Below are positions 1-64,000 of a DNA stretch of 64,000 nt, one piece after another. The first letter of the stretch is position 1, and each line of letters begins with the position of its first letter. The notes below the pieces were generated by a model. The model was not told the origin of the DNA and ran no database searches. It was given only the letters and a program-made list of their open reading frames with translations. Position numbers and translations under genes: made by a program. Origin of the DNA: Gemmobacter aquatilis (GTDB lineage: Bacteria; Pseudomonadota; Alphaproteobacteria; Rhodobacterales; Rhodobacteraceae); contig NZ_FOCE01000001.1 in the NCBI RefSeq assembly GCF_900110025.1, positions 310,001 to 374,000 of the forward strand. The letters run 5' to 3'.

Positions 1-929
1 GTGGACGGGACGACCGATGTGGCAGCGCTGCGCGAGATTTGTGCGGCGCAGGCGCGGCTGGGCGCGGTGGGCATCTTGCCGACGCTGATCACCGACACGC
101 CAGAGGCCACGGCGCAGGTGATTGCGGCGGGGATCGCGGCGGCGCGGGCGGGTGTGCCGGGCTTTCTGGGCCTGCATCTGGAAGGCCCGCATCTGGACCC
201 ACGGCGCAAGGGCGCGCATGACGCGGGGCTGATCCGCCCGATGGGCGAGGACGATCTGGCGCGGCTGTGTGCGGCGGCGCGGGAACTGCCGGTGCTGATG
301 CTGACTGTGGCGCCCGAGGCGGTGACGCCTGCGCAGATCGCGGCGCTGGCTGCGGCGGGGGCGATTGTGTCGCTGGGCCATAGCGATTGCAGCTTCGAGG
401 TGGCGCAGGCGGCGTTTGCGGCGGGCGCGCGTTGTGCCACCCATCTGTTCAACGCGATGAGCCAGATCGGCAACCGCGCGCCGGGCTTGGCGGGGGCGGT
501 GCTGGCCGGGGATTGCGCGGCAGGGCTGATCGCCGACGGGGTGCATGTGCATCCGGCGGTGATGCGTCTGGCGCTGGCGGCGCGGCCCGAGGGGGTGTTT
601 CTGGTCAGCGACTGCATGGCGGTGGCAGGGACCGAAGCGACCGAGTTTCGGCTGGGCGGGCGGCGCATCCTGCGGCGGGACGGGCGGCTGACGCTGGAGG
701 ATGGCACGCTGGCGGGCGCCGACCTGACGCTGCCGCGCGCGGTGCGGGTGCTGGTCGAGCAGGTGGGGGTGCCAGAGACGCGGGCGCTGGCCATGGCCAG
801 CCGCGTTCCGGCAGAGCTGATCGGGATGGGCGACCGCTTCGGGCGGATTGCCGAAGGGCGGCGCGCCGATCTGGTGCATCTGGGCGCGGATGGCGCGCTG
901 GCAGGCGTGTGCCTGGACGGGCGCTGGCT

Positions 930-933
<4 letters not shown>
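1..933 (+). CDS. nagA: N-acetylglucosamine-6-phosphate deacetylase, 5' end missing
   Basis: Cytoplasmic amidohydrolase that removes acetate from GlcNAc-6-phosphate in amino-sugar and cell-wall recycling. The 310 readable codons hold the family's middle and C-terminal parts: a GLHLEGPHL strand, a GHSD motif, THLFNAM, and LVSDCMAVAGT near residue 200, where the Asp is the catalytic position of the family. Full-length NagA is about 380 residues, so the first 60-70, including the first metal-binding His pair, lie before the window. The GTG at base 1 is probably internal. It ends convergently with the glycosyltransferase and shares four bases (TTAG) with it. Identification is firm; the start is unknown. 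Confidence 0.9.
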
Positions 934-3109
<2,176 letters not shown>

Positions 3110-3147
3110 CTACCACAGGGGGCTGCAAAGTAAAGACGCCGGGGGAA

Positions 3148-3167
3148 GGCCGGACTTAAGTCTGGCC
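3148..3167. repeat. 20-bp imperfect palindrome between glf and hslV
   Basis: GGCCGGACTT and AAGTCTGGCC form two 10-base arms that are inverted copies with one mismatch (a G-T wobble in RNA) and no spacer. It lies in the divergent spacer, 74 bases upstream of the glf start and 27 bases upstream of the hslV -35 element. It could bind a dimeric regulator acting on either side. No family can be named. Confidence 0.35.
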
Positions 3168-3193
3168 GAATGTCGCCGGGGCGCCGCGCTTTG

Positions 3194-3222
3194 CTTGTGA
3201 TGCTGCGGGCCGCGCGCCATAT
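3194..3222 (+). promoter_or_regulatory. Heat-shock (RpoH/sigma-32 type) promoter of hslV
   Basis: CTTGTGA (3194-3200), 14-base spacer, CGCCATAT (3215-3222), against the known sigma-32 pattern CTTGAAA-N14-CCCCATNT. Transcription would start near 3230, which makes the ATG at 3233 almost leaderless and favours the ATG at 3245 as the hslV start. Confidence 0.6.
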
Positions 3223-3244
3223 AGGGGCGAGCATGGAGGCGGAT

Positions 3245-3802
3245 ATGGCGGAAGAGCGGTTTCCCGGCTGGCACGGCACGACGATTCTGGGCGTGCGGCG
3301 CGGCGGCGAAGTGGTGGTCGCGGGCGACGGGCAGGTGAGCCTGGGCCAGACGGTGATCAAGGGCACGGCGCGCAAGGTGCGGCGGCTGAACCCCGGCGGG
3401 CGCGAGGTGGTCTGTGGCTTTGCCGGATCGACCGCCGATGCCTTCACCCTGCTGGAGCGGCTGGAGAAGAAGCTGGAAGCGGCGCCGGGGCAATTGGCGC
3501 GCGCCTGTGTCGATCTGGCGAAGGATTGGCGGATGGACAAGTATCTGCGCAATCTGGAAGCCATGCTGATCGTGACGGATGGCCGCGACATGTTCGTGCT
3601 GACCGGCGCGGGCGATGTGCTGGAGCCGGAACATGACGTGGCCGCAATCGGATCGGGCGGCAATTTCGCGCTGGCCGCGGCGCGCGGCCTGATGGCAACC
3701 GAGATGGGCGCCGAAGAGATCGCGCGCCGCGCCATGGCGATTGCGGCGGATATCTGCGTGTACACCAATGGCAATCTGACGGTGGAACGGATCGGCGCCT
3801 GA
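3245..3802 (+). CDS. hslV: ATP-dependent protease subunit HslV
   Basis: Proteasome-like peptidase that forms a double ring and works with HslU to degrade misfolded proteins. I place the start at ATG 3245, preceded by GGAGG; an ATG at 3233 is possible. The first 11 residues (ending WHG) are a cleaved propeptide, and Thr12 of the TTIL motif becomes the N-terminal nucleophile. Typical [15 protein letters not shown] and KVRRL follow. The 185-residue length fits the alphaproteobacterial family. Unusually, hslU does not follow directly: an inverted gene lies between them. A heat-shock-type promoter precedes the gene and a terminator hairpin overlaps its stop. Confidence 0.96.
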
Positions 3803-3823
3803 TTGCTCAGGCGCCTTCCTTTT
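3794..3823 (+). terminator. Terminator at the hslV 3' end
   Basis: GGCGCCTGA (3794-3802), loop TTGC, TCAGGCGCC (3807-3815): a perfect 9-bp stem followed by TTCCTTTT. It includes the hslV stop codon and the stop codon of the convergent Tat gene, so it may work in both directions. Confidence 0.7.
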
Positions 3824-4412
3824 CTACCAAACCCTGCAGCAACGCCATGCGGCGGGCGGCAAAGCTGCCAGGCTGCAGCGCCAGACCGCGCATCGCCCGT
3901 ACGAAGAACTGACGGTAACCCTGCCGCGCCTCGCACCAGGCCAGAAGTTTGACCCCCTGCGGCGGATGCACCAACGCCAAAGGCAGCACCAGTCGTTCCG
4001 ACAGCTGATCCGAAAGGTCGGAATAGCCAAAGAACACCGGCTGCGTGGCGGCAATGGCATCATGCAGCAGCGACAGCACGGCGGGCGCAGCCTCGGGCCG
4101 GTCTTGCGGGTAGTATTGCGACGGTCGCACATCCAGCGCGCGATAAAGCCGGGCGAGCAGCGCCCCCTCCGGGTCGGTTTCAGCCAGCCGGGCAATGGCA
4201 GCCGAAGCTGCGCCGGCCGTCACCGGATCGCCGCGATACCCCGCCAGCGCAAGCCCGCGCAGGGTGGCATCGCGCAGCACAGGGTCGGGCGCCGGCGCTG
4301 CCTGCGCAACCTGCACCGGCAGACCCACGGCGGCGGCCCCGGCGACAAGGCTTTGGGCCAGCGCACGGCGGGTCAGCATCTGGGGTGCGGGCGGGGCGCG
4401 ACGGGGGCGCAT
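3807..4412 (-). CDS. Tat-signal protein with WYL-like C-terminal domain
   Basis: 201-residue protein. The N-terminus has a twin-arginine-type signal, LTRRALAQ at residues 13-20, followed by an alanine-rich hydrophobic stretch ending around AQA (residues 36-38). Later, residues 128-175 (FGYSDLSDQ... [20 protein letters not shown]) resemble the WYL/sigma-like ligand-binding fold seen in helix-turn-helix regulators, but no DNA-binding domain is present. The start ATG at 4412 has AGAGG upstream. It sits inverted between hslV and hslU, a placement that forces the two protease genes apart. An exported WYL-like domain is odd; function unknown. Confidence 0.7.
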
Positions 4413-4481
4413 GGCGAAACCTCTTTTATCAAACAAGGGCACGAAACTGCCGCCAAGCCCGAGTCGAGTCCAGCCGCCTTG

Positions 4482-4510
4482 CTTGAAACGTGGCAAGCCG
4501 GGCTTTATGT
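4482..4510 (+). promoter_or_regulatory. Heat-shock (RpoH/sigma-32 type) promoter of hslU
   Basis: CTTGAAA (4482-4488, a perfect -35 match), 14-base spacer, CTTTATGT (4503-4510). Spacing is identical to the hslV promoter. Predicted transcription start is near 4517, leaving a short leader before the ATG at 4536. Confidence 0.6.
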
Positions 4511-4535
4511 GAGGCGCACAAGCAACGGAGGCGAC

Positions 4536-5831
4536 ATGACCAACCTCACGCCGCGCGAGATCGTCTCGGAGCTGGATCGTTTCATCATCGGCCAGGCCGA
4601 GGCCAAACGGGCCGTTGCGGTGGCGCTGCGCAACCGCTGGCGGCGCAAGCAGTTGGGCGATGATCTGCGCGACGAGGTCTATCCGAAGAACATCCTGATG
4701 ATCGGGCCAACCGGGGTCGGCAAGACCGAGATTTCGCGCCGTCTGGCCAAGCTGGCAAAGGCGCCGTTCCTGAAGGTGGAGGCCACGAAGTTCACCGAAG
4801 TGGGCTATGTTGGCCGCGATGTGGACAGCATCATCCGCGATCTTGTCGATGCCGCGATGATCGAGACGCGCGAGCGGATGCGGAATGATGTGAAAGCCAA
4901 GGCGCTGAAAGCCGCCGAAGATCGGGTGATCGAGGCGATTGCCGGCAAGGATGCGCGCGAGCAGACGCGCGAGATGTTCCGCGCCAAGCTGAAAACCGGC
5001 GAGCTGGACGGCACGATGATCGAGCTGGAGGTGCAGGACAGCGCGTCCCCCTTCCCGATGATGGGCGGCAACGGCATGGAAATGCAGATGCAGGGCCTGC
5101 AGGATCTGTTCAAGGCGTTTGGCGGGCGCACCACTCGCAAGCGGCTGAGCGTGGCCGACAGCTATGACATCCTGCTGGGGCAGGAGGCAGACAAGCTCTT
5201 GGATGACGAGGCGGTGAAGGCGGCGGCGCTGGAGGCGGTGCAGCAGAATGGCATCGTGTTTCTGGACGAGATCGACAAGATCTGCGCCCGCAGCGATGCC
5301 CGCGGCGCCGATGTGTCGCGCGAAGGGGTGCAGCGCGATCTGCTGCCGCTGATCGAGGGGACCACGGTGTCCACCAAATACGGGCCGGTGAAGACCGATC
5401 ACATCCTGTTCATCGCCTCGGGCGCGTTCCACATCGCCAAACCTTCGGACCTGCTGCCGGAATTGCAGGGCCGTCTGCCGATCCGGGTGGAATTGCGGGC
5501 GCTGACCGAAGAGGATTTCGTGCGCATCCTGACCGAGACGGACAATGCGCTGACCCGGCAATATGCGGCGCTGATGGCGACCGAGGAAGTGACGGTGCGC
5601 TTTACCGAAGAGGGCATCGGCGCGCTGGCGCGGATTGCGGCGGATGTGAACCGTTCTGTCGAGAATATCGGGGCGCGCAGGCTTTACACCATTCTGGAAC
5701 GGGTGTTCGAAGAACTGTCCTTCACCGCGCCGGACCGGGGCGGCGAGGAAGTTGTGGTGGATGCGGCGTTTGTGGAGCAGAATGTCGGTGCGCTGGCCCG
5801 ATCGGCGGATTTGAGCCGCTACGTTCTGTAA
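4536..5831 (+). CDS. hslU: ATP-dependent protease ATPase subunit HslU
   Basis: AAA+ unfoldase ring that recognises and threads substrates into HslV. Walker A GPTGVGKT is at residues 57-64, the pore loop GYVG at 90-93, and Walker B FLDEIDK near residue 242. The variable I domain lies between these (about 110-230), and the C-terminus ends LSRYVL, the hydrophobic tail that docks into HslV. Length is 431 aa, normal for the family. ATG 4536 follows an appropriately spaced GGAG. It has its own heat-shock-type promoter, needed because an inverted gene separates it from hslV. Confidence 0.97.
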
Positions 5832-5889
5832 GCGCCCTTGGCGCGGGCAGGGAAATCGTCGAAGGCTTGATGAGTTTCAGGAGTATGCC

Positions 5890-7008
5890 GTGCCACGCCC
5901 GTTCCTTGCCCTTTGCCTGATCGCCCTTGTCGCCTGCACCCCGCGCGGCACGATGACCGTGATGCCCGAAGCCGCCGCCGTGGGCAATGTGCGCGAGATT
6001 TTCGTGGGCACCACGCGGGTGCTGGACGCGGAAACCGGCACCTTCGGCGCCGAACGGTCAGAGGTGGCACATTTCGCGCGCTATGAGATTTCGGTGCCGC
6101 CGCAGCGCGAGTTGGGCGAGATCAGCTTTCCACGCCGCCATGCCAAGCCGGACCCGCAGACCGATTTCCTGACCGTGGAACAGGATATCATGCCCGACCC
6201 CGCCGATTTCCGCCGCGAATTGCGCCAGAGCCTGGCCAAGATGCCGAAGGGCAGCCGCGAGGCGGTGATCTATGTGCACGGGTTCAACAACACCTTTTCG
6301 GAAGGGTTGTATCGCATTGCGCAGCTGAGCCATGATCTGGAAATGCCGGGGGTGACGCTGCATTATTCCTGGCCCTCGGCGGGCAATCCGCTGGGCTATG
6401 TCAGCGACCGCGATTCCGCGATGTTCGCGCGCGACGGGCTGGAGACGCTGATGCAGGAGGTCTCGGCCGCGGGGGCGGAACATATCCTGCTGGTCGCCCA
6501 TTCGATGGGATCGGCGCTGACGATGGAGACGCTGCGCCAGATCGCGATCCGTGGCGACAAAACCATGCAACGCAAGATGGCCGGGGTGATCCTGATTTCA
6601 CCGGATCTGGACGTGGATCTGTTCCGGATGCAGGCGCGGACCTATGGCGCGCTGCCGCAGCCGTTTCTGATCTTCGGGTCCAACCGCGATACGCTGTTGA
6701 CACTTTCGGCCAGCATCACCGGCCAGCCGGAGCGGTTGGGAAACCTGTCGGACATTTCGCGCGTGGCGGATCTGAAGGTGACATTTCTGGATACGCAGGC
6801 GTTTTCGGAAGGATCGGGGCATTTCAATCTGGGGGACAGCCCGGCGCTGCTGCAACTGGTGCGCCGGGTGGGCGAGGTGGATCGCGCCTATGGGGCAGAC
6901 CAAAACGGGCGGATCGGGTTGCTGCCGGGCGTGGTGCTGACGGTGCAGAGCGCCACGGCGATCATCCTGACGCCAGTGACGGCGGTGGCGGGCGAGTTGA
7001 ACCGATAG
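5890..7008 (+). CDS. Alpha/beta hydrolase lipoprotein (DUF900 family)
   Basis: Predicted lipoprotein hydrolase of the DUF900 group. The signal peptide ends in lipobox LVAC with Cys16 as the lipidated residue. The hydrolase core begins with VIYVHGFNN, has the nucleophile elbow AHSMGS with Ser near residue 205, and a late GHFNL His candidate. GTG 5890 is chosen because AGGAG lies six bases upstream. It is 372 aa and ends two bases before the convergent Smr gene. Substrate unknown; likely an envelope esterase or lipase-like enzyme. Confidence 0.8.
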   Translation: MPRPFLALCLIALVACTPRGTMTVMPEAAAVGNVREIFVGTTRVLDAETGTFGAERSEVAHFARYEISVPPQRELGEISFPRRHAKPDPQTDFLTVEQDIMPDPADFRRELRQSLAKMPKGSREAVIYVHGFNNTFSEGLYRIAQLSHDLEMPGVTLHYSWPSAGNPLGYVSDRDSAMFARDGLETLMQEVSAAGAEHILLVAHSMGSALTMETLRQIAIRGDKTMQRKMAGVILISPDLDVDLFRMQARTYGALPQPFLIFGSNRDTLLTLSASITGQPERLGNLSDISRVADLKVTFLDTQAFSEGSGHFNLGDSPALLQLVRRVGEVDRAYGADQNGRIGLLPGVVLTVQSATAIILTPVTAVAGELNR

Positions 7009-7009
7009 C

Positions 7010-7612
7010 CTAGCGCGGGCGGCGCAGGTAAACGTAATAGGCGCCCGAGCCGCCATGTTTCAGATGCGCCTCGGTCACCTGCAGCACACAGGGGCCAAGC
7101 GGCGGCATATGCAGCCATTGCGGCACCTGATGTTTCAACACGCCATAGCGCTGCGGGATCGGCCCGAAATCGGGGCCGGGTTTGCCCTTGCCGGTGATGA
7201 CCAGCACAAGCCGCAACCCGCCGCTCCAGCCGTTCAGGATGAAGCGGATGAGTTCCGGGTGTGCCTCGGCCACCGTCATGCCATGCAGATCAAGCCGGGC
7301 CTCGGGCGCCAGCTTGCCGCGCAGCATCCGGTCGTGATGTTTGCGATCCATCAGCACCGGCGCGGTGGCGAGGCGTTCGGCCAAGGGCGGCAGCACGTCG
7401 AGCTTTGGCGCCTTTTCCGCCCGCTCGCCCACGCGAAAGCGGTTGAGGCCGGGCGGTGGCGGGGTCGGCAGGCCATCGGCGCGGGGGGCCGGGGGGGTGG
7501 CATCCGCCACGGGTTTGCGGTGCTGCACGGCGGCGTGCATCGGCTTGGCCGTGCGGGCGACGGCCTGCCAGAGTTCCTGTTCTTCGGGGCGGAGCGTGCG
7601 GCGGCGGGCCAT
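7010..7612 (-). CDS. Smr-domain protein
   Basis: 200-residue protein with a basic, proline-rich N-terminal half and a C-terminal Smr (small MutS-related) domain. The LDLHGMT motif at residues 107-113 and VITGKGKPG are the family's nuclease-type motifs. Stand-alone Smr proteins act on nucleic acids; the exact role is unsettled. It is the last gene of the leftward Tim44-like - mltA - smr unit, starting four bases after the mltA stop. The longer in-frame opening to 7681 lies inside mltA and has no better signal. Confidence 0.85.
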   Translation of the reverse strand: MARRRTLRPEEQELWQAVARTAKPMHAAVQHRKPVADATPPAPRADGLPTPPPPGLNRFRVGERAEKAPKLDVLPPLAERLATAPVLMDRKHHDRMLRGKLAPEARLDLHGMTVAEAHPELIRFILNGWSGGLRLVLVITGKGKPGPDFGPIPQRYGVLKHQVPQWLHMPPLGPCVLQVTEAHLKHGGSGAYYVYLRRPR

Positions 7613-7616
7613 GGCG

Positions 7617-8651
7617 TCAGCCGTCGGAAAGCGTCGCGAAGGCGAGGTCGATCGGCAGCAGCACGACCATGCGCCCGCCATCCTTCACGATGCCTGCGGC
7701 ATCGCCTGCCGCATCGCCAGTGCCAAAATAGATGTCGGCGCGCTGCGCGCCCTTGATCGCACCGCCGGTATCCTGCGCGACCATCAGGCGGCGCAGCGGA
7801 TCGCGGCCGTTCTTCTCGATCCAGATCGGGGCACCAAGCGGGTTGTAGGCCGGATCGACGGCGAGCGAGCGCATCGGCGTGATCGAACGACCCAGCGCAC
7901 CAATCGGGCCCTTATGCGCCGCAAGGTTCGGCAGCTTGCGGAAGAAGACGTAAGAGGGGTTATGATCCAGCAGCGCATTGCCGGGGGCGGGGTTCTGCTT
8001 CACCCAGCCGCGGATCGTCTGCGCCGAAACCTGATCGGCTGTATAGGTGCCCCGGCGCACGAGTTCCGACCCGACCGAGCGGTAGGGGTGGCCGTTCTTG
8101 CCAGCATAGCCCACGCGCATCACCGATCCATTCGGCATACGGATGCGGCCAGAGCCTTGAATCTGCAGGAAGAATACATCGACCGGGTCTTCCAGCCAGG
8201 CCAGTTCCAGCCCCCGCCCGCGCAGGATGCCACTTTCAATGGCCGAACGCGGATGAAACTGGATGCCGTCGCGCAGTTCCGGTGGGCGGGCATAAATCGG
8301 ATAGGCAAAGCGCGGCGTGCGCACCGGCGAACCGTCGAGAAGCGGCTCGTAATAGCCGGTGAACAGCGCGGGGGGGTGGCCGATCATCACCGGCAGGAAG
8401 AACAGCTCAAAAAAGGCGCGGGCGGATTCGGGCGTGGCGCCCGCATCGGCGGCCAGCGCGCAAAGCGGGCCCCATTCCGGCGCCTTCGGCTTGTCGCAGG
8501 TTTCGAGAAAGGCCGTCAGCGCCTCGCGCTGGTCGTCTTCGGCCCAGCCGTCAAGCTCCTCGAAGGCGAGGACTTGCGCGGGGGCCGCGCTCATACCTGC
8601 CACCCACAGAAGGACGGCTGCGGCAGCAAGACGGGCGAGGCCACGCATCAT
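7617..8651 (-). CDS. mltA: Membrane-bound lytic murein transglycosylase A
   Basis: Cleaves the glycan strand of peptidoglycan to give 1,6-anhydro-muropeptides in the periplasm. A signal peptide covers about residues 1-25 (cut after SAAPAQ). The MltA barrel domain includes FTGYYEP, and the 3D domain at the C-terminus has VAQDTGGAIKG and RADIYFGTG, which carry the conserved aspartates. 344 aa. No lipobox Cys is visible, so it may be soluble in the periplasm. The start overlaps the stop of the Tim44-like gene (ATGA). Products would feed the AmgK/MurU recycling route encoded at 37.8-39.5 kb. Confidence 0.93.
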   Translation of the reverse strand: MMRGLARLAAAAVLLWVAGMSAAPAQVLAFEELDGWAEDDQREALTAFLETCDKPKAPEWGPLCALAADAGATPESARAFFELFFLPVMIGHPPALFTGYYEPLLDGSPVRTPRFAYPIYARPPELRDGIQFHPRSAIESGILRGRGLELAWLEDPVDVFFLQIQGSGRIRMPNGSVMRVGYAGKNGHPYRSVGSELVRRGTYTADQVSAQTIRGWVKQNPAPGNALLDHNPSYVFFRKLPNLAAHKGPIGALGRSITPMRSLAVDPAYNPLGAPIWIEKNGRDPLRRLMVAQDTGGAIKGAQRADIYFGTGDAAGDAAGIVKDGGRMVVLLPIDLAFATLSDG

Positions 8652-9310
8652 TCCCCGGTCGCGACAAGCTGCCAGTTGGGATCGGCGGCGCCCATGCGAC
8701 GCCCGAAGGTCCAGACATCGCGCTGGCGTTTGACAGAGGTGGGGCTGCCCTCGATGATCTCGCCATTGGCGTTGCGCACGACCGAGGTCAACTCGCCGCC
8801 AAACCGCACGGTGACTTCGGCCTCGCGGGTGTTCCGGTCAAAGGTAGCATCCTGCAGGGTCATTTCGGCAAGGCCCACGAAGTTCGCCTCGATCGTCAGA
8901 CCCTGCGCCGCCCGCTGCGCCAAGGCTTCGGCAAAGCTGTCCTGCACCTCGGGGGCGAGGAAGGGGCGCACGGTATCAATGTCGCCACGCTCATAGGCCA
9001 TGAGAATCATCTCATAGGCGCCGCGCGCGCCTTGCAGGAACGTGTTCACCGAAAAGCTCGGTTCGGCCAGTTTCATCGCGGCCAGCGCCTTGGCGGCAGG
9101 GCTGCCATCAGGCACATGGTCGGTGATGTCCATATCCGCCGCGTTGTCTGGCGGATCCATGTCCCGCAGCACCGGCTTCACGGCATCGGGTTCAACCGGC
9201 AGCGGCGGCTTTTCGAACCCTTCACGGGTTCCAAGGACGCTGCGCAGCTTGATGATGAGAAAGACCGCGACCCCGGCAAGCACCAGGAGTTGGATCAGCG
9301 CATTGTTCAT
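8648..9310 (-). CDS. Tim44-like domain membrane protein
   Basis: 220-residue protein with one N-terminal transmembrane helix (about residues 4-22), a charged linker, and a C-terminal Tim44/Tim44-like domain (about 90-220) of the type related to the mitochondrial import motor and MRPL45. In alphaproteobacteria such proteins are conserved beside mltA, secB and dnaQ; a role near the membrane in protein export or insertion is an inference from homology and from secB nearby. ATG 9310 is preceded by GAGG. First gene of the leftward unit; divergent from fxsA. Confidence 0.85.
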   Translation of the reverse strand: MNNALIQLLVLAGVAVFLIIKLRSVLGTREGFEKPPLPVEPDAVKPVLRDMDPPDNAADMDITDHVPDGSPAAKALAAMKLAEPSFSVNTFLQGARGAYEMILMAYERGDIDTVRPFLAPEVQDSFAEALAQRAAQGLTIEANFVGLAEMTLQDATFDRNTREAEVTVRFGGELTSVVRNANGEIIEGSPTSVKRQRDVWTFGRRMGAADPNWQLVATGE

Positions 9311-9416
9311 TCGGACCTCGACAGGGGTTGGTTTCGCACACCTTTCGTTCCTATGTAGGGAAGGGGTCCCGACAAGTCCACCGGCAGAGGCCCCGATGTT
9401 TTGCAGAGAGGTTGTC

Positions 9417-9899
9417 ATGCGGCTGTTTGGCCCATTCATTGCGCTGATGCTGATCGAAATCGCGCTGTTCATCACGCTGGGCGGGGCCATCGGATTGATG
9501 GGGTCGCTGGGGGTGATTTTTGGCACGGCGCTGCTGGGGGTCGTGTTGCTGCGCAAGCAAGGTGCGCGGGCAGCGCTGGATCTGCGGACGGCGATGGACG
9601 GGATGCGCAGCCCGGCGGCGCCGCTGGCCGATCATGCGGTGAAGGTGGTCGCGGCGCTGCTGCTGATCCTGCCGGGGTTTCTGGGCGACATGATCGGGCT
9701 TTTGCTGCTGGTGCCTCCGCTGCGCCATCTTCTGATCGCGGCTGTGGCCCGACGCTTTCCGGTGCAGCAGGCGCATTTCGGCGTCCATACCACCGGGCGC
9801 CCCGATGTGGTGATCGACGGCGAGTTCATCGAGATCGACAGCGAGGCGCCGCAAGTGCCGCGTGACCGGCCCTCGGGCTGGACGCGACATCAGGGGTGA
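9417..9899 (+). CDS. fxsA: FxsA family membrane protein
   Basis: 160-residue inner-membrane protein with hydrophobic helices at about residues 3-22, 26-48 and 73-105, then a soluble tail. The order LIEIALFITLG, GVVLLRKQG and LPGFLGDMIGLLLLVPP matches FxsA (known in E. coli for relieving F exclusion of phage T7; cellular role uncertain). ATG 9417 has AGAGG upstream. Divergent from the Tim44-like gene across 106 bases and followed by secB after 74 bases. Confidence 0.85.
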   Translation: MRLFGPFIALMLIEIALFITLGGAIGLMGSLGVIFGTALLGVVLLRKQGARAALDLRTAMDGMRSPAAPLADHAVKVVAALLLILPGFLGDMIGLLLLVPPLRHLLIAAVARRFPVQQAHFGVHTTGRPDVVIDGEFIEIDSEAPQVPRDRPSGWTRHQG

Positions 9900-9973
9900 T
9901 TGAGGCGTGCCAGATGTGCTGATAGACATGGCGCCAAGGGATTGACCCAAGGATTTCAGCAGGAGGACCAGAT

Positions 9974-10453
9974 ATGACCGAGGCAAATGCAGCGCCGCAG
10001 GTGAAGATGAGCGTGCTGGCGCAATATGTGCGCGACATGTCTTTTGAAAACATGGTGGCACAAAAGGGCCTGACCGGCGGCGATGTGCAGCCCGATGTGC
10101 AGGTGGCGGTGAGCCTGGATGCGCGCAAGCGTGGGCCGGAACATCAATTCGAAGTGATCAACAAGTTCCGCGTCACCTCGAAAAACAAGACAACCGGCGA
10201 CACGCTGTTCCTGCTGGAGTTGGAATATGCCGGGATCTTCCATGTGGAAGGCGTGCCGGACGAGCAGTTGCATCCGTTCCTTCTGATCGAGTGCCCCCGG
10301 CTGCTGTTCCCCTTCGTGCGGCGGATCGTGTCGGACGTGACGCGCGACGGCGGCTTCCCGGCGCTGAACATCGACACGGTGGATTATCTGGCGCTGTATC
10401 GGCAGGAGCTGGCACGCCGCGCCCAGGCGCCCCAACCCGAAACCGTGCAGTGA
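9974..10453 (+). CDS. secB: Protein-export chaperone SecB
   Basis: Cytosolic tetrameric chaperone that keeps preproteins unfolded and delivers them to SecA. The 159-residue sequence has family signatures: AQYVRDMSFENM, LELEYAGIFHVEGV, and the C-terminal LLFPFVRRIVSDVTRDGGFPAL. ATG 9974 has an AGGAGGA ribosome site. The stop is directly followed by the convergent dnaQ stop with no spacer. Confidence 0.96.
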   Translation: MTEANAAPQVKMSVLAQYVRDMSFENMVAQKGLTGGDVQPDVQVAVSLDARKRGPEHQFEVINKFRVTSKNKTTGDTLFLLELEYAGIFHVEGVPDEQLHPFLLIECPRLLFPFVRRIVSDVTRDGGFPALNIDTVDYLALYRQELARRAQAPQPETVQ

Positions 10454-11152
10454 TCAGCCACGTTTGAGCCAGATCGCGCCGTCGCCCAGCTTTGCCACGA
10501 AGGCGGCATGGGCGGCGGCTTCCGCCTCGGTGATGCGGGGCGACAGGGGTTCGGGGCGCGGACGGGCGCGCCATGCGGTTTCGGCCTGCACAGAGCCTTT
10601 TTGCGGCTGCGCCTGTGAGGGCGCCAACACGAGATCGGGTTGCCGACCGCCGATCAGTTCCAGATAGACTTCGGCCAGAATTTCACTGTCGAGCAGCGCG
10701 CCGTGCTTTTCGCGCATCGAATTGTCGATGCCGAAGCGGCGGCACAGCGCATCCAGTGAGGCCGGGGAGCCGGGGAATTTGCGTCGCGCCATCATCACGG
10801 TATCAATCGCCTGATCATTCGGCAGTTGCGGAAAGCCGTGGCTGCGCAGCTCCCAGTTCAGGAATTTCATGTCGAAGGCTGCGTTGTGGATGACCAGCTT
10901 CGCATCGCCCACGAAATCGAGAAACGCCTGGGCGCAGTGCTTGAACAACGGCTTGTCACGCAGGAAATCATCGCCCAGCCCGTGAACCTCGAACGCTTCT
11001 TTCGGCATCATGCGTTCGGGGTTGAGGTATTGGTGATAGGTGCGCCCGGTGGGCAGGTGGTTGAACAGCTCCACCGCGCCGATTTCGACGATGCGATGGC
11101 CTTCGGCCGGCTCGAACCCGGTGGTTTCGGTATCCAGAACGATCTCACGCAT
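10454..11152 (-). CDS. dnaQ: DNA polymerase III epsilon subunit (3'-5' proofreading exonuclease)
   Basis: DEDDh-family proofreading exonuclease of the replicative polymerase. Exo I is DTET (residues 7-10), Exo II HNAAFD (89-94), and Exo III has His150 and Asp155 in KHGALLDSE. The 232-residue length and a flexible C-terminus that would bind the alpha subunit fit the family. It overlaps coaE by eight bases, last in the leftward maf-aroE-coaE-dnaQ unit that begins at the candidate origin. Confidence 0.96.
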
Positions 11153-11738
11153 CGCGGCTTTCCTTCAGATAGGCGATCAGGGCCTGCACGGCGGCCTCGA
11201 CGGCAGCAAGGCCCAGCGTTTCGATGATATGCGTGGCGCGGGCGCGTTTGTCACGGTCGGGCATCTGGCGCGACAGGATCAGGGCGAATTGCGCCTCGGT
11301 CATGCCGGGACGGGCGAGGACGCGGGCGCGTTGCAGCGCGGGCGGGGCGGTGACGAGGAGGGTGGCGTCCATCTCGGCCTCCGATCCCTTTTCGAACAGC
11401 AGCGGAATGTCGAACACAGCGATGTCGGCGGTGCATTGGGCCAGGAAAGCGGCGCGATCTGCGGCGACCAGCGGGTGAACGAGGGATTCCAGCGCTGGCA
11501 GAAGCGCGGGGTCACGTTGCAGGGCGGATTTCAGCGTTTCACGTGAAACACCGGTCTCGGTGACCGCTTCGGGGCAAAGCGCGGCGATGGGGGCAACAGC
11601 CGCGCCGCCGGGAGCGTAGAGCCGATGCACCGCGGCATCGGCATCCCAGACCGGCAGGCCCTGCGCGCGGAAAAACCCGGCGGTGGTGGATTTGCCCATA
11701 CCGATGGAGCCGGTGAGGCCGAGGCGGAACGGAGTCAT
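11145..11738 (-). CDS. coaE: Dephospho-CoA kinase
   Basis: Last step of coenzyme A synthesis: phosphorylates dephospho-CoA at the 3' ribose hydroxyl. Walker [10 protein letters not shown] is at residues 10-18, [10 protein letters not shown] follows, and FDIPLLFE is the family's Walker B-like segment. 197 aa. Residues 64-68 read VSRET because this part of the gene is a parS site (11535-11550), so the coding sequence doubles as a ParB-binding site. Overlaps aroE by four bases (ATGA). Confidence 0.95.
11535..11550. promoter_or_regulatory. parS: parS site (15/16) inside coaE
   Basis: CGTTTCACGTGAAACA matches the parS consensus TGTTTCACGTGAAACA except for the first base. It lies about 1.6 kb left of the candidate origin and about 7.7 kb left of parA. 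The inner 14-base palindrome GTTTCACGTGAAAC is intact. Confidence 0.85.
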
Positions 11739-12574
11739 GCGCCGAGCACGGCTTTGCGCGTCGCCTCGTCCACCTCGGGGCGTTGGCCGAACCAGCGTTC
11801 AAAGCCGGGGGCGGCTTGATGCAGCAACATGCCCAGACCATCGACGACGGTGGCGCCCGCCTCTTCCGCCTCGATCAGGAACTGGGTTTTCAGCGGGGTA
11901 TAGACGATATCGGTGGCAAGCGTACCGGGGGCAAGCGCGTCGAGCGGGATGCGGAAATCGGGTTTGCCGGTCATCCCGAGGGCGGTGGTATTGACCACGG
12001 TCGCGGCGCCTTCCAGCATGTCGCCGGCATGAATCCAGTCATGCACGGTAACCTTGGCGCCGAAATCCGACCGGAACACCTCGGCCCGCGTGCGGGTGCG
12101 GTTGGCGAGCCGGATCTCTGGCACGCCAACCTCGATCAGCGCGGCCACCACGGCGCGGGCGGCGCCACCGGCACCGAAGACGGCGGCAGGGCCAGCCTGC
12201 GGGTTCCAGTTTGGCGCATGCTGGCGCAGGTTGGCGATGAAGCCCGCGCCATCCGTATTATCGGCATGGATCTTGCCATCCTTGCGGAAGATCAGCGTAT
12301 TTGCGGCCCCGATCAGCGCGGCGCGATCTGTCACCACATCGGCCAGTCGCAGCACGGTTTCCTTGTGCGGAATGGTGACATTGGCGCCGACGAAGCCCAT
12401 TTTCGGCAGCATCCGCAGCGCCTCGGCCAGATCGGCCTGCGCGATGTCCAGCGGGACGTAGTGGCCTTTGATGCCGTAACGCTTCAACCAAAAGCCATGC
12501 AGGGCGGGCGAGCGGCTATGCGCGATGGGCGAGCCGATGACACCGGCGAGCGGGATGCGCGGATGGTCGGTCAT
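11735..12574 (-). CDS. aroE: Shikimate dehydrogenase
   Basis: NADP-dependent reduction of 3-dehydroshikimate to shikimate in aromatic amino acid synthesis. The N-terminus has [13 protein letters not shown] (substrate binding), VTIPHKE with the catalytic Lys, NTDGAGF, and the nucleotide-binding GAGGAARAV. The C-terminus has [10 protein letters not shown]. 279 aa, normal length. Overlaps coaE and maf by four bases at each end, so these genes are translationally coupled. Confidence 0.96.
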
Positions 12575-13182
12575 GTGGCGATAAATCCTCGAAGTTCCAG
12601 ATAGCCGAGCAACGGCAGAAGCGGCAGGCCCAAGACGGTAAAGTAATCGCCTTCGACGCGGGTGAAAAGGCGCACGCCTTCTTCTTCCAGCTTATAGGCG
12701 CCGACGGAATGGCGGATACTATCCCAGTTGCGGGCGATATAGCTGTCGAGCCAAGCCTCCGAGAAGTCGCGCATCGTCAGATCGGCGCGGCCGACATGAC
12801 GCCAGACGGGTTCGCCAGCGTCATAGAGCACAAGGGCAGAGAGCAGGCGATGCGTCTGGCCGCGCAGGGCGCAAAGCTGGGTGCGCGCCTCCTCTGGCGT
12901 TTCGGGTTTGGCCCAGACGCGGCGGTCAAATTCCAGCACCTGATCGCAGCCGAGCACCAGCGCCTCGGGGTTGCGGTCTGCGATCTTGCGGGCCTTCATT
13001 TCGGCCAGGGTATCGGCAATGTCGCGGGGATGGGCGCCCTCAGCCTCCAGCGCGCGGCGGATGGTTTCCTCGTCGATCCGCGCAGCGTGGGCGGTCACGT
13101 CGAGCGCTGCCGCGCGCAGCAGCGCAAGCCGGGTGGCAGAGGCGGAAGCAAGCAGAAGCGGGCGGTTGGGTATGGGGGTCAC
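12571..13182 (-). CDS. maf: Maf family nucleotide pyrophosphatase
   Basis: Hydrolyses modified or non-canonical nucleoside triphosphates. Family signatures are [14 protein letters not shown] at the start, GCDQVLEFD, and AYKLEEEG near the C-terminus. I chose GTG 13182, giving 203 residues that start right before the first conserved strand; an ATG at 13227 would add 15 residues unlike the family and extend into the non-coding region. First gene of the leftward block; its start abuts the candidate replication origin, and a DnaA-box-like site begins three bases upstream of it. Confidence 0.92.
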
Positions 13183-13587
13183 TCTGTGGAAAATCCCGTT
13201 TTGTTCCTGACGCCCATTTCTGGGCAAGTCGGGGTGCAGAGGAGAGGGGACCGTTGGAAGGCCGACTTGTCAAGATGAGCGCGACTGTTATCCACCTGTG
13301 AGAAAGGCGACAAGCCGGGTCGGGAAAAATGTGCCATCCACAGGTCGTGGAAAACTTGTCCCGGATCGGTGGGAAAGAGAACAGGGCGAAAGAACGCTGG
13401 AATCCTTTTGGAAAACCACGAAAAGACCGGATCGGACCAAACTGCCCACGACAACTTATCCACGGTGCGCGGGATGTGGGGAACTTCGTGGGGGAAAGTG
13501 GAAATCCTGTTATCCCTAGCCCCTACTGCATCATTCTCTTTTCTTTCTCTTTCTTTAAGAAGAAGAAGATCCAAACGGAGATCGGTG
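13183..13587. other. Candidate chromosomal replication origin (oriC)
   Basis: 405 bases without a credible gene between divergent maf and hemJ. DnaA-box-like sites against TTATCCACA: 13288-13296 TTATCCACC and 13456-13464 TTATCCACG (+, 8/9); 13185-13193 TGTGGAAAA (-, 8/9); 13334-13342 CCATCCACA (+, 7/9); 13346-13354 CGTGGAAAA and 13475-13483 TGTGGGGAA (-, 7/9); 13510-13518 TTATCCCTA (+, 7/9). A pyrimidine/AT-rich tract at 13530-13575 next to the last boxes would serve as the unwinding element. One GAATC (CcrM-type GANTC) lies at 13400-13404. Genes run away on both sides and parS sites plus parAB are close. Alphaproteobacterial origins are known beside hem genes and this conserved block. Function is inferred. 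Confidence 0.72.
13530..13575. other. AT/pyrimidine-rich tract, candidate DNA-unwinding element
   Basis: A run of CTTTTCTTTCTCTTTCTTTAA-type sequence turning into purine-rich AAGAAGAAGAAG, in a window that is otherwise strongly GC-rich. It lies between the cluster of DnaA-box-like sites and the hemJ ribosome site, the position expected for the duplex-opening region of a bacterial origin. Confidence 0.5.
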
Positions 13588-14037
13588 ATGAGTGACTTTC
13601 TGGCAGAGAGCTATGCCTGGGTGAAATTCCTGCATGTGATCTCGGTGATCAGCTGGATGGCGGGGCTGTTCTACCTGCCGCGCCTGTTCGTTTACCATGC
13701 AGAGCAGATCGAAGCCGGGACGAAGACGGATGGGCTGTTTCAGGTGATGGAGCGGCGCTTGCTGCGCGGGATCATGAACCCGGCGATGATTGCGACCTGG
13801 ATCTTCGGGCTTGCGCTGGTGCTGACGCCGGGGATTGTGGACTGGTCGATGATCTGGCCGTGGAGCAAGGCGGCTTCCGTGCTGGGAATGACCTGGTTCC
13901 ATATGTGGCTGGCGGGGCGACGGCGGGAGTTTGCGGAAGGGCGCAACACCCGGACAGGGCGGCGCTACCGGATGATGAACGAGGTGCCGACGCTGCTGAT
14001 GGTGGTGATTGTCGCCTCGGTGATCGTGAAGTTCTGA
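13588..14037 (+). CDS. hemJ: Protoporphyrinogen IX oxidase HemJ
   Basis: Membrane enzyme that oxidises protoporphyrinogen IX to protoporphyrin IX in heme (and bacteriochlorophyll) synthesis. 149 residues with about four hydrophobic helices. Family features: KFLHVISVISWMAGLFYLPRLFVYH, LGMTWFHMWLAGRRREF, and RMMNEVPTLLMV near the end; the conserved His residues bind heme. ATG 13588 follows CGGAG. First gene to the right of the candidate origin. Confidence 0.92.
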   Translation: MSDFLAESYAWVKFLHVISVISWMAGLFYLPRLFVYHAEQIEAGTKTDGLFQVMERRLLRGIMNPAMIATWIFGLALVLTPGIVDWSMIWPWSKAASVLGMTWFHMWLAGRRREFAEGRNTRTGRRYRMMNEVPTLLMVVIVASVIVKF

Positions 14038-14078
14038 GGTGGGTCTGGGGCTGAACCGCCCTGCCAGCCCTGAAAAGA

Positions 14079-14106
14079 TTGACTCGGGCCTTCGCTGCGC
14101 ATAAAG
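14079..14106 (+). promoter_or_regulatory. Possible sigma-70 type promoter of rho
   Basis: TTGACT (14079-14084), 16-base spacer, ATAAAG (14101-14106), in the 169-base leader between hemJ and rho. The -35 is good and the -10 is weak. Long leaders before rho often take part in autogenous control; no clear attenuator hairpin was seen here. Confidence 0.35.
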
Positions 14107-14206
14107 GGCAGAAAGCTGGGCCGTCCGGTCCGAAGCGTTTCCCATTTTGACAGTGACCCGGTGCCCCGCGATTGCGGTGCGACACCAAGCGATGAACGGC
14201 TTTTGC

Positions 14207-15478
14207 ATGAACACCGAACGGCTCAACCTCTCCGATCTCAAAGCCAAGACGCCGGCCGATCTGCTGGCAATGGCGGAGGAATGGGAGATCGAGAACGCGC
14301 CCTCGATGCGCAAGGGCGAGATGATGTTCTCGATCCTCAAGGAACATGCCGAAGAAGGCTGGGAAATCGGCGGCGACGGTGTGCTGGAGGTGTTGCAGGA
14401 CGGGTTCGGCTTCCTGCGCTCTCCCTCGGCCAACTATCTGCCCGGCCCGGATGACATTTATGTCGGCCCCGAGATGATCCGCCAGTTTTCGCTGCGGACG
14501 GGGGACACGATCGAAGGTGTCATTCAGGCGCCGCGCGAAAGCGAACGCTATTTCTGCCTGACCAAGGCGACCAAGATCAACTTCGATGACCCGGAAAAGG
14601 CGCGCCACAAGGTGCACTTTGACAACCTGACGCCGCTTTACCCTGATGAGCGGCTGAAGATGGAAGTCGAAGACCCGACCGTGCGGGACCGCTCGGCGCG
14701 GATCATCGATCTGGTTTCGCCCATCGGCAAGGGCCAGCGGGCGCTGATCGTCGCGCCGCCGCGCACGGGTAAGACGGTTCTGTTGCAGAACATCGCGCAT
14801 TCGATCGCGGTCAATCACCCGGAATGTTATCTGATCGTGCTGCTGATCGACGAGCGGCCGGAAGAGGTGACGGACATGCAGCGCTCGGTGAAGGGGGAGG
14901 TTGTGTCCTCGACCTTCGACGAACCGGCGACGCGGCACGTGGCTGTGGCGGAAATGGTGATCGAAAAGGCCAAGCGGCTGGTCGAGCACAAGCGCGATGT
15001 GGTGATCCTGCTCGATTCGATCACCCGTCTGGGCCGTGCCTTCAACACCGTTGTGCCGTCGAGCGGCAAGGTGCTGACCGGCGGTGTGGATGCGAATGCG
15101 CTGCAACGCCCGAAGCGCTTCTTCGGCGCGGCGCGGAACATCGAGGAAGGCGGCTCGCTGACCATCATTGCGACGGCGCTGATCGACACCGGCAGCCGCA
15201 TGGACGAGGTGATCTTCGAAGAATTCAAGGGCACCGGCAACAGCGAGATCGTGCTGGACCGCAAGGTGGCCGACAAGCGTGTGTTCCCGGCGATGGATAT
15301 CCTGAAATCCGGCACGCGGAAGGAAGATCTGCTGGTCGAGAAGTCGGACCTGCAGAAAACCTATGTTCTGCGCCGCATCCTGAACCCGATGGGCACGACG
15401 GACGCCATCGAGTTCTTGATTTCCAAGCTGAAGCAGACCAAATCCAACGCCGAGTTCTTCGATTCGATGAATACCTGA
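14207..15478 (+). CDS. rho: Transcription termination factor Rho
   Basis: Hexameric RNA-dependent ATPase that ends transcription at Rho-dependent sites. The N-terminal RNA-binding domain carries DGFGFLRS near residues 65-72; the ATPase domain has Walker A APPRTGKT near residue 185, [13 protein letters not shown], and the Q-loop/R-loop part [14 protein letters not shown] chose ATG 14207 (MNTERLNL), which gives 423 residues and the normal N-terminus; upstream ATGs at 14192 and 14147 would add unrelated residues. Followed by mnmE after 24 bases. Confidence 0.96.
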
Positions 15479-15502
15479 CGCTGCAACCGCACGGGGTGGG
15501 TG

Positions 15503-16795
15503 ATGGATACGATCTACGCTCTGGCAACCGCCAGAGGCCGTGCGGGTGTTTCTGTTATCCGCATTTCGGGGGCGCGCGCGCATGAGGTTGTAGCTGCGGT
15601 GACGCAGCGACCCTTGCCCGAGGCGCGGCAGGTCGCGCTGCGCCGGATCTGGCGGGGCAGCGATGTGCTGGATGAAGGTCTGGTGCTGCTGTTTGACGGC
15701 GGCAGCAGCTTTACCGGCGAGCCGGTGGCCGAATTGCAGCTTCATGGATCGGTGGCGGTTGTGGGTGCGGTGCTGCGGTTGCTGGCCGATCAGCCGGGTT
15801 TGCGGTTGGCCGAGGCGGGGGAATTTACCCGGCGGGCGCTGGAAAACGGACGACTGGATCTGGTGCAGGTCGAAGGTCTGGCTGATCTGATCGACGCCGA
15901 GACGGAAGCACAGCGCAAGCAGGCGCTTCGGGTGTTTTCAGGCCATGTCGGACAGAGGATCGAGGGCTGGCGGACCCGCCTGCTGCGCGCGGCGGCGCTG
16001 CTGGAGGCGGTGATCGACTTTGTGGACGAGGATGTTCCGGTCGATGTGACGCCTGAAGTGTTGCAGTTGATCGACGGGCTGCTGATCGAGATGCGGGCCG
16101 AAGTGGCAGGCGCGCGGATTGCCGAGCGGATTCGCGACGGGTTCGAGGTGGCGATTGTCGGTGCGCCGAATGCCGGCAAGTCCACGCTGCTGAACGCTCT
16201 GGCCGGGCGTGATGCTGCGATCACTTCGGAAATTGCCGGGACGACACGGGATGTGATCGAAGTGCGCATGGAGCTGAGCGGGCTGCCGGTGACCTTGCTG
16301 GATACGGCAGGGCTGCGGGAAACCGAGGATCAGGTTGAGGCCATCGGTGTTTCGCGGGCGCTGGCACGGGCTGGACAGGCCGATTTGCGGGTGTTTCTGT
16401 TGACCGAACCGGGTGAGCAATTGCCGATCCAGCCGGAAGCAGAGGATCTGGTGGTGCTGGGGAAGGCCGATCTGCGCAGCGCTGCGGATGGGATGGCGAT
16501 TTCCGGTCAGACCGGGGCAGGCGTGGATCGGCTGGTGGCCGAGATTACCGCGCGGCTGATGGAGCGGAGCGCCGGAGCCTCGAGCCTGGTGCGGGAACGG
16601 CACCGCTTGGCAGTGATTGGTGCGATCGAGGGTTTGGAATCGGCGCGGGTTGAGATATTGATGGGAAGTGAAAGAATCGAGCTGGCGGCGGAGTATCTTC
16701 GCAAGGCCACCCGTGCCCTTGATGTTGTGATCGGGCGGATCGGCGTGGAAGATGTGCTGGGCGAGATCTTCTCCAGTTTCTGTATCGGGAAGTGA
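15503..16795 (+). CDS. mnmE: tRNA modification GTPase MnmE
   Basis: With MnmG it adds the (carboxymethyl)aminomethyl group to U34 of certain tRNAs. N-terminal folate-binding domain begins [23 protein letters not shown]; the inserted G domain has GAPNAGKS near residue 220 and a DTAG G3 motif ([12 protein letters not shown]); the protein ends with the catalytic CIGK motif. 430 aa. A GTG at 15500 would add one residue. The stop is two bases before the mnmG ATG, matching their joint function. Confidence 0.96.
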
Positions 16796-16797
16796 GG

Positions 16798-18675
16798 ATG
16801 TTTCACGTGAAACATTTCGATGTCATTGTGATTGGTGCGGGCCACGCGGGCTGCGAGGCGGCTGCAGCTTCGGCACGGATGGGGGCGGCAACGCTTCTGG
16901 TGACGCTGCGGCGGCGCGATATCGGTACGATGTCTTGCAACCCAGCGATTGGCGGCCTGGGCAAGGGCCATCTGGTGCGCGAGATTGATGCGCTGGACGG
17001 CGTGATGGGCCAGGTTGCCGACCGGGCGGGGATTCAGTTCCGCCTGTTGAACAGGCGCAAGGGGCCAGCGGTTCAGGGGCCGCGCACACAGGCGGACCGG
17101 GCGCTTTACCGTGCCGAGATGCAGGTTGCGCTGGCGGCGCAGGCCGGGCTGGAGATTCTGGAGGCCGAGGTCAGCGATCTGGTTCAGGACGGTGCGAGGG
17201 TTGTCGGGGTTCGTCTGTCAGATGGCAGCGAGATTCGCGCCGGAGCGGTGATTCTGACGGCAGGCACTTTCCTGAACGGCATTATCCATATCGGGGATGT
17301 GCGGCACAGTGCCGGGCGGATGGGGGACAAACCGTCGATTGCGCTGGCGCAACGGCTTGCAAGCTTTGATCTGGCGCGGGGGCGGCTGAAAACCGGCACG
17401 CCGCCGCGGCTGGATGGGACGACAATTGCCTGGGAAAAGCTGGACCGGCAGTTGGGCGACGATGAGCCAACGATGTTTTCTTTCCTGAACAAGCGGCCTT
17501 TTGTGCGCCAAATCGCTTGCGGTATCACCCATACCAACCCGCGTACCCATGACATCATCCGGCAGAACCTGTCGCGCTCGGCGATGTATGGCGGGCATAT
17601 CGAGGGGGTCGGCCCGCGGTACTGCCCCTCGATCGAAGATAAAGTTGTGCGCTTCGCTGACAAGGACAGCCATCAGGTGTTTCTGGAGCCGGAGGGGTTG
17701 GAGGACAGCACGGTCTATCCCAACGGAATTTCGAGCTCTCTGCCGGTTGAAGTGCAAGAGGCCTATGTGCGGTCGATTGAAGGGTTGGAGGATGTGCGCA
17801 TCCTGCAGCCCGCTTATGCGATCGAATATGACTATTTCGATCCGCGTGGTTTGCGCCCGACGTTGGAAAGCAAATCGGTGCCGGGGCTGTATTTTGCCGG
17901 TCAGATCAATGGGACGACGGGCTATGAAGAGGCTGCGGCGCAGGGTCTGGTTGCCGGGCTGAACGCAGCCCGGGCGGTGCAAGAAGCGGATCCGGTGATC
18001 TTTTCGCGTGCGTCGAGCTATATCGGCGTCATGGTGGATGATTTGCTGAGCTATGGCGTGACAGAGCCGTATCGCATGTTCACCTCGCGCGCGGAGTTCC
18101 GTCTTTCGATTCGCGCGGACAATGCGGATCAGCGGCTGACCGAAGAAGGGATTCGTATTGGTTGCGTCGGGGAAGTGCGGGCTCAGATCTTTGCTGAAAA
18201 GATGATGAAGCTTGACCGTGCGAAAACTGCGCTGGATGCCCTTCGATTGACCCCGAAAGAAGCCGGAGAGAGCGGGGTGGTGGTCAGCAAGGACAGCGGA
18301 CGGCGATCGGTACTGGAACTGCTGGCTTTTCCCGATGCCAGCGTTGAAGCCTTCGCCGGGTGTTGTGTCGAGTTCGATGCGCTGGATGTGGATTTGCGCG
18401 CGCAGATTCGCACCGATGCGATCTATGCTCAATTTGCGGACCGCCAGAAAGCGGATGCGGCAGCGATTCGCCGGGATGAGGCGATGGAAATTCCGGTGGA
18501 TTTCGATTTTGCGGCGCTTTCCGGTCTGTCGGGTGAGTTGACGCAGAAGTTGCAGCGCGCGCGCCCTGCCAACCTCGCACAAGCAAGCCGGATCGAGGGG
18601 ATGACACCGGCCGCGCTGGTGCTGATTCTGGCGCGGTTGCGCCGGGGGCTCGGCCAGAAGGCGGTTGGCGCATGA
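16798..18675 (+). CDS. mnmG: tRNA uridine-5-carboxymethylaminomethyl(34) synthesis protein MnmG
   Basis: FAD-dependent partner of MnmE. FAD motif [10 protein letters not shown] at residues 13-22, [13 protein letters not shown]-like segment (here [11 protein letters not shown]), and [13 protein letters not shown]. 625 aa. ATG 16798 yields MFHVKH; this odd start is the translation of a perfect parS site (16799-16814) that overlaps the start codon. A GTG at 16792 is also possible. Similar MFHVKH starts occur on other Rhodobacteraceae MnmG proteins, so the parS-start fusion appears conserved. Overlaps rsmG by four bases. Confidence 0.96.
16799..16814. promoter_or_regulatory. parS: parS site (16/16) over the mnmG start codon
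   Basis: Perfect palindrome TGTTTCACGTGAAACA. It starts at the second base of the mnmG ATG, so ParB binding here would cover the translation-start region. About 3.2 kb right of the candidate origin. Confidence 0.93.
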
Positions 18676-19286
18676 TGGCGGGAGATCTGCCGTTGGATGT
18701 TTCACGTGAAACACTGGCAAAGCTAGAGATCTATGTCGAAATGCTGCGCAAGTGGAATGTGGCGATCAATCTGGTCGCCAAATCCACGCTGGAGGATTTG
18801 TGGCAGCGCCACATTGTTGATTCCGCGCAATTGGCGGAGCATTTTGGCGATGTGACCGGAACCTGGCTGGATCTGGGCAGCGGTGGTGGTTTGCCAGGCC
18901 TGGTTCTTGCGATCATCGCGCAGGGGCAGGGCCGGGATCTGCATTTCCATCTGGTGGAATCCGATCTGCGCAAGGCGACCTTTCTGCGGCAGGTCGCGCA
19001 GCGGCTTGAGTTGCCGGTAACAGTTTCAGCGGTGCGGATCGAGTCGCTGGCGCCGCAGAATGCGGATGTCATCTCGGCGCGTGCGCTTGCGCCATTGAAG
19101 GTGCTGTGCAGCCATGCGGCCCGGCATATGGCGGCGGACGGGTTTGCCATTTTCCCAAAAGGCAGCCATGCTGCGGCGGAAATTGACGAGGCGCGTGCAA
19201 TCTGGGATTTCACGGTCGAGACATATCCCAGCCTTACCAATGCTGATGCCGAAGTGATCAAAGTGAAGAATATCCGCCATGTCTGA
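18672..19286 (+). CDS. rsmG: 16S rRNA (guanine(527)-N7)-methyltransferase RsmG
   Basis: SAM-dependent methyltransferase for G527 of 16S rRNA; loss is known to give low-level streptomycin resistance. SAM-binding [10 protein letters not shown] at residues 67-76; [18 protein letters not shown] is the typical adenine-binding stretch. 204 aa. Residues 10-14 read VSRET because of the embedded parS site at 18698-18713. Starts inside the mnmG stop (ATGATGG) and overlaps parA by eight bases, forming a gidA-gidB-parA-parB operon. Confidence 0.95.
18698..18713. promoter_or_regulatory. parS: parS site (16/16) inside rsmG
   Basis: Perfect TGTTTCACGTGAAACA in the first codons of rsmG, 566 bases upstream of the parA start. 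ParB bound here could repress the downstream parAB genes as well as mark the centromere. Confidence 0.93.
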
Positions 19287-20103
19287 TCCCACCCGCCCGC
19301 GCCAGCCCACCATCATTGCCGTCACGAACCAGAAGGGCGGTGTGGGCAAGACCACCACTGCGATCAATCTTGGGGCAGGATTGGCAGAAATGGGGGCGCG
19401 TGTTCTGCTTGTGGATCTGGATCCGCAGGGCAATGCCTCCACCGGCCTTGGGGTAGATGTCTCGCAGCGGGATCTGACGAGCTATGATGTGCTGCTGGAA
19501 GACGTGGCGATCACCGACGCGATTCAGCAGACTCTGATCCAGAATCTGTTGATCTGCCCGGCAAATGCCGATCTGGCCTCGGCCGACATCGAACTTGTGT
19601 CAAACGAGAAGCGCAGCTTCTTGCTGCATGATGCGTTGCGGCAGCGTGAAATTGACGGATTGCAGCTGGATTTCATCCTGCTGGACTGTCCGCCTTCGCT
19701 GAGCTTGTTGACCGTGAATGCCCTTTGCGCCAGCCATTCGGTGCTGATCCCGTTGCAAAGCGAGTTCTTTGCGCTGGAGGGCCTGTCGCAACTGATGCTG
19801 ACCATTCGCAAGGTGCGCGAATCCGCCAACCCGCAGTTGCGGATCGAGGGGGTGGTGTTGACCATGTATGACGGGCGCAACAACCTGTCGCTTCAGGTTG
19901 AAAAAGATGTGCGCGAAACGCTGGGCGATCTGGTGTTTGCCACAGTGATTCCGCGCAATGTGCGGGTCAGCGAGGCGCCGTCTTATGCCATGCCGGTGCT
20001 GACCTATGACAGCGCGTCCAAGGGAAGCGAGGCCTATCGGGCCCTGGCGCGCGAAATCGCGGCGCATCATGGAATGGCGGAACGCGCCGGAAAAGAGAGC
20101 TGA
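19279..20103 (+). CDS. parA: Chromosome-partitioning ATPase ParA
   Basis: Deviant-Walker ATPase that binds the nucleoid and pulls ParB-parS complexes apart after replication. Deviant Walker A KGGVGKT at residues 19-25, LLVDLDPQGNAS, and LDCPPSLSLLT (Walker B). 274 aa. The start lies inside the end of rsmG, and parB starts two bases after its stop. The order gidA-gidB-parA-parB is the chromosomal, not plasmid, arrangement. Confidence 0.97.
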   Translation: MSDPTRPRQPTIIAVTNQKGGVGKTTTAINLGAGLAEMGARVLLVDLDPQGNASTGLGVDVSQRDLTSYDVLLEDVAITDAIQQTLIQNLLICPANADLASADIELVSNEKRSFLLHDALRQREIDGLQLDFILLDCPPSLSLLTVNALCASHSVLIPLQSEFFALEGLSQLMLTIRKVRESANPQLRIEGVVLTMYDGRNNLSLQVEKDVRETLGDLVFATVIPRNVRVSEAPSYAMPVLTYDSASKGSEAYRALAREIAAHHGMAERAGKES

Positions 20104-20105
20104 GC

Positions 20106-21023
20106 ATGGAAAAGAAGATCGAGCGCCGGGGTTTGGGGCGCGGGCTTTCGGCATTGATGGCAGATATCAGCGTGGATCCGGCGCCGGTGGCCGCTGCCCC
20201 CGGGGCTGCGCGGGCATCGGATGTCTTGCCGATTGAGCGGATCAAGCCCAACCCATTGCAGCCACGGCGCAGCTTCACGGATGAAAATCTGCGCGAACTT
20301 GCCAATTCCCTGCAACAGAAGGGCGTGTTGCAGCCGTTGATTGTGCGGCCCATCGCGGGCACGAACAGCTATGAGATTGTTGCCGGTGAGCGGCGCTGGC
20401 GCGCGGCGCAGCTGGCGCAACTGCATGAATTGCCGGTGCTGATCCGCGATTTCGACGACACGGAAGTTCTTGAAGTCGCGATCATCGAGAACATCCAGCG
20501 TGCTGATCTGAATGCGATCGAAGAAGCGCTGGCCTATCGTCAGTTGATGGATCGGTTTGGCCATACCCAGGAAAAGCTGGCCGAAGCTCTGTCGAAAAGC
20601 CGCAGCCATATCGCGAATCTTCTGCGCTTGCTGAACCTGCCCGAGGATGTTCAGGGTCTGGTGCGGGGGGGGCAGTTGAGTGCTGGCCATGCGCGGGCAT
20701 TGATTACGGCGCCCGATGCGTCGGAACTGGCAAAGGCGGTCGTCGCGCGTGGGCTGAACGTGCGGGAAACAGAGGAGCTGGTGCGCAAACCTGCCTCTGA
20801 GGGGCGCAAGGGGGAATCGGCTCGCCGCTCTGCTGGGGCAGAAAAGGATGCGGATACGCGTGCGTTGGAGGCGGATCTGAGCGCCAATCTTGGCATGGCG
20901 GTGATGATCGCGCATGAACCGGGCGGCGAACGGGGCACGCTGTCCATCCGCTATAATACACTGGAAGATCTGGACCTGCTGTGCCGGGTGCTGTCGCTTA
21001 TGCCGAGGGACGGCTCCATATAA
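20106..21023 (+). CDS. parB: Chromosome-partitioning protein ParB
   Basis: CTP-dependent clamp that loads at parS and spreads. N-terminal RRGLGRGLSALM contacts ParA; PLQPRR and GERRWRA (near residues 93-99) are the CTP-binding boxes; the central helix-turn-helix follows around THTQEKLAEALSKSRSHIANLLRL-type sequence. The C-terminus (GTLSIRYNTLEDLDLLC) is the dimer domain. 305 aa. The last 26 bases overlap the convergent DUF454 gene. Four parS targets are visible in this window. Confidence 0.97.
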   Translation: MEKKIERRGLGRGLSALMADISVDPAPVAAAPGAARASDVLPIERIKPNPLQPRRSFTDENLRELANSLQQKGVLQPLIVRPIAGTNSYEIVAGERRWRAAQLAQLHELPVLIRDFDDTEVLEVAIIENIQRADLNAIEEALAYRQLMDRFGHTQEKLAEALSKSRSHIANLLRLLNLPEDVQGLVRGGQLSAGHARALITAPDASELAKAVVARGLNVRETEELVRKPASEGRKGESARRSAGAEKDADTRALEADLSANLGMAVMIAHEPGGERGTLSIRYNTLEDLDLLCRVLSLMPRDGSI

Positions 21024-21351
21024 ACAGTGCCGTGGCCCCAAGGGCTGCGGCCTGAAGCGTCAGAAGCCAGATTGGCAAGCCCAGCACAGCCGAGATCAGC
21101 CAGACCGCCAGCATCGACAGGGTGGAGAATTGCTTCGCCCTCAGGCTGATGGCGCCGCGTTCCCGCCAGGCGAGGATGGGCGGGCCGAATTGCGGATGGT
21201 TGATCAGCCAGTTGTGCAATCGCTCTGACGATTTTGAAAAGCAGAAGGCGGCGAGGATCAGGAAAGGCACGGTCGGCAGGATGGGCGTCACGACGCCTAC
21301 GATGCCCAGAAGCGTGGCCAGCCCGCCTGCAATCAGCCAGATCAGGCGCAT
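20998..21351 (-). CDS. DUF454 (YbaN) family membrane protein
   Basis: 117-residue inner-membrane protein with hydrophobic helices at about 3-20, 22-42 and 75-108. PTVPFLILAAFCFSKSSERLHNWL is the DUF454 signature. Function unknown in the family. Starts one base after the hemW stop and ends 26 bases into the 3' end of parB on the other strand. ATG 21351 is chosen because the upstream ATG at 21387 is inside hemW. Confidence 0.85.
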   Translation of the reverse strand: MRLIWLIAGGLATLLGIVGVVTPILPTVPFLILAAFCFSKSSERLHNWLINHPQFGPPILAWRERGAISLRAKQFSTLSMLAVWLISAVLGLPIWLLTLQAAALGATALFIWSRPSA

Positions 21352-21352
21352 G

Positions 21353-22513
21353 TCACAGTGCCCCCACGAGTTTTTCCAGAACGGCATTCAGCAACGGTCG
21401 CCCCTTGGCGGTCACCGACAGCACGTCTTCTTGCACATGAACCAGTCCGAGGGACTCCAGGTCGTCAATCGCCGTCGCAGGGTAGGGGTGGGTGAGCATT
21501 GCGCTCAGCCGTGCCAGCGAGATGCCGGAAGACAGTCTCAGCCCCATCAGCAGGTATTCGATGGCCTGCTCTTCCGGGGTTAGGGCGTGCTCCATGTCAG
21601 TCACACCCAACGGAGATTCGGCAGCGGCCAGCCAAAGCCCGGGTGTCCGCTCGGCTGCGGTAGGAAAGCGCACGCTATCACGGGTCAGGCGGCCATGGGC
21701 GCCTGGGCCGATTCCGGCATAGTCGCCCGCCTGCCAGTAGATCAGGTTATGCCGGGCCTCTTGCCCCGGCTTTGCGTGGTTTGAAACCTCATAGGCGGGC
21801 ATTCCGGCGGCATTGCACAGATCTTGCGTCAGGTCGAAGAAATCCGCACCCAGATCCTCGGTGGGAAGGCCGCGCAGCAGGCCGCGGGCATGGCGCTCGC
21901 CAAAAACCGTGCCGTCTTCGATGGTCAGTTGGTAGAGCGACAAATGGCCGCTGGACAGGCGCAGGGCCTCGGTGAGTTCAGCCTCCCATTGGGCCAGCGT
22001 TTGATCCTGGCGCGCATAAATGAGGTCAAAACTGACGCGATCAAAGCTGGCTTGTGCAATGTCCAGTGCGGCGCGGGCCTCAGTGACGCTGTGCATCCGC
22101 CCCAGCCGTCGCAGATCGGTATCGTTCAGCGCCTGCACGCCGAGCGATACCCGGTTCACCCCCGCTTGCCGATAGCCCGCAAAGCGGGCAGCCTCGACCG
22201 AGCCGGGATTGGCCTCCAGCGTGATCTCGATGTCATTTGCAGCGTTCCAGCTCGACAGTGCGGCTTGAATGACCGCTTCAACGGTTTCCGGCTCCATCAG
22301 CGACGGGGTGCCGCCGCCGAAGAAGATGGTGCGCAAGGTGCGGCCCGGAACCAAGGCGGCGGTGCGCTTGATTTCCGCGATATAGGCTTCGGCCCAACGG
22401 CGCTGATCTATCTGCGCTGCGACATGGCTGTTGAAATCGCAATAGGGGCATTTGGATTGGCAAAACGGCCAATGCACATAAAGGCCAAAGCCTGCCGCCT
22501 GCCAATCTTCCAT
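21353..22513 (-). CDS. hemW: Radical SAM heme chaperone HemW
   Basis: Member of the HemN-like radical SAM family, now regarded as a heme chaperone rather than a coproporphyrinogen oxidase. The cluster-binding CQSKCPYCDF (Cys18, Cys22, Cys25) lacks the fourth Cys of true HemN. GGGTPSLM and LEANPGS follow, and a HemN C-terminal domain ends the 386 residues. ATG 22513 has no strong ribosome site; the spacer upstream to rdgB is 65 bases and holds a parS site. Confidence 0.93.
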   Translation of the reverse strand: MEDWQAAGFGLYVHWPFCQSKCPYCDFNSHVAAQIDQRRWAEAYIAEIKRTAALVPGRTLRTIFFGGGTPSLMEPETVEAVIQAALSSWNAANDIEITLEANPGSVEAARFAGYRQAGVNRVSLGVQALNDTDLRRLGRMHSVTEARAALDIAQASFDRVSFDLIYARQDQTLAQWEAELTEALRLSSGHLSLYQLTIEDGTVFGERHARGLLRGLPTEDLGADFFDLTQDLCNAAGMPAYEVSNHAKPGQEARHNLIYWQAGDYAGIGPGAHGRLTRDSVRFPTAAERTPGLWLAAAESPLGVTDMEHALTPEEQAIEYLLMGLRLSSGISLARLSAMLTHPYPATAIDDLESLGLVHVQEDVLSVTAKGRPLLNAVLEKLVGAL

Positions 22514-22574
22514 ACCGACCGCCTTTGCCTAGCGTCTGATGCGCGCGACGCCTTCTGCCCGCCGCGCGCTGCAA

Positions 22575-22590
22575 TGTTTCACGTGAAACA
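22575..22590. promoter_or_regulatory. parS: parS site (16/16) at the rdgB stop codon
   Basis: Perfect TGTTTCACGTGAAACA. The TGA inside the palindrome is the rdgB stop codon on the minus strand (rdgB ends ...Cys-Phe-Thr-stop). About 9 kb right of the candidate origin and 1.6 kb past parB. Confidence 0.93.
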
Positions 22591-23190
22591 ACCTGCCACG
22601 AGTTTGCGAAACGCATCAGCCCGGTGGCTGATCTGGTTCTTTTCCCAGCGATCCATTTCACCAAAGGTAATGGCATAGCCTTCGGGTTGGAAGATGGGAT
22701 CATAGCCGTGCCCTTGCGAACCCCGACCCGGCCAGACGATCTGCCCTGGCATCCGCCCTTCAAACACCTCGTCATGCCCGTCGGGCCAGGCCAGAACCAG
22801 CGTGCAGCAAAAGGCGGCAGTGCGCGGGTAGGGGGCGGCCTTCTGTTCCAGGGCTTCCCATGTCTTGCGCATCGCCATGTCGAAATCCCTACCTGTAGGG
22901 GTTTCGGCCCAATCTGCCGTATAAACCCCCGGCGCCCCGTCCAGTGCATCGACCATGATGCCCGAATCGTCGGCCAGCGCAGGAAGGCCGGTCGCCTGTG
23001 CCGCCGCATGGGCCTTGATCCGGGCATTGCCGACAAAGGTCGTTTCGGTTTCTGCGGGTTCGGCCAGCCCAAGCGCCCCGGCCGAGGTTACTGCGATGCC
23101 GAAGGGCCGCAGAAGCGCGTCGATCTCCTCCAGCTTGCCCTTGTTGTGTGTGGCCACAACCAGCGTTTTGTCCGCGAACTTGCGCATCAC
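22579..23190 (-). CDS. rdgB: XTP/dITP diphosphatase (HAM1 family)
   Basis: House-cleaning enzyme that hydrolyses ITP, dITP and XTP to monophosphates. N-terminal [28 protein letters not shown], and C-terminal ...[10 protein letters not shown] are family signatures. 203 aa. The start overlaps the rph stop (ATGATG), so rph and rdgB are cotranscribed, an order known in other proteobacteria. Its last codons lie within parS. Confidence 0.95.
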
Positions 23191-23900
23191 GCCAGCGCAG
23201 CTTTCTGGGCGACCACCAGCGCGGCGATACCTTCGCCCGCCAGATCGAGCAACTCGTTCATTTCACCGCGCGAGAAGGTCGCGCCCTCTGCCGACATCTG
23301 CACCTCGATCAGCTTGCCCGCGCCGGTCAGAATGAAATTGCCGTCGGTGCCTGCCGCCGAATCCTCCAGATAGTCCAGATCCAGCACCGGCTGCCCGGCA
23401 TAGATGCCACAGGACACCGCAGCGACATGATCCAGCATCGGGTCAGAGCTGATCGCGCCCGCCTTCAGCAGCTTGTTCATCGCCAGCCGCAGCGCCACCC
23501 AGCCGCCGGTGATCGAGGCGCAGCGCGTGCCGCCATCGGCCTGAATCACATCGCAATCGACAACGATCTGTCGCTCTCCCAGTGCCGAACGGTCAACGCC
23601 CGCGCGCAGCGCCCGACCGATCAGGCGCTGGATTTCCTGAGTCCGCCCGCTTTGCTTACCAGCGGCAGCCTCGCGCCGGGTGCGGGTGTTTGTGGCGCGC
23701 GGCAGCATGCCGTATTCGGCGGTCACCCAGCCCAGCCCGGTGTTCTTCAGGAAGGGCGGGGCCTTTTCTTCGATCGTGGCGGTGCAGAGCACATGCGTGT
23801 CACCCATGCGGATCAGGCAGGAGCCTTCCGCATGTTTGGTCACGCCCGTTTCAATGGAAACCGTGCGCAGTTGGTTCAAGCTCCGTCCAGAGGGCCGCAT
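23187..23900 (-). CDS. rph: Ribonuclease PH
   Basis: Phosphorolytic 3'-5' exoribonuclease that trims tRNA 3' ends. 237 residues beginning [12 protein letters not shown], with [20 protein letters not shown] and the catalytic [14 protein letters not shown] segment. ATG 23900 has AAGGA seven bases upstream. Divergent from hrcA across about 117 bases. Forms a two-gene unit with rdgB. Confidence 0.96.
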
Positions 23901-23962
23901 GTGTGTATCCTTGTGTATAAGTTTGACCCAGATACCCATCGCAGCCCGCGTGATGCAACCCT

Positions 23963-23991
23963 CATTGACGCTGCCCGGCCGCGCGCCGTAA
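23963..23991 (+). promoter_or_regulatory. Degenerate RpoH-like promoter of hrcA-grpE
   Basis: CATTGAC (23963-23969), 14-base spacer, CGCCGTAA (23984-23991), the same spacing and partly the same -10 (CGCC) as the hslV promoter, but only about 10 of 15 conserved positions match. Heat-shock genes downstream make the reading plausible. No CIRCE element is present. Confidence 0.35.
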
Positions 23992-24017
23992 CGTGCTAGG
24001 CCGGAACTTGGGTGAAC

Positions 24018-25094
24018 ATGATGTCTGACAGGGCGAGACTGCTTGCCGAACTGAACGACCGCTCGCGCGAGGTGTTCCGCCGCGTGGTCGAAGGCTATCT
24101 GGTGTCGGGCGATCCCGTGGGGTCGCGCACCTTGACGCGGGATTTCAGCGAGAAGATTTCCGCCGCGACCATCCGCAATGTGATGCAGGATCTGGAATAT
24201 CTCGGGCTGCTGGACAGCCCGCATGTATCGGCAGGGCGTATCCCGACTCATCTGGGCCTGCGGATGTTTGTCGATGGATTGCTGGAGGTGGGCAGCGTCA
24301 CGGCGGCAGACCGCGAAATGCTGGATGCCACACTGGGCGGGGATACGCCGGATGTGGCGGCGCTGCTGGATAAAGTCGGGTCGGCACTGTCGGGGATCAC
24401 CCGCGGTGCCAGTCTGGTGTTGACGCCGAAGCACGAAGAGGCGCCGATCCGCCATATCGAATTCGTCAATCTGGCGCCGCAGCGCGCACTTGTGGTGTTG
24501 GTCTTTGCTGATGGCCATGTCGAGAACCGGCTTTTCACCCCACCGCCGGGGCTGACGCCCTCGGCCATGCGTGAGGCGGCGAATTTTCTGAATGCGCTGG
24601 CGGGCGGCAAAACGCTGTCGGATCTGCGCGGTTCGGTCCGGGGAGAGATTACACGGCGGCGGCAGGAAATCGATTCGCTGGCGCGCAGTCTGGTGGAAAG
24701 CGGTCTGGCGCTGTGGCAGGACGCGGGCGAGCAGAGCGAGCGGCTGATCATCCGCGGTCGGGCCAATCTGCTGGATGATACCGCCGAAGCCGCCGATCTG
24801 GATCGCGTGCGCCAGTTGTTCGATGATCTGGAGCGCACGCGCGACATCGCCGATTTCCTGGATCTGACCGAACAGGGCGAAGGGGTGCGTATTTTTATTG
24901 GGTCAGAGAACAAACTCTTTTCACTTTCGGGTTCCTCTTTGGTGGTCTCTCCCTATATGAACGCGGATCGAAAGATCATCGGTGCCGTGGGGGTGATCGG
25001 GCCGACGCGACTCAATTACGGGCGCGTTGTTCCCATCGTCGATTACACGGCGCAACTCGTCGGGCGGATGGTTGCCGACCGGGGGGTGGGATGA
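24018..25094 (+). CDS. hrcA: Heat-inducible transcription repressor HrcA
   Basis: Repressor of class I heat-shock genes (groESL, dnaK) that binds CIRCE. An N-terminal winged helix contains [21 protein letters not shown] and the [12 protein letters not shown] motif; the C-terminal part is the HrcA dimerisation domain ending with [27 protein letters not shown]. About 358 aa. The start is uncertain among GTG 24012, ATG 24018 and ATG 24021. Overlaps grpE (ATGA). Its own promoter has no CIRCE, so it would not be self-repressed in the usual way. Confidence 0.94.
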
Positions 25095-25654
25095 GCAGAC
25101 AGAGGATCGAGGAAGAAGATATGGCGCAGGATCAGGCAGGGTCGAACGATCTCAAGCTGGAAGAATTCGAGGAATTCATCGAGGCGGGCGAGCTGGAGGC
25201 GCTGCGCGCCGAACGCGACGAGATGCGCGACAAGTTCATGCGTGCGCTGGCCGATGCCGAAAACGCCCGCAAACGCGGTGAACGCGACCGGCGCGAGGCC
25301 GAGCAGTTTGGTGGCTCACGTCTGGCCCGCGACATGCTGCCGGTCTATGACAACCTGCGCCGCGCACTGAATGTGGTGACGGATGAAAACCGCGCGCAGT
25401 CGCCCGCGCTGATCGAAGGCATCGAACTGACGCTGCGCGAGTTGCTGTCGGTGCTGACCAAGCACGGCGTGACCCCGATCATGCCCGAGATTGGCGATAC
25501 TTTCGATCCGCAGCAGCATCAGGCGATGTTCGAGGCGCCGGTGCCCGGCACCAAGGCGGGGCAGATCATTCAGGTGATGACCGAAGGCTTCTTGCTGCAT
25601 GACCGCCTGCTGCGCCCGGCGCAGGTCGGCGTGTCGTCCAACACGCAGGGCTGA
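25091..25654 (+). CDS. grpE: Nucleotide exchange factor GrpE
   Basis: Releases ADP from DnaK and acts as thermosensor of the DnaK system. A long charged N-terminal coiled coil (about residues 20-75) precedes the beta-rich head with DRLLRPAQVGVS. 187 aa from ATG 25091, which overlaps the hrcA stop; an ATG at 25121 with GAGGAAG upstream is an alternative and gives 177 aa. The hrcA-grpE pair is common; dnaK is not in the window. A strong terminator follows. Confidence 0.94.
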   Translation: MSRQRIEEEDMAQDQAGSNDLKLEEFEEFIEAGELEALRAERDEMRDKFMRALADAENARKRGERDRREAEQFGGSRLARDMLPVYDNLRRALNVVTDENRAQSPALIEGIELTLRELLSVLTKHGVTPIMPEIGDTFDPQQHQAMFEAPVPGTKAGQIIQVMTEGFLLHDRLLRPAQVGVSSNTQG

Positions 25655-25674
25655 GCCCCATATTCCATGACGCG

Positions 25675-25708
25675 CAGGCGCTGGCTATTCCGCCAGCGCC
25701 TGTTTCAT
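25675..25708 (+). terminator. Terminator between convergent grpE and mutS
   Basis: CAGGCGCTGGC (25675-25685) and GCCAGCGCCTG (25692-25702) form an 11-bp stem with a 6-base loop, followed by TTTCATTT. The stem overlaps the mutS stop and last codons. Confidence 0.75.
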
Positions 25709-28327
25709 TTCATAGATCAGCTTCAGCGCCTGCATCGGGGTCAACTCGTCCGGCTGAATGTCGCGCAGCCGGGCTTCCACGGCTGAGGGTTTTGTTACCA
25801 CCTTTGACGGGGCAGGGGGTGCGGCGCGGAACAGCGGCAGATCGTCGATCAGTGCCTTCTGCCGGGTGCCCTGCCGCTCGCCCGCCTCCAGCGCTTCCAG
25901 CACCACCTTGGCGCGGTCAATCACTGCGGGGGGCAGGCCAGCCAGTCGGGCCACCTGCACGCCATAGCTGCGGTCTGCGGCGCCCTTCTTCACCTCGTGC
26001 AGGAAGATCACCTCGCCTTCCCACTCCTTCACCGTGACGGTGGCGTTCTCGACCCCCGGCAGCTTGCCCGCCAGCGCGGTCATTTCGTGGTAATGGGTGG
26101 CGAACAGCGCGCGGCAGCGGTTGGCGTCGTGCAGGTGCTCCAGCGTGGCCCAGGCGATCGACAGCCCGTCATAGGTCGCCGTGCCGCGCCCGATTTCATC
26201 CAGGATCACCAGCGCCCGGTCGTCGGCCTGATTGAGGATCGCGGCCGTCTCCACCATCTCTACCATGAAGGTGGATCGCCCGCGCGCCAGATCGTCGGAG
26301 GCGCCGACACGGCTGAACAACTGGCTGACCAGCCCGATATGCGCCGCGCGGGCAGGCACGAAGGCACCGGCCTGGGCCAGCAGGGCGATCAGCGCATTCT
26401 GCCGCAGGAAGGTGGATTTACCGGCCATGTTCGGCCCGGTCAGCAACCAGATCGCCGGGGTGCGTTCATCGGTCAGTGCGCAGTCATTGGCGACGAAAGG
26501 CCCGGCGCCCTGCCGTCGCAGGGCACGCTCCACCACCGGGTGGCGTCCCTGTTCCACATGAAACGCATGGCTGGCATCGACGTGCGGGCGTGCCCAGTCT
26601 TCGGCCACCGCCAGATCGGCAAAGCCCGCCGCCACGTCCAGTTCCGCCAGCCCCTGCGCCGCGACGCCAATCCGCCCGGCTTCGGCCAGCACCGCCGCGC
26701 GCAGATCGGCGAAGTGGCGCTTTTCCAGTTCCAGCGCGTGGTTGCCGGCGTTGAGGATCTTCGTCTCGATCTCGCTCAACGGTACGGTGGTGAAGCGCAC
26801 CTGGTTGGCGGTGGTCTGGCGGTGGATGAAGGTTTCGTTCAGCGGCGGCGCCAGCATCCGCTCGGCATGGGTCGAGGTGGTTTCGATGAAATATCCCAAC
26901 ACATTATTATGTTTGATCTTCAGGCTCTGGATGCCGGTTTGTGAAATGTAATCGGCCTGCATGGCAGCGATCACGCCACGGCCTTCGTCGCGCAAGCGGC
27001 GTGTGGCGTCCAATTCGGCGTCAAACCCTGCCGCGATGAAGCCGCCATCGCGGGCCAGAAGCGGCGGTTCTTCGACAAGTGATTGATAAAGATAGGAAAT
27101 AATTTGATCATGCCCGCGCAGCCCCAAGGCGGCATCGGTCAGCAATCCGGGTTCCAGCCCCGACATCAGATCGGCAATCAATGCCGCTTGCGACAGGCCG
27201 GAACGGATCGCGGCAAGGTCGCGCGGGCCGCCACGGTCCAGCGCAAGGCGGGACAGCGCGCGGTCCATGTCGGGCACGCGGCGCAGCGCCTCGCGCAGAT
27301 CGTCGCGCAGGCGGGCGCGGTCCACCAGCAGGTCCACCGCATCCAGCCGCGCCGCGATCACCGACAGATCGCGCGAGGGTGCGGCGAGGCGCCGTTCCAG
27401 CAACCGCGCCCCGCCCGCCGTCGCCGTGCGGTCCACCGCATCCAGCAGCGAACCGGCCCGCCCACCCGACAGGGCCGCAGTGATTTCCAGATTGCGCCGG
27501 GTTGCCGCGTCGATCTGCATGGCGCCCCCCAGTGCCTCACGCAGCGGCGGGCGCAGCAGCGGCAGCTTACCGCGCTGGGTCAGCTCCAGATAATCCACCA
27601 GCGCGCCCATCGCGGCCAGTTCGGCGCGGCCAAAGCTGCCAAACGCCTCCAGCGTGCCCACCTGCCACAAGGCGCAAAGCCGCTTCTCGGCGCCGGCACT
27701 GTCAAAGCTCGCCCGCGACAGCGAGGTGATCGCGGCCCCCAGATCGCGGATCAGCCCGTCAAGCTCGGCCTCTGCGGTTTCAGAAACCAGCACTTCGCGC
27801 GGGGCGAGGCGGGCCAGTTCGGGCGACAGGCGCGGGCGGGGGCAGGGCATCACCCGCAACTCGCCGGTGGAAATATCGGTCCAGGCCAGCGCACCCTCGT
27901 CGCGCACCTCGGCAAAGGCGCAAAGGTAGTTGTGGCGCCGTGCCTCCAGCAGGCTGTCTTCGGTCAGGGTGCCGGGGGTGACCAGCCGCACCACATCGCG
28001 CCGCACCACCGATTTTGAGCCGCGCTTCTTCGCCTCGGCCGGGTCTTCCATCTGTTCGGCAATTGCCACGCGAAAGCCTTTGCGGATCAGCGCCAGCAGA
28101 TGCCCTTCGGCCGCGACAACCGGCACGCCGCACATGGCGATGTCTTCGCCCAGATGCTTGCCGCGTTTGGTCAGCGCGATGTCCAGCGCCTCGGATGCGG
28201 CGACGGCATCGGCGAAAAACATCTCGTAGAAATCGCCCATCCGGTAGAACAGGATCGCATCGGCATACTGCGCCTTGATCTCCAGATACTGCGCCATCAT
28301 CGGCGTGACGGTTTCTTCGGTCACCAA
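25685..28327 (-). CDS. mutS: DNA mismatch repair protein MutS
   Basis: Recognises mismatches and small loops. The mismatch-contacting Phe-X-Glu is in GDFYEMF (residues 32-38). The ATPase has LTGPNMAGKSTFLRQ near residue 630, DEIGRGT (Walker B) and ATHYHE. The C-terminus (DELTPMQAL) is the tetramerisation region. 880 aa, full length. Starts with ATG 28327 after AGGAGGA. Convergent with grpE and divergent from the malic enzyme. Confidence 0.97.
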   Translation of the reverse strand: MVTEETVTPMMAQYLEIKAQYADAILFYRMGDFYEMFFADAVAASEALDIALTKRGKHLGEDIAMCGVPVVAAEGHLLALIRKGFRVAIAEQMEDPAEAKKRGSKSVVRRDVVRLVTPGTLTEDSLLEARRHNYLCAFAEVRDEGALAWTDISTGELRVMPCPRPRLSPELARLAPREVLVSETAEAELDGLIRDLGAAITSLSRASFDSAGAEKRLCALWQVGTLEAFGSFGRAELAAMGALVDYLELTQRGKLPLLRPPLREALGGAMQIDAATRRNLEITAALSGGRAGSLLDAVDRTATAGGARLLERRLAAPSRDLSVIAARLDAVDLLVDRARLRDDLREALRRVPDMDRALSRLALDRGGPRDLAAIRSGLSQAALIADLMSGLEPGLLTDAALGLRGHDQIISYLYQSLVEEPPLLARDGGFIAAGFDAELDATRRLRDEGRGVIAAMQADYISQTGIQSLKIKHNNVLGYFIETTSTHAERMLAPPLNETFIHRQTTANQVRFTTVPLSEIETKILNAGNHALELEKRHFADLRAAVLAEAGRIGVAAQGLAELDVAAGFADLAVAEDWARPHVDASHAFHVEQGRHPVVERALRRQGAGPFVANDCALTDERTPAIWLLTGPNMAGKSTFLRQNALIALLAQAGAFVPARAAHIGLVSQLFSRVGASDDLARGRSTFMVEMVETAAILNQADDRALVILDEIGRGTATYDGLSIAWATLEHLHDANRCRALFATHYHEMTALAGKLPGVENATVTVKEWEGEVIFLHEVKKGAADRSYGVQVARLAGLPPAVIDRAKVVLEALEAGERQGTRQKALIDDLPLFRAAPPAPSKVVTKPSAVEARLRDIQPDELTPMQALKLIYEMKQALAE

Positions 28328-28417
28328 CTGTCCTCCTGTGAACCCTGCGACCCTACAAAACCGCTTTGACCGCGAAAAGCGCCAAGTGCGTCGTTGGCAG
28401 GCGAGAGTGGGGGCGCT

Positions 28418-30709
28418 ATGACGGCTGCAAATTCAATGCAGGATGGCCCCCTGATGACCAAGAACAAGATCACCCCGGAAGAAGCGCTCGCCTATCACCT
28501 GGAGCCGAAACCGGGCAAATACGAGATCGTTGCCACCACGCCGATGGCCACGCAGCGCGACCTGTCGCTGGCCTACAGCCCCGGCGTGGCCGTGCCGGTG
28601 CAGGCGATCGCCGACCGGCCCGAAACCGCCTATGACTATACCGTCAAGGGCAACATGGTGGCGGTGATTTCCAACGGGACTGCCATTCTGGGCATGGGCA
28701 ATCTGGGGGCGCTGGCGTCCAAGCCGGTGATGGAAGGCAAGGCGGTGCTGTTCAAGCGCTTTGCCGATGTGAATGCCATCGACATCGAACTGGATACCGA
28801 AGACCCGGAGGAGATCATCAAGGCGGTGTCCCTGATGGGGCCGACCTTTGGCGGCATCAACCTTGAAGACATCAAGGCGCCGGAATGTTTCATCATCGAA
28901 CAGCGGCTGAAAGAGATGATGGACATCCCGGTGTTCCATGACGACCAGCATGGCACGGCGGTGATTTGTGCCGCCGGTCTGCTGAACGCGCTGGAGATCA
29001 GCGGCAAGAAGATCGAAGATTGCCGCATCGTGCTGAATGGGGCCGGGGCGGCGGGGATTGCCTGTCTGGAACTGCTGAAGGCCATGGGCGCGCGGCATGA
29101 CAATTGCATCATGTGCGACACCAAGGGTGTGATCTATCAGGGCCGCACCGAGGGCATGAACCAGTGGAAATCGGCCCATGCCGCGCGCACCGATGCGCGC
29201 ACGCTGGAAGATGCGATGATGGGCGCCGATGTGTTCCTTGGTGTGTCGGCCAAGGGCGCGGTGACGCCTGAAATGGTGGCCTCGATGGCCGAAAACCCGG
29301 TCATCTTTGCCATGGCCAACCCCGACCCGGAAATCACCCCCGAGGAAGCCCACGCCGTGCGCGCCGATGCCATCGTGGCCACCGGGCGGTCGGACTATCC
29401 GAACCAGGTGAACAACGTGCTGGGCTTCCCCTATCTGTTTCGGGGCGCGTTGGACATCCACGCCCGCGCGATCAATGACGAAATGAAGATCGCCTGCGCC
29501 CGCGCGCTGGCCGCGCTGGCGCGCGAAGATGTGCCGGACGAAGTGGCGATGGCCTATGGCCGCAAGCTCAGCTTCGGGCGCGATTACATCATCCCCACGC
29601 CCTTCGACCCGCGTCTGATCTATGTGATCCCGCCTGCGGTCGCCAAGGCCGGCATGGATACCGGCGTCGCCCGCCGCCCGATCATTGACCTGAAGGCCTA
29701 TGAGTTGAGCCTCAAGTCGCGGATGGACCCGACGGCCTCGATCCTGCAGGGCGTTCATGCCCGGGCGCGGCAGGCGCAGGCGCGGATGATCTTTGCCGAG
29801 GGCGATGACCCGCGCGTGCTGCGTGCGGCTGTGGCCTATCAGCGTGCCGGGCTGGGCAAGGCACTGGTGGTCGGGCGCGAACAGGACGTGCGCGAAAAGC
29901 TGGATGCGGCGGGCCTGCATGATGCCGTGCGCGAGCTGGAAATCGTGAACGCCGCCAATTCCCGCCACCTCGATACCTACAAGGATTTCCTCTATAACCG
30001 CCTGCAACGCCAAGGGTTTGACCGGCACGACATCCACCGCCTTGCGGCGCGGGACCGGCACGTTTTCTCGGCGCTGATGCTGGCCCATGGGCATGGCGAC
30101 GGGCTTGTTACTGGCGCCACGCGCAAATCGGCGCATGTGCTGAGCCTGATCAACCATGTGTTCGATGCCACGGCGGCAGATGGGGCCGTGGGGATCACGG
30201 CGCTGCTGCACAAGGGGCGGATCGTGCTGATGGGCGATACGCTGGTGCAGGAATGGCCGGAACCGGAAGATCTGGCCAATATCGCTGTGCGCGCCGCTGC
30301 CGTTGCCCGTGGGCTGGGGCTGGAGCCGCGCGTGGCTTTCGTCAGCTTCTCGACCTTCGGCTATCCGGTGTCGGAACGCGCCACCAAGATGCACGAGGCG
30401 CCCAAGGTGCTGGACCGCATGAAGGTGGATTTTGAGTATGAGGGCGAAATGACGGTGGATGTGGCGCTGAACCCGACGGCGATGGCGGGTTATCCGTTCT
30501 GTCGCCTGTCGGGCCCGGCCAATATTCTGGTCGTTCCGGCGCGACATTCGGCCTCGATCTCGGTCAAGCTGATGCAGGAAATGGCAGGGGCAACGGTGAT
30601 CGGCCCGATTCTGACCGGCGTGAAGAAACCGATCCAGATCTGTTCCAGCAATTCCACGGTGAACGACATTCTGAACATGGCGGCGCTGGCTGCCTGCAAA
30701 ATCGGCTGA
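28418..30709 (+). CDS. maeB: NADP-dependent malic enzyme with phosphotransacetylase-like domain
   Basis: Oxidative decarboxylation of malate to pyruvate, giving NADPH. The malic domain (about residues 20-410) has QRDLSLAYSPGVAVP, the metal-binding VFHDDQHGTA and the nucleotide fold LNGAGAAGIA. The C-terminal part (about 430-760) is a phosphotransacetylase-like domain that is usually regulatory in these fused enzymes. 763 aa from ATG 28418; ATG 28454 (MTKNKITPEE) is also possible. Followed by the sugar kinase after 15 bases. Confidence 0.94.
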   Translation: MTAANSMQDGPLMTKNKITPEEALAYHLEPKPGKYEIVATTPMATQRDLSLAYSPGVAVPVQAIADRPETAYDYTVKGNMVAVISNGTAILGMGNLGALASKPVMEGKAVLFKRFADVNAIDIELDTEDPEEIIKAVSLMGPTFGGINLEDIKAPECFIIEQRLKEMMDIPVFHDDQHGTAVICAAGLLNALEISGKKIEDCRIVLNGAGAAGIACLELLKAMGARHDNCIMCDTKGVIYQGRTEGMNQWKSAHAARTDARTLEDAMMGADVFLGVSAKGAVTPEMVASMAENPVIFAMANPDPEITPEEAHAVRADAIVATGRSDYPNQVNNVLGFPYLFRGALDIHARAINDEMKIACARALAALAREDVPDEVAMAYGRKLSFGRDYIIPTPFDPRLIYVIPPAVAKAGMDTGVARRPIIDLKAYELSLKSRMDPTASILQGVHARARQAQARMIFAEGDDPRVLRAAVAYQRAGLGKALVVGREQDVREKLDAAGLHDAVRELEIVNAANSRHLDTYKDFLYNRLQRQGFDRHDIHRLAARDRHVFSALMLAHGHGDGLVTGATRKSAHVLSLINHVFDATAADGAVGITALLHKGRIVLMGDTLVQEWPEPEDLANIAVRAAAVARGLGLEPRVAFVSFSTFGYPVSERATKMHEAPKVLDRMKVDFEYEGEMTVDVALNPTAMAGYPFCRLSGPANILVVPARHSASISVKLMQEMAGATVIGPILTGVKKPIQICSSNSTVNDILNMAALAACKIG

Positions 30710-30724
30710 AACGGAGGGGGCGGC

Positions 30725-31585
30725 ATGGCGATCTACAATCTCGGCTCGATCAATATCGACCATGTGTATCGCGTGCCGCATCTGCCAGCGGCGGGGGAAA
30801 CCCTCTCGGCGCTGGGTTATGCGCAGGGTCTGGGCGGGAAGGGGGCGAACCAGTCGGTCGCCGCCGCCCGCGCCGGGGCCTGCGTGTACCATATCGGCGC
30901 GGTGGGACCGGGCAGCGACGGGGTGCTGGCCGAACTGGCGGGATATGGTGTCGATCTGCGGCATGTCGCGGTGGGGGTGGAGCCGACCGGGCATGCGATC
31001 ATCAATGTCGATCCGGCGGCGGAAAACAGCATCGTCATCTATCCCGGCGCCAATCGGGTTCTGAGCGGTGACATGGCGGGCGCGGCGCTGGCCGGGGCCC
31101 GGGCGGGCGATACGCTGCTGGTGCAGAATGAAACCTCGGCGCAGGTCGAGGCGGCGGCCTTGGCAGCGGCGCGGGGGATGCGGGTGATCTATTCCGCCGC
31201 CCCGTTTGAAATTGCCGCCGTGCGTGCGGTGTTGCCGCAGGTCTCGCTGCTGGTGATGAACGAGGGGGAGGCGGCGCAACTGCGTGCTGCTGAAGGCACG
31301 CTGCCGCCGCTGGATTGCCTGATCACCAAGGGCGCGCAGGGGGCGGAGTGGCTTTCGGCAGGGGCCGAGCCGCTGTTCATGCCCGCGTTCAAGGTGACCC
31401 CGGTTGATACCACCGGCGCGGGCGATACGTTCATCGGCACGCTGGCGGCAGCGCTGGATCTTGGCCTGCCGCGCGAGGCCGCGATGCGCCGCGCCGCCGC
31501 CGCCTCGGCGCTTCAGGTGACGCGGCAGGGGGCGGCGCAGGCGATCCCCACGGCGGCTGAAGTGGACGCATTTCTGCAGCGTTAG
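30725..31585 (+). CDS. PfkB-family carbohydrate kinase, ribokinase-like
   Basis: Phosphorylates a sugar or nucleoside with ATP. N-terminal GSINIDHVYRVPHLPAAGET and GLGGKGANQSVAAARAG (PfkB signature 1), and DTTGAGDTFIGTL with the catalytic Asp (signature 2). 286 aa. It is closest in layout to ribokinase; the substrate is not certain since no ribose transporter is nearby. It follows maeB with GGAGGGGG as ribosome site and ends nine bases before convergent addA. Confidence 0.85.
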   Translation: MAIYNLGSINIDHVYRVPHLPAAGETLSALGYAQGLGGKGANQSVAAARAGACVYHIGAVGPGSDGVLAELAGYGVDLRHVAVGVEPTGHAIINVDPAAENSIVIYPGANRVLSGDMAGAALAGARAGDTLLVQNETSAQVEAAALAAARGMRVIYSAAPFEIAAVRAVLPQVSLLVMNEGEAAQLRAAEGTLPPLDCLITKGAQGAEWLSAGAEPLFMPAFKVTPVDTTGAGDTFIGTLAAALDLGLPREAAMRRAAAASALQVTRQGAAQAIPTAAEVDAFLQR

Positions 31586-31594
31586 AGACTGTTT

Positions 31595-34500
31595 TCAACC
31601 CACCGGCATCAAGGTCGCGGTCTTCGTCCAGAGGATCGCGGTTTCCACCTTTCGCCCCGGATAGATCTGCTGCAAGGCCGCGCGATAGGCGGCCATCTGG
31701 CGCCGCAGCCCTTCGGGCACATCCTCGGGGCGGCTGGGGACAAGGGCGTTGGATTTGTAATCCACCGCCAGAACGCGATCCTCGCGGACGATCAGCCGGT
31801 CAATCGCGCCCGATAGCGGTTGGTTGTCATGGCTGGCGGTGATCGCCACCTCTGCCAGCGCATCCGGCGTGAACAGCGCGGCCAGTTCGGGCGCGCGGAT
31901 CACCCGTTCTGCCTCGGCCAACAAAGCCGGGCGCTGGGCATCGTCGGGGATCAGCGAGGTGGCCAGGGCGGGCCAATGCGTGGGATCATAGGCGGGCAGA
32001 TGCTCCAGCAGGGCGTGCAGCCAGGTGCCGCGCTGCAGGGCACCTGCGCTTTCGCCCTCATGGTCGCCGGGCAGCACCTTGGCGCCGCCAAGATCCGATG
32101 GTTTGATCGGCTGCGGCGGGCGCGGCGCTTCGGGCGCCGGGCGGCGCAGCCAGTCGGGCAGGGGCGGATTGCCCTCGATTTCAGCACTATCAGAGACGGT
32201 TTCACCGCTCGGCCAATCGCCAAAGCCCAGCACAAGCCGCCCCTCCAGCCCGGCCTCTGCCCCGGCCCGTTCGGCCCCGGCGCGGATCAGGTCATACCAG
32301 GCGGGCAGGCGATCCTCGTTTTTTTTGTCGGATTGCGAGCCAAGCGGGCCTGCCGCCGCCACGATCAGCCAGCTTTGTGCCCGCGTCATCGCCACATAGA
32401 GCAGCCGCATGCTTTCGGCCCGCACTTTCTCGCGCCGTTCGCGACGGATCGCGGCGATGGCGGGCGGGCTGTCGGCGGTGGGCGTGCGCCAGATCGCGGT
32501 TTCGCCCATGCGGAACAGCTCGTCCCGGTCCGGCGCTGTGTAATCGGCGGTGTCGGGCAGGATGACGATCGGCGCTTCCAACCCCTTGGAGCCATGCACC
32601 GTCATCACCCGGATCTTCTGGCCCGCGCTGTCCATCTGCCGCTTCACCTGCACCTCGTCGGTTTGCAGCCAGGTGAGAAAGCCGGTCAGGCTGGGCACAT
32701 CGTTGCGCTCGTAAGCCAGCGCCTGCGACAGCAACTCGTCGATCCCGTCCTCGGCCTCGGCGCCCAGACGGGCCAGCAGACGGCGGCGGCCATCATGGCG
32801 GGTCAGCGCGCGTTCGATCAGATCGAAGGGGCGCAGGTAATCGGCCTGATCGCGCAGATCTTGCAGGATGGTCAGGGTGTCCGACGGGCCGCTATCGCGC
32901 AGCGCGGCCCAGAGATAGCCCTTGCGGGGCTGTGCCAGCGCGTAAAGCTGCGCCTCGCTCCACCCGAACAGCGGCGAGCGCAACAGTTCGGCCAGCGCCA
33001 GATCGTCTTCGGGCGTGGCGAGAAAGGCCAGCAGGGCAGTGATGTCCTTCACCGCCATTTCGCCGCCCAGATGCAGCCGGTCTGCCCCGGCAATCGGCAA
33101 GCGGGCGGCTTTGCAGGCGCGGATGATTTCGGAAAACAAGGGCGAGCGGCGGCGCACGAGGATCAGGAAATCCCCTGCATGAACCGGGCGTGGCCCCGTT
33201 TCGCCGGGGATCAGCGTGCCAGCCTCAAGGATCTGCTTGATCCGGGCAGCCACGCGGCGGCCCAGTTCGGCGGCGTGGTGTTCGCCGGTGATCAGGTCAA
33301 CCGGGTCTGTCCAATCCTCGTCCTCGGGGTTGGCCGAGGCGGCGATGGGCGGCCAGATTTCCACCCGGCCCGGCATCGCCTCGCGGAAGGCGATGTGATG
33401 CGAGGCGCCGCCGAGATCGGGGTGCAGATGCGGCGGGAAGGTTTCATCGACCAGCCGCAGGATCGCGGGCGAGGAGCGGAACGAGTGTTCCAGTTCCAGC
33501 GTCTGGAATGGCGCCTCGATGGCCGAAAGCCGGTCGCGGAACACTGCGCGCATCTTGGCGAAGGCGGAGACATCGGCGCCCTGAAACGAATAGATCGACT
33601 GTTTCTGATCGCCGACGACGAAGATCGTCCGCTCCACCTCGCGCGCGCCGGCGCCCGAGGTGAATTCCTGCGCCAGCAGTTCGATCACCCGCCACTGGTC
33701 GGGCGAGGTGTCCTGCGCCTCGTCCACCAGAATATGGTCGATGCCGCCATCCAGCCGGAACAGCACCCATTGCGCCACGGCGGGATCGGTCAGCAGGGCC
33801 TTGGCGCGGGCGATCAGATCGTCGAAATCCAGCGCGCCGCGCAGCATTTTGCGCTGGGTGTACAGCGGCAGGAAGGCGGCGGCGAACGCGTGCAGGGCGG
33901 CACTGCGTTCGGCGGCGATCAGGCCAAGGCGCAGCGGACGGGCGGCCTCGACCCGCAGCCCAAGCGCATCGACCCGGTCTTGCAGCAGGGCGAGTTTCGG
34001 GGCGGTGGCCTTGGTTGCCAGCGCGGCGCCCTTGGCAGTGTAGCTTTTACCCTCGACCTTCGATTCCCCGAACAGCAGCACGCCTTCCAATGCGGCGAGG
34101 GTGGCCAGCGACGGGGCATCCAGCGTGACAGAGGCCATCTTTTGCCCGGCCTTGGCGTCATTGGTCGATCCGCCCAGCAGGATCGCGGCGGTTTCGGCCA
34201 GAAGCTCGGCCTCGCCGCCCAGCAGAACCTGCGCGATCAGGGCATCGCGGGTCAGCATCTCGGGCACGCCGAACAGGGCGCGGCAGGCGGCCGGGGACAG
34301 CGGCGGCGTCAGCGCGGCGGATTGGCGGGCGATTTCGGCGGTCAACTGGCCGAAATCCTCGCCGGTATAAAGCTGCGCCAGTGCGGCCACGGCCCCGGGG
34401 GCCTGACGTTCGGCCATTTCCTCGACGATTTCCTCGCGCAGCAGTTTTGCGGCACGGTCGTCCATTTCGGTGAACTGCGGTGAAACCCCGGCTTCCAGCG

Positions 34501-34903
34501 GAAAGCGGCGCAGCAGGCTGGCGCAGAAGCTGTGAATCGTCTGGATGCGCAACCCGCCCGGGGTTTCAATCGCGCGGGCGAACAGGCGGCGGGCATCGGC
34601 CAGCGTTTCACGGGAAACCCCGCCCTCGATGCCCAGATCCGCCAGCGCGGCGCCCAGATCGGCGTCGGGTTTCATCGCCCATTCGCCCAGACGGCGGAAC
34701 AGGCGGTTCTGCATCTCGGACGCCGCCGCCTTGGTATAGGTCAGGCACAGGATGCGCGCGGGTTCCACCCCGGCCAGCAACAGCCGCGCCACCCGGTCGG
34801 TCAGCACGCGGGTCTTGCCCGAACCGGCATTGGCGGCCAGCCAGGTGGAGGCGCGGGGATGCGCGGCCTGCACCTGCCGTTCGCTGGCGGCGTTGCGGGT
34901 CAT
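31595..34903 (-). CDS. addA: Double-strand break repair helicase AddA
   Basis: UvrD-like 3'-5' helicase-nuclease that with AddB processes double-strand breaks for RecA. Walker A ANAGSGKT at residues 24-31, Walker B VDEAQDTSPDQW, helicase motif VMTVHGSKGLE, and a C-terminal RecB-type nuclease with VLAVDYKSN. 1102 aa. ATG 34903 follows GGAGG and overlaps the addB stop by four bases. Long open frames on the opposite strand are GC-rich shadows. Confidence 0.95.
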   Translation of the reverse strand: MTRNAASERQVQAAHPRASTWLAANAGSGKTRVLTDRVARLLLAGVEPARILCLTYTKAAASEMQNRLFRRLGEWAMKPDADLGAALADLGIEGGVSRETLADARRLFARAIETPGGLRIQTIHSFCASLLRRFPLEAGVSPQFTEMDDRAAKLLREEIVEEMAERQAPGAVAALAQLYTGEDFGQLTAEIARQSAALTPPLSPAACRALFGVPEMLTRDALIAQVLLGGEAELLAETAAILLGGSTNDAKAGQKMASVTLDAPSLATLAALEGVLLFGESKVEGKSYTAKGAALATKATAPKLALLQDRVDALGLRVEAARPLRLGLIAAERSAALHAFAAAFLPLYTQRKMLRGALDFDDLIARAKALLTDPAVAQWVLFRLDGGIDHILVDEAQDTSPDQWRVIELLAQEFTSGAGAREVERTIFVVGDQKQSIYSFQGADVSAFAKMRAVFRDRLSAIEAPFQTLELEHSFRSSPAILRLVDETFPPHLHPDLGGASHHIAFREAMPGRVEIWPPIAASANPEDEDWTDPVDLITGEHHAAELGRRVAARIKQILEAGTLIPGETGPRPVHAGDFLILVRRRSPLFSEIIRACKAARLPIAGADRLHLGGEMAVKDITALLAFLATPEDDLALAELLRSPLFGWSEAQLYALAQPRKGYLWAALRDSGPSDTLTILQDLRDQADYLRPFDLIERALTRHDGRRRLLARLGAEAEDGIDELLSQALAYERNDVPSLTGFLTWLQTDEVQVKRQMDSAGQKIRVMTVHGSKGLEAPIVILPDTADYTAPDRDELFRMGETAIWRTPTADSPPAIAAIRRERREKVRAESMRLLYVAMTRAQSWLIVAAAGPLGSQSDKKNEDRLPAWYDLIRAGAERAGAEAGLEGRLVLGFGDWPSGETVSDSAEIEGNPPLPDWLRRPAPEAPRPPQPIKPSDLGGAKVLPGDHEGESAGALQRGTWLHALLEHLPAYDPTHWPALATSLIPDDAQRPALLAEAERVIRAPELAALFTPDALAEVAITASHDNQPLSGAIDRLIVREDRVLAVDYKSNALVPSRPEDVPEGLRRQMAAYRAALQQIYPGRKVETAILWTKTATLMPVG

Positions 34904-37827
34904 GCCACATCCTCCGGGTTGGCGCGGTCGGTCATTTCCCATTCGCCAAAGCGGGCGAGGTGGTCGTAATCGCCGGGAAAGCGGCTTTCAAACATGGCGC
35001 GGCGGGCGGTGTAGCCGGTCTCAACGCTCAGATAGCGGGTGATCAGGCGGTGCAGATCCTCCCACACCTTGCCGGTGATCGCGGGGGTGATATCGGTCGC
35101 CACGATCTTGGGGGTGGAGCCGAGGCCGACATAGCTGATCCGCGCCACATCGGCCAGGCCAAGCTGCTTGAACCCGCCGCGTTCGGCCATGGCTGCGGCG
35201 AGCAGAAGCTGTTTGTCGAACTGTTGCTGCTGCTTTTCGGTGGGCGGGGTGCCGGTCTTGTAATCGAGGATATGCAGGCTGCCATCGGGCAGCAGGTCGA
35301 TCCGGTCGGGCGTGCCGTAAAGCGCGAAATCCAGCGGGGCGAGCGTCACGCGACCGGTTTCCTCGATCCCCACGGGGGTGCCGCCGTCGATTCCGTCATG
35401 GTCCAGAAAGAAATCTGCCGCCCGATCCAGCCGCGAGAGCCAAAGGGCGCGGGCGGCGGGCCAAGGCACCTCGGCGCCCAGCACCGCCTCGGCAATGGCG
35501 ATCAGCCGGGCGCGGGCTTCGGGGCGCGTTTCGGGGCGGCGGGTTTTCACGAAGGTTTCCAAGATGCTGTGCAGGATCGAGCCGCGCAGCCGCGCATCCG
35601 GGCTGCGATGCAGCGGATCGAGCTTTTTCAGCCGCAGGATATAGCGGGCATAGATGGCATAGGGGTCGCGGATCAGCGTGGCGACGCGGGTCAGCGCCAG
35701 TTCGCGCGGGCGATGCGCCACCGGCGGGCGTGGTGCCGGGCGGGGGGCAGAGGCGGTGCTGGCCTCGGGCCGTTCCAGCGCGTCGGCAAGGGCCAGCCAG
35801 TGCTGGCCCCGTGCGCGCATCTGTGCCAGCGCCGCCGGGCCACCCTTGGCGGTCAACCCGCCCAGCAGGTTGGTCAGCCGGTTGAGCCAACGCGAGGGCA
35901 CGGTTTCCGCCTCGGCATCGCGGTGGGCGCGGGTCAAAACCACCTGCGGCGCACCGATGGCCTGTTGATAGTCATGTGCGGCCAGACCGATGCGGCGTTC
36001 AGGCAGCAAGAGCCCGGCATCCTTGCGCATCTTTCGGTTCAGCCAAGGATCGGGCGGCGGCAGTTGCGGCCAGATCCCATCATTCAGCCCGCCCAGGATC
36101 ACCAGTTCAGCGCCCTGCACCCGCGCCTCCAGCGTGCCCCAGATCATCAGATGCGGATGGCCCAGAACCTCGTCCCGCACCTCGCCCTTGTTCAGGATCG
36201 CCTCGAACAGGTTGCGGTAATCCTGCACGGCCAGCGTGCCGCCCGCCTCTGCCTCGGCGGCCAGATCGGTGACGGCGCCGAGTGCCGCGATCCCGGCCGG
36301 TTTCAGCCAAAGTTCGCCGCTGCCCTCGCCCCATGGGCCGCGTGCCAAGGCTTCGGTGACGGCAAGGTGGTGGCGCAGATGGTCGGCCAGCGGGCGCGGG
36401 CCGAGCGTATCCAGCCCGGCCAGCGTGGCGATGATCCATTCCACCCATGGGCGCGCGGTCTGTTCCTTGCGGCTGTCGGCCCAGATGCGCAGGGCATCAG
36501 GTTCGGGGAAGGGCGGGCCGTATTTGCGCAGCTTCAGTTCCAGATCGCGCGTCAGGTTCAGATGCGGGCCACGGTCCGCAGCGGTGGCGACCAAGGGGTG
36601 TTTGAGCAGGGTCAGCAGCGCCTCGGCGGTCAGCCGCTGCCCCATCAGCCGCGCGACATGCCGCAACAGCCGCCCCGGCGCCGAAAGCGCCAGCGGCTTG
36701 CCGGCGGAATCGTCGGGCAGGATGCCCCAGCGATCCAGCGCCGCCGTGACCTGCCGGGTCAGCCCGCGATCTGGCGTGATCAGCGCGGCGGTGGTGCCCC
36801 GCTCTGCCGCGTCGCGCAGGATCAGCGCGATGGCCAGCGCCTCGTCGCGCGGGCTTTCGGCCTCGATCAGCGTCATGGCCTTTGTCGCTTCGGCCAGATC
36901 GTCCAGCCGCTGGCCTTCGGTCAGCCATTGATCCGTCACCGGCGCGGGGCGCAGCGACAGGGATACCAGCCGGTTGCGTGCCGGGCAGGGGCCGGGGGCA
37001 TCTGTCCATCTGTCGATGTCGGTGGGCACGCGGCCCAGCACATCCATCAGGCGGCGAAAGCGGTACTGCGGATGATCCTCGGCGGTCATCGCATCGCCCA
37101 TCGTGTCCCAGATCGGGGCGGGCAGATCGAAGTCATAGCCGGGCAGCACCAGCGCCCCCTGCGGCAGCGCCGCCACTGCCTGCATGAAGCGCAGCGTCGT
37201 GCCGCGCGAGGCGGTGGAGCCTGCCACGATCACCGGACCCTGCGGCGGATCATTGGCCCAGCGGGTCGCCAGCGCCTCGACCACACGGCGTTGCCGGGCC
37301 TCGGGGTCGGGGGCTTCATCGGTGCCGAAGAACGGGCGCACGATCTGCATGAAGCTTTGCGTCCGTGTCCAATGCGCCGAATGGTTGGAGACATCAAGCG
37401 CCGAGACCGTTTCGGGCGCAACGCCTTCGCCCTGCATCTCGTCCATCAGTGTGGCGAGGCTGTCGGCCAGATCGTAAAGCGCGGTGCGCGGTGCCAGATC
37501 GGGCTGGGCCTCCAGCAGGCGCGATACCAGTTGTGTCAGCTCCAACCTGCGGCGCAGCGGCGGGATGGCGGCGGGGATGCCTTCGATTGCCGCCTCTAGC
37601 CCCAGATCGGTGACGAGGCGGATGCGTGGCAGCAGCGTGGCGCCTTGCGCCAGAAACAGATCGGTGATGCGGCGGCGCATCCGCTGGGTGTTCACGAAAA
37701 GCTGCACCCGCGCCATGGCCTCGGGCGGGTGCCCGGCAAGGCGAAGGCGCAGCCCGCGCACCAGTTCTGCCGGAAAATCGGCGCCGGGTGGCAGGGCGAA
37801 CAGGCGGGGGGGGCCGGTGTCAAACAT
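34900..37827 (-). CDS. addB: Double-strand break repair protein AddB
   Basis: Partner of AddA with a second RecB-type nuclease at the C-terminus (LHILDYKTGTPP; TRVATLIRDPYAIYARYIL is the usual start of the domain). The N-terminal helicase-like part is degenerate, as in alphaproteobacterial AddB: no clear Walker A is visible. 975 aa from ATG 37827 (MFDTGPPRLFALP), which overlaps the murU end by eight bases; the longer opening to 37926 lies within murU. Confidence 0.92.
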   Translation of the reverse strand: MFDTGPPRLFALPPGADFPAELVRGLRLRLAGHPPEAMARVQLFVNTQRMRRRITDLFLAQGATLLPRIRLVTDLGLEAAIEGIPAAIPPLRRRLELTQLVSRLLEAQPDLAPRTALYDLADSLATLMDEMQGEGVAPETVSALDVSNHSAHWTRTQSFMQIVRPFFGTDEAPDPEARQRRVVEALATRWANDPPQGPVIVAGSTASRGTTLRFMQAVAALPQGALVLPGYDFDLPAPIWDTMGDAMTAEDHPQYRFRRLMDVLGRVPTDIDRWTDAPGPCPARNRLVSLSLRPAPVTDQWLTEGQRLDDLAEATKAMTLIEAESPRDEALAIALILRDAAERGTTAALITPDRGLTRQVTAALDRWGILPDDSAGKPLALSAPGRLLRHVARLMGQRLTAEALLTLLKHPLVATAADRGPHLNLTRDLELKLRKYGPPFPEPDALRIWADSRKEQTARPWVEWIIATLAGLDTLGPRPLADHLRHHLAVTEALARGPWGEGSGELWLKPAGIAALGAVTDLAAEAEAGGTLAVQDYRNLFEAILNKGEVRDEVLGHPHLMIWGTLEARVQGAELVILGGLNDGIWPQLPPPDPWLNRKMRKDAGLLLPERRIGLAAHDYQQAIGAPQVVLTRAHRDAEAETVPSRWLNRLTNLLGGLTAKGGPAALAQMRARGQHWLALADALERPEASTASAPRPAPRPPVAHRPRELALTRVATLIRDPYAIYARYILRLKKLDPLHRSPDARLRGSILHSILETFVKTRRPETRPEARARLIAIAEAVLGAEVPWPAARALWLSRLDRAADFFLDHDGIDGGTPVGIEETGRVTLAPLDFALYGTPDRIDLLPDGSLHILDYKTGTPPTEKQQQQFDKQLLLAAAMAERGGFKQLGLADVARISYVGLGSTPKIVATDITPAITGKVWEDLHRLITRYLSVETGYTARRAMFESRFPGDYDHLARFGEWEMTDRANPEDVA

Positions 37828-38512
37828 GGTTGGCCAGCAGGGCTTCGGCCTCGGCAATGCCTTCGGGGCGGCCCACATCGCACCAGCCGCCATTGTGGAC
37901 GATACCGAAGGCGCGGCCTTCGGCAATCGCCAGATCCCAGATCCGGTTCAAAGAGAACACTTGTTCGGAAATATCGTGCAACCGTTCGGTTTTCAGGATC
38001 TGCGCCCCCAGATAAGCCAGACCGGGGGCGCCCTTGGCGCGGGTGATCCGCCCTTGCGCATCCAGCAGAAAGTCGCCCGCACCGCGATAGCCGGTCGCCT
38101 GTGTCGCAGGCAGCAGCAGCAGTAGCGCGTCCATCTGCGCCGGGTTCCAGGCGGCGGCGAGCTGGGCCAGCGCATTGTCGCCCGTCCACACGGCATCGGT
38201 GTTCAGGGTGAACACCGGCCCGTCGCCCAGCAGCGGCAGCGCCCGGCGTAGCCCGCCGCCGGTTTCCAGAATCTCGCCACTTTCATCCGACAGCAGGATG
38301 TCGGGGCTGGCGCGCAGATGGGCGCGCATCTGGTCGGGCAGGTAATGCACATTCGCCACGATGCGGCTCAGCGGCACGCCGCGCGCCTGATCCAGCGCAT
38401 GGTCGATCAGCGCCCGGCCTGCCACCTCGATCAGCGGTTTCGGGCGGCTGGCGGTCAGCGCGCCCATCCGGGTGCCGAGACCGGCCGCGAACAGCATCAG
38501 GGCGTGGGGCAT
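37820..38512 (-). CDS. murU: Nucleotidyltransferase, MurU-like (MurNAc-1-phosphate uridylyltransferase)
   Basis: Nucleotidyltransferase with N-terminal AAGLGTRMGALTASRPKPLIEVAGR and DAVWTGD metal site. 230 aa. Its partner upstream is an AmgK-like kinase; in Pseudomonas this pair converts MurNAc to UDP-MurNAc and bypasses de novo synthesis, so fosfomycin tolerance is the known trait. Here the function is inferred from sequence type and linkage; mannose-1-phosphate guanylyltransferase-like activity is the alternative. Confidence 0.82.
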   Translation of the reverse strand: MPHALMLFAAGLGTRMGALTASRPKPLIEVAGRALIDHALDQARGVPLSRIVANVHYLPDQMRAHLRASPDILLSDESGEILETGGGLRRALPLLGDGPVFTLNTDAVWTGDNALAQLAAAWNPAQMDALLLLLPATQATGYRGAGDFLLDAQGRITRAKGAPGLAYLGAQILKTERLHDISEQVFSLNRIWDLAIAEGRAFGIVHNGGWCDVGRPEGIAEAEALLANHV

Positions 38513-39504
38513 TGTGCGGCGATCCTTGCAAGGCGGTCCGGGGTGGGGGGCGGAAGCAGATCGGCGCAGAGCGTGGCCAGCGGTGCCAGTGCCGGATGCG
38601 CCAGATTGCGCTGCAACTGGCCCCAGACACGCGGCATCAGCCGCAGATAGCCGGGCTTGCCCGCATGGATGCAGAGCCGCGCAAAAATGCCAAGGATGCG
38701 CAAGGCGCGCTGGGCGCCAAGCGCGGCATAGCTGGCGGCAAAGGCCGCGTCGGTTGTGCCGTTTGCGTCGCGGAAGCGGGAGCAGATCGCGGCCTCAATC
38801 TGGGCCGAGACATCGCGGCGCGCATCCTGCAGCAGCGATACGAGATCGTAGGCGGGTTGCCCCATCTGCGCCAGTTGGAAATCCAGCAGACCCACCCGCG
38901 CAAGGCCCGCCCGTTCAGGCAGCCAAAGCAGGTTTTCGGCGTGATAGTCGCGCAGGATCATCACGCGCGGGCCATCGGCATGGCGGGCAAGGCAATCGGT
39001 CAGGCAGGCGATAAAGGGGGTAGTCTCCACCCGCTCGCCGGTGATGCTCCAGCGATACCAATCCAGCGCAAAGGCGGCGGCCTCGGCCCAGTCTGCGGCC
39101 TGCAGATCGGGCAGGGCGGGCGGCGGCGGGGCGGCTTGCAGGCGCAGCAGCACATCGGCGGCGGCCTGATACAGCGGCAGTTCCTGCGCGGGGTCGGCGT
39201 CGATCACCCGTGCATAGACCGCGTCGCCCAGATCCTCCAGCAGCAGAAAGCCGTTGGGCAGATCGCGCGCAAGGATCGCCGGGGCAGACAGGCCGAGGCC
39301 GCGCAGATGGTCGGCAATGGCGATGAAATCGGCGGGGTCGTCGCCTTTTCCGGGCGGGGCATCCATCAGAACAGCGGTTTCATCGCCCCGGTGCAGGCGG
39401 TCATAGCTGCGATCCGAGGCGTCGCCCGACAGGAAGGCGCGCGCAGCGCTGCCCCAGCCCGCGTGGGTGAGGAAGGCCTGCGACAGGTCTTTGCGCATGG
39501 TCAT
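38497..39504 (-). CDS. amgK: Anomeric sugar kinase AmgK (aminoglycoside phosphotransferase family)
   Basis: Kinase of the APH fold, proposed to phosphorylate MurNAc or GlcNAc at C1. VLMDAPPG, the catalytic loop ILRDYHAENLLWL and the metal-binding LLDFQLAQMGQPAYDLVSLLQDARRD are visible. 335 aa from ATG 39504, which overlaps the tsaE stop (ATGA); ATG 39498 is the next choice. It overlaps murU by 16 bases. Fits cell-wall recycling together with mltA. Confidence 0.83.
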   Translation of the reverse strand: MTMRKDLSQAFLTHAGWGSAARAFLSGDASDRSYDRLHRGDETAVLMDAPPGKGDDPADFIAIADHLRGLGLSAPAILARDLPNGFLLLEDLGDAVYARVIDADPAQELPLYQAAADVLLRLQAAPPPPALPDLQAADWAEAAAFALDWYRWSITGERVETTPFIACLTDCLARHADGPRVMILRDYHAENLLWLPERAGLARVGLLDFQLAQMGQPAYDLVSLLQDARRDVSAQIEAAICSRFRDANGTTDAAFAASYAALGAQRALRILGIFARLCIHAGKPGYLRLMPRVWGQLQRNLAHPALAPLATLCADLLPPPTPDRLARIAAQCPTP

Positions 39505-39983
39505 GCGGGCACCTGCCAATCGTGGGCCAGCGCAGTCCGCAGGTCGGGGTGGTGGGGGGCCATGACGCGGGCGCGGCGGCCTTCCCCTTCGGGGGTCAGT
39601 GCCAGATGGATGGCGTCGGGTGGCGTCAGATCGCCAAGCCGGTCGGGCCATTCGACAAGGCAGATCGCGTTTCGAAAGGCGGCCTCCAACCCCAGTTCAA
39701 TCACCTCGTCGGGGTGGCCAAGGCGGTAAAGATCGGCGTGCCACAGATCGCCCGCCGGGTCTTCATAGGTTTGCACCAGCGTGAAGGTGGGCGAGGGCAC
39801 CTCGACTGCCGCACCCAGCCGTGCCCGGATCAGGGCGCGGGCGAGGTGGGTCTTGCCCGCGCCAATCGGGCCGGACAGCAACACGGTGCTGCCGGGGCCC
39901 AGCCGCGCGGCCAGCCACTGGCCCAGCCGTTCGGTGGCGGCATCATCGGGCAGAAAGAACGAGATCGGGGCGGGGGCTTCCAT
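39501..39983 (-). CDS. tsaE: tRNA threonylcarbamoyladenosine synthesis ATPase TsaE
   Basis: P-loop ATPase needed with TsaB and TsaD for t6A37 in tRNA. Walker A SGPIGAGKTH near residue 38, PSPTFTLVQTYE, HADLYRL and the VEWPDRLG motif. 160 aa from ATG 39983. First of the tsaE-amgK-murU-addB-addA chain in which each gene overlaps the next. TsaD is encoded at 50-51 kb. Confidence 0.94.
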   Translation of the reverse strand: MEAPAPISFFLPDDAATERLGQWLAARLGPGSTVLLSGPIGAGKTHLARALIRARLGAAVEVPSPTFTLVQTYEDPAGDLWHADLYRLGHPDEVIELGLEAAFRNAICLVEWPDRLGDLTPPDAIHLALTPEGEGRRARVMAPHHPDLRTALAHDWQVPA

Positions 39984-40030
39984 GGCCGCAGTTTTACCGC
40001 CCCTGCCTGCCGCCGCAAGCCCGCCCGTTG

Positions 40031-41602
40031 TCAGGCAAGCTTGCGCCCGAAGCTGAGCGCGAGGGCCGCGGTCTGCCCCTCGGCCTGCGCAAGCAGCTTG
40101 AACCGTGCGAGGGTGGCACCGCCGGGTAGAGGCGCAAAGCTGCATTCCAGCAGCCGCCCGTCAAGCAGGCGCACTTCGCCATCAACCGGCGTGCGGTCTT
40201 CCGGCTGCGACCCGAACCGCTCTGCCTCGGCCCAGATCTGCGTCGTTCCGCTGCGGCTGCGCCAGTGGTCGCAGATTGAGCGGAGCGTATCTCCGGCAAT
40301 GGTTTCCGCAGGCGCATGGCCCCAAAGTTCGGAATAGGCGGCATTCGTCATCACCAGCAGCCCCGCCGGGGAAAACACCGCAAGTGCCTGATCCACCGCG
40401 TCGATCACCGCCTGGCTCAGCTCCAGATCGGCGCGATAGCGGCGGATGCGCGAAATCTCGGTCGAGATATCCTCGAACATCAGGGCCAGCGCGCCATTCG
40501 GATGGGGCCGGCCGATTACCTTGTATGTCTGGCCCGAGGGCAGGGCCCATGTCTCTTCAAACAGGCCCGAGGCGGCGGCGCGTTCCAGTTCGGACATCTG
40601 TTTGCGCCAACTGCGATAATCCTTCGGCTCGGGGATCATGTTGCGATCCCGCATGGCATCGAGAAAGGCAAACAGGGTTGGCCGGGCCGACAGAAAATCC
40701 GGTGGCAGGCTGGACAGGTCCAGCAGGGCGGGGTTGAACAGTACAAGCTGGCGCTGCCGGTCGAAAATGGCCAGTCCGATGGGCAGATGCGCAAAGGTTT
40801 TGGTCAATGTCTGGGTGAAATCGCGCAGCGCGGTTTCAGCCTGCACCACGGCATCGGCGGGCAGGGCGAAGACAAGCCAACCCTCGCCATCGGGTTTGAC
40901 GGTCAGATTGAACCAGCGATCCGGTTTCCCGGGCACTGCGAGGCGCTGGTGAGTCTTGTCCTGCGCGCTGTGGATGCGATCAAACAGGCGGGGCAGGGGC
41001 CAGGCCAGATCCTGCCCAGCCTCCAGCCGGTCGATTGCAAGGGAGAGATAGACGGCATTCGCCCAGATCACCTCACCTTCGCGCCCCTCGCGCCAGATCA
41101 GGATCGGCGCCTGCGCCACGGTGCCGCGCAGGCTTGTAAGCTCTTCCTGCACGGCGCGTTGGGTCAGCAGGTCAGGGCCTGCGCTGGCCGCCTGTTCGTC
41201 GGGGTCAAGCAGGCTGATCCGGGTCAACCCGCCCCGCGCTTCGGCGCGCAACAGCAGCGAAGCGCCTTCGCCAGAGGAGGCCAGCGTCAGGCGCCCCTCT
41301 TGTTGCAGCCGCAGAAGTTGCGTTTCAAAATCGGGAAAGCGCGGCGCAAGATAGCTGAGCAGGCGCACCCAGGGCGAGCCCGAAAGCCCGCCCAGCGACA
41401 GGAGGGCCCGTGCGCCCGGCGTTGCATCGACCAGCATGTCGCCATCGAACAGGAAGGTCGTGCCAGCCTGCATATCAACAAAGATCGCACCTTTTGCGCG
41501 TGTCATCCGCGCCTGAAGGGCCGCCAGTGCAAGTACTCCGGCTGTTGCCGCCAGCGTCGCGCTCAGCAGCAATGTCGCCGCCAGCACAAGATCTATTTCC
41601 AT
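40031..41602 (-). CDS. divL: PAS-domain protein at the DivL position, kinase domain absent
   Basis: 523 aa: an N-terminal transmembrane helix (about 5-29), then a series of PAS-like domains (about 170-260, 275-390, 400-510). No His-box, N-box or G-box exists, so it cannot be a kinase. In alphaproteobacteria DivL, a pseudokinase controlling CckA and CtrA, lies beside tsaE-amgK-murU-addB-addA; Rhodobacter capsulatus has a PAS-only DivL that affects CtrA and gene-transfer-agent output. Identity here rests on synteny and domain plan. A perfect CtrA-type box lies 53 bases upstream of its ATG. A GGGGAT ribosome site precedes ATG 41602. Confidence 0.68.
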   Translation of the reverse strand: MEIDLVLAATLLLSATLAATAGVLALAALQARMTRAKGAIFVDMQAGTTFLFDGDMLVDATPGARALLSLGGLSGSPWVRLLSYLAPRFPDFETQLLRLQQEGRLTLASSGEGASLLLRAEARGGLTRISLLDPDEQAASAGPDLLTQRAVQEELTSLRGTVAQAPILIWREGREGEVIWANAVYLSLAIDRLEAGQDLAWPLPRLFDRIHSAQDKTHQRLAVPGKPDRWFNLTVKPDGEGWLVFALPADAVVQAETALRDFTQTLTKTFAHLPIGLAIFDRQRQLVLFNPALLDLSSLPPDFLSARPTLFAFLDAMRDRNMIPEPKDYRSWRKQMSELERAAASGLFEETWALPSGQTYKVIGRPHPNGALALMFEDISTEISRIRRYRADLELSQAVIDAVDQALAVFSPAGLLVMTNAAYSELWGHAPAETIAGDTLRSICDHWRSRSGTTQIWAEAERFGSQPEDRTPVDGEVRLLDGRLLECSFAPLPGGATLARFKLLAQAEGQTAALALSFGRKLA

Positions 41603-41654
41603 TTCTTATCCCCAAGGGCTTTGCGTCCTTTTGTGCAACCGTGGGAAGAGAAAG

Positions 41655-41669
41655 TTAATCATTCGTTAA
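41655..41669. promoter_or_regulatory. CtrA-type box upstream of divL
   Basis: TTAATCATTCGTTAA is a perfect match to TTAA-N7-TTAA, the binding pattern of the cell-cycle regulator CtrA. It sits in the 124-base spacer between regB and divL, 53 bases upstream of the divL start, where it would overlap the promoter. Confidence 0.6.
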
Positions 41670-41726
41670 ATGTATGGCAGAGTCGCACCCCGCATGGGAA
41701 TTGCGGCTGATTGCAGCAATAAAATC

Positions 41727-43091
41727 TCACCTGTTCGGTGTATTTTCACCCAATCCGCCAACAGGCGCGATGATCCGGGCCATCGGCCAGATGACTTCGA
41801 CGATGGCGCCGCTGCGCTCGGACTGATTCTCTGTCAATGCATTGGCAAAGCTCAGTTCGGCGCCTGTCCGTTCCAGCAGGGTCTTGGCGATGAACAGGCC
41901 AAGACCCATCCCTTCGTATTCCGGGCGCAGCGCGGTATCCGGCGCGGGTTTGCGGCTGCGCATGAAAGGATCGCCGATGCGCCCGATCAGTTGCGGCGGA
42001 TAGCCCGGACCATCGTCAATGATGCGGATCTGCAGACGGCCTGCCGCCCATTCGCCCTCGACCCAGACTTGTGCGCGGGCAAAATCGACGGCGTTCTGGA
42101 TCAGATTGCGCAGCCCGTGGATGATTTCAGGTTGGCGCAGGATCGTGGGCTCTGGCGTGGTGTCGTCGTTGCCCAGCAAGGCGAAATGGATCGTCTTGCC
42201 GCGGCCCATGTGCGGCTCTGCGGCCTCGCGCAGCACAGCGGACAAAGGGGCTTGGCGCAGCAGGCGGTCATCCTTGCCCGCCCTGCCCATCGACCGCAGG
42301 ATGTCGCGGCAGCGATCCGCCTGATCGCGGATCAGCTGCGCATCGGCCTGCAGGTCCGGCTGGTCCTCCAGCTCTTCCAGAAGTTCGGCGCTGACCAGTT
42401 TTATGGTTGCAAGCGGGGTGCCCAGTTCATGTGCCGCCGCCGCGACAACACCGCCCAGATCGGTCAGCTTCTGTTCGCGGGCCAGCGCCATCTGGGTGGC
42501 CAGCAGCGCATCCTGCATCGCGTGGATCTCTTCGGCCACGCGATGGGTATAGCTTCCCAGAAAGGCGATCCCGATCACCACGGCCAGCCAGAAGCCGAAA
42601 CCGAACAGCGGCGGGACCGTGAAAACGGCGCCATCGGGCAGGGTCATCGGGATGCCGAACAGCGCCAGAAGCGTGACAAAGACGATTGCGGTTGCGCCCA
42701 GCAGCAGGGTCGCCCGCGCGTCCAGGGCCGTGGCCGAAATGGTGACCGGCGCAATGATCAGCAACGCAAAAGGATTGGTCATGCCGCCGGTCAGCAACAG
42801 CAGGGCGGCAAGTTGTGTCAGATCGAACAGCAGGGTGAAGAAGACCTGTCGTTCGGTCAGCCGGGTATTTTCGGGAAAAACGAAGACCGAGACAAGATTG
42901 GCAATGACCGAGGTGCCCACCACCAGATAGCACAAGCCGAAAGGCAGCCCGATGCCATAGGAATAATCGGCTGCGACCAGAGCGGTGATCTGCCCGATAA
43001 TGGCGGCCCATCGCAACAGGATCAGCGTGCGCAGGCGTAGAAAATCGGTGCGCGTTTCGCGCGAAGGTGCGGCGAAGTTGGAGAAATGCAT
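41727..43091 (-). CDS. regB: Redox-responsive sensor histidine kinase RegB/PrrB
   Basis: Global redox kinase that controls photosynthesis, respiration, CO2 and N2 fixation genes through RegA. Six transmembrane helices fill residues 24-180, with the quinone-site GGMTNPF at 102-108. The H-box is AAAHELGTPL with His221; the redox-active Cys261 is in DRCRDILRSMGR. Catalytic N-box LRNLIQNAVDFA and GMGLGLFIAK follow. 454 aa. ATG 43091 was chosen; ATG 43103 would add MGHA. Divergent from senC across 93 bases, the classical regB-senC-regA layout. Confidence 0.95.
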   Translation of the reverse strand: MHFSNFAAPSRETRTDFLRLRTLILLRWAAIIGQITALVAADYSYGIGLPFGLCYLVVGTSVIANLVSVFVFPENTRLTERQVFFTLLFDLTQLAALLLLTGGMTNPFALLIIAPVTISATALDARATLLLGATAIVFVTLLALFGIPMTLPDGAVFTVPPLFGFGFWLAVVIGIAFLGSYTHRVAEEIHAMQDALLATQMALAREQKLTDLGGVVAAAAHELGTPLATIKLVSAELLEELEDQPDLQADAQLIRDQADRCRDILRSMGRAGKDDRLLRQAPLSAVLREAAEPHMGRGKTIHFALLGNDDTTPEPTILRQPEIIHGLRNLIQNAVDFARAQVWVEGEWAAGRLQIRIIDDGPGYPPQLIGRIGDPFMRSRKPAPDTALRPEYEGMGLGLFIAKTLLERTGAELSFANALTENQSERSGAIVEVIWPMARIIAPVGGLGENTPNR

Positions 43092-43184
43092 TGCGTGGCC
43101 CATGCTGTCGCAGGCTGATCTTTTGCCATTGTTAAGTCCGGCGGGTTGCGGGATCAATGCGCCAGCACAGCACAGGGGACTCCG

Positions 43185-43817
43185 ATGTCGAAGCTTTTTG
43201 CAGGTCTGGCGGTTGCGACGGCGGTCGCGGTGGTGGGCGGCAGCTATGTTTGGGTTCAGCTGAACCAGAAAACCGACCCCTTTGCGCAATGTCGGGCCGG
43301 GGCTGTGGGCGGTGGCGCGATCGGCGGGCCGTTCACGCTTGTCGATGAAACCGGCAAGACCGTAACCGACAAGGATGTGCTGACCAAACCCTCGCTGGTC
43401 TATTTCGGTTACACCTTCTGCCCGGATGTCTGCCCGCTGGACAATACGCGCAATGCCGAAGCTGTCGATCTGCTGGAAAGCCGCGGTTATGACGTGACGC
43501 CGGTGTTCATCTCGATCGACCCGGCCCGCGATACACCAGAGGTTGTGGCGGATTTCACGGATAATCTGCATCCACGCATGATCGGCCTGACCGGCACGCC
43601 GGAACAGGTGAAAGCTGCGTCTCTGGCCTACAAGACCTATTTCAAGGTGCAGGAGGGCGACCCGGAGTTTTACCTCGTCGATCACAGCACGTTCACCTAT
43701 CTGATGCTGCCCGGCAGCGGGTTTGCCGATTTCTTCAAGCGCGAAGCCACGGCCGAAGAAATGGCGGATCGCGTGGCCTGTTTCGTCGATGCGGCAAAGA
43801 CCGTTGCGCAAAATTGA
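43185..43817 (+). CDS. senC: SCO1/SenC (PrrC) copper protein
   Basis: Membrane-anchored copper chaperone or thiol-oxidoreductase needed for cytochrome c oxidase assembly and known to influence RegB signalling. A single N-terminal anchor spans about residues 5-24. The copper ligands are CPDVC (Cys79, Cys83) and His167 in VDHSTF, all present. 210 aa. AGGGG precedes ATG 43185. Followed by regA after 57 bases. Confidence 0.95.
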   Translation: MSKLFAGLAVATAVAVVGGSYVWVQLNQKTDPFAQCRAGAVGGGAIGGPFTLVDETGKTVTDKDVLTKPSLVYFGYTFCPDVCPLDNTRNAEAVDLLESRGYDVTPVFISIDPARDTPEVVADFTDNLHPRMIGLTGTPEQVKAASLAYKTYFKVQEGDPEFYLVDHSTFTYLMLPGSGFADFFKREATAEEMADRVACFVDAAKTVAQN

Positions 43818-43874
43818 CCTGCGGCATAAAGCGGCCTAGGTTTGCGCGGATAGCGCAGGACAGGGGAAGAATGA

Positions 43875-44429
43875 ATGGCTGAAGATCTGGGTGCCGAACT
43901 CGGGGCGGATCGGTCGCTTCTGCTTGTCGATGATGACGAGCCTTTTGTGAAACGTCTGGCCAAGGCCATGGAAAAGCGCGGGTTTATCCCGGAAACGGCA
44001 GAAAGCGTTGCGGCGGGCAAGGCCATCGCCCTGGCGCGACCGCCGGCCTATGCCGTGGTGGACCTTCGGCTGGAAGATGGCAACGGGTTGGATGTGGTCG
44101 AGGTGCTGCGCGAAAAACGCCCCGATTGCCGCATCGTTGTGCTGACCGGCTATGGCGCGATTGCGACGGCGGTTGCGGCGGTGAAGATCGGGGCCACGGA
44201 TTACCTGTCCAAACCTGCGGATGCCAATGAAGTGACAAATGCGCTGCTGTCGCGGGGGGAGTTGCTGCCCGACCCGCCAGAAAATCCGATGTCGGCGGAT
44301 CGCGTTCGGTGGGAACATATTCAGCGGGTCTACGAGATGTGCGACCGCAATGTTTCGGAAACCGCGCGGCGACTGAATATGCACCGGCGTACCCTTCAGC
44401 GAATTCTCGCAAAGCGCAGCCCAAAATAG
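43875..44429 (+). CDS. regA: Response regulator RegA/PrrA
   Basis: DNA-binding partner of RegB. Receiver domain (about 13-125) with the acidic pair DDDE and phospho-acceptor Asp63 in VVDLRLEDGNG; a short linker with prolines (PDPPENPM); and a Fis-type helix-turn-helix NVSETARRLNMHRRTLQRILAKR at the C-terminus, which is nearly invariant in the family. 184 aa. The ATG at 43875 is preferred over the out-of-frame ATG at 43871. Confidence 0.96.
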   Translation: MAEDLGAELGADRSLLLVDDDEPFVKRLAKAMEKRGFIPETAESVAAGKAIALARPPAYAVVDLRLEDGNGLDVVEVLREKRPDCRIVVLTGYGAIATAVAAVKIGATDYLSKPADANEVTNALLSRGELLPDPPENPMSADRVRWEHIQRVYEMCDRNVSETARRLNMHRRTLQRILAKRSPK

Positions 44430-44541
44430 TTGCTGAATTAACTCTCATTCCTTATAGCCAGAGTTACCTTGTGTGATTGCAGGTTATACCGGCGCTTTTG
44501 TCGGACGACTGCACAGAGCAACAACTGGCAAAGGGAATACA

Positions 44542-44850
44542 ATGGATCTCAACGCGCTTTCGTTGAAAGAACTCAAGGATCTTCAGGTACAGGTTGCAAA
44601 AGCGATCACATCTTATGAAGATCGTAAAAAGAAAGACGCATTGGCCGAACTGGAAGAGCGCGCGCGCGCCCTTGGGTTTTCATTGGCAGAGTTGACGGGC
44701 GTTCAGGTTGTGCGCAAACGGGCACCGGCTTCTGCCAAATATGCGAACCCGGAAAATCCGGCTGAAACCTGGTCGGGCCGCGGACGCAAGCCGCGTTGGT
44801 TCGAGGCTGCGCTGCGCAGCGGGAGATCGGTGGAAGATATGGTGCTTTAA
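44542..44850 (+). CDS. hvrA: H-NS-type histone-like regulator HvrA
   Basis: 102-residue nucleoid-associated protein: an N-terminal coiled-coil dimerisation part (about 5-50) and a C-terminal H-NS DNA-binding loop GRGRKPRW at residues 79-86. In Rhodobacter capsulatus HvrA lies by regA and ahcY and tunes light-harvesting and reaction-centre genes under low light, and nif genes; same placement here. Overlaps the convergent HD gene by four bases. Confidence 0.9.
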   Translation: MDLNALSLKELKDLQVQVAKAITSYEDRKKKDALAELEERARALGFSLAELTGVQVVRKRAPASAKYANPENPAETWSGRGRKPRWFEAALRSGRSVEDMVL

Positions 44851-45467
44851 GCATCCATCTCTGACAGAAGCGCGTGGTGGCGGGCGGTGTAATCCGCCCG
44901 CGCCGCTGCAGGGGGACGCAAGCGGATGGCCAGATTGGCCAGCAGTTCATCCGCAGGGCGACCAAACAGCCGGTTGGCCTCGGCTTCGGAAAACCCGGCG
45001 ATCTGGACGGCCTCCAGCCAGGCAGAAACCTTGTCGGCGGCCTTGATTGCCTTCTTGATGGGCGCGGGCAGGGTGGCGGGCAGGCCAAAGCGGATGTGGA
45101 TCGCGGCTGTCAGGCGCAGGTCCAATTCGCCATAGGCAGGGCCGATTGCAGATTTCACCGGGCTGATCATGTCGCCGATCACATACTCAGGCGCATCATG
45201 CAGCAATGCCGCAAGACGCCAGCAGGCGGCGATGCCGGGGTTTTGTCGGTCGAAGATATCTTCCACTAGCAGCGAATGTTCGGCGACAGAATAGGGAAAA
45301 TCGCCCCGCGTCTGCCCGTTCCAGCGCGCGACGAAGGCAAGGCCGTGGGCGATGTCTTCGATCTCGATATCCATCGGCGTCGGGTCCAGCAGGTCGAGTC
45401 GCCGCCCGGACAGCATCCGTTGCCAGGCCCGGGGTTGCTTTCCGCGATTGTTTCCATCTCTCGCCAT
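44847..45467 (-). CDS. HD-domain hydrolase (YfbR-like)
   Basis: 206-residue metal-dependent phosphohydrolase. HD residues: His64 (VAEHSLL), His90-Asp91 ([12 protein letters not shown]) and a later [11 protein letters not shown] with the last Asp, an arrangement like 5'-deoxynucleotidase YfbR. Substrate not proven. Lies on the opposite strand between hvrA and ahcY; divergent from ahcY with an 85-base spacer. Confidence 0.8.
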
Positions 45468-45552
45468 AATTCGACCCGAATTCCCTGAACATTGTCCGCC
45501 CCGCGTCAGAGTGCTATCTCAGCGGCAATCGACATGGCAAGGAGTGCGGCGA

Positions 45553-46953
45553 ATGCCGAAGGATTACATCGTCAAGGACATTGCGTTGGCCGATTTCGGC
45601 CGCAAGGAACTGGATATTGCGGAAACCGAAATGCCGGGCCTGATGGCCTTGCGCGAGGAATACGGCGCGGCGCAACCGCTCAAAGGCGCCCGCATTGCCG
45701 GGTCGCTGCACATGACGATCCAGACGGCCGTTCTGATCGAAACGCTGAAGGCGCTGGGCGCGGATGTGCGCTGGGCCTCGTGCAACATCTTCTCGACGCA
45801 GGATCACGCGGCGGCGGCCATTGCGGCCAGCGGCACGCCTGTTTTTGCGATCAAGGGCGAAACCCTTGAGGAATATTGGGATTACACCGACCGTATCTTC
45901 CAGTTCGGCGGCGAGGGTGGCACCTGTAACATGATCCTCGACGATGGCGGGGATGCCACGCTGTATATCCTGATGGGCGCGCGGGTCGAGGCGGGTGAAA
46001 CCGGCCTGATCGAAGTGCCGACCTCGGAAGAGGAAATCTGCCTGTTCAACCAGATCAAGAAGCGTCTGGCCGCCTCGCCCGGCTGGTTCACCAAGCAGCG
46101 CGAAGCGATCAAGGGGGTTTCGGAAGAAACCACCACCGGCGTGCATCGCCTGTATGATCTGCACAAGAAGGGCCAGCTTCCCTTCCCCGCGATCAACGTC
46201 AATGACTCGGTCACCAAGTCGAAATTCGACAACAAATATGGCTGCAAGGAATCGCTGGTCGATGGCATCCGCCGGGCGACCGACACGATGATGGCCGGCA
46301 AGGTCGCCGTGGTTTGCGGCTATGGCGACGTGGGCAAAGGTTCTGCCGCCTCGCTGCGCGGCGCGGGCGCGCGGGTGAAGGTGACCGAGGTCGATCCGAT
46401 CTGCGCCTTGCAAGCGGCGATGGACGGGTTCGAGGTTGTGGTGCTGGAAGACGTGGTGGCGGATGCCGACATCTTCATCACCACCACCGGCAACAAGGAC
46501 GTGATCCGCATCGAGCATGTGCGCGAGATGAAGGACATGGCGATCGTCGGCAATATCGGCCATTTCGACAATGAAATTCAGGTCGCCGCGCTGAAGAACC
46601 ACAAATGGACCAATATCAAGGACCAGGTGGACATGATCACGATGCCTTCGGGCGCGCGGATCATCCTGCTGTCGGAAGGGCGTCTGCTGAACCTCGGCAA
46701 CGCCACAGGCCACCCGTCCTTCGTGATGTCGGCCAGCTTTACCAATCAGGTTCTGGCGCAGATCGAACTGTGGACCAAGGGGCAGGACTATGCGCCGGGC
46801 GTCTATATCCTGCCGAAAGCGCTGGATGAGAAGGTCGCCCGCCTGCATCTGAAGAAGATCGGCGTGAAGCTGACGGAACTGCGTCCCGATCAGGCCGACT
46901 ACATCGGCGTGAAGGTCGAAGGGCCGTTCAAATCCGATCACTATCGCTACTGA
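45553..46953 (+). CDS. ahcY: S-adenosylhomocysteine hydrolase
   Basis: Splits S-adenosylhomocysteine to adenosine and homocysteine, keeping methyltransferases active. [14 protein letters not shown], the substrate loop [19 protein letters not shown]-binding [12 protein letters not shown], and C-terminal KSDHYRY. 466 aa, the longer form with the insertion typical of this branch. ATG 45553 with AAGGAG about ten bases upstream. I saw no clear SAH-riboswitch fold in the 85-base leader. A terminator follows. Confidence 0.97.
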
Positions 46954-46970
46954 GGCGCTATTGCACCAGA

Positions 46971-47002
46971 GAAGGCCCCGCCATTGCCATTGCGGGGCCT
47001 TC
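46971..47002 (+). terminator. Terminator of ahcY
   Basis: GAAGGCCCCGC (46971-46981) and GCGGGGCCTTC (46992-47002) form a perfect 11-bp stem with a 10-base loop, 18 bases after the ahcY stop, followed by CATTTGTC. Confidence 0.75.
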
Positions 47003-47088
47003 CATTTGTCAGATCGCCAAGTGAGCGTCTATAATTCGGCAACAATGAACCGAAGCCGAAGTGTTTCGTCGTGTGTGAGGGCAGCAGA

Positions 47089-47664
47089 ATGGAAGAAACG
47101 AAGCGAGAGCGTGTACGCCGCCGGTTGCTGGGGCTGATGCCCAAAGGCGCAAAGGCGGCAGAGATCGGTGTCTGGGAAGGCGCATTCAGCAAGCGGATCA
47201 TGGAAATCTGCGAGCCGAGCGAGCTTCATCTGATCGACCCGTGGCTTTATCAGCCGGAATTCGGCAATACCGGGTTTGGCCGCAAGAAGAATGAAAACCT
47301 GATGGAAGTGAAATATCAGGATGTCGTCGCCATGTTCAAGGACGAGCCGCGGGTGAAGATTCACCGCGCGACCTCCGAAGCGGCGCTGAGCGCACTGCCT
47401 GACGCCTCGCTGGACTGGGTCTATATTGACGGAAACCACAACGAGCCCTTCGTCGGTCAGGATCTGGCGCTGTGCCTGCAAAAGGTGAAGCATGACGGGC
47501 TGATCTGCGGCGACGATTTCAACTGGATGTCGGATGCACAGGGTGCCCCGGTCAAAAGCGCGGTCGAAGCGGTGCTGGCGGAACTGGGCGATCAGGCGGA
47601 ACTGAAGCTGATGGCCAACCAGTATATCATCACGCTCAAACGCCCTGCGCCAGTTGCCGCCTGA
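47089..47664 (+). CDS. Class I SAM-dependent methyltransferase-like protein
   Basis: 191-residue Rossmann protein of the Methyltransf_24 type: AAEIGVWEGAFSKRIM (motif I), LHLIDPW, then DASLDWVYIDGNHNEPFVGQDL and GGDD-like GLICGDDFNW. Targets of this group are often surface sugars or small molecules; none can be named here. I chose ATG 47089 with a GAGGG site; a GTG at 47071 is in frame. Stand-alone gene behind the ahcY terminator. Confidence 0.72.
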   Translation: MEETKRERVRRRLLGLMPKGAKAAEIGVWEGAFSKRIMEICEPSELHLIDPWLYQPEFGNTGFGRKKNENLMEVKYQDVVAMFKDEPRVKIHRATSEAALSALPDASLDWVYIDGNHNEPFVGQDLALCLQKVKHDGLICGDDFNWMSDAQGAPVKSAVEAVLAELGDQAELKLMANQYIITLKRPAPVAA

Positions 47665-47771
47665 GCGGCGAAGTTGCGACGATAATTCCCTTTGTCGCTC
47701 TGCTGGCTTGTCCTAGTCTTTTGCCCAATGCCGGATCAAACCGGCGTCGGGACATTCAGGAAGGGCTGGAC

Positions 47772-48113
47772 ATGAGCAAGAGAGACGAACTGATCGCCAA
47801 GTACGCCGAAGACCTGCGCAGCAAATGCGGGATGGAACCGGATCTGGATCTTCTGACGAAGGTCACCATCGGCTGCGGCCCCGCGATCTATAACGCTGAC
47901 AGCGAGACCGTTGCCGCATCGTCTTCTGACGAGCTGGAGACGGTCCGCAAGAATTTCCTGATCAAGAAGCTGGGTCTGGAAGACAGCCCGGCGCTGATGG
48001 AGGCGATCACCGCCGTTGTTGACATTTACGGTAAGTCCGAGCGCAACAAGTACCGTGCGGTGGTCTATTACATGCTGGTCAAACATTTCGGCAAGGAAGC
48101 AGTCTACAAATAA
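47772..48113 (+). CDS. DUF2853 family protein
   Basis: 113-residue, mostly helical, soluble protein. KRDELIAKYAEDLRSKCG at the start and KLGLEDSPALMEAI...YGKSERNKYRAVVYYMLVKHF at the end match DUF2853, a small alphaproteobacterial family of unknown function. ATG 47772 follows AAGG. A strong terminator lies 24 bases after the stop, so it is a single-gene transcript. Confidence 0.82.
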   Translation: MSKRDELIAKYAEDLRSKCGMEPDLDLLTKVTIGCGPAIYNADSETVAASSSDELETVRKNFLIKKLGLEDSPALMEAITAVVDIYGKSERNKYRAVVYYMLVKHFGKEAVYK

Positions 48114-48137
48114 GCCGCTCTGAGCCGGAACCCCTGT

Positions 48138-48170
48138 ATATGCCCGCCTCTGGCGGGCATATTCGATTAA
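48138..48170 (+). terminator. Terminator of the DUF2853 gene
   Basis: ATATGCCCGCC (48138-48148), loop TCT, GGCGGGCATAT (48152-48162): a perfect 11-bp stem, followed by TCGATTAA. Confidence 0.78.
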
Positions 48171-48189
48171 AATGCCGCTGGCTTTGGCT

Positions 48190-48218
48190 TTGCGAAATGC
48201 GCCGCGCCGCGCTAGCCT
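48190..48218 (+). promoter_or_regulatory. Possible promoter of a small RNA
   Basis: TTGCGA (48190-48195), 17-base spacer, TAGCCT (48213-48218). A CTAGNCT-like -10 recurs upstream of several genes in this window. No protein-coding gene follows on this strand before a hairpin at 48289-48319. Confidence 0.35.
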
Positions 48219-48224
48219 GAAATT

Positions 48225-48322
48225 CAGGGCAGGACGCCCGGGACCAATATCAGAACACGTGTGGTGCTATGGGAGCACGTGGGGTGGATGGAGGGTCCCG
48301 TTGGGGTCGGGGCCCTCCAATT
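48225..48322 (+). ncRNA. Candidate small RNA, structured, unnamed
   Basis: About 95 bases between a possible promoter and a terminator-like hairpin, without a credible reading frame. CGGGACC (48239-48245) is exactly complementary to GGTCCCG (48294-48300), enclosing an inner stem made from two CACGTG copies and GTGCT/AGCAC around loop ATGGG. GGTCCCG is also part of the terminal hairpin's 5' arm, so two exclusive folds exist. I do not recognise a known family (no SRP RNA or 6S signature). Confidence 0.4.
48289..48319. terminator. Terminator hairpin shared by EVE gene and candidate small RNA
   Basis: TGGAGGGTCCCG (48289-48300) and CGGGGCCCTCCA (48308-48319) pair over 12 positions (one G-T on the plus strand) around a 7-base loop. 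It starts two bases after the EVE stop on the minus strand and is followed by ATTTAT on the plus strand. Confidence 0.65.
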
Positions 48323-48741
48323 TATCCCGATACCCCGCCAAGCCTGCAGATGATGCGCCATTCCTCGGCCGTGACCGGCTGAACGGACAGGCGCATGTTG
48401 GTTACCAGCGCCATCTTCTCCAACCCCGGCTCCTGCTTGCAGGTTTCAAGGCTGACCGGCGTCAGCAGCGGTTTCACCGCGCGGATATGCACGCAATCCC
48501 AGCGTGGATCGTCTGTGGTGCTGTCGGGCGCACTTTCGGCAGAAACCTCGACAATGCCGACGATCTCTTTGCCGATATTCGAATGGTAGAAGAAGCCCAG
48601 ATCCCCAAGCTTCATGGCCCGCATGTTGTTGCGGGCCTGATAGTTACGCACGCCGCCCCATTCTTCCCCTGCGGGCCCTTTGGCGACCTGTTGGTCCCAG
48701 CTCCAGCTATCGGGTTCGGATTTGAACAGCCAATAGGCCAT
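48322..48741 (-). CDS. EVE domain-containing protein
   Basis: 139-residue PUA-like fold protein; MAYWLFKSEPDSWSWDQ, GVRNYQARNNMRAMKLGDLGFFYHS and VNMRLSVQPV-like end (here VTNMRLSVQPV) are EVE signatures. EVE domains recognise modified bases in DNA or RNA. Cotranslated with the YciI gene (its ATG shares a base with that gene's TGA) and followed by a hairpin terminator. Confidence 0.9.
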   Translation of the reverse strand: MAYWLFKSEPDSWSWDQQVAKGPAGEEWGGVRNYQARNNMRAMKLGDLGFFYHSNIGKEIVGIVEVSAESAPDSTTDDPRWDCVHIRAVKPLLTPVSLETCKQEPGLEKMALVTNMRLSVQPVTAEEWRIICRLGGVSG

Positions 48742-49013
48742 CAGCCGATCACCTTCTTCCATTCGGTGATCGTGACGCTTTCGAACAACCCCGCCTTGGC
48801 ATAGGGATCGGCATCGGCCCAGGCCTGCGCATCGGCGAGGCTGTCAACCGACAGGATCACCAGCGAGCCGTTCATCTGGCCCGCCGCATCCAGAAACGGC
48901 CCGGCCATTTCCACCACGCCCGAGGTCTGGATATGGTCCAGATGGGCGGCGCGGGTGTCGAGGCGGATTTGCAGGGCGCCGGGTTTGTCTTTGCAGATCA
49001 GGGCTACACGCAT
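48741..49013 (-). CDS. YciI-like protein
   Basis: 90-residue alpha-beta protein of the YciI fold (dimeric ferredoxin-like). RAAHLDHI carries the conserved His, and DPYAKAGLFESVTITEW is the family's C-terminal signature. Biochemical role unknown. It lies four bases after gpsA and overlaps the EVE gene, in the tsaD-gpsA-yciI-EVE unit. Confidence 0.88.
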   Translation of the reverse strand: MRVALICKDKPGALQIRLDTRAAHLDHIQTSGVVEMAGPFLDAAGQMNGSLVILSVDSLADAQAWADADPYAKAGLFESVTITEWKKVIG

Positions 49014-49017
49014 CGGG

Positions 49018-49953
49018 TCATTCCTGTTTCAGGGGGCGGGAAAGAAGGCTCTGCATGGCCTCTGACGGGGTTACCTTACCGTCGATCAGTGCGGCGACCA
49101 TGCAGGAAATCGGCATCTCGATCTGTTCCCGCGCGGCGATCTGTGCCACGGCCTTGGCTGTGGCAGCGCCTTCGACGGTCTGGGTTGGATCGAAGCTTTG
49201 GCCAGCCCCAAGCGCATGGCCAAAGCGGAAATTGCGTGACAGGTCTGATGTGCAGGTCAGCACCAGATCGCCAAAGCCGGACAGCCCGGCCAGCGTTTCG
49301 GCCTTGGCGCCATGGGCCAGCGCAAAGCGCTGCATTTCGGCATAGCCGCGCGTCATCAGCGCGGCCCGGGCGGAATCGCCAAGCCCTGCGCCAATCACCA
49401 CGCCCGAGGCGATGGCCATGATGTTCTTCAACGCCCCGCCCAATTCGGCCCCGATCACGTCGGTGGTGCGATACAGCCGCAGCACGGGGGTGGACAGTAC
49501 GCGTTGCAGCCGTTCGCCCATCGCCTCATCGGCGCAGGCCAGCGTCAGCGCGGTGGGCAGGCCGCGCGCGATGTCGGCGGCAAAGCTTGGCCCTGTCAGC
49601 ACGGCGGGGGCGGGGCCGGACAGGCGCGCGAGAATCTCCACCGGGCCAAGGCCCGACCGCAGATCGACGCCCTTGCAGCAGGCGACCAGTGCCTTGTCCA
49701 CCAGATTGGCCGCATGGGCCTGTGCGAACATCGCCAGCGCCTGCATCGGCAGCGCCAACAGAATCGCATCTGCCGGGGCAATATCGGCGATTTCCGCCGT
49801 GACAGAGACTGTTTCGGGTAGGGTGATGCCCGGCAGCCGGGCAATCTCGCGGCTGGTCTGCCCGCGCCCCCACAGCGTCACCGGGCCTTCGCGCCCCAAG
49901 GCGACAGCCAGCGCCGCGCCGAAAGCGCCCGCGCCCAGAATGGCGATCTTCAT
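49018..49953 (-). CDS. gpsA: Glycerol-3-phosphate dehydrogenase [NAD(P)+]
   Basis: Reduces dihydroxyacetone phosphate to sn-glycerol-3-phosphate for phospholipid synthesis. [10 protein letters not shown] at residues 7-16 binds the nucleotide; [15 protein letters not shown] and the catalytic [15 protein letters not shown] segment are present; [14 protein letters not shown] is also diagnostic. 311 aa. Overlaps tsaD by four bases. Confidence 0.96.
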
Positions 49954-51029
49954 GCCTTGGCCCCCTTCTTGCCAGAGCCGAGCAGGGCCGGGCTGGTCTG
50001 ATCCAGCGGCCAGCGCGGGCGTGCCGACAGCGTCAGGTCATCGGCGCCGCGCTGGCGGAATTGTTCGATCCCGGCCCAGGCGATCATCGCAGCGTTATCG
50101 GTGCAGAGCGCCAGCGGTGGCGCCAGAAAGCGGATGCCGAGGCTGTCACACAGCGCCTGCAACCGCGCCCGGATCTCGGTATTCGCGGCCACGCCCCCGG
50201 CGACGGCAAAGGTGCCCACCGGGTGATCGGTCAGCGCGCGGCGGGATTTCTCGGTCAGCACATCGGCCACGGCGCGCTGGAATGCGGCGCACAGATCGGC
50301 GCGATCCTGCCTGCGCAGCCCGCCCAGCCCGGCCATCAGCCCGTCGCGCGCGCGCAGAACGGCGGTTTTCAGCCCCGAGAAGGACAGGTCATAGCCCGGG
50401 CGGTCCAGCAGCGGGCGGGGCAGGGGAATGCGCTTGGCATCGCCCTTTGCAGCTTCGGCCTGCACGGCAGGCCCGCCCGGCTGCGGCAGGGCCAGAACCT
50501 TCGCCACCTTGTCGAACGCCTCGCCCGGCGCATCGTCGATCGAGCCGCCCAGCCTGGTAAAGGCTTCTGGCCCGTCCACCCGCAGAAACTGGCAATGCCC
50601 GCCCGACACCAGCAACATGACATAGGGATAGGCCACCTGATCGGTCAGGCGCGGAGTCAGCGCATGGCCGGCAAGATGGTTCACCCCGATCAGCGGCAGG
50701 CTGGTGGCTGCCGCCAGCCCCTTGGCGCACATCACACCGGACAGCACGCCGCCAATCAGCCCCGGCCCCGCCGTTACCGCAATGGCATCCAGCCCGGCAA
50801 AGCCGATCCCAGCCTGCGTCATGGCCTGCTCGATGCACAGGTCGATGCGTTCGGCATGGGCGCGGGCTGCGATTTCGGGCACCACACCGCCAAAAGCCGC
50901 ATGAAGGCTCGTCTGCCCTTCCACCACCGAGGCCAGAATCTCGGGCGCGGCACCATCGCGCTGGCGCACGATGGCGGCGGCCGTATCGTCGCAACTGCTT
51001 TCGATGCCAAGGAAGGTGAGGCTTTGCAT
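49950..51029 (-). CDS. tsaD: tRNA N6-adenosine threonylcarbamoyltransferase TsaD
   Basis: Transfers the threonylcarbamoyl group onto A37 of ANN-decoding tRNAs; partner of TsaE encoded at 39.5 kb. [13 protein letters not shown] at the start, VNHLAGH with the two metal-binding His, [11 protein letters not shown], and [10 protein letters not shown]. 359 aa from ATG 51029; the longer opening to 51086 has an unrelated N-terminus. Divergent from hemD with 45 bases between starts. Confidence 0.96.
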
Positions 51030-51074
51030 GGGTTCCGGTTGAAACAGGGGCTTCCCGCAGGTAACACCGGAACC

Positions 51075-51815
51075 ATGCCCAAGCAATCCCGCCCCATGGT
51101 GATCCTCACCCGGCCCGCCGATCAGGGCGCGCGCTTTGCCAAGGCTTTGCGGCTACGGCTTGGCCCGGTGGTGGTACTGCAATCGCCACTGATACAGCCG
51201 AAGTTCCGTGTGCCTGATGTGCCCGACCGGGCTTGGTCAGCCGTGATCTTCACTTCGGGCACCGCGGTTGCTGCTTGCGAGGCACTGCCTGCGCCGCTGC
51301 GCCAGCGCTTGCCACGCCTGGCGTTCTGTGTCGGGCATAGAACGGCGGAACTGGCGAAAATGGCGGGGTTCGAGACGATTTCTGCCAATGGCGATGCCGA
51401 AGCGCTGATCCGCTGCATCCTTGCGAAAGCGCCGCAGCCGCCATTGCTGCATCTGCATGGGGCAGAGACGCGGGGGGATATTGCCGCATGTCTGACAGAG
51501 GCGGGGATCGAGGCATCGGGCGTCGTGCTTTACGATCAACTGGTTTGCCCGCTGTCCGGCGATGTGCAAACCGCGTTGCGCGGCGACACGCCGCTGATCC
51601 TTCCGGTCTTTTCACCCCGCACGGCGGACTTGCTGGCCGCTGATCTGGCCGATGCGCGGGCGCCACTTCATCTTGTTGCCATATCGCAGGCAACCGCAGC
51701 GCCGGTTTCGCGTTTGCCTCTTGCAAGCCTGACAATCGCAGCCCGGCCCGATGCCGATGCGATGCTGGATGCCGTAGAACACCTCTTTGCCGCAGCCACG
51801 CGGCTTGAGCCATGA
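51075..51815 (+). CDS. hemD: Uroporphyrinogen-III synthase
   Basis: Cyclises hydroxymethylbilane to uroporphyrinogen III. This family is poorly conserved; here the two-lobed fold is suggested by [13 protein letters not shown] at the start, [20 protein letters not shown] and [12 protein letters not shown]. 246 aa from ATG 51075; ATG 51096 would drop seven residues. It is followed by mic60 and hemY, the usual alphaproteobacterial order, which supports the call. Confidence 0.87.
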
Positions 51816-51867
51816 GAGCAGAGCGACTACCCTGCCCAAACGGGCAGAGCTTGAGGGGAGACGGTGC

Positions 51868-52935
51868 ATGACGGATCAGGAAACGCCTATCGCAGCGCCG
51901 GATACCGAAGATCCCAAGCGCGACGCGATTCCTCCGGCGGAAACGCCCGTTGAACCAGTCGCGCGCGGCGGTGGGGCGGGGCGGTTTGTCGGGCTGCTGG
52001 CCGGTGGTGTTATTGCGGCAGGGCTGGGGTTCGGGCTTGCTGCCTATGGCGCGCGCGAAGGCTGGCCTTTGCTGGTACCGCAGGGCCCTGCCCTGGAAGG
52101 TGAAATGGCTGCCCTGCGCAGCCAGCTTGCCGAAGTTGCGGCGCGCGAACCTGATCTGAGCCGTCTGGATGCGTTGGAAACAAAGCTCGCCACGCTGCCT
52201 TCTGCGGTGGATGGAAAACGCATCGAGGCGCTTGAGCAGCGCCTTGCCGCGCTGGAGGCCCGTCCGGCAGGGGTAGGTGATCCGCAGGCCCTTGAGGCGC
52301 TGAAGGCAGAGATTGGCACTTTGGCCACCCGGTTGGCGGAGCAACAGACGACCACCACCCAGATCGCTGCCGAGATTGATTCTCAGGTCAAGGCCAAGTT
52401 GCAAAGCGCCGTGACCGAAGCGGAAAAGCTGCGCGCCGAAACTGTTGCCCTGCAACAGACAGCAGAACGCCGGGCGGCCCTGCTGGCGCTGGACACCGCG
52501 CTGACCACCGGCACCGATCCGGCAGAGTCGGCCGCACGGGTCGGCGCGGTGGGGATCGACCTGCCAGAGCCGCTGGCGCAACTGGTCGCCAGCCCGGTTT
52601 CTTTGCCCGCCTTGCAGCAAGGCTTTGCCGATGCGGCGCGGCTGGCGCTGGCGGCCTCGCTTCAGGCGGATATGGGCGACACGCTGGGCGACCGGCTGAC
52701 CACCTTCCTGCGCACCCAGACCGGCGCCCGGTCGTTGACCCCGCAAGAGGGCGACGACCCTGACGCCGTGCTGTCGCGGATCGAGGCGCGGTTGCGCGAT
52801 GGCGATGTGGCTGCGGCCCGCGAGATGTTGGGCAGCCTGCCCGCAGCGGGGCAGGCTGCTTTGGCTGATTGGGGCGCGCAGGCGGATCGCTATCTTGCGG
52901 GGCGGGCTGCGTTGTCTGCGCTTTTGGCGAATTGA
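51868..52935 (+). CDS. Mic60/mitofilin-like membrane protein
   Basis: Bacterial relative of the mitochondrial cristae organiser Mic60. 355 aa: an acidic, proline-rich N-terminus, one transmembrane helix (about 39-62), a long coiled coil (about 75-220), and a C-terminal mitofilin signature region (about 255-355). In alphaproteobacteria it lies between hemD and hemY and can bend membranes, linked to intracytoplasmic membranes. GAGGGGAG precedes ATG 51868. hemY follows after 13 bases. Confidence 0.85.
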   Translation: MTDQETPIAAPDTEDPKRDAIPPAETPVEPVARGGGAGRFVGLLAGGVIAAGLGFGLAAYGAREGWPLLVPQGPALEGEMAALRSQLAEVAAREPDLSRLDALETKLATLPSAVDGKRIEALEQRLAALEARPAGVGDPQALEALKAEIGTLATRLAEQQTTTTQIAAEIDSQVKAKLQSAVTEAEKLRAETVALQQTAERRAALLALDTALTTGTDPAESAARVGAVGIDLPEPLAQLVASPVSLPALQQGFADAARLALAASLQADMGDTLGDRLTTFLRTQTGARSLTPQEGDDPDAVLSRIEARLRDGDVAAAREMLGSLPAAGQAALADWGAQADRYLAGRAALSALLAN

Positions 52936-52948
52936 GGGGGGCGGAACG

Positions 52949-54406
52949 ATGATCTGGACACTGGTCAAGGTGCTTCTGTTCTTCGCGGCGGTGGCGGGGA
53001 TCACTTACGGGGCGACGCTGCTGCTGGAAACCGATGGCGGGCTGCATATCACTGCTGCGGGGTATGAATTCACGCTCGGCCCATTGCAGGCGGTGGTCGG
53101 GCTGCTGCTGCTGATGCTGGCGCTGTGGCTTTTGCTGCTGGTGATCGGGTTCCTGACCGCCACGTTGCGCTTTCTGAATGGTGATGAAACGGCGCTGTCT
53201 CGCTATTTTGACCGCAACCGCGAACGGCGGGGCTATCAGGCGCTGTCGGAAGGGTTGGTGGCGCTGGCCTCGGGCGAGAATCGGGTGGCGATGTCGCGCG
53301 CGGTGAAGGCCGAAAAGCTGCTCGCGAAGCCCGAACTGACAACGCTGCTTGTCGCCCAGGCGGCCGAAGCTGCTGGCGATGGCGCACGCGCGACTGCTGC
53401 TTACAAGGCGCTGCTGGAACACGAGGCCACGCGGTTTGTTGGCATCCGGGGCCTGCTGGCGCAGAAAGTGCACGAGGGCGACACTGAAACCGCGTTGAAG
53501 CTGGCCGAGAAGGCCTTTGCGCTGAAGCCCAGGCATCTGGAAACGCAGGATATCCTGCTGAAACTGCAGGCCGATGCGCAGGATTGGAAAGGCGCGCGGG
53601 CCACGCTGGGCGCAAAGGCACGGGCGGGCGGGCTGTCGAAAGACCTGTTCCGCCGCCGTGATGCTGTGTTGGCCTTGCAGGAAGCGAAGACCGTGATGGA
53701 TGCCAGCACGTCGATCGAGGCACGCGAGGCAGCGATTGCCGCCAACAAGCAATCCCCGGATCTGATTCCGGCTGCGGCCATGGCGGCGCACAGTATGGCG
53801 CTGGCGGGTGACACCAAAGGCGCCACGCGCGTCATCCGCAAGGCATGGGAGATGCAGCCGCACCCCGATCTTGCCGCCGCCTTTGCCGGGATCGAGCCGG
53901 AAGAAACCCCCGAAGCGCGGCTGAAGCGCTTTCGGGTTCTCACAGAGCTGCATCCTGATCATCCCGAAACCCGGATGCTGAAAGCCGAGCTTCTTATTGC
54001 CGCCGAAGATTTTCCCGGTGCCCGTCGTGCGCTGGGCGATCTGGTAGATACCAAGCCGACCGGGCGGGCGCTGGCGCTGATGGCGGCGGTGGAACGCGGC
54101 GAGGGCGGCGACGAAGCCGCAGTGCGCGGCTGGCTGGCGAAGGCGCTTGTCGCACCGCGCGGCCCGCAATGGTGCTGCGACAAGTGCCACGCGATCCATG
54201 CCGAATGGGGCCCGATCTGTGAAAACTGCGGTGGTTTTGATACCTTGAGCTGGCGCGAACCGCCGCAGACCGCGACTCCTAGCCCCACCGGATCCGAACT
54301 GCTGCCACTGCTGGTGACCCCCCCGGCCCCGCCAGCGCCAGCGCCCGAACCCGCAGAAGAGCCGGAAGTCATTGATCTTGCGGCCATCGCAAGGCGTGCA
54401 AATTAG
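52949..54406 (+). CDS. hemY: HemY-like TPR membrane protein with C-terminal zinc-ribbon
   Basis: 485-residue protein with two N-terminal transmembrane helices (about 3-24 and 42-68) bounding the HemY_N domain, followed by tetratricopeptide-type helices to about residue 400. The tail has CCDKCHAIHAEWGPICENCGG, a four-Cys (CxxC...CxxC) zinc-ribbon, then a proline-rich end. The gene is part of the heme cluster, but HemY of this type is not a proven enzyme. GGAGGGGGG-like sequence precedes ATG 52949. Confidence 0.88.
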   Translation: MIWTLVKVLLFFAAVAGITYGATLLLETDGGLHITAAGYEFTLGPLQAVVGLLLLMLALWLLLLVIGFLTATLRFLNGDETALSRYFDRNRERRGYQALSEGLVALASGENRVAMSRAVKAEKLLAKPELTTLLVAQAAEAAGDGARATAAYKALLEHEATRFVGIRGLLAQKVHEGDTETALKLAEKAFALKPRHLETQDILLKLQADAQDWKGARATLGAKARAGGLSKDLFRRRDAVLALQEAKTVMDASTSIEAREAAIAANKQSPDLIPAAAMAAHSMALAGDTKGATRVIRKAWEMQPHPDLAAAFAGIEPEETPEARLKRFRVLTELHPDHPETRMLKAELLIAAEDFPGARRALGDLVDTKPTGRALALMAAVERGEGGDEAAVRGWLAKALVAPRGPQWCCDKCHAIHAEWGPICENCGGFDTLSWREPPQTATPSPTGSELLPLLVTPPAPPAPAPEPAEEPEVIDLAAIARRAN

Positions 54407-54449
54407 GGCTACACAGCGCCGCAAAGAGGTGCTATCAGCCCGCCACCAA

Positions 54450-54525
54450 GCCGCTGTAGCTCAGCTGGTAGAGCACGTCATTCGTAATGATGGGGTCGGG
54501 GGTTCGAGTCCCTTCAGCGGCACCA
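54450..54525 (+). tRNA. tRNA-Thr (anticodon CGT)
   Basis: 76-base cloverleaf: acceptor GCCGCTG/CAGCGGC, D-arm GCTC/GAGC, anticodon stem CGTCA/TGATG with loop TTCGTAA (anticodon CGT, reads ACG), T-arm with GTTCGAGTC, discriminator A and encoded CCA. It follows hemY by 43 bases and is followed by a strong terminator. Confidence 0.96.
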
Positions 54526-54532
54526 GTTTCCA

Positions 54533-54577
54533 GCCGAAGCCGCGAACCTGTCAGGGTTTCGCGGCTTCGGCGTTTTT
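54533..54577 (+). terminator. Terminator of tRNA-Thr, inside the oxyR 3' end
   Basis: GCCGAAGCCGCGAA (54533-54546) and TTCGCGGCTTCGGC (54558-54571) form a perfect 14-bp stem with an 11-base loop, followed by GTTTTT. It covers the last oxyR codons and stop on the other strand. Confidence 0.82.
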
Positions 54578-55504
54578 GCCACTGGTGACATTGCGCCAGC
54601 TGTCCCGGGCTGACAGGCTTTCGGCAGATTGGCGGACCACATCCGCGATCTGCTGAAGCTGTTTGGCAAGCGGGTTGGTCTTGCGCCAGATCATGCCGAT
54701 GGTGCGCGAGGGCCGTGGGCTTGTGAAGCGCGCAACCGACACCGAGGCGGAACGCGTCTCGACCGGCACCGCCATTTCCGGGATCAGGGTCACACCTATC
54801 CCGGAACTGACCATCTGCACCAGGGTTGTCAGCGAGCTGCCATCCAGCAATTCCCGGGGCAGCGCAGAGTGAACATTGCAGAACGACAGGGCCTGATCGC
54901 GGAAACAATGCCCCTCTTCCAGCAACAGCAGCCGCATTTCACGCAGCGCTTCGCGGTCTGGTACGGGCTTTCCCTCGTCTTCGCTTGGCCGCACCAGAAC
55001 GAAATCTTCGGAAAACAGTGCAACCTCTGTCAGTGAGGGTTCCGAAACGGGCAGTGCCACGATAGCCGTATCCAGCCGCCCTTCGGCAAGCTCTTGCAGG
55101 AGTTTCGGCGTAACCGTTTCGCGGATCTGCAGATCCAGCCCGGCATTGGCGCGCGTCAGGTTGCCGATGATGGTGGGCAGCAGGTAGGGGGCTATCGTCG
55201 GAATCACCCCGATGCGCAGCCGCCCCACCAGCCGGTGATGCGAGGCGCGCGCCAGATCTTCCAATTCGTCAACCGAGCGCAGGATACCACGGACACGGAG
55301 CGCGAACTCTCCTCCGAAACTGGTCAACCGAACCTGCCGATGGCTGCGCTCGAACAGCTCGGTGCCCAGCGATTCTTCCAGCTCTTTGATCTGCATCGAC
55401 AGGGCGGGCTGCGAGATGGCACAGGCATCTGCCGCGCGCCCGAAATGGCCATGCCGTGCCAACGCCTCGAAATAGCGGAATTGCTTGAGCGTCAGGTTGA
55501 TCAT
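54551..55504 (-). CDS. oxyR: Hydrogen-peroxide-inducible regulator OxyR
   Basis: LysR-type regulator. N-terminal helix-turn-helix FGRAADACAISQPALSMQIKELEESLG; the C-terminal domain has the two redox cysteines Cys200 (GHCFRDQ) and Cys209 (SFCNV), spaced as in OxyR, forming a disulfide on peroxide. 317 aa. Divergent from a glyoxalase-family gene; a 6-bp inverted repeat overlaps the start codon and may be an autoregulatory site. No catalase gene is adjacent. Confidence 0.92.
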   Translation of the reverse strand: MINLTLKQFRYFEALARHGHFGRAADACAISQPALSMQIKELEESLGTELFERSHRQVRLTSFGGEFALRVRGILRSVDELEDLARASHHRLVGRLRIGVIPTIAPYLLPTIIGNLTRANAGLDLQIRETVTPKLLQELAEGRLDTAIVALPVSEPSLTEVALFSEDFVLVRPSEDEGKPVPDREALREMRLLLLEEGHCFRDQALSFCNVHSALPRELLDGSSLTTLVQMVSSGIGVTLIPEMAVPVETRSASVSVARFTSPRPSRTIGMIWRKTNPLAKQLQQIADVVRQSAESLSARDSWRNVTSGKNAEAAKP

Positions 55505-55518
55505 AAGAAGCCCTTATG
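55502..55518. promoter_or_regulatory. Inverted repeat over the oxyR start
   Basis: CATAAG (55502-55507), 5-base spacer, CTTATG (55513-55518). The outer CAT is the oxyR start codon on the minus strand. The ATAAG/CTTAT halves loosely resemble the ATAG/CTAT halves of OxyR sites, but spacing is not standard. Confidence 0.3.
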
Positions 55519-55644
55519 GTGGTGTTCGCCAAGAATGGCTTATACCAATGAACATGCTTTGTCAGATCGGATGGGCATGGCAGTCAAACGGGTGGCTCGC
55601 GTGAAACTTGGACAGTAGTCGCCCCCTCCTACCTGCAATATGAA

Positions 55645-55665
55645 TTGGTTTGTCAGGCTTACCAA
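55645..55665. promoter_or_regulatory. Inverted repeat before the glyoxalase gene
   Basis: TTGGT (55645-55649), 11-base spacer, ACCAA (55661-55665), 21 bases upstream of the start of the glyoxalase-family gene. The geometry suits an operator of a dimeric regulator; a LysR protein (OxyR) is divergent. Confidence 0.3.
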
Positions 55666-55686
55666 AGCAGAGACTTCGGAGGAAAA

Positions 55687-56082
55687 ATGGCCAAGGCGAT
55701 ACATTCGATGATCCGCGTGCTGGAAGAGGCGCGTTCGGTTGCGTTCTATGACGCGGCCTTCGGGTTGAAGGTGGCAGATCGGCTGGAGTTCGAGTGGTTC
55801 ACGCTGATTTACCTGTCCAATCCCGAATCCACGTTCGAGCTGGAGCTGACCGTAAACAAGGGTCGCACCGAACCCTATGATCTGGGCGATGGCTACGGCC
55901 ATTTGGCTGTTTCCGTCGCAGATGTGGAGACGGAACACGCGCGGTTGACGGCGGCGGGGCTGAACCCGCGCAAGCTGGTGGATTTTCGCAATGGTGATGT
56001 GCCGGTGGCGAAATTCTTTTTCATCGCCGACCCGGATGGCTATCAGATCGAGGTTCTGCAACGCGCGGGGCGGTTTCAGTGA
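55687..56082 (+). CDS. gloA: VOC-family glyoxalase I (lactoylglutathione lyase-like)
   Basis: 131-residue vicinal-oxygen-chelate protein, likely converting the methylglyoxal-glutathione adduct to lactoylglutathione. Metal-site candidates: His at MAKAIHSMIRV, Glu in STFELELTVN, His in GYGHLAVSV and Glu in DGYQIEVLQ. These four positions match glyoxalase I. GGAGG precedes ATG 55687. Divergent from oxyR, so it may belong to stress defence. Confidence 0.82.
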   Translation: MAKAIHSMIRVLEEARSVAFYDAAFGLKVADRLEFEWFTLIYLSNPESTFELELTVNKGRTEPYDLGDGYGHLAVSVADVETEHARLTAAGLNPRKLVDFRNGDVPVAKFFFIADPDGYQIEVLQRAGRFQ

Positions 56083-56109
56083 CCCGAAAATATGGCTCTG
56101 CATCACCGA

Positions 56110-57381
56110 TCAGAGCCGCAGGCCAGCCAGAGGCGCCGCACCGCCGCGCCGCGACAGCATGGTCGGGATACCCAGTTCCTGCCGGAACTTGGTGACGGTG
56201 CGGCGCGCAAGCGGCTTGCCTTCGCGCGCCAGGGCTGTGGCCAAAGCAGCATCGCTGAGCGGAGCTGCGGGGCTTTCGGCGGCGATGATCTGGCGCAGGC
56301 GGTGGCGGATCGCATCCGATGAGGGCGCCGCCACAAGATCGCGGGCGGCCAGAGGGGCCGCGTCGAAAAAGCTGCACAGGGTGCGCATCCCGTGTGGCGT
56401 GGCGATCAGCAGATGGCGCGAAACCCGGCTGATGGTGCTGCCATGCAGGCCCAGAACTGCGGCAACCTCGGCCTGCCGCAGCGCGATCAGCGCACCCGGC
56501 CCTTCTTCAAGGAACGCCTCTTGCCGGCGCAGCACCTCGGTTGCAACGCTCAACACGGTGCGATTGCGGCGTTCCAGCACATTGGCCAGCCATTCCGCCT
56601 CGGCCCGCGCGGCGCGCAGCTTGGCGTCGGCTTGCGTCGTGCTGCGGGGCGGCAGGCTGATGGCAGGCAGGGTGGCGCGGTTCAGCTCGATCCTCCAGCC
56701 CTCGGCGCCCCGCGTCACCAGCAGATCAGGTTCGCGCAGTGGCTGGGTGTCGCCGCCAAACTGCGCGCCCGGCTTCGGGTCCATGCGGCGGATGCGGCCC
56801 AGGCATAGCTGAACCTCTTCGGGGGGCAGGCCGGTCGCATCGGCAACCGCGCGCAATCCGCCACTGGCCAGCAGCGGCAGACGATCCAGAACGGCTGCCA
56901 TGGCCGGGGTCAGTTGCCCCCGTTCGCTTGCCTGCAGCGCCAGACATTCGCGCAGATCGCGGGCAAAAAGCCCTGTCGGCTCTACCGTTTGCAGGCGGGT
57001 CAGCAGGGCACGGGCCTCGGGCTGGCTGCGCCCGGCTGCCTGCGCGATGTCTGACAGCGGGCGGTCCAGCCAGCCATTGGCATCCAGCGCCTCGACAAAG
57101 GCCATGGCAAAACGCAACGTGGCAGGATCGGAAATCATCAGGCGGATCTGCGCCAGCACATGTTCCTGCAGGCCCGATGCCGCCTGCGGCTGATCATCTT
57201 CAAAGCCGAGCGGCGCGGCACCCATCGGCATCCGCAGCCGGATCAACGGGTTCGATTCGGCGCGGCGCTGCAGATGGGCCTGCAACCCCTCGTTGGTCAG
57301 TTGCAGCAAGCTGATGGCCTGCAACTGCCACGCAGAAAGCGTCTGGCGCAGCGAATGGGTCTGTCTTGAGCTTAGCGCCAT
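56110..57381 (-). CDS. rpoN: RNA polymerase sigma-54 factor
   Basis: Alternative sigma factor for -24/-12 promoters, requiring an AAA+ activator. 423 aa: the Gln-rich region I (SAWQLQAISLLQL) is near the start, core-binding region in the middle, and the RpoN box ARRTVTKFRQ at residues 392-401 (consensus ARRTVAKYRE) near the end. ATG 57381 with GGAGA is preferred; ATG 57393 would add METC. It is not followed by hpf/ptsN genes as in many proteobacteria. A sigma-54-like promoter for a monooxygenase lies 3.9 kb away. Confidence 0.95.
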   Translation of the reverse strand: MALSSRQTHSLRQTLSAWQLQAISLLQLTNEGLQAHLQRRAESNPLIRLRMPMGAAPLGFEDDQPQAASGLQEHVLAQIRLMISDPATLRFAMAFVEALDANGWLDRPLSDIAQAAGRSQPEARALLTRLQTVEPTGLFARDLRECLALQASERGQLTPAMAAVLDRLPLLASGGLRAVADATGLPPEEVQLCLGRIRRMDPKPGAQFGGDTQPLREPDLLVTRGAEGWRIELNRATLPAISLPPRSTTQADAKLRAARAEAEWLANVLERRNRTVLSVATEVLRRQEAFLEEGPGALIALRQAEVAAVLGLHGSTISRVSRHLLIATPHGMRTLCSFFDAAPLAARDLVAAPSSDAIRHRLRQIIAAESPAAPLSDAALATALAREGKPLARRTVTKFRQELGIPTMLSRRGGAAPLAGLRL

Positions 57382-57467
57382 GCAAGTCTCCATCGGTTGC
57401 GAAATGCCATTGCGTGACGGCCCGTCCTGGCGTCTGATCGAAACATCCCCAGCCACAAGAGCGCAGC

Positions 57468-58433
57468 ATGTGCCCCGCATCCGGCCCGACCCGATCCAGC
57501 CCCGAAGGCCATTACCGCGAGCTTTCGCCGCAACTCGCGGCAAAGCTGCGGCAGATGTGGTCGGCGCGCGGCCATGATCTGGACCGGATCTGGGGGGATT
57601 GCGTGCCACGTCTGCCGGGTTTCGCGCGGTTGCCCGATACGCCCCGCGCACCGGACAGTCGCGCCCATGATCAGCTGTGCCTGTTCGATCAGGCGCTGAT
57701 CTGGGTGATTGCCCTGCGCACCGCCGCGACAAAGGCCCGCAACCTGCCGGGCCTGCAGCAAAGCCCGGATCAGTTTGCCGCCCTTGCCGCGCTGACCGCG
57801 CGTCTGGGGGAAACTCTTGCCGCGCTGCGGTTGCTGGTACTGAACGGATTGCCGGTGCCTGCGCTGCAACTGGCCCGCTCGGTGTCCGAGGATGTGGATA
57901 TGGCGCTGGCGCTGCTGCTGCGTCCACGGCTGGCGCAGCAATTCATGGCGTGCACCACGGCGGATGAGGCCAGCGAGTTCTGGCGCCGCCATATTGCCGG
58001 GGGCCGCGCCTTCCGCGCCGTTGCGGAAAAGCTTTACGAGGTCGGGCTCGACCATTCCGACCGCAGCGAATACGGGCGCTGGCGGCGCGAGGTGCTGACG
58101 CTGCTGGGCAGCGCGGTGCACAGCTCGCCCCTGGGGCAGGCGGCGGGCCAGCCTGTTGCGCCATGGCACGAGAATGCGGCGCTGAGAGAATGTCTGGGCT
58201 TCGTGACCCATCGCCTGCAGGAATTCTGTGCATGGTCGCATGTGCTGGATACCGGGCTTGAAGCGGATCTGGCGCGCATTGCCTCTGATCCATCCGGCCG
58301 GGGGACCGGTGACTCCGAAGCGCGGTTGCTGCAATTCGCGGCCCGCTCGAAAGAGATCATTCTGGATCAGATGCGCTGGATGCTGGCAGACCGGGAAGAG
58401 CCGGAACGGCTCCTCGCGGGTCACTGGCACTAG
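57468..58433 (+). CDS. Hypothetical protein, helical, divergent from rpoN
   Basis: 321-residue soluble, largely helical protein that I do not recognise. Features: an N-terminal part rich in charged residues, LQLARSVSEDVDMALALLL near residue 140, and a C-terminal helix SKEIILDQMRWMLADREEP. The central RS-x-E-D pattern is faintly like the DUF5677 group, not enough for a call. ATG 57468 has an AAGAG-like site. Coding is supported by length, codon-position GC pattern and clean spacing to its neighbours. Confidence 0.6.
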   Translation: MCPASGPTRSSPEGHYRELSPQLAAKLRQMWSARGHDLDRIWGDCVPRLPGFARLPDTPRAPDSRAHDQLCLFDQALIWVIALRTAATKARNLPGLQQSPDQFAALAALTARLGETLAALRLLVLNGLPVPALQLARSVSEDVDMALALLLRPRLAQQFMACTTADEASEFWRRHIAGGRAFRAVAEKLYEVGLDHSDRSEYGRWRREVLTLLGSAVHSSPLGQAAGQPVAPWHENAALRECLGFVTHRLQEFCAWSHVLDTGLEADLARIASDPSGRGTGDSEARLLQFAARSKEIILDQMRWMLADREEPERLLAGHWH

Positions 58434-58444
58434 GGCGCGTGCCG

Positions 58445-58627
58445 TCAGTGCGGCGGTTTCGCGGCTGCGATCTTGTTGTCGGCGATCCAGCGGGCGGCCA
58501 GAACCAGCGTGCCCATGGCGAAATCCTTGCCATGGGCGCCGATCATCTCTTGCGAGATTTCGGCGATGCGGGCGAAGAACGCATCCTTGCTGCGGTCTTC
58601 GGGCGAAAGGTCGGTGGTTTGGGACAT
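58445..58627 (-). CDS. Small hypothetical protein (60 aa)
   Basis: Starts at ATG 58627 with GGAGAAG upstream; ends 12 bases from the convergent gene. Acidic N-terminal half (SPEDRSKDAFFARIAEISQEM) and a hydrophobic segment FAMGTLVLAARWIADNK at the C-terminal end, which could be an amphipathic or membrane helix. Lies 22 bases downstream of the WD40-like gene and probably in the same transcript. Function unknown. Confidence 0.6.
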   Translation of the reverse strand: MSQTTDLSPEDRSKDAFFARIAEISQEMIGAHGKDFAMGTLVLAARWIADNKIAAAKPPH

Positions 58628-58649
58628 GGGTCTTCTCCGGTCTGGGCGG

Positions 58650-59774
58650 TTATTTGAACAGGTGGGGCGGAAAGGTGGCGAGGGCGATTTCACCATCGGC
58701 GGTGCCGATCGCCAGATGAGTGCCGCAGGCGGACCAGCCGAGGGTGGTGACCGCTGCGCCGGTGGCATGGCGCAGCATCATCTCGTCCGGGAGCCCGGCC
58801 TGCGCGACAATCACGGCGCCGTTGGCCATGCCTGCGGCGACCAGATCACGCGACGGATGGGCCGCGACACATTCGGTCAGCACCAGCCCGGGCCGCCCGC
58901 TGCGCAGCGCGCCGGTAGCGTCACTGTCGAAGGGCGCATCGCTGAGCGACCAGCCCGCTACGCGGAAGGCGCCCGCTGCGAAAACGGCACCTGCCTTGGT
59001 GTTGAAGCAGATCGACCGGGGCGGGGCGCGGAAATTACCGATGACGGTGACGCGTCCTGTCGCCAGTTGCATCAGCCACAGCCCGCCATCGCGGGCCGCC
59101 CCGCCGATCCAGCTTTCATCCGGGGCGCAAATGACCGGGCCATCGGTCTGCACCGCATGGCTTTCGGGCGGGCTGCCCGGCTGCCACAGAAACAGCGCCT
59201 GTTCCCCGGCAATTGCCAGCCGCCGCGACTGCGGCAGGAAGGTCAGCCCGTCCGGGCGGCAATGGGTGGGCAGCGCCTGAAACGGCACCAGATCGTCCTC
59301 GTCATGCAGCACGATGCCGCGCTCTTGCGCGATGGCGAAGCGGCCTTGCCCGTCAGAGGCCAGCGCGAACACCGGCTGAGTGCCTTTCAGCAGGCGAAGC
59401 ACTTGCCCGCGCGGTGTCAGGCGGAAGATCTGGCCATGCCGCCCCGCCACCAGAAACCCATGGGTGTTGGAGGGCGCAAGCCGCACCGCCCCGTCATCCA
59501 GCGGTTCGGTCAGCGTCGGGGGCGGCAGCGCCTTGCTGCGCGGGCGGATCGAGCTGCGCCCGGTATCCAGCTCTTGCCGGATGCGCTTTTCCGGCGGTTC
59601 GGGATCGGCCAGCGGCACCAGCGCCACACGCCCGTCGGCCAGCGCAAAGGCGACCGTCGTCATGTTGCGGTCGATGCAATGCGACACGACGGCACTTTCG
59701 GTCGGCCAGACGCGCGCCAGAAGATCATAGAGTGCGGGCTGGGCCGAGGGGCGGGGCAGGGTGGTCTGATCCAT
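58650..59774 (-). CDS. WD40-like beta-propeller protein
   Basis: 374 residues of repeated beta strands, e.g. VSHCIDRNMTTVAFALADGRVALVPL, GFLVAGRHGQIFRLTPRG and VTTLGWSACGTHLAIGTADGEIALATF, matching the WD40/quinoprotein-type propeller pattern of about seven blades. No signal peptide. Such propellers scaffold protein complexes. ATG 59774 follows AAGGA. It begins 11 bases after the coiled-coil gene, making a three-gene leftward unit. Partner unknown. Confidence 0.72.
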   Translation of the reverse strand: MDQTTLPRPSAQPALYDLLARVWPTESAVVSHCIDRNMTTVAFALADGRVALVPLADPEPPEKRIRQELDTGRSSIRPRSKALPPPTLTEPLDDGAVRLAPSNTHGFLVAGRHGQIFRLTPRGQVLRLLKGTQPVFALASDGQGRFAIAQERGIVLHDEDDLVPFQALPTHCRPDGLTFLPQSRRLAIAGEQALFLWQPGSPPESHAVQTDGPVICAPDESWIGGAARDGGLWLMQLATGRVTVIGNFRAPPRSICFNTKAGAVFAAGAFRVAGWSLSDAPFDSDATGALRSGRPGLVLTECVAAHPSRDLVAAGMANGAVIVAQAGLPDEMMLRHATGAAVTTLGWSACGTHLAIGTADGEIALATFPPHLFK

Positions 59775-59785
59775 GTTCTGTTCCT

Positions 59786-60067
59786 TCAACGCAAGGCGGC
59801 GATTTCGCGCGAAAGCGCGTTCAGCCGCTGTTCCATGTCTTCGATCCGCTGGTGGCAGGCTTCGGCGATGCTGCGCGCCTGCGCTTCGGTTTCCGCCGCT
59901 TCGGCCAGCGCTTCGGCATCGCCCTGTTCCAGCATCTGCCGGGCGAATCCGGCGGCGGCACAACGCTGCAACAGGCGGTGATACTCGCCAGTCAGGGCCG
60001 ACAGCGCAGCGGTTGTGGCGAATTGCTCTGTCAGAAGGGCTTGCTTTTCATCCCTAGGCGCCGTCAT
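59786..60067 (-). CDS. Small coiled-coil protein (93 aa)
   Basis: Helical throughout, with heptad-like ACHQRIEDMEQRLNALSREIAALR at the C-terminus and Ala/Glu-rich middle (QGDAEALAEAAETEAQA). ATG 60067 with GGAGGG at ideal spacing is chosen over ATG 60079. First gene of the leftward coiled-coil / WD40 / 60-aa unit, divergent from a 90-aa gene. A coiled coil next to a propeller suggests a complex; this is inference. Confidence 0.62.
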   Translation of the reverse strand: MTAPRDEKQALLTEQFATTAALSALTGEYHRLLQRCAAAGFARQMLEQGDAEALAEAAETEAQARSIAEACHQRIEDMEQRLNALSREIAALR

Positions 60068-60104
60068 TCTGCCCTCCATTCCCGACAGACCGGAGCAGAC
60101 CGCG

Positions 60105-60377
60105 ATGATCGCCGCCCCCGAAGCCCGTCTTTTTGCTGCATTGGCGCAGGCCGCCGAGGCTGCGCTGGGCGCCGATCATGCCGCGACGCGCGCCGCATTG
60201 CGCGCGGCCACCGACCCCGCGCCCGAACACGGCGCTGCCCTTCAGGCGGCACTTGACGCCCTGCCCGCAGCCACCCGCGATGGGTTGCTGGCGACCGCTC
60301 ATCGTCAGATGCGCGAGGATATCTCGGCGATCTGGGGGCTGTTGCCCGGCGCGGCGCTGGGCGGTGGGATGCACTGA
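60105..60377 (+). CDS. Small hypothetical protein (90 aa)
   Basis: Ala-rich helical protein: residues 1-40 are almost all Ala/Glu/Arg/Leu, then PAATRDGLLATAHRQMREDISAIWGLLP. GGAG lies ten bases before ATG 60105. Divergent from the coiled-coil gene by 37 bases and convergent with the 148-aa gene by 5 bases. No family recognised; a composition-biased shadow cannot be fully excluded. Confidence 0.5.
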   Translation: MIAAPEARLFAALAQAAEAALGADHAATRAALRAATDPAPEHGAALQAALDALPAATRDGLLATAHRQMREDISAIWGLLPGAALGGGMH

Positions 60378-60382
60378 GCCTG

Positions 60383-60829
60383 TCATGTGTTGCCCCTGAT
60401 CTGGCCCTCGGCCTCCATCAAAAGGGTGACGACGCGGGTGATCCCTTCGGAAAACCGCGCTTCGGCCATGTCGATATGATTGGCCAGCGCATCCCAGATA
60501 TCGACGCGCAGCATGGTTTCCGCGTCGCCGGTCAGGGTTTCAATCTCTGGCAGGCGGAACTGCCGCGCCAAGGATACGCCGGTAAAGACGAAATCCCGCA
60601 ATTCAACCGCGTGGCTGTCGATGAAGAACGGCAGCAGCGGATGCTCTGCCACCGTCACTCCCGCCTCGGCAAGGGCACGCTCCAGAAAGGCGCGGAAATG
60701 GCTGTGCAAAAGCTCCTGGCTCTGGCCCAGAAACCGCATGGTGAATACCAGATCCTGCGGCGCGCGCGCCACGACGTCCTGCGCGATCTTGCGCGAGTCC
60801 TGCAGGGAAAGGGGAATGGGATCTGACAT
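60383..60829 (-). CDS. Hypothetical protein (148 aa)
   Basis: Soluble helical protein starting MSDPIPLSLQDSRKIAQDVV. Notable segments: FTMRFLGQSQELLHSHFRAFLERAL and DIWDALANHIDMAEARFSEGITRVV. No domain recognised. ATG 60829 has an indistinct ribosome site. It is divergent from the monooxygenase regulatory region, so its promoter would share the 560-base spacer. Confidence 0.58.
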   Translation of the reverse strand: MSDPIPLSLQDSRKIAQDVVARAPQDLVFTMRFLGQSQELLHSHFRAFLERALAEAGVTVAEHPLLPFFIDSHAVELRDFVFTGVSLARQFRLPEIETLTGDAETMLRVDIWDALANHIDMAEARFSEGITRVVTLLMEAEGQIRGNT

Positions 60830-60963
60830 TGCGCGGCCCTTCGGCTTGCCTGACCGGACCAATGCCGGACTGATGTCATCCTACCATCCCAAACGCGCCC
60901 AAAGAAACGGCGAAAATTTCATAACTTGCTGATTTTCAATATGAAATATGAAAACATGTGAAA

Positions 60964-61001
60964 CAGATGTAACGTTATTTAACGCTGGTCCGTTACACCT
61001 G
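60964..61001. promoter_or_regulatory. Distal inverted repeat, candidate activator site
   Basis: CAGATGTAACG (60964-60974) and CGTTACACCTG (60991-61001) are inverted copies matching at 10 of 11 positions with a 16-base spacer. About 340-370 bases upstream of the predicted transcription start. Confidence 0.5.
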
Positions 61002-61129
61002 TTGCCAAGGATTACATGCCGCGTTGCCGCGCCAATTTGTCGCGGTGCGGCAATGGTCCGGCGCGGCGAATCGCAGCCGGGATGGCCGTATCAGACCGAA
61101 CAGGCACCAATTGTCTCAACTCTGCACGG

Positions 61130-61175
61130 TTTTACACCTGAGACGCGTTACAGCTGTAACACATCGCAACACCTG
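61130..61175. promoter_or_regulatory. Proximal repeat cluster, candidate enhancer for a sigma-54 activator
   Basis: TTTTACACCTG (61130-61140), the perfect 14-base palindrome GTTACAGCTGTAAC (61147-61160), and ACACCTG (61169-61175). All carry the TTACANCTG or ACACCTG core also found at 60991-61001. Centre about 180 bases upstream of the predicted start, a normal enhancer distance for sigma-54 promoters. Confidence 0.58.
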
Positions 61176-61245
61176 ACCGGTTTGCCATCTTCGCTGCAGC
61201 CGGAAAGCCGCGTTTCAGGCGCATATTTTTTGATTCCTTCAATTT

Positions 61246-61258
61246 CAATGGGTTGATG
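61246..61258 (-). promoter_or_regulatory. IHF-like site
   Basis: CAATGGGTTGATG matches the reverse of WATCAANNNNTTR at all but the last position, and has an AT-rich flank (ATATTTTTTGATT). It lies between the repeat cluster and the -24/-12 element, where IHF bending would bring activator to polymerase. Confidence 0.45.
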
Positions 61259-61305
61259 AAGATTTGCCCCATGGCCCCGCATTATTTGCACGGCCAACCG
61301 GCCCG

Positions 61306-61323
61306 TTGGCATCGCCTCTGCTT
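61306..61323 (+). promoter_or_regulatory. Sigma-54 (-24/-12) promoter of the monooxygenase operon
   Basis: TTGGCATCGCCTCTGCTT: GG at 61308-61309 and GC at 61320-61321 separated by exactly ten bases, fitting TTGGCAC-N5-TTGCT except two positions. Predicted start near 61333, giving a leader of about 258 bases before the hydroxylase gene. Confidence 0.68.
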
Positions 61324-61390
61324 GTATCCCTGACAGAAGAAGCCGGGCTCCGATGCAGGGCAGGCGCAAGAACGAAGGATGGGAGGAGAC

Positions 61391-61594
61391 ATGAGGGCGA
61401 CCATAACCGCCGCAACGCCAGAAGCGTGCCGGTCGGCTGCGGGATTTTCGCTCTTTTCCCCCCGGAACCTTTGCCGTGAACCGCAGACCCGGCCCGCCCC
61501 TGTGGCTGCCGGCCCATCCCCGGGTGGCTCCATTCCGCCCACCGGCATCGGGCAACCGCCCTTGTCGTCCAACTCAAGGAGGCTCATGGCATGA
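61391..61594 (+). CDS. 67-codon leader open frame coupled to the monooxygenase gene
   Basis: ATG 61391 has a near-perfect GGGAGGAG ribosome site, and the stop TGA (61592-61594) overlaps the hydroxylase ATG as ATGA, the hallmark of translational coupling. The product is Pro/Arg/Ala-rich with no domain seen; three Cys or fewer and no signal peptide. It may be a short protein, or a leader whose translation opens the next gene's start. No homolog is recalled; composition is like untranslated GC-rich sequence, so it could be fortuitous. Confidence 0.42.
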   Translation: MRATITAATPEACRSAAGFSLFSPRNLCREPQTRPAPVAAGPSPGGSIPPTGIGQPPLSSNSRRLMA

Positions 61595-63258
61595 CGTCTT
61601 TGACGCTCAACAAGATCACGTCCCAGCGCGGTATTTCCGTTGGTGAGGCTACGAAGAAGATTTCGGACCTCGGCTGGAACCCGACCTATGTTCAGGAAGC
61701 GGCAACCTTCCCGACCGATTACAAGATCAACAAGGCCCCGCGCGACCCGATGAAACAGGTTCTGCGCTCCTACTTCCCGATGCAGGAAGAAAAGGACAAC
61801 CGGGTTTACGGCGCACTCGACGCCGCGCTGCGCGGCGACATGTTCCGCAACGTGCAGCCGCGCTGGGTGGAATGGATGAAGCTGTTCCTGGCGATCATTC
61901 CGTTCCCGGAAATCTCGGCGGCGCGCTCGATGGCCATGGTGGCGCGCATCGCCCCCGGCGAAGACCTGCGCACCGGCTTCACCATGCAGATGGTCGATGA
62001 ATTCCGCCACTCCACCATTCAGATGAACCTGAAGAAGTGGTACATGGAAAACTACATCGACCCGGCGGGCTTCGACATTACCGAAGAAGCGTTCGGCAAG
62101 TGCTATGCCACCACCATCGGCCGTCAGTTCGGCGAAGGCTTCATCACCGGCGACGTGATGACCTCTGCCTGCATGTATCTGACCGTGGTTGCCGAAACCG
62201 CCTTCACCAACACGCTGTTCGTGGCCATGCCGTCCGAAGCCGCCCGCAACGGCGACTATGCGCTGCCCACCGTGTTCCTGTCGGTGCAGTCGGATGAAAG
62301 CCGCCACATCGGCAACGGCCACTCGCTGCTGATGGCCGCGCTGAAAGAGCCGGAAAACCACCTGCTTCTGGAACGCGACCTGCGTTATGCGTTCTGGCAG
62401 AACCACGCCATCGTCGATGCCGCCATCGGCACGCTGATCGAATACGGCACCACCAACCGCGACAAGGAAAAGGAATCCTACGCGGAAATGTGGCACCGCT
62501 GGATCTTTGAAGACTACTACCGCACCTACATGCTGCCGCTGGAAAAATACGGCATCAAGGTGCACCACGACGACGTGCAGGAAGCCTGGAACCGCATCAC
62601 CAAGAAGAACTACGTCCACAAGGTGGCCCAGTTCTTTGCCGTGGGCTGGCCGGTGAACTTCTGGCGGATCGAAGCCCAGACCGACAAGGACTTCGAATGG
62701 TTCGAGCACAAGTATCCGGGCTGGTATGCCGAATTCGGCGAGTTCTGGAAATGGTATGCGAAACTGTCGAAGCCGGGTCAGAAGGTCATCACCTTCAACG
62801 AGGAAGTCGGCTACGTCTATCCGCATCGCTGCTGGTCGTGCCTTGTGCCCTGCCTCATCCGCGAAGACATCGTGACCGACACGATCGACGGTCAGGTGCA
62901 CACCTTCGCCCATGAGCTGGACCGCTGGACCGCCGTCGAGGCCTTCTCGAGCGAGTATCAGGGCCGTCCGACCCCGGCGATGGGCAAGTTCTCGGGCAAG
63001 CGTGAATGGGAAACCCTGTATCACGGCTGGGATCTGGCCGATGCGATCAAGGATCTGAACTTTGTCCGTGAAGACGGCAAGACGCTGGTCCCGCAACCGC
63101 ACCTGCGCTTCGATAACAAGGACATGTGGACGCTCGACGACGTGCGCGGCCACACCCTGATGTCGCCGCTGACCCTGCTGCGCGAAATGTCGCCCGAGGC
63201 GCGCGAAGCGCATCTGGCCGAATACCGCCGCGGCTTCACCATCAATCCCTGCAACTGA
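61591..63258 (+). CDS. prmA: Propane-monooxygenase-type di-iron hydroxylase, alpha subunit
   Basis: Large subunit of a soluble di-iron monooxygenase that inserts oxygen into short alkanes, ketones or phenol. 555 aa. Iron ligands read directly: Glu107 (FPEIS), Glu137 and His140 (DEFRH), Glu202 (VAETAF), Glu236 and His239 (DESRH); their spacing (30, 3, 62, 34, 3) equals that of methane monooxygenase MmoX. The sequence (DPMKQVLRSYFPMQEEKDNRVYGA, GDVMTSACMYLTVVAE) and a C-terminal PHRCWSCLVPC Cys cluster match PrmA/MimA (group 5), not MmoX. AAGGAGG precedes ATG 61591. Expected partners reductase, beta and coupling protein follow, beginning at 63362. Confidence 0.93.
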   Translation: MTSLTLNKITSQRGISVGEATKKISDLGWNPTYVQEAATFPTDYKINKAPRDPMKQVLRSYFPMQEEKDNRVYGALDAALRGDMFRNVQPRWVEWMKLFLAIIPFPEISAARSMAMVARIAPGEDLRTGFTMQMVDEFRHSTIQMNLKKWYMENYIDPAGFDITEEAFGKCYATTIGRQFGEGFITGDVMTSACMYLTVVAETAFTNTLFVAMPSEAARNGDYALPTVFLSVQSDESRHIGNGHSLLMAALKEPENHLLLERDLRYAFWQNHAIVDAAIGTLIEYGTTNRDKEKESYAEMWHRWIFEDYYRTYMLPLEKYGIKVHHDDVQEAWNRITKKNYVHKVAQFFAVGWPVNFWRIEAQTDKDFEWFEHKYPGWYAEFGEFWKWYAKLSKPGQKVITFNEEVGYVYPHRCWSCLVPCLIREDIVTDTIDGQVHTFAHELDRWTAVEAFSSEYQGRPTPAMGKFSGKREWETLYHGWDLADAIKDLNFVREDGKTLVPQPHLRFDNKDMWTLDDVRGHTLMSPLTLLREMSPEAREAHLAEYRRGFTINPCN

Positions 63259-63265
63259 CGCAGGG

Positions 63266-63292
63266 GCGGGGGCCGGCCGGTTCGGCCCCCGC
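63266..63292 (+). repeat. Intercistronic hairpin between the hydroxylase and reductase genes
   Basis: GCGGGGGCCG (63266-63275) and CGGCCCCCGC (63283-63292) form a perfect 10-bp all-GC stem with a 7-base loop, eight bases after the hydroxylase stop. No T-run follows, so it is more likely an mRNA-stabilising or partial-termination element that lets the hydroxylase exceed the reductase. Confidence 0.6.
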
Positions 63293-63361
63293 ATCCCCAA
63301 CCACATGACGAAGGGGCGGCCCGCGCGGTCGCCGGACTGACGGCAAGGGAGGCCGGACAGA

Positions 63362-64000
63362 ATGGGCGAGGTTTACAACGTAAGGCTGGAGCCTGTCGGC
63401 GTGGAATTCGAGGTGAACGAGAACGAGACCGTTCTCGATGCCGCGTTCCGCCAGGGCATCTCGCTGCCGCATGGCTGCAAGGAGGGTCAGTGTTCGGCCT
63501 GCAAATGCGTGCTGATCGACGGCGAGGTGGAGATGCTGAAATATTCCACCTTCGCGCTCAACGAAAGTGATCGCGACGGCGGGCAGATTCTGATGTGCCG
63601 GGCGCTGCCCTATGACAACCTGACGATCGACCTCTTGAACTATGATGAAGAGGTTCTGTCGAAGTCGATCCCCGTCAAGGAATTCGCAGGCCGGATCACC
63701 GATTTCCAAAAGCTGACGCATGACATTCGCGGCGTGCAGATCGAGCTGGACGCTCCGCTGAAATTCTGGGCGGGCCAGTATGTCGATATCACAGTTACCA
63801 CGGAAGAAGGGGAGACGATCACGCGTTCGTTCTCCATGGCAAATCCGCCGAGCGAAACCCAAAAGCTCTCCTTCATCATCAAAAAGTACCCCGACGGAAA
63901 ATTCTCCAACGAGCTCGACAGCGGCGGAATCCGCGCCGGAGCCTCCGTCCGGGTCAACGGGCCCTTCGGGATGTGCTTCCGGCGGGAAGACCGGCAAGGG
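63362..64000 (+). CDS. prmB: Propane-monooxygenase reductase subunit, 3' end beyond window
   Basis: NADH-acceptor reductase that feeds electrons to the di-iron hydroxylase. The open frame runs to the window end (213 codons seen; family about 340). N-terminal plant-type [2Fe-2S] ferredoxin domain with ligands Cys39, Cys44, Cys47 and Cys79 (GCKEGQCSAC...LMCRA), then the FAD-binding barrel (about 105-205) with WAGQYVDI and the flavin motif RSFSMANPP at 155-163. The NAD domain is cut off. ATG 63362 follows GGGAGG. Order alpha-reductase is that of prmABCD/mimABCD. Confidence 0.93.
   Translation, partial: MGEVYNVRLEPVGVEFEVNENETVLDAAFRQGISLPHGCKEGQCSACKCVLIDGEVEMLKYSTFALNESDRDGGQILMCRALPYDNLTIDLLNYDEEVLSKSIPVKEFAGRITDFQKLTHDIRGVQIELDAPLKFWAGQYVDITVTTEEGETITRSFSMANPPSETQKLSFIIKKYPDGKFSNELDSGGIRAGASVRVNGPFGMCFRREDRQG

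Follow-up and report, generated by a model that had tools for sequence, protein, structure and literature searches.

A probable sigma-54 switch with a linked RpoN paralogue and a candidate structured leader RNA at a MimABCD-like monooxygenase operon of Gemmobacter aquatilis

How a monooxygenase operon is switched on, and with which sigma factor and activator, is the question raised by one end of the 64,000-nucleotide stretch of Gemmobacter aquatilis DNA analysed here (the window, whose numbering is used throughout). The first operon gene encodes a MimA-like hydroxylase large subunit of the monooxygenase (61591–63258, plus strand, PF02332). The reductase gene (plus strand) occupies 63362–64000 and continues past the window to 64420. 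Beyond the window, the operon encodes the beta subunit, the coupling protein, an amidohydrolase, an FeS-assembly-P protein, a GroEL-like protein and a Zn alcohol dehydrogenase (to 70647). No NCBIfam match was obtained for the large subunit, and the sole NCBIfam match of the coupling protein, to the MimD equivalog, scored 101.1 bits against a cut-off of 150. Hence, this propane-type monooxygenase operon is called MimABCD-like and was not counted as a propane 2-monooxygenase MimABCD. On plasmid pAMI4 of Paracoccus aminophilus, an IS5-like element (ISPam1, L269:15434–16363) splits the operon between the reductase and beta subunit genes. The mimA-like gene on G021:C11 (L102, L106) is in two pieces with in-frame stops, and this genome had no sigma-54 match. 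The answer developed below, which is considered probable, is a dedicated sigma-54 switch made up of a downstream activator, a TTACA-NN-TGTAA enhancer, a linked RpoN and a structured leader.

The preliminary description placed an enhancer and a −24/−12 promoter upstream of the monooxygenase gene, and all the motifs it named were recovered at the positions it gave. The distal inverted pair, CAGATGTAACG (60964–60974) and CGTTACACCTG (60991–61001), occurs once each in the window, and its members score 9.9 and 6.8 bits by the comparative matrix described below. A similar distal pair lies upstream at −633 and −601 in Gemmobacter fulvus (L117). The proximal enhancer (61130–61175; like the distal half, assigned to neither strand) holds adjacent TTACA-type sites at 61130–61145 (11.5 bits) and 61146–61161 (19.0 bits), and the latter contains the perfect palindrome GTTACAGCTGTAAC (61147–61160), with one occurrence per strand since it is palindromic. 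The further copies of ACACCTG were located at 60995, 61134 and 61169, the third occupying 61169–61175. The genome motif scan that had been proposed gave no second site for GTTACAGCTGTAAC in the 3.96 Mb genome with one mismatch allowed. For GTTACANNTGTAAC with at most one mismatch, the sole match in the genome was GTTACAGCTGTAAC at 61147–61160 (the reversed-pattern control gave three per strand), and TTACANNTGTAA had a single exact site in the whole genome.

The predicted promoter TTGGCAT-N6-TGCTT (61306–61323, plus strand) has TTGGCAT at 61306 and TGCTT at 61319, with GG at 61308–61309, GC at 61320–61321, the exact GG-N10-GC spacing and a predicted start at 61333. It was the only site scoring at least 20 between 60863 and 61590. 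The box alone is unremarkable, with 28 sites of at least 20 on both strands of the 64 kb window, and the lone −24/−12 box was dropped as evidence because of these equally good sites. The bare count of GG..GC was also dropped because best-of-region picks give GG..GC in 37% of shuffles. Within 130 nt upstream of the box, the best IHF-like match has 8 of 9 fixed positions (61246–61258, minus strand); it was placed by hand. Eight or nine of the nine positions were matched in the 85 nt before the box in 35 of 81 loci (window plus the best 80 of 533 relatives) versus 16.5% of shuffles. This suggests a mild excess of IHF-like matches across loci, which does not in itself establish the one site at 61246–61258.

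The enhancer and −24/−12 reading was supported by conservation in relatives. The comparison set consisted of the window and the best 80 of 533 relatives of the first gene (n = 81; protein 91–97% identical). In each locus, the best box within 180–370 bp before the gene was scored against a maximum of 23.5, with dinucleotide shuffles as the control. The best box scored at least 20 in 74 of these 81 loci versus 2.5% of shuffles, and GG..GC was intact in 79 of the 81 best boxes versus 37% of shuffled best picks. The distance from the box to the first of two conserved leader words, described below, was 37–52 nt in 79 of the 80 word-bearing loci of the set and 92 nt in the remaining one. CGTTACA occurred in 61 of the 81 upstream regions, and any 7-mer of one shuffled set occurred in at most 10. 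The enhancer matrix was seeded by the window palindrome and refined on the same loci, which makes the comparison with shuffles partly circular; with this matrix, a site above 7 bits was found in 71 of the 81 regions (window plus the best 80 of 533) versus 14% of shuffles. The refined motif was TTACA-NN-TGTAA, a better form of the enhancer motif than TTACANCTG. The range 70–110 bp before the box was the most populated, with 68 of 147 sites by histogram (same 81 loci); the main site of the window lies farther out, about 153 bp before its box. No site above 7 bits was found in 10 of the 81 loci, so that a different sequence may be recognised by some activators. A second sigma-54-like word of the type TGGAAATGGCTTTGCA was observed about 610–730 bp before mimA in many rhizobial loci (L027, L029–L033, L070, L072 and others).

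A distant set of ten loci (L115, L116, L118–L125; first gene at most 88% identical), among them Bradyrhizobium, Caballeronia, Azospirillum, Skermanella, Methylocella and Rhodococcus, was also inspected. A box of at least 22 was kept in eight of the ten, the exceptions being L116 and Rhodococcus. Neither leader word was found in any of the ten, and none had a good enhancer site, the single match above 7 bits (L125) falling after its box.

The activator had been expected outside the window, downstream or elsewhere, and it was found 9 kb downstream, after the alcohol dehydrogenase gene and on the opposite strand (70726–72738 in window numbering, minus strand; genome C10:380726–382738). In this 670-aa protein, a GAF domain is combined with Sigma54_activat and Fis HTH domains, and the GAFTGA motif is intact (residue 432); these features place it among the GAF-type bacterial enhancer-binding proteins (AcoR/MmoR/BmoR-like). 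It is termed MimR-like by resemblance only. The TTACA motif might instead be bound by a regulator other than this adjacent GAF-AAA+ activator, for example a repressor. Such a regulator would agree with the result that no site of at least 8.5 bits lies near the activator's own start, and with the weak sites of some activator-bearing loci (e.g., L036 and L075). It agrees less well with the arrangement of the region, which is the usual enhancer layout with paired half-sites upstream of a sigma-54 box and an activator gene present. Moreover, the motif was absent in four distant loci with activators 41–46% identical (L118, L119, L120 and L122), a point that is offset by L043, which keeps a 19-bit site with an activator only 43% identical. 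A different regulator is considered unlikely, and the adjacent activator is the preferred partner of the TTACA motif.

The choice of sigma factor was explored through a paralogous rpoN gene located at 56110–57381 (minus strand; start at 57381 judged from domain content). The AID, CBD and DBD domains of its product (PF00309, PF04963 and PF04552) all scored above the Pfam cut-off, identifying it as an RpoN. The genome holds three RpoNs, the other two being 37–40% identical to this one; therefore, the "loss of RpoN" invoked in the preliminary description must specify which gene is meant. Flanks of up to 10 kb on each side of the loci were examined, some loci ending at contig ends. Among the best 80 of 533 relatives, an rpoN lies near the operon in 37 of the 41 Rhodobacterales loci (window not counted), and the same holds for the window and for two loci of unassigned order. 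A linked rpoN was found in none of the 36 untruncated Hyphomicrobiales loci of the same set, in which one further locus was truncated. In one common layout, rpoN is encoded on the opposite strand, 2.9–5 kb upstream (window, Gemmobacter and Paracoccus); in the other, it immediately precedes the control region in the same orientation (many roseobacters). A few loci differ from both layouts.

The RpoN tree comprised 105 rows, of which 50 were linked and 55 were others (35 from searches, mostly best-scoring, and 20 lower-scoring). L126 and L132 were left out as duplicates, and L140, L143 and L144 as partial matches. In the quick tree, the 50 linked RpoNs and one other (L256) formed one group (SH-aLRT 96). 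In the careful tree, the linked set required three changes and not one, and a single clade of linked RpoNs was not rejected (AU p 0.51 with L256 and 0.39 without it). The promoter consensus GGCAC..TTGC was kept in 5 of 40 linked versus 33 of 40 unlinked loci (Fisher p 2.6e-10), a difference that, like the linkage, is confounded with phylogeny because the linked loci are Rhodobacterales or unassigned. Of the four unlinked Rhodobacterales loci, the three whose upstream flanks are complete (Limibaculum and two Amaricoccus) keep the consensus, and the fourth, L019 on a short contig, does not. The linkage and sequence comparisons suggest that the rpoN at 56110–57381 probably belongs to the control system of the operon.

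The distribution of sigma-54 was evaluated in 390 genomes of the order. The first gene had a match in 16 genomes, in 12 of them at full length and at least 90% identity. Sigma-54 was found in 100 of the 390 genomes, namely in all of these 12 and in 88 of the 378 without a full-length first gene; 10 operon-less genomes compared alongside contained no full-length rpoN. Sigma-54 was linked to the operon in 11 of the 12 operon-bearing genomes, and in 8 of the 12 it was the only full-length sigma-54, an extra partial match of 31–42 residues (E ~1e-4 to 1e-3) being discounted in two of the eight, G327 and G083. The activators of these eight genomes were checked for 35 of 43 AAA+ activator-type matches, the other eight matches being partial (~60 residues). 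Within this scope, each of the eight genomes has one GAFTGA activator, and it is the MimR-like one (48–78% identical). The remaining AAA+ matches included three with GAFAGA and one with GAFPGA, and the rest were without the motif. The MimR-like activator lies within ~16 kb of the operon in seven of the eight genomes; in the eighth (G255), activator and operon share a 311-kb contig matching plasmid p2 of Gemmobacter fulvus.

In Paracoccus aminophilus JCM 7686, the only rpoN is carried by plasmid pAMI4 and is listed by the authors under nitrogen metabolism in the accessible part of their report (PMC3925955). On pAMI4, this rpoN lies 2.9 kb before the operon and the activator at its opposite end, and the control region holds the box, the enhancer sites and the leader words. 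Plasmid p-SCP4 of Ponticoccus alexandrii has the other layout and weaker enhancer sites (9.4 bits). For Cereibacter sphaeroides, the portion of PMC11999139 that was available assigns functions to RpoN1, RpoN2 and RpoN3 and gives none for RpoN4. Of the four RpoNs of the Cereibacter-type genome G094, one lies in a flagellar cluster and another at 3.4 kb from the first operon gene; beyond this operon, a GAF-type activator is encoded. The linked RpoN of G094 shares 92% identity with its Cereibacter johrii counterpart (L016). Its linkage to the operon points to a possible role for RpoN4 of C. sphaeroides, on the assumption that G094 represents this species and that its linked gene is RpoN4.

The same sigma-54 switch could also be served by either of the other RpoNs of the genome, with the linked rpoN doing another job. 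The presence of three RpoNs in the source genome is compatible with this alternative, as is the occurrence of this operon type with no rpoN linked to it in Hyphomicrobiales and in 4 of the 41 Rhodobacterales loci (best 80 of 533); furthermore, close to the RpoN on contig C22 there is a GAF-type activator that shares 42% identity with that of the operon. Against it stand the eight operon-bearing genomes in which no other full-length sigma-54 is present, the grouping of the linked RpoNs and the drift of promoters where rpoN is linked. The RpoN copies studied in C. sphaeroides are, moreover, specialised according to the available text of PMC11999139. Service by another RpoN is considered unlikely. 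Linkage, tree and promoter sequence indicate that the sigma factor used by the operon is most likely the linked RpoN at 56110–57381.

Several other sigma-54 arrangements were noticed. The second RpoN of the source genome (L147, G000:C22:213000–232999, at about 18146–19636) lies ~5 kb from a GAF-type sigma-54 activator (11308–13233, minus strand), together with thiolase, AMP-binding and CobW genes, and is perhaps part of another sigma-54/activator pair. L252 and L253 come from two genomes in which the first operon gene had no match; these RpoN-bearing stretches encode a DUF5927/Branch-domain protein and perhaps represent another sigma-54-linked set. A gene beside rpoN on plasmid p2 of G. fulvus (L117:3117–4886), annotated as a sigma-54-interacting regulator, was rejected as the activator because it has an AAA-lid match only, with neither Sigma54_activat nor GAFTGA; it looks degenerate. 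Elsewhere in the window, the palindrome (T/C)GTTTCACGTGAAACA, which we take to be parS-like, occurs in four copies at 11535, 16799, 18698 and 22575, and these copies suggest a chromosome-partition region.

The predicted transcript begins with a 258-nt 5′ leader (61333–61590, plus strand). Its parts on the same strand are a hairpin, P1, at about 61342–61365, and the two leader words, AAGAACGAAGG at 61368–61378 and CCTTTGCC at 61468–61475; a covariance model matches 61334–61481. AAGAACGAAGG was exact in 80 and CCTTTGCC in 78 of the 81 loci (window plus the best 80 of 533). Both words are absent from L043, in which a strong enhancer site and the box are present; thus, leader and promoter are separable. 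Six of the 81 leaders were left out of alignment A1: L016 and L078 are short, L021 and L025 lack the second word, L043 lacks both and L042 has an insert. The covariance model was built from 15 of the loci. It gave one match in each of 79 of the 81 sources and none elsewhere in 1.73 Mb, and a single match, with no second copy, in the source genome. In 398 genomes of the phylum, seven matched, the source genome and three others strongly, and all three of these matches lie beside mimA. The three weak matches (L112–L114, 24–26 bits) were dismissed as chance, their surroundings of ~3.1 kb containing no operon gene and the matches lacking the invariant word. A search of Rfam 15 with 60860–61700 (E up to 10) gave no credible match; snoU82P and cHP were far below the cut-offs and were taken as chance.

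The P1 hairpin precedes the first leader word, and its sequence varies while the pairing holds. Over 79 model-aligned sequences, in an alignment that was itself fitted to the model, 94.6% of the cells pair, and the double-change cells numbered 127 versus a shuffled mean of 33, with 0 of 500 shuffles as high. The CGAAGG of AAGAACGAAGG is able to pair with the CCTTTG of CCTTTGCC (P2), and RNAfold gave this pairing a probability above 0.3 in 64 of 78 leaders. Both leader words are invariant, so that covariation cannot test the P2 helix. Only the invariant helix, and no covariation, was found by RNAalifold on a plain MAFFT alignment of 75 leaders. This outcome was ascribed to the variable hairpin being misaligned; the evidence for the hairpin comes from alignments A2 and A3 and from an alignment-free swap test.

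The leader might not be a regulatory RNA at all, its invariant words being protein-binding DNA or its sequence being coding. The near-invariance of the two words, whose pairing shows no covariation, could be read in this way, and the number of pairs with double changes was not above chance (7 versus 5.9 in shuffles, 122 of 500 as high). The window's own hairpin folds weakly (z −0.2), its values for the three leader parts being −0.2, −2.5 and −0.5. In addition, reading by hand revealed an ATG after GGAGGAG that opens a frame at 61391–61594, overlapping the mimA start by ATGA. Set against these points are the double-change cells of P1 and the swap test, in which the hairpin halves of 30 representatives preferred their own partner over those of others (p 8e-7); for the window itself, 6 of 29 foreign partners paired equally well. 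The folding of the three leader parts was also stronger than that of dinucleotide shuffles (mean z −2.0, −2.5 and −2.2; n = 77). The spacing of the two words ranges over 32–111 nt with all three frames represented, and hence there is no shared reading frame. A leader peptide was rejected on account of differences in spacing and frame among the loci, and the frame at 61391–61594 is for the same reason probably not coding. A leader that is not a regulatory RNA is judged improbable.

It is through the covarying P1 hairpin that the leader classes as a structured cis-regulatory RNA. This conserved RNA matches no catalogued family and makes a strong candidate for a new one; the pathway concerned likely consumes short-chain alkanes or ketones. 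Simple sequestration of the ribosome-binding site was unsupported, the site being no more paired than in shuffled leaders (40 loci). The leader may act as a riboswitch, as the target of an sRNA or protein, or as a stability element.

From the parts, their positions, conservation, covariation and linkage, we infer the binding, looping, choice of RpoN, inducer and leader function of the following scheme. The activator encoded downstream of the operon would sense a metabolite via its GAF region and would bind the TTACA-NN-TGTAA sites ~150–345 bp upstream of the −24 element. The bound activator would loop to RNA polymerase carrying sigma-54, and its GAFTGA loop would open the promoter at 61306–61323, with transcription starting near 61333. 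The sigma-54 used in most Rhodobacterales loci, the window included, would be the paralogue beside the operon (here 56110–57381), with which the promoter would have drifted. The transcript would begin with the structured leader, which may impose a second, post-transcriptional control.

Sigma-54 is usually viewed as one factor with many activators. The paralogue described here seems to serve a single promoter together with a single activator, and its gene stays next to them. A single-promoter sigma-54 would be a natural, ready-made orthogonal transcription system, and the linked RpoN leads directly to a hypothesis on what RpoN4 does in C. sphaeroides. A bolder reading, offered tentatively and with clearly less than even confidence, is that of a self-contained and sometimes plasmid-borne cassette, with its own sigma-54 (the sole one in many hosts) for one promoter, a leader belonging to a new metabolite- or sRNA-sensing RNA family, and C. 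sphaeroides RpoN4 as a member. Were this reading true, sigma-54 would be part of one operon rather than a global factor.

Known systems share some of these features. The mycobacterial MimR-regulated mimABCD is presumably of the same operon type, with a MimD-like coupling protein, a GroEL-like gene and an alcohol dehydrogenase; the likeness drawn here is one of operon type, and the MimD score is 101 bits, under the cut-off of 150. Cis-regulatory RNAs and riboswitches in Rfam are likewise conserved, covarying 5′ leaders tied to one gene, but none of them matched credibly here. The control of sMMO in Methylosinus trichosporium likewise involves a di-iron monooxygenase operon, a −24/−12 promoter, an activator of its own and a GroEL-like gene, and rpoN, mmoR and mmoG are named together in the title of Stafford 2003 on soluble methane monooxygenase (cited in the accessible text of PMC5874634). 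However, sMMO belongs to another monooxygenase group, and that text describes no TTACA enhancer, leader or single-operon sigma-54. In Thauera butanivorans, BmoR is an alcohol-responsive sigma-54 activator of an alkane monooxygenase promoter (PBMO), which also has an inverted repeat upstream and a possible IHF region; the likeness drawn here is one of layout, and there the response stayed wild-type-like when the inverted repeat was deleted (PMC8899819, as far as available). The sigma-54 paralogues RpoN1–RpoN4 of C. sphaeroides are also specialised and have activators of their own, and the −11 position affects specificity; RpoN4 is without a function in the available part of that account (PMC11999139), whereas here the linked RpoN adjoins the operon in Cereibacter-type genomes (L016 and G094). 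A second rpoN is known on the symbiosis island of Mesorhizobium loti (PMC3538637, available part). Given this second rpoN and the rpoN/mmoR/mmoG precedent, a linked sigma-54 is not a wholly new kind. Neither a structured leader for the operon nor a sigma-54 dedicated to it was found in the accessible portion of the open literature, subscription literature lying mostly outside this scope, and such silence is weak evidence of novelty. A sigma-54 control region by itself is of a known kind; it gains from the combination of promoter, activator and an apparently private sigma-54 into one set and from the candidate RNA element, and much of the machinery that controls the operon seems, in its lineage, to travel with it.
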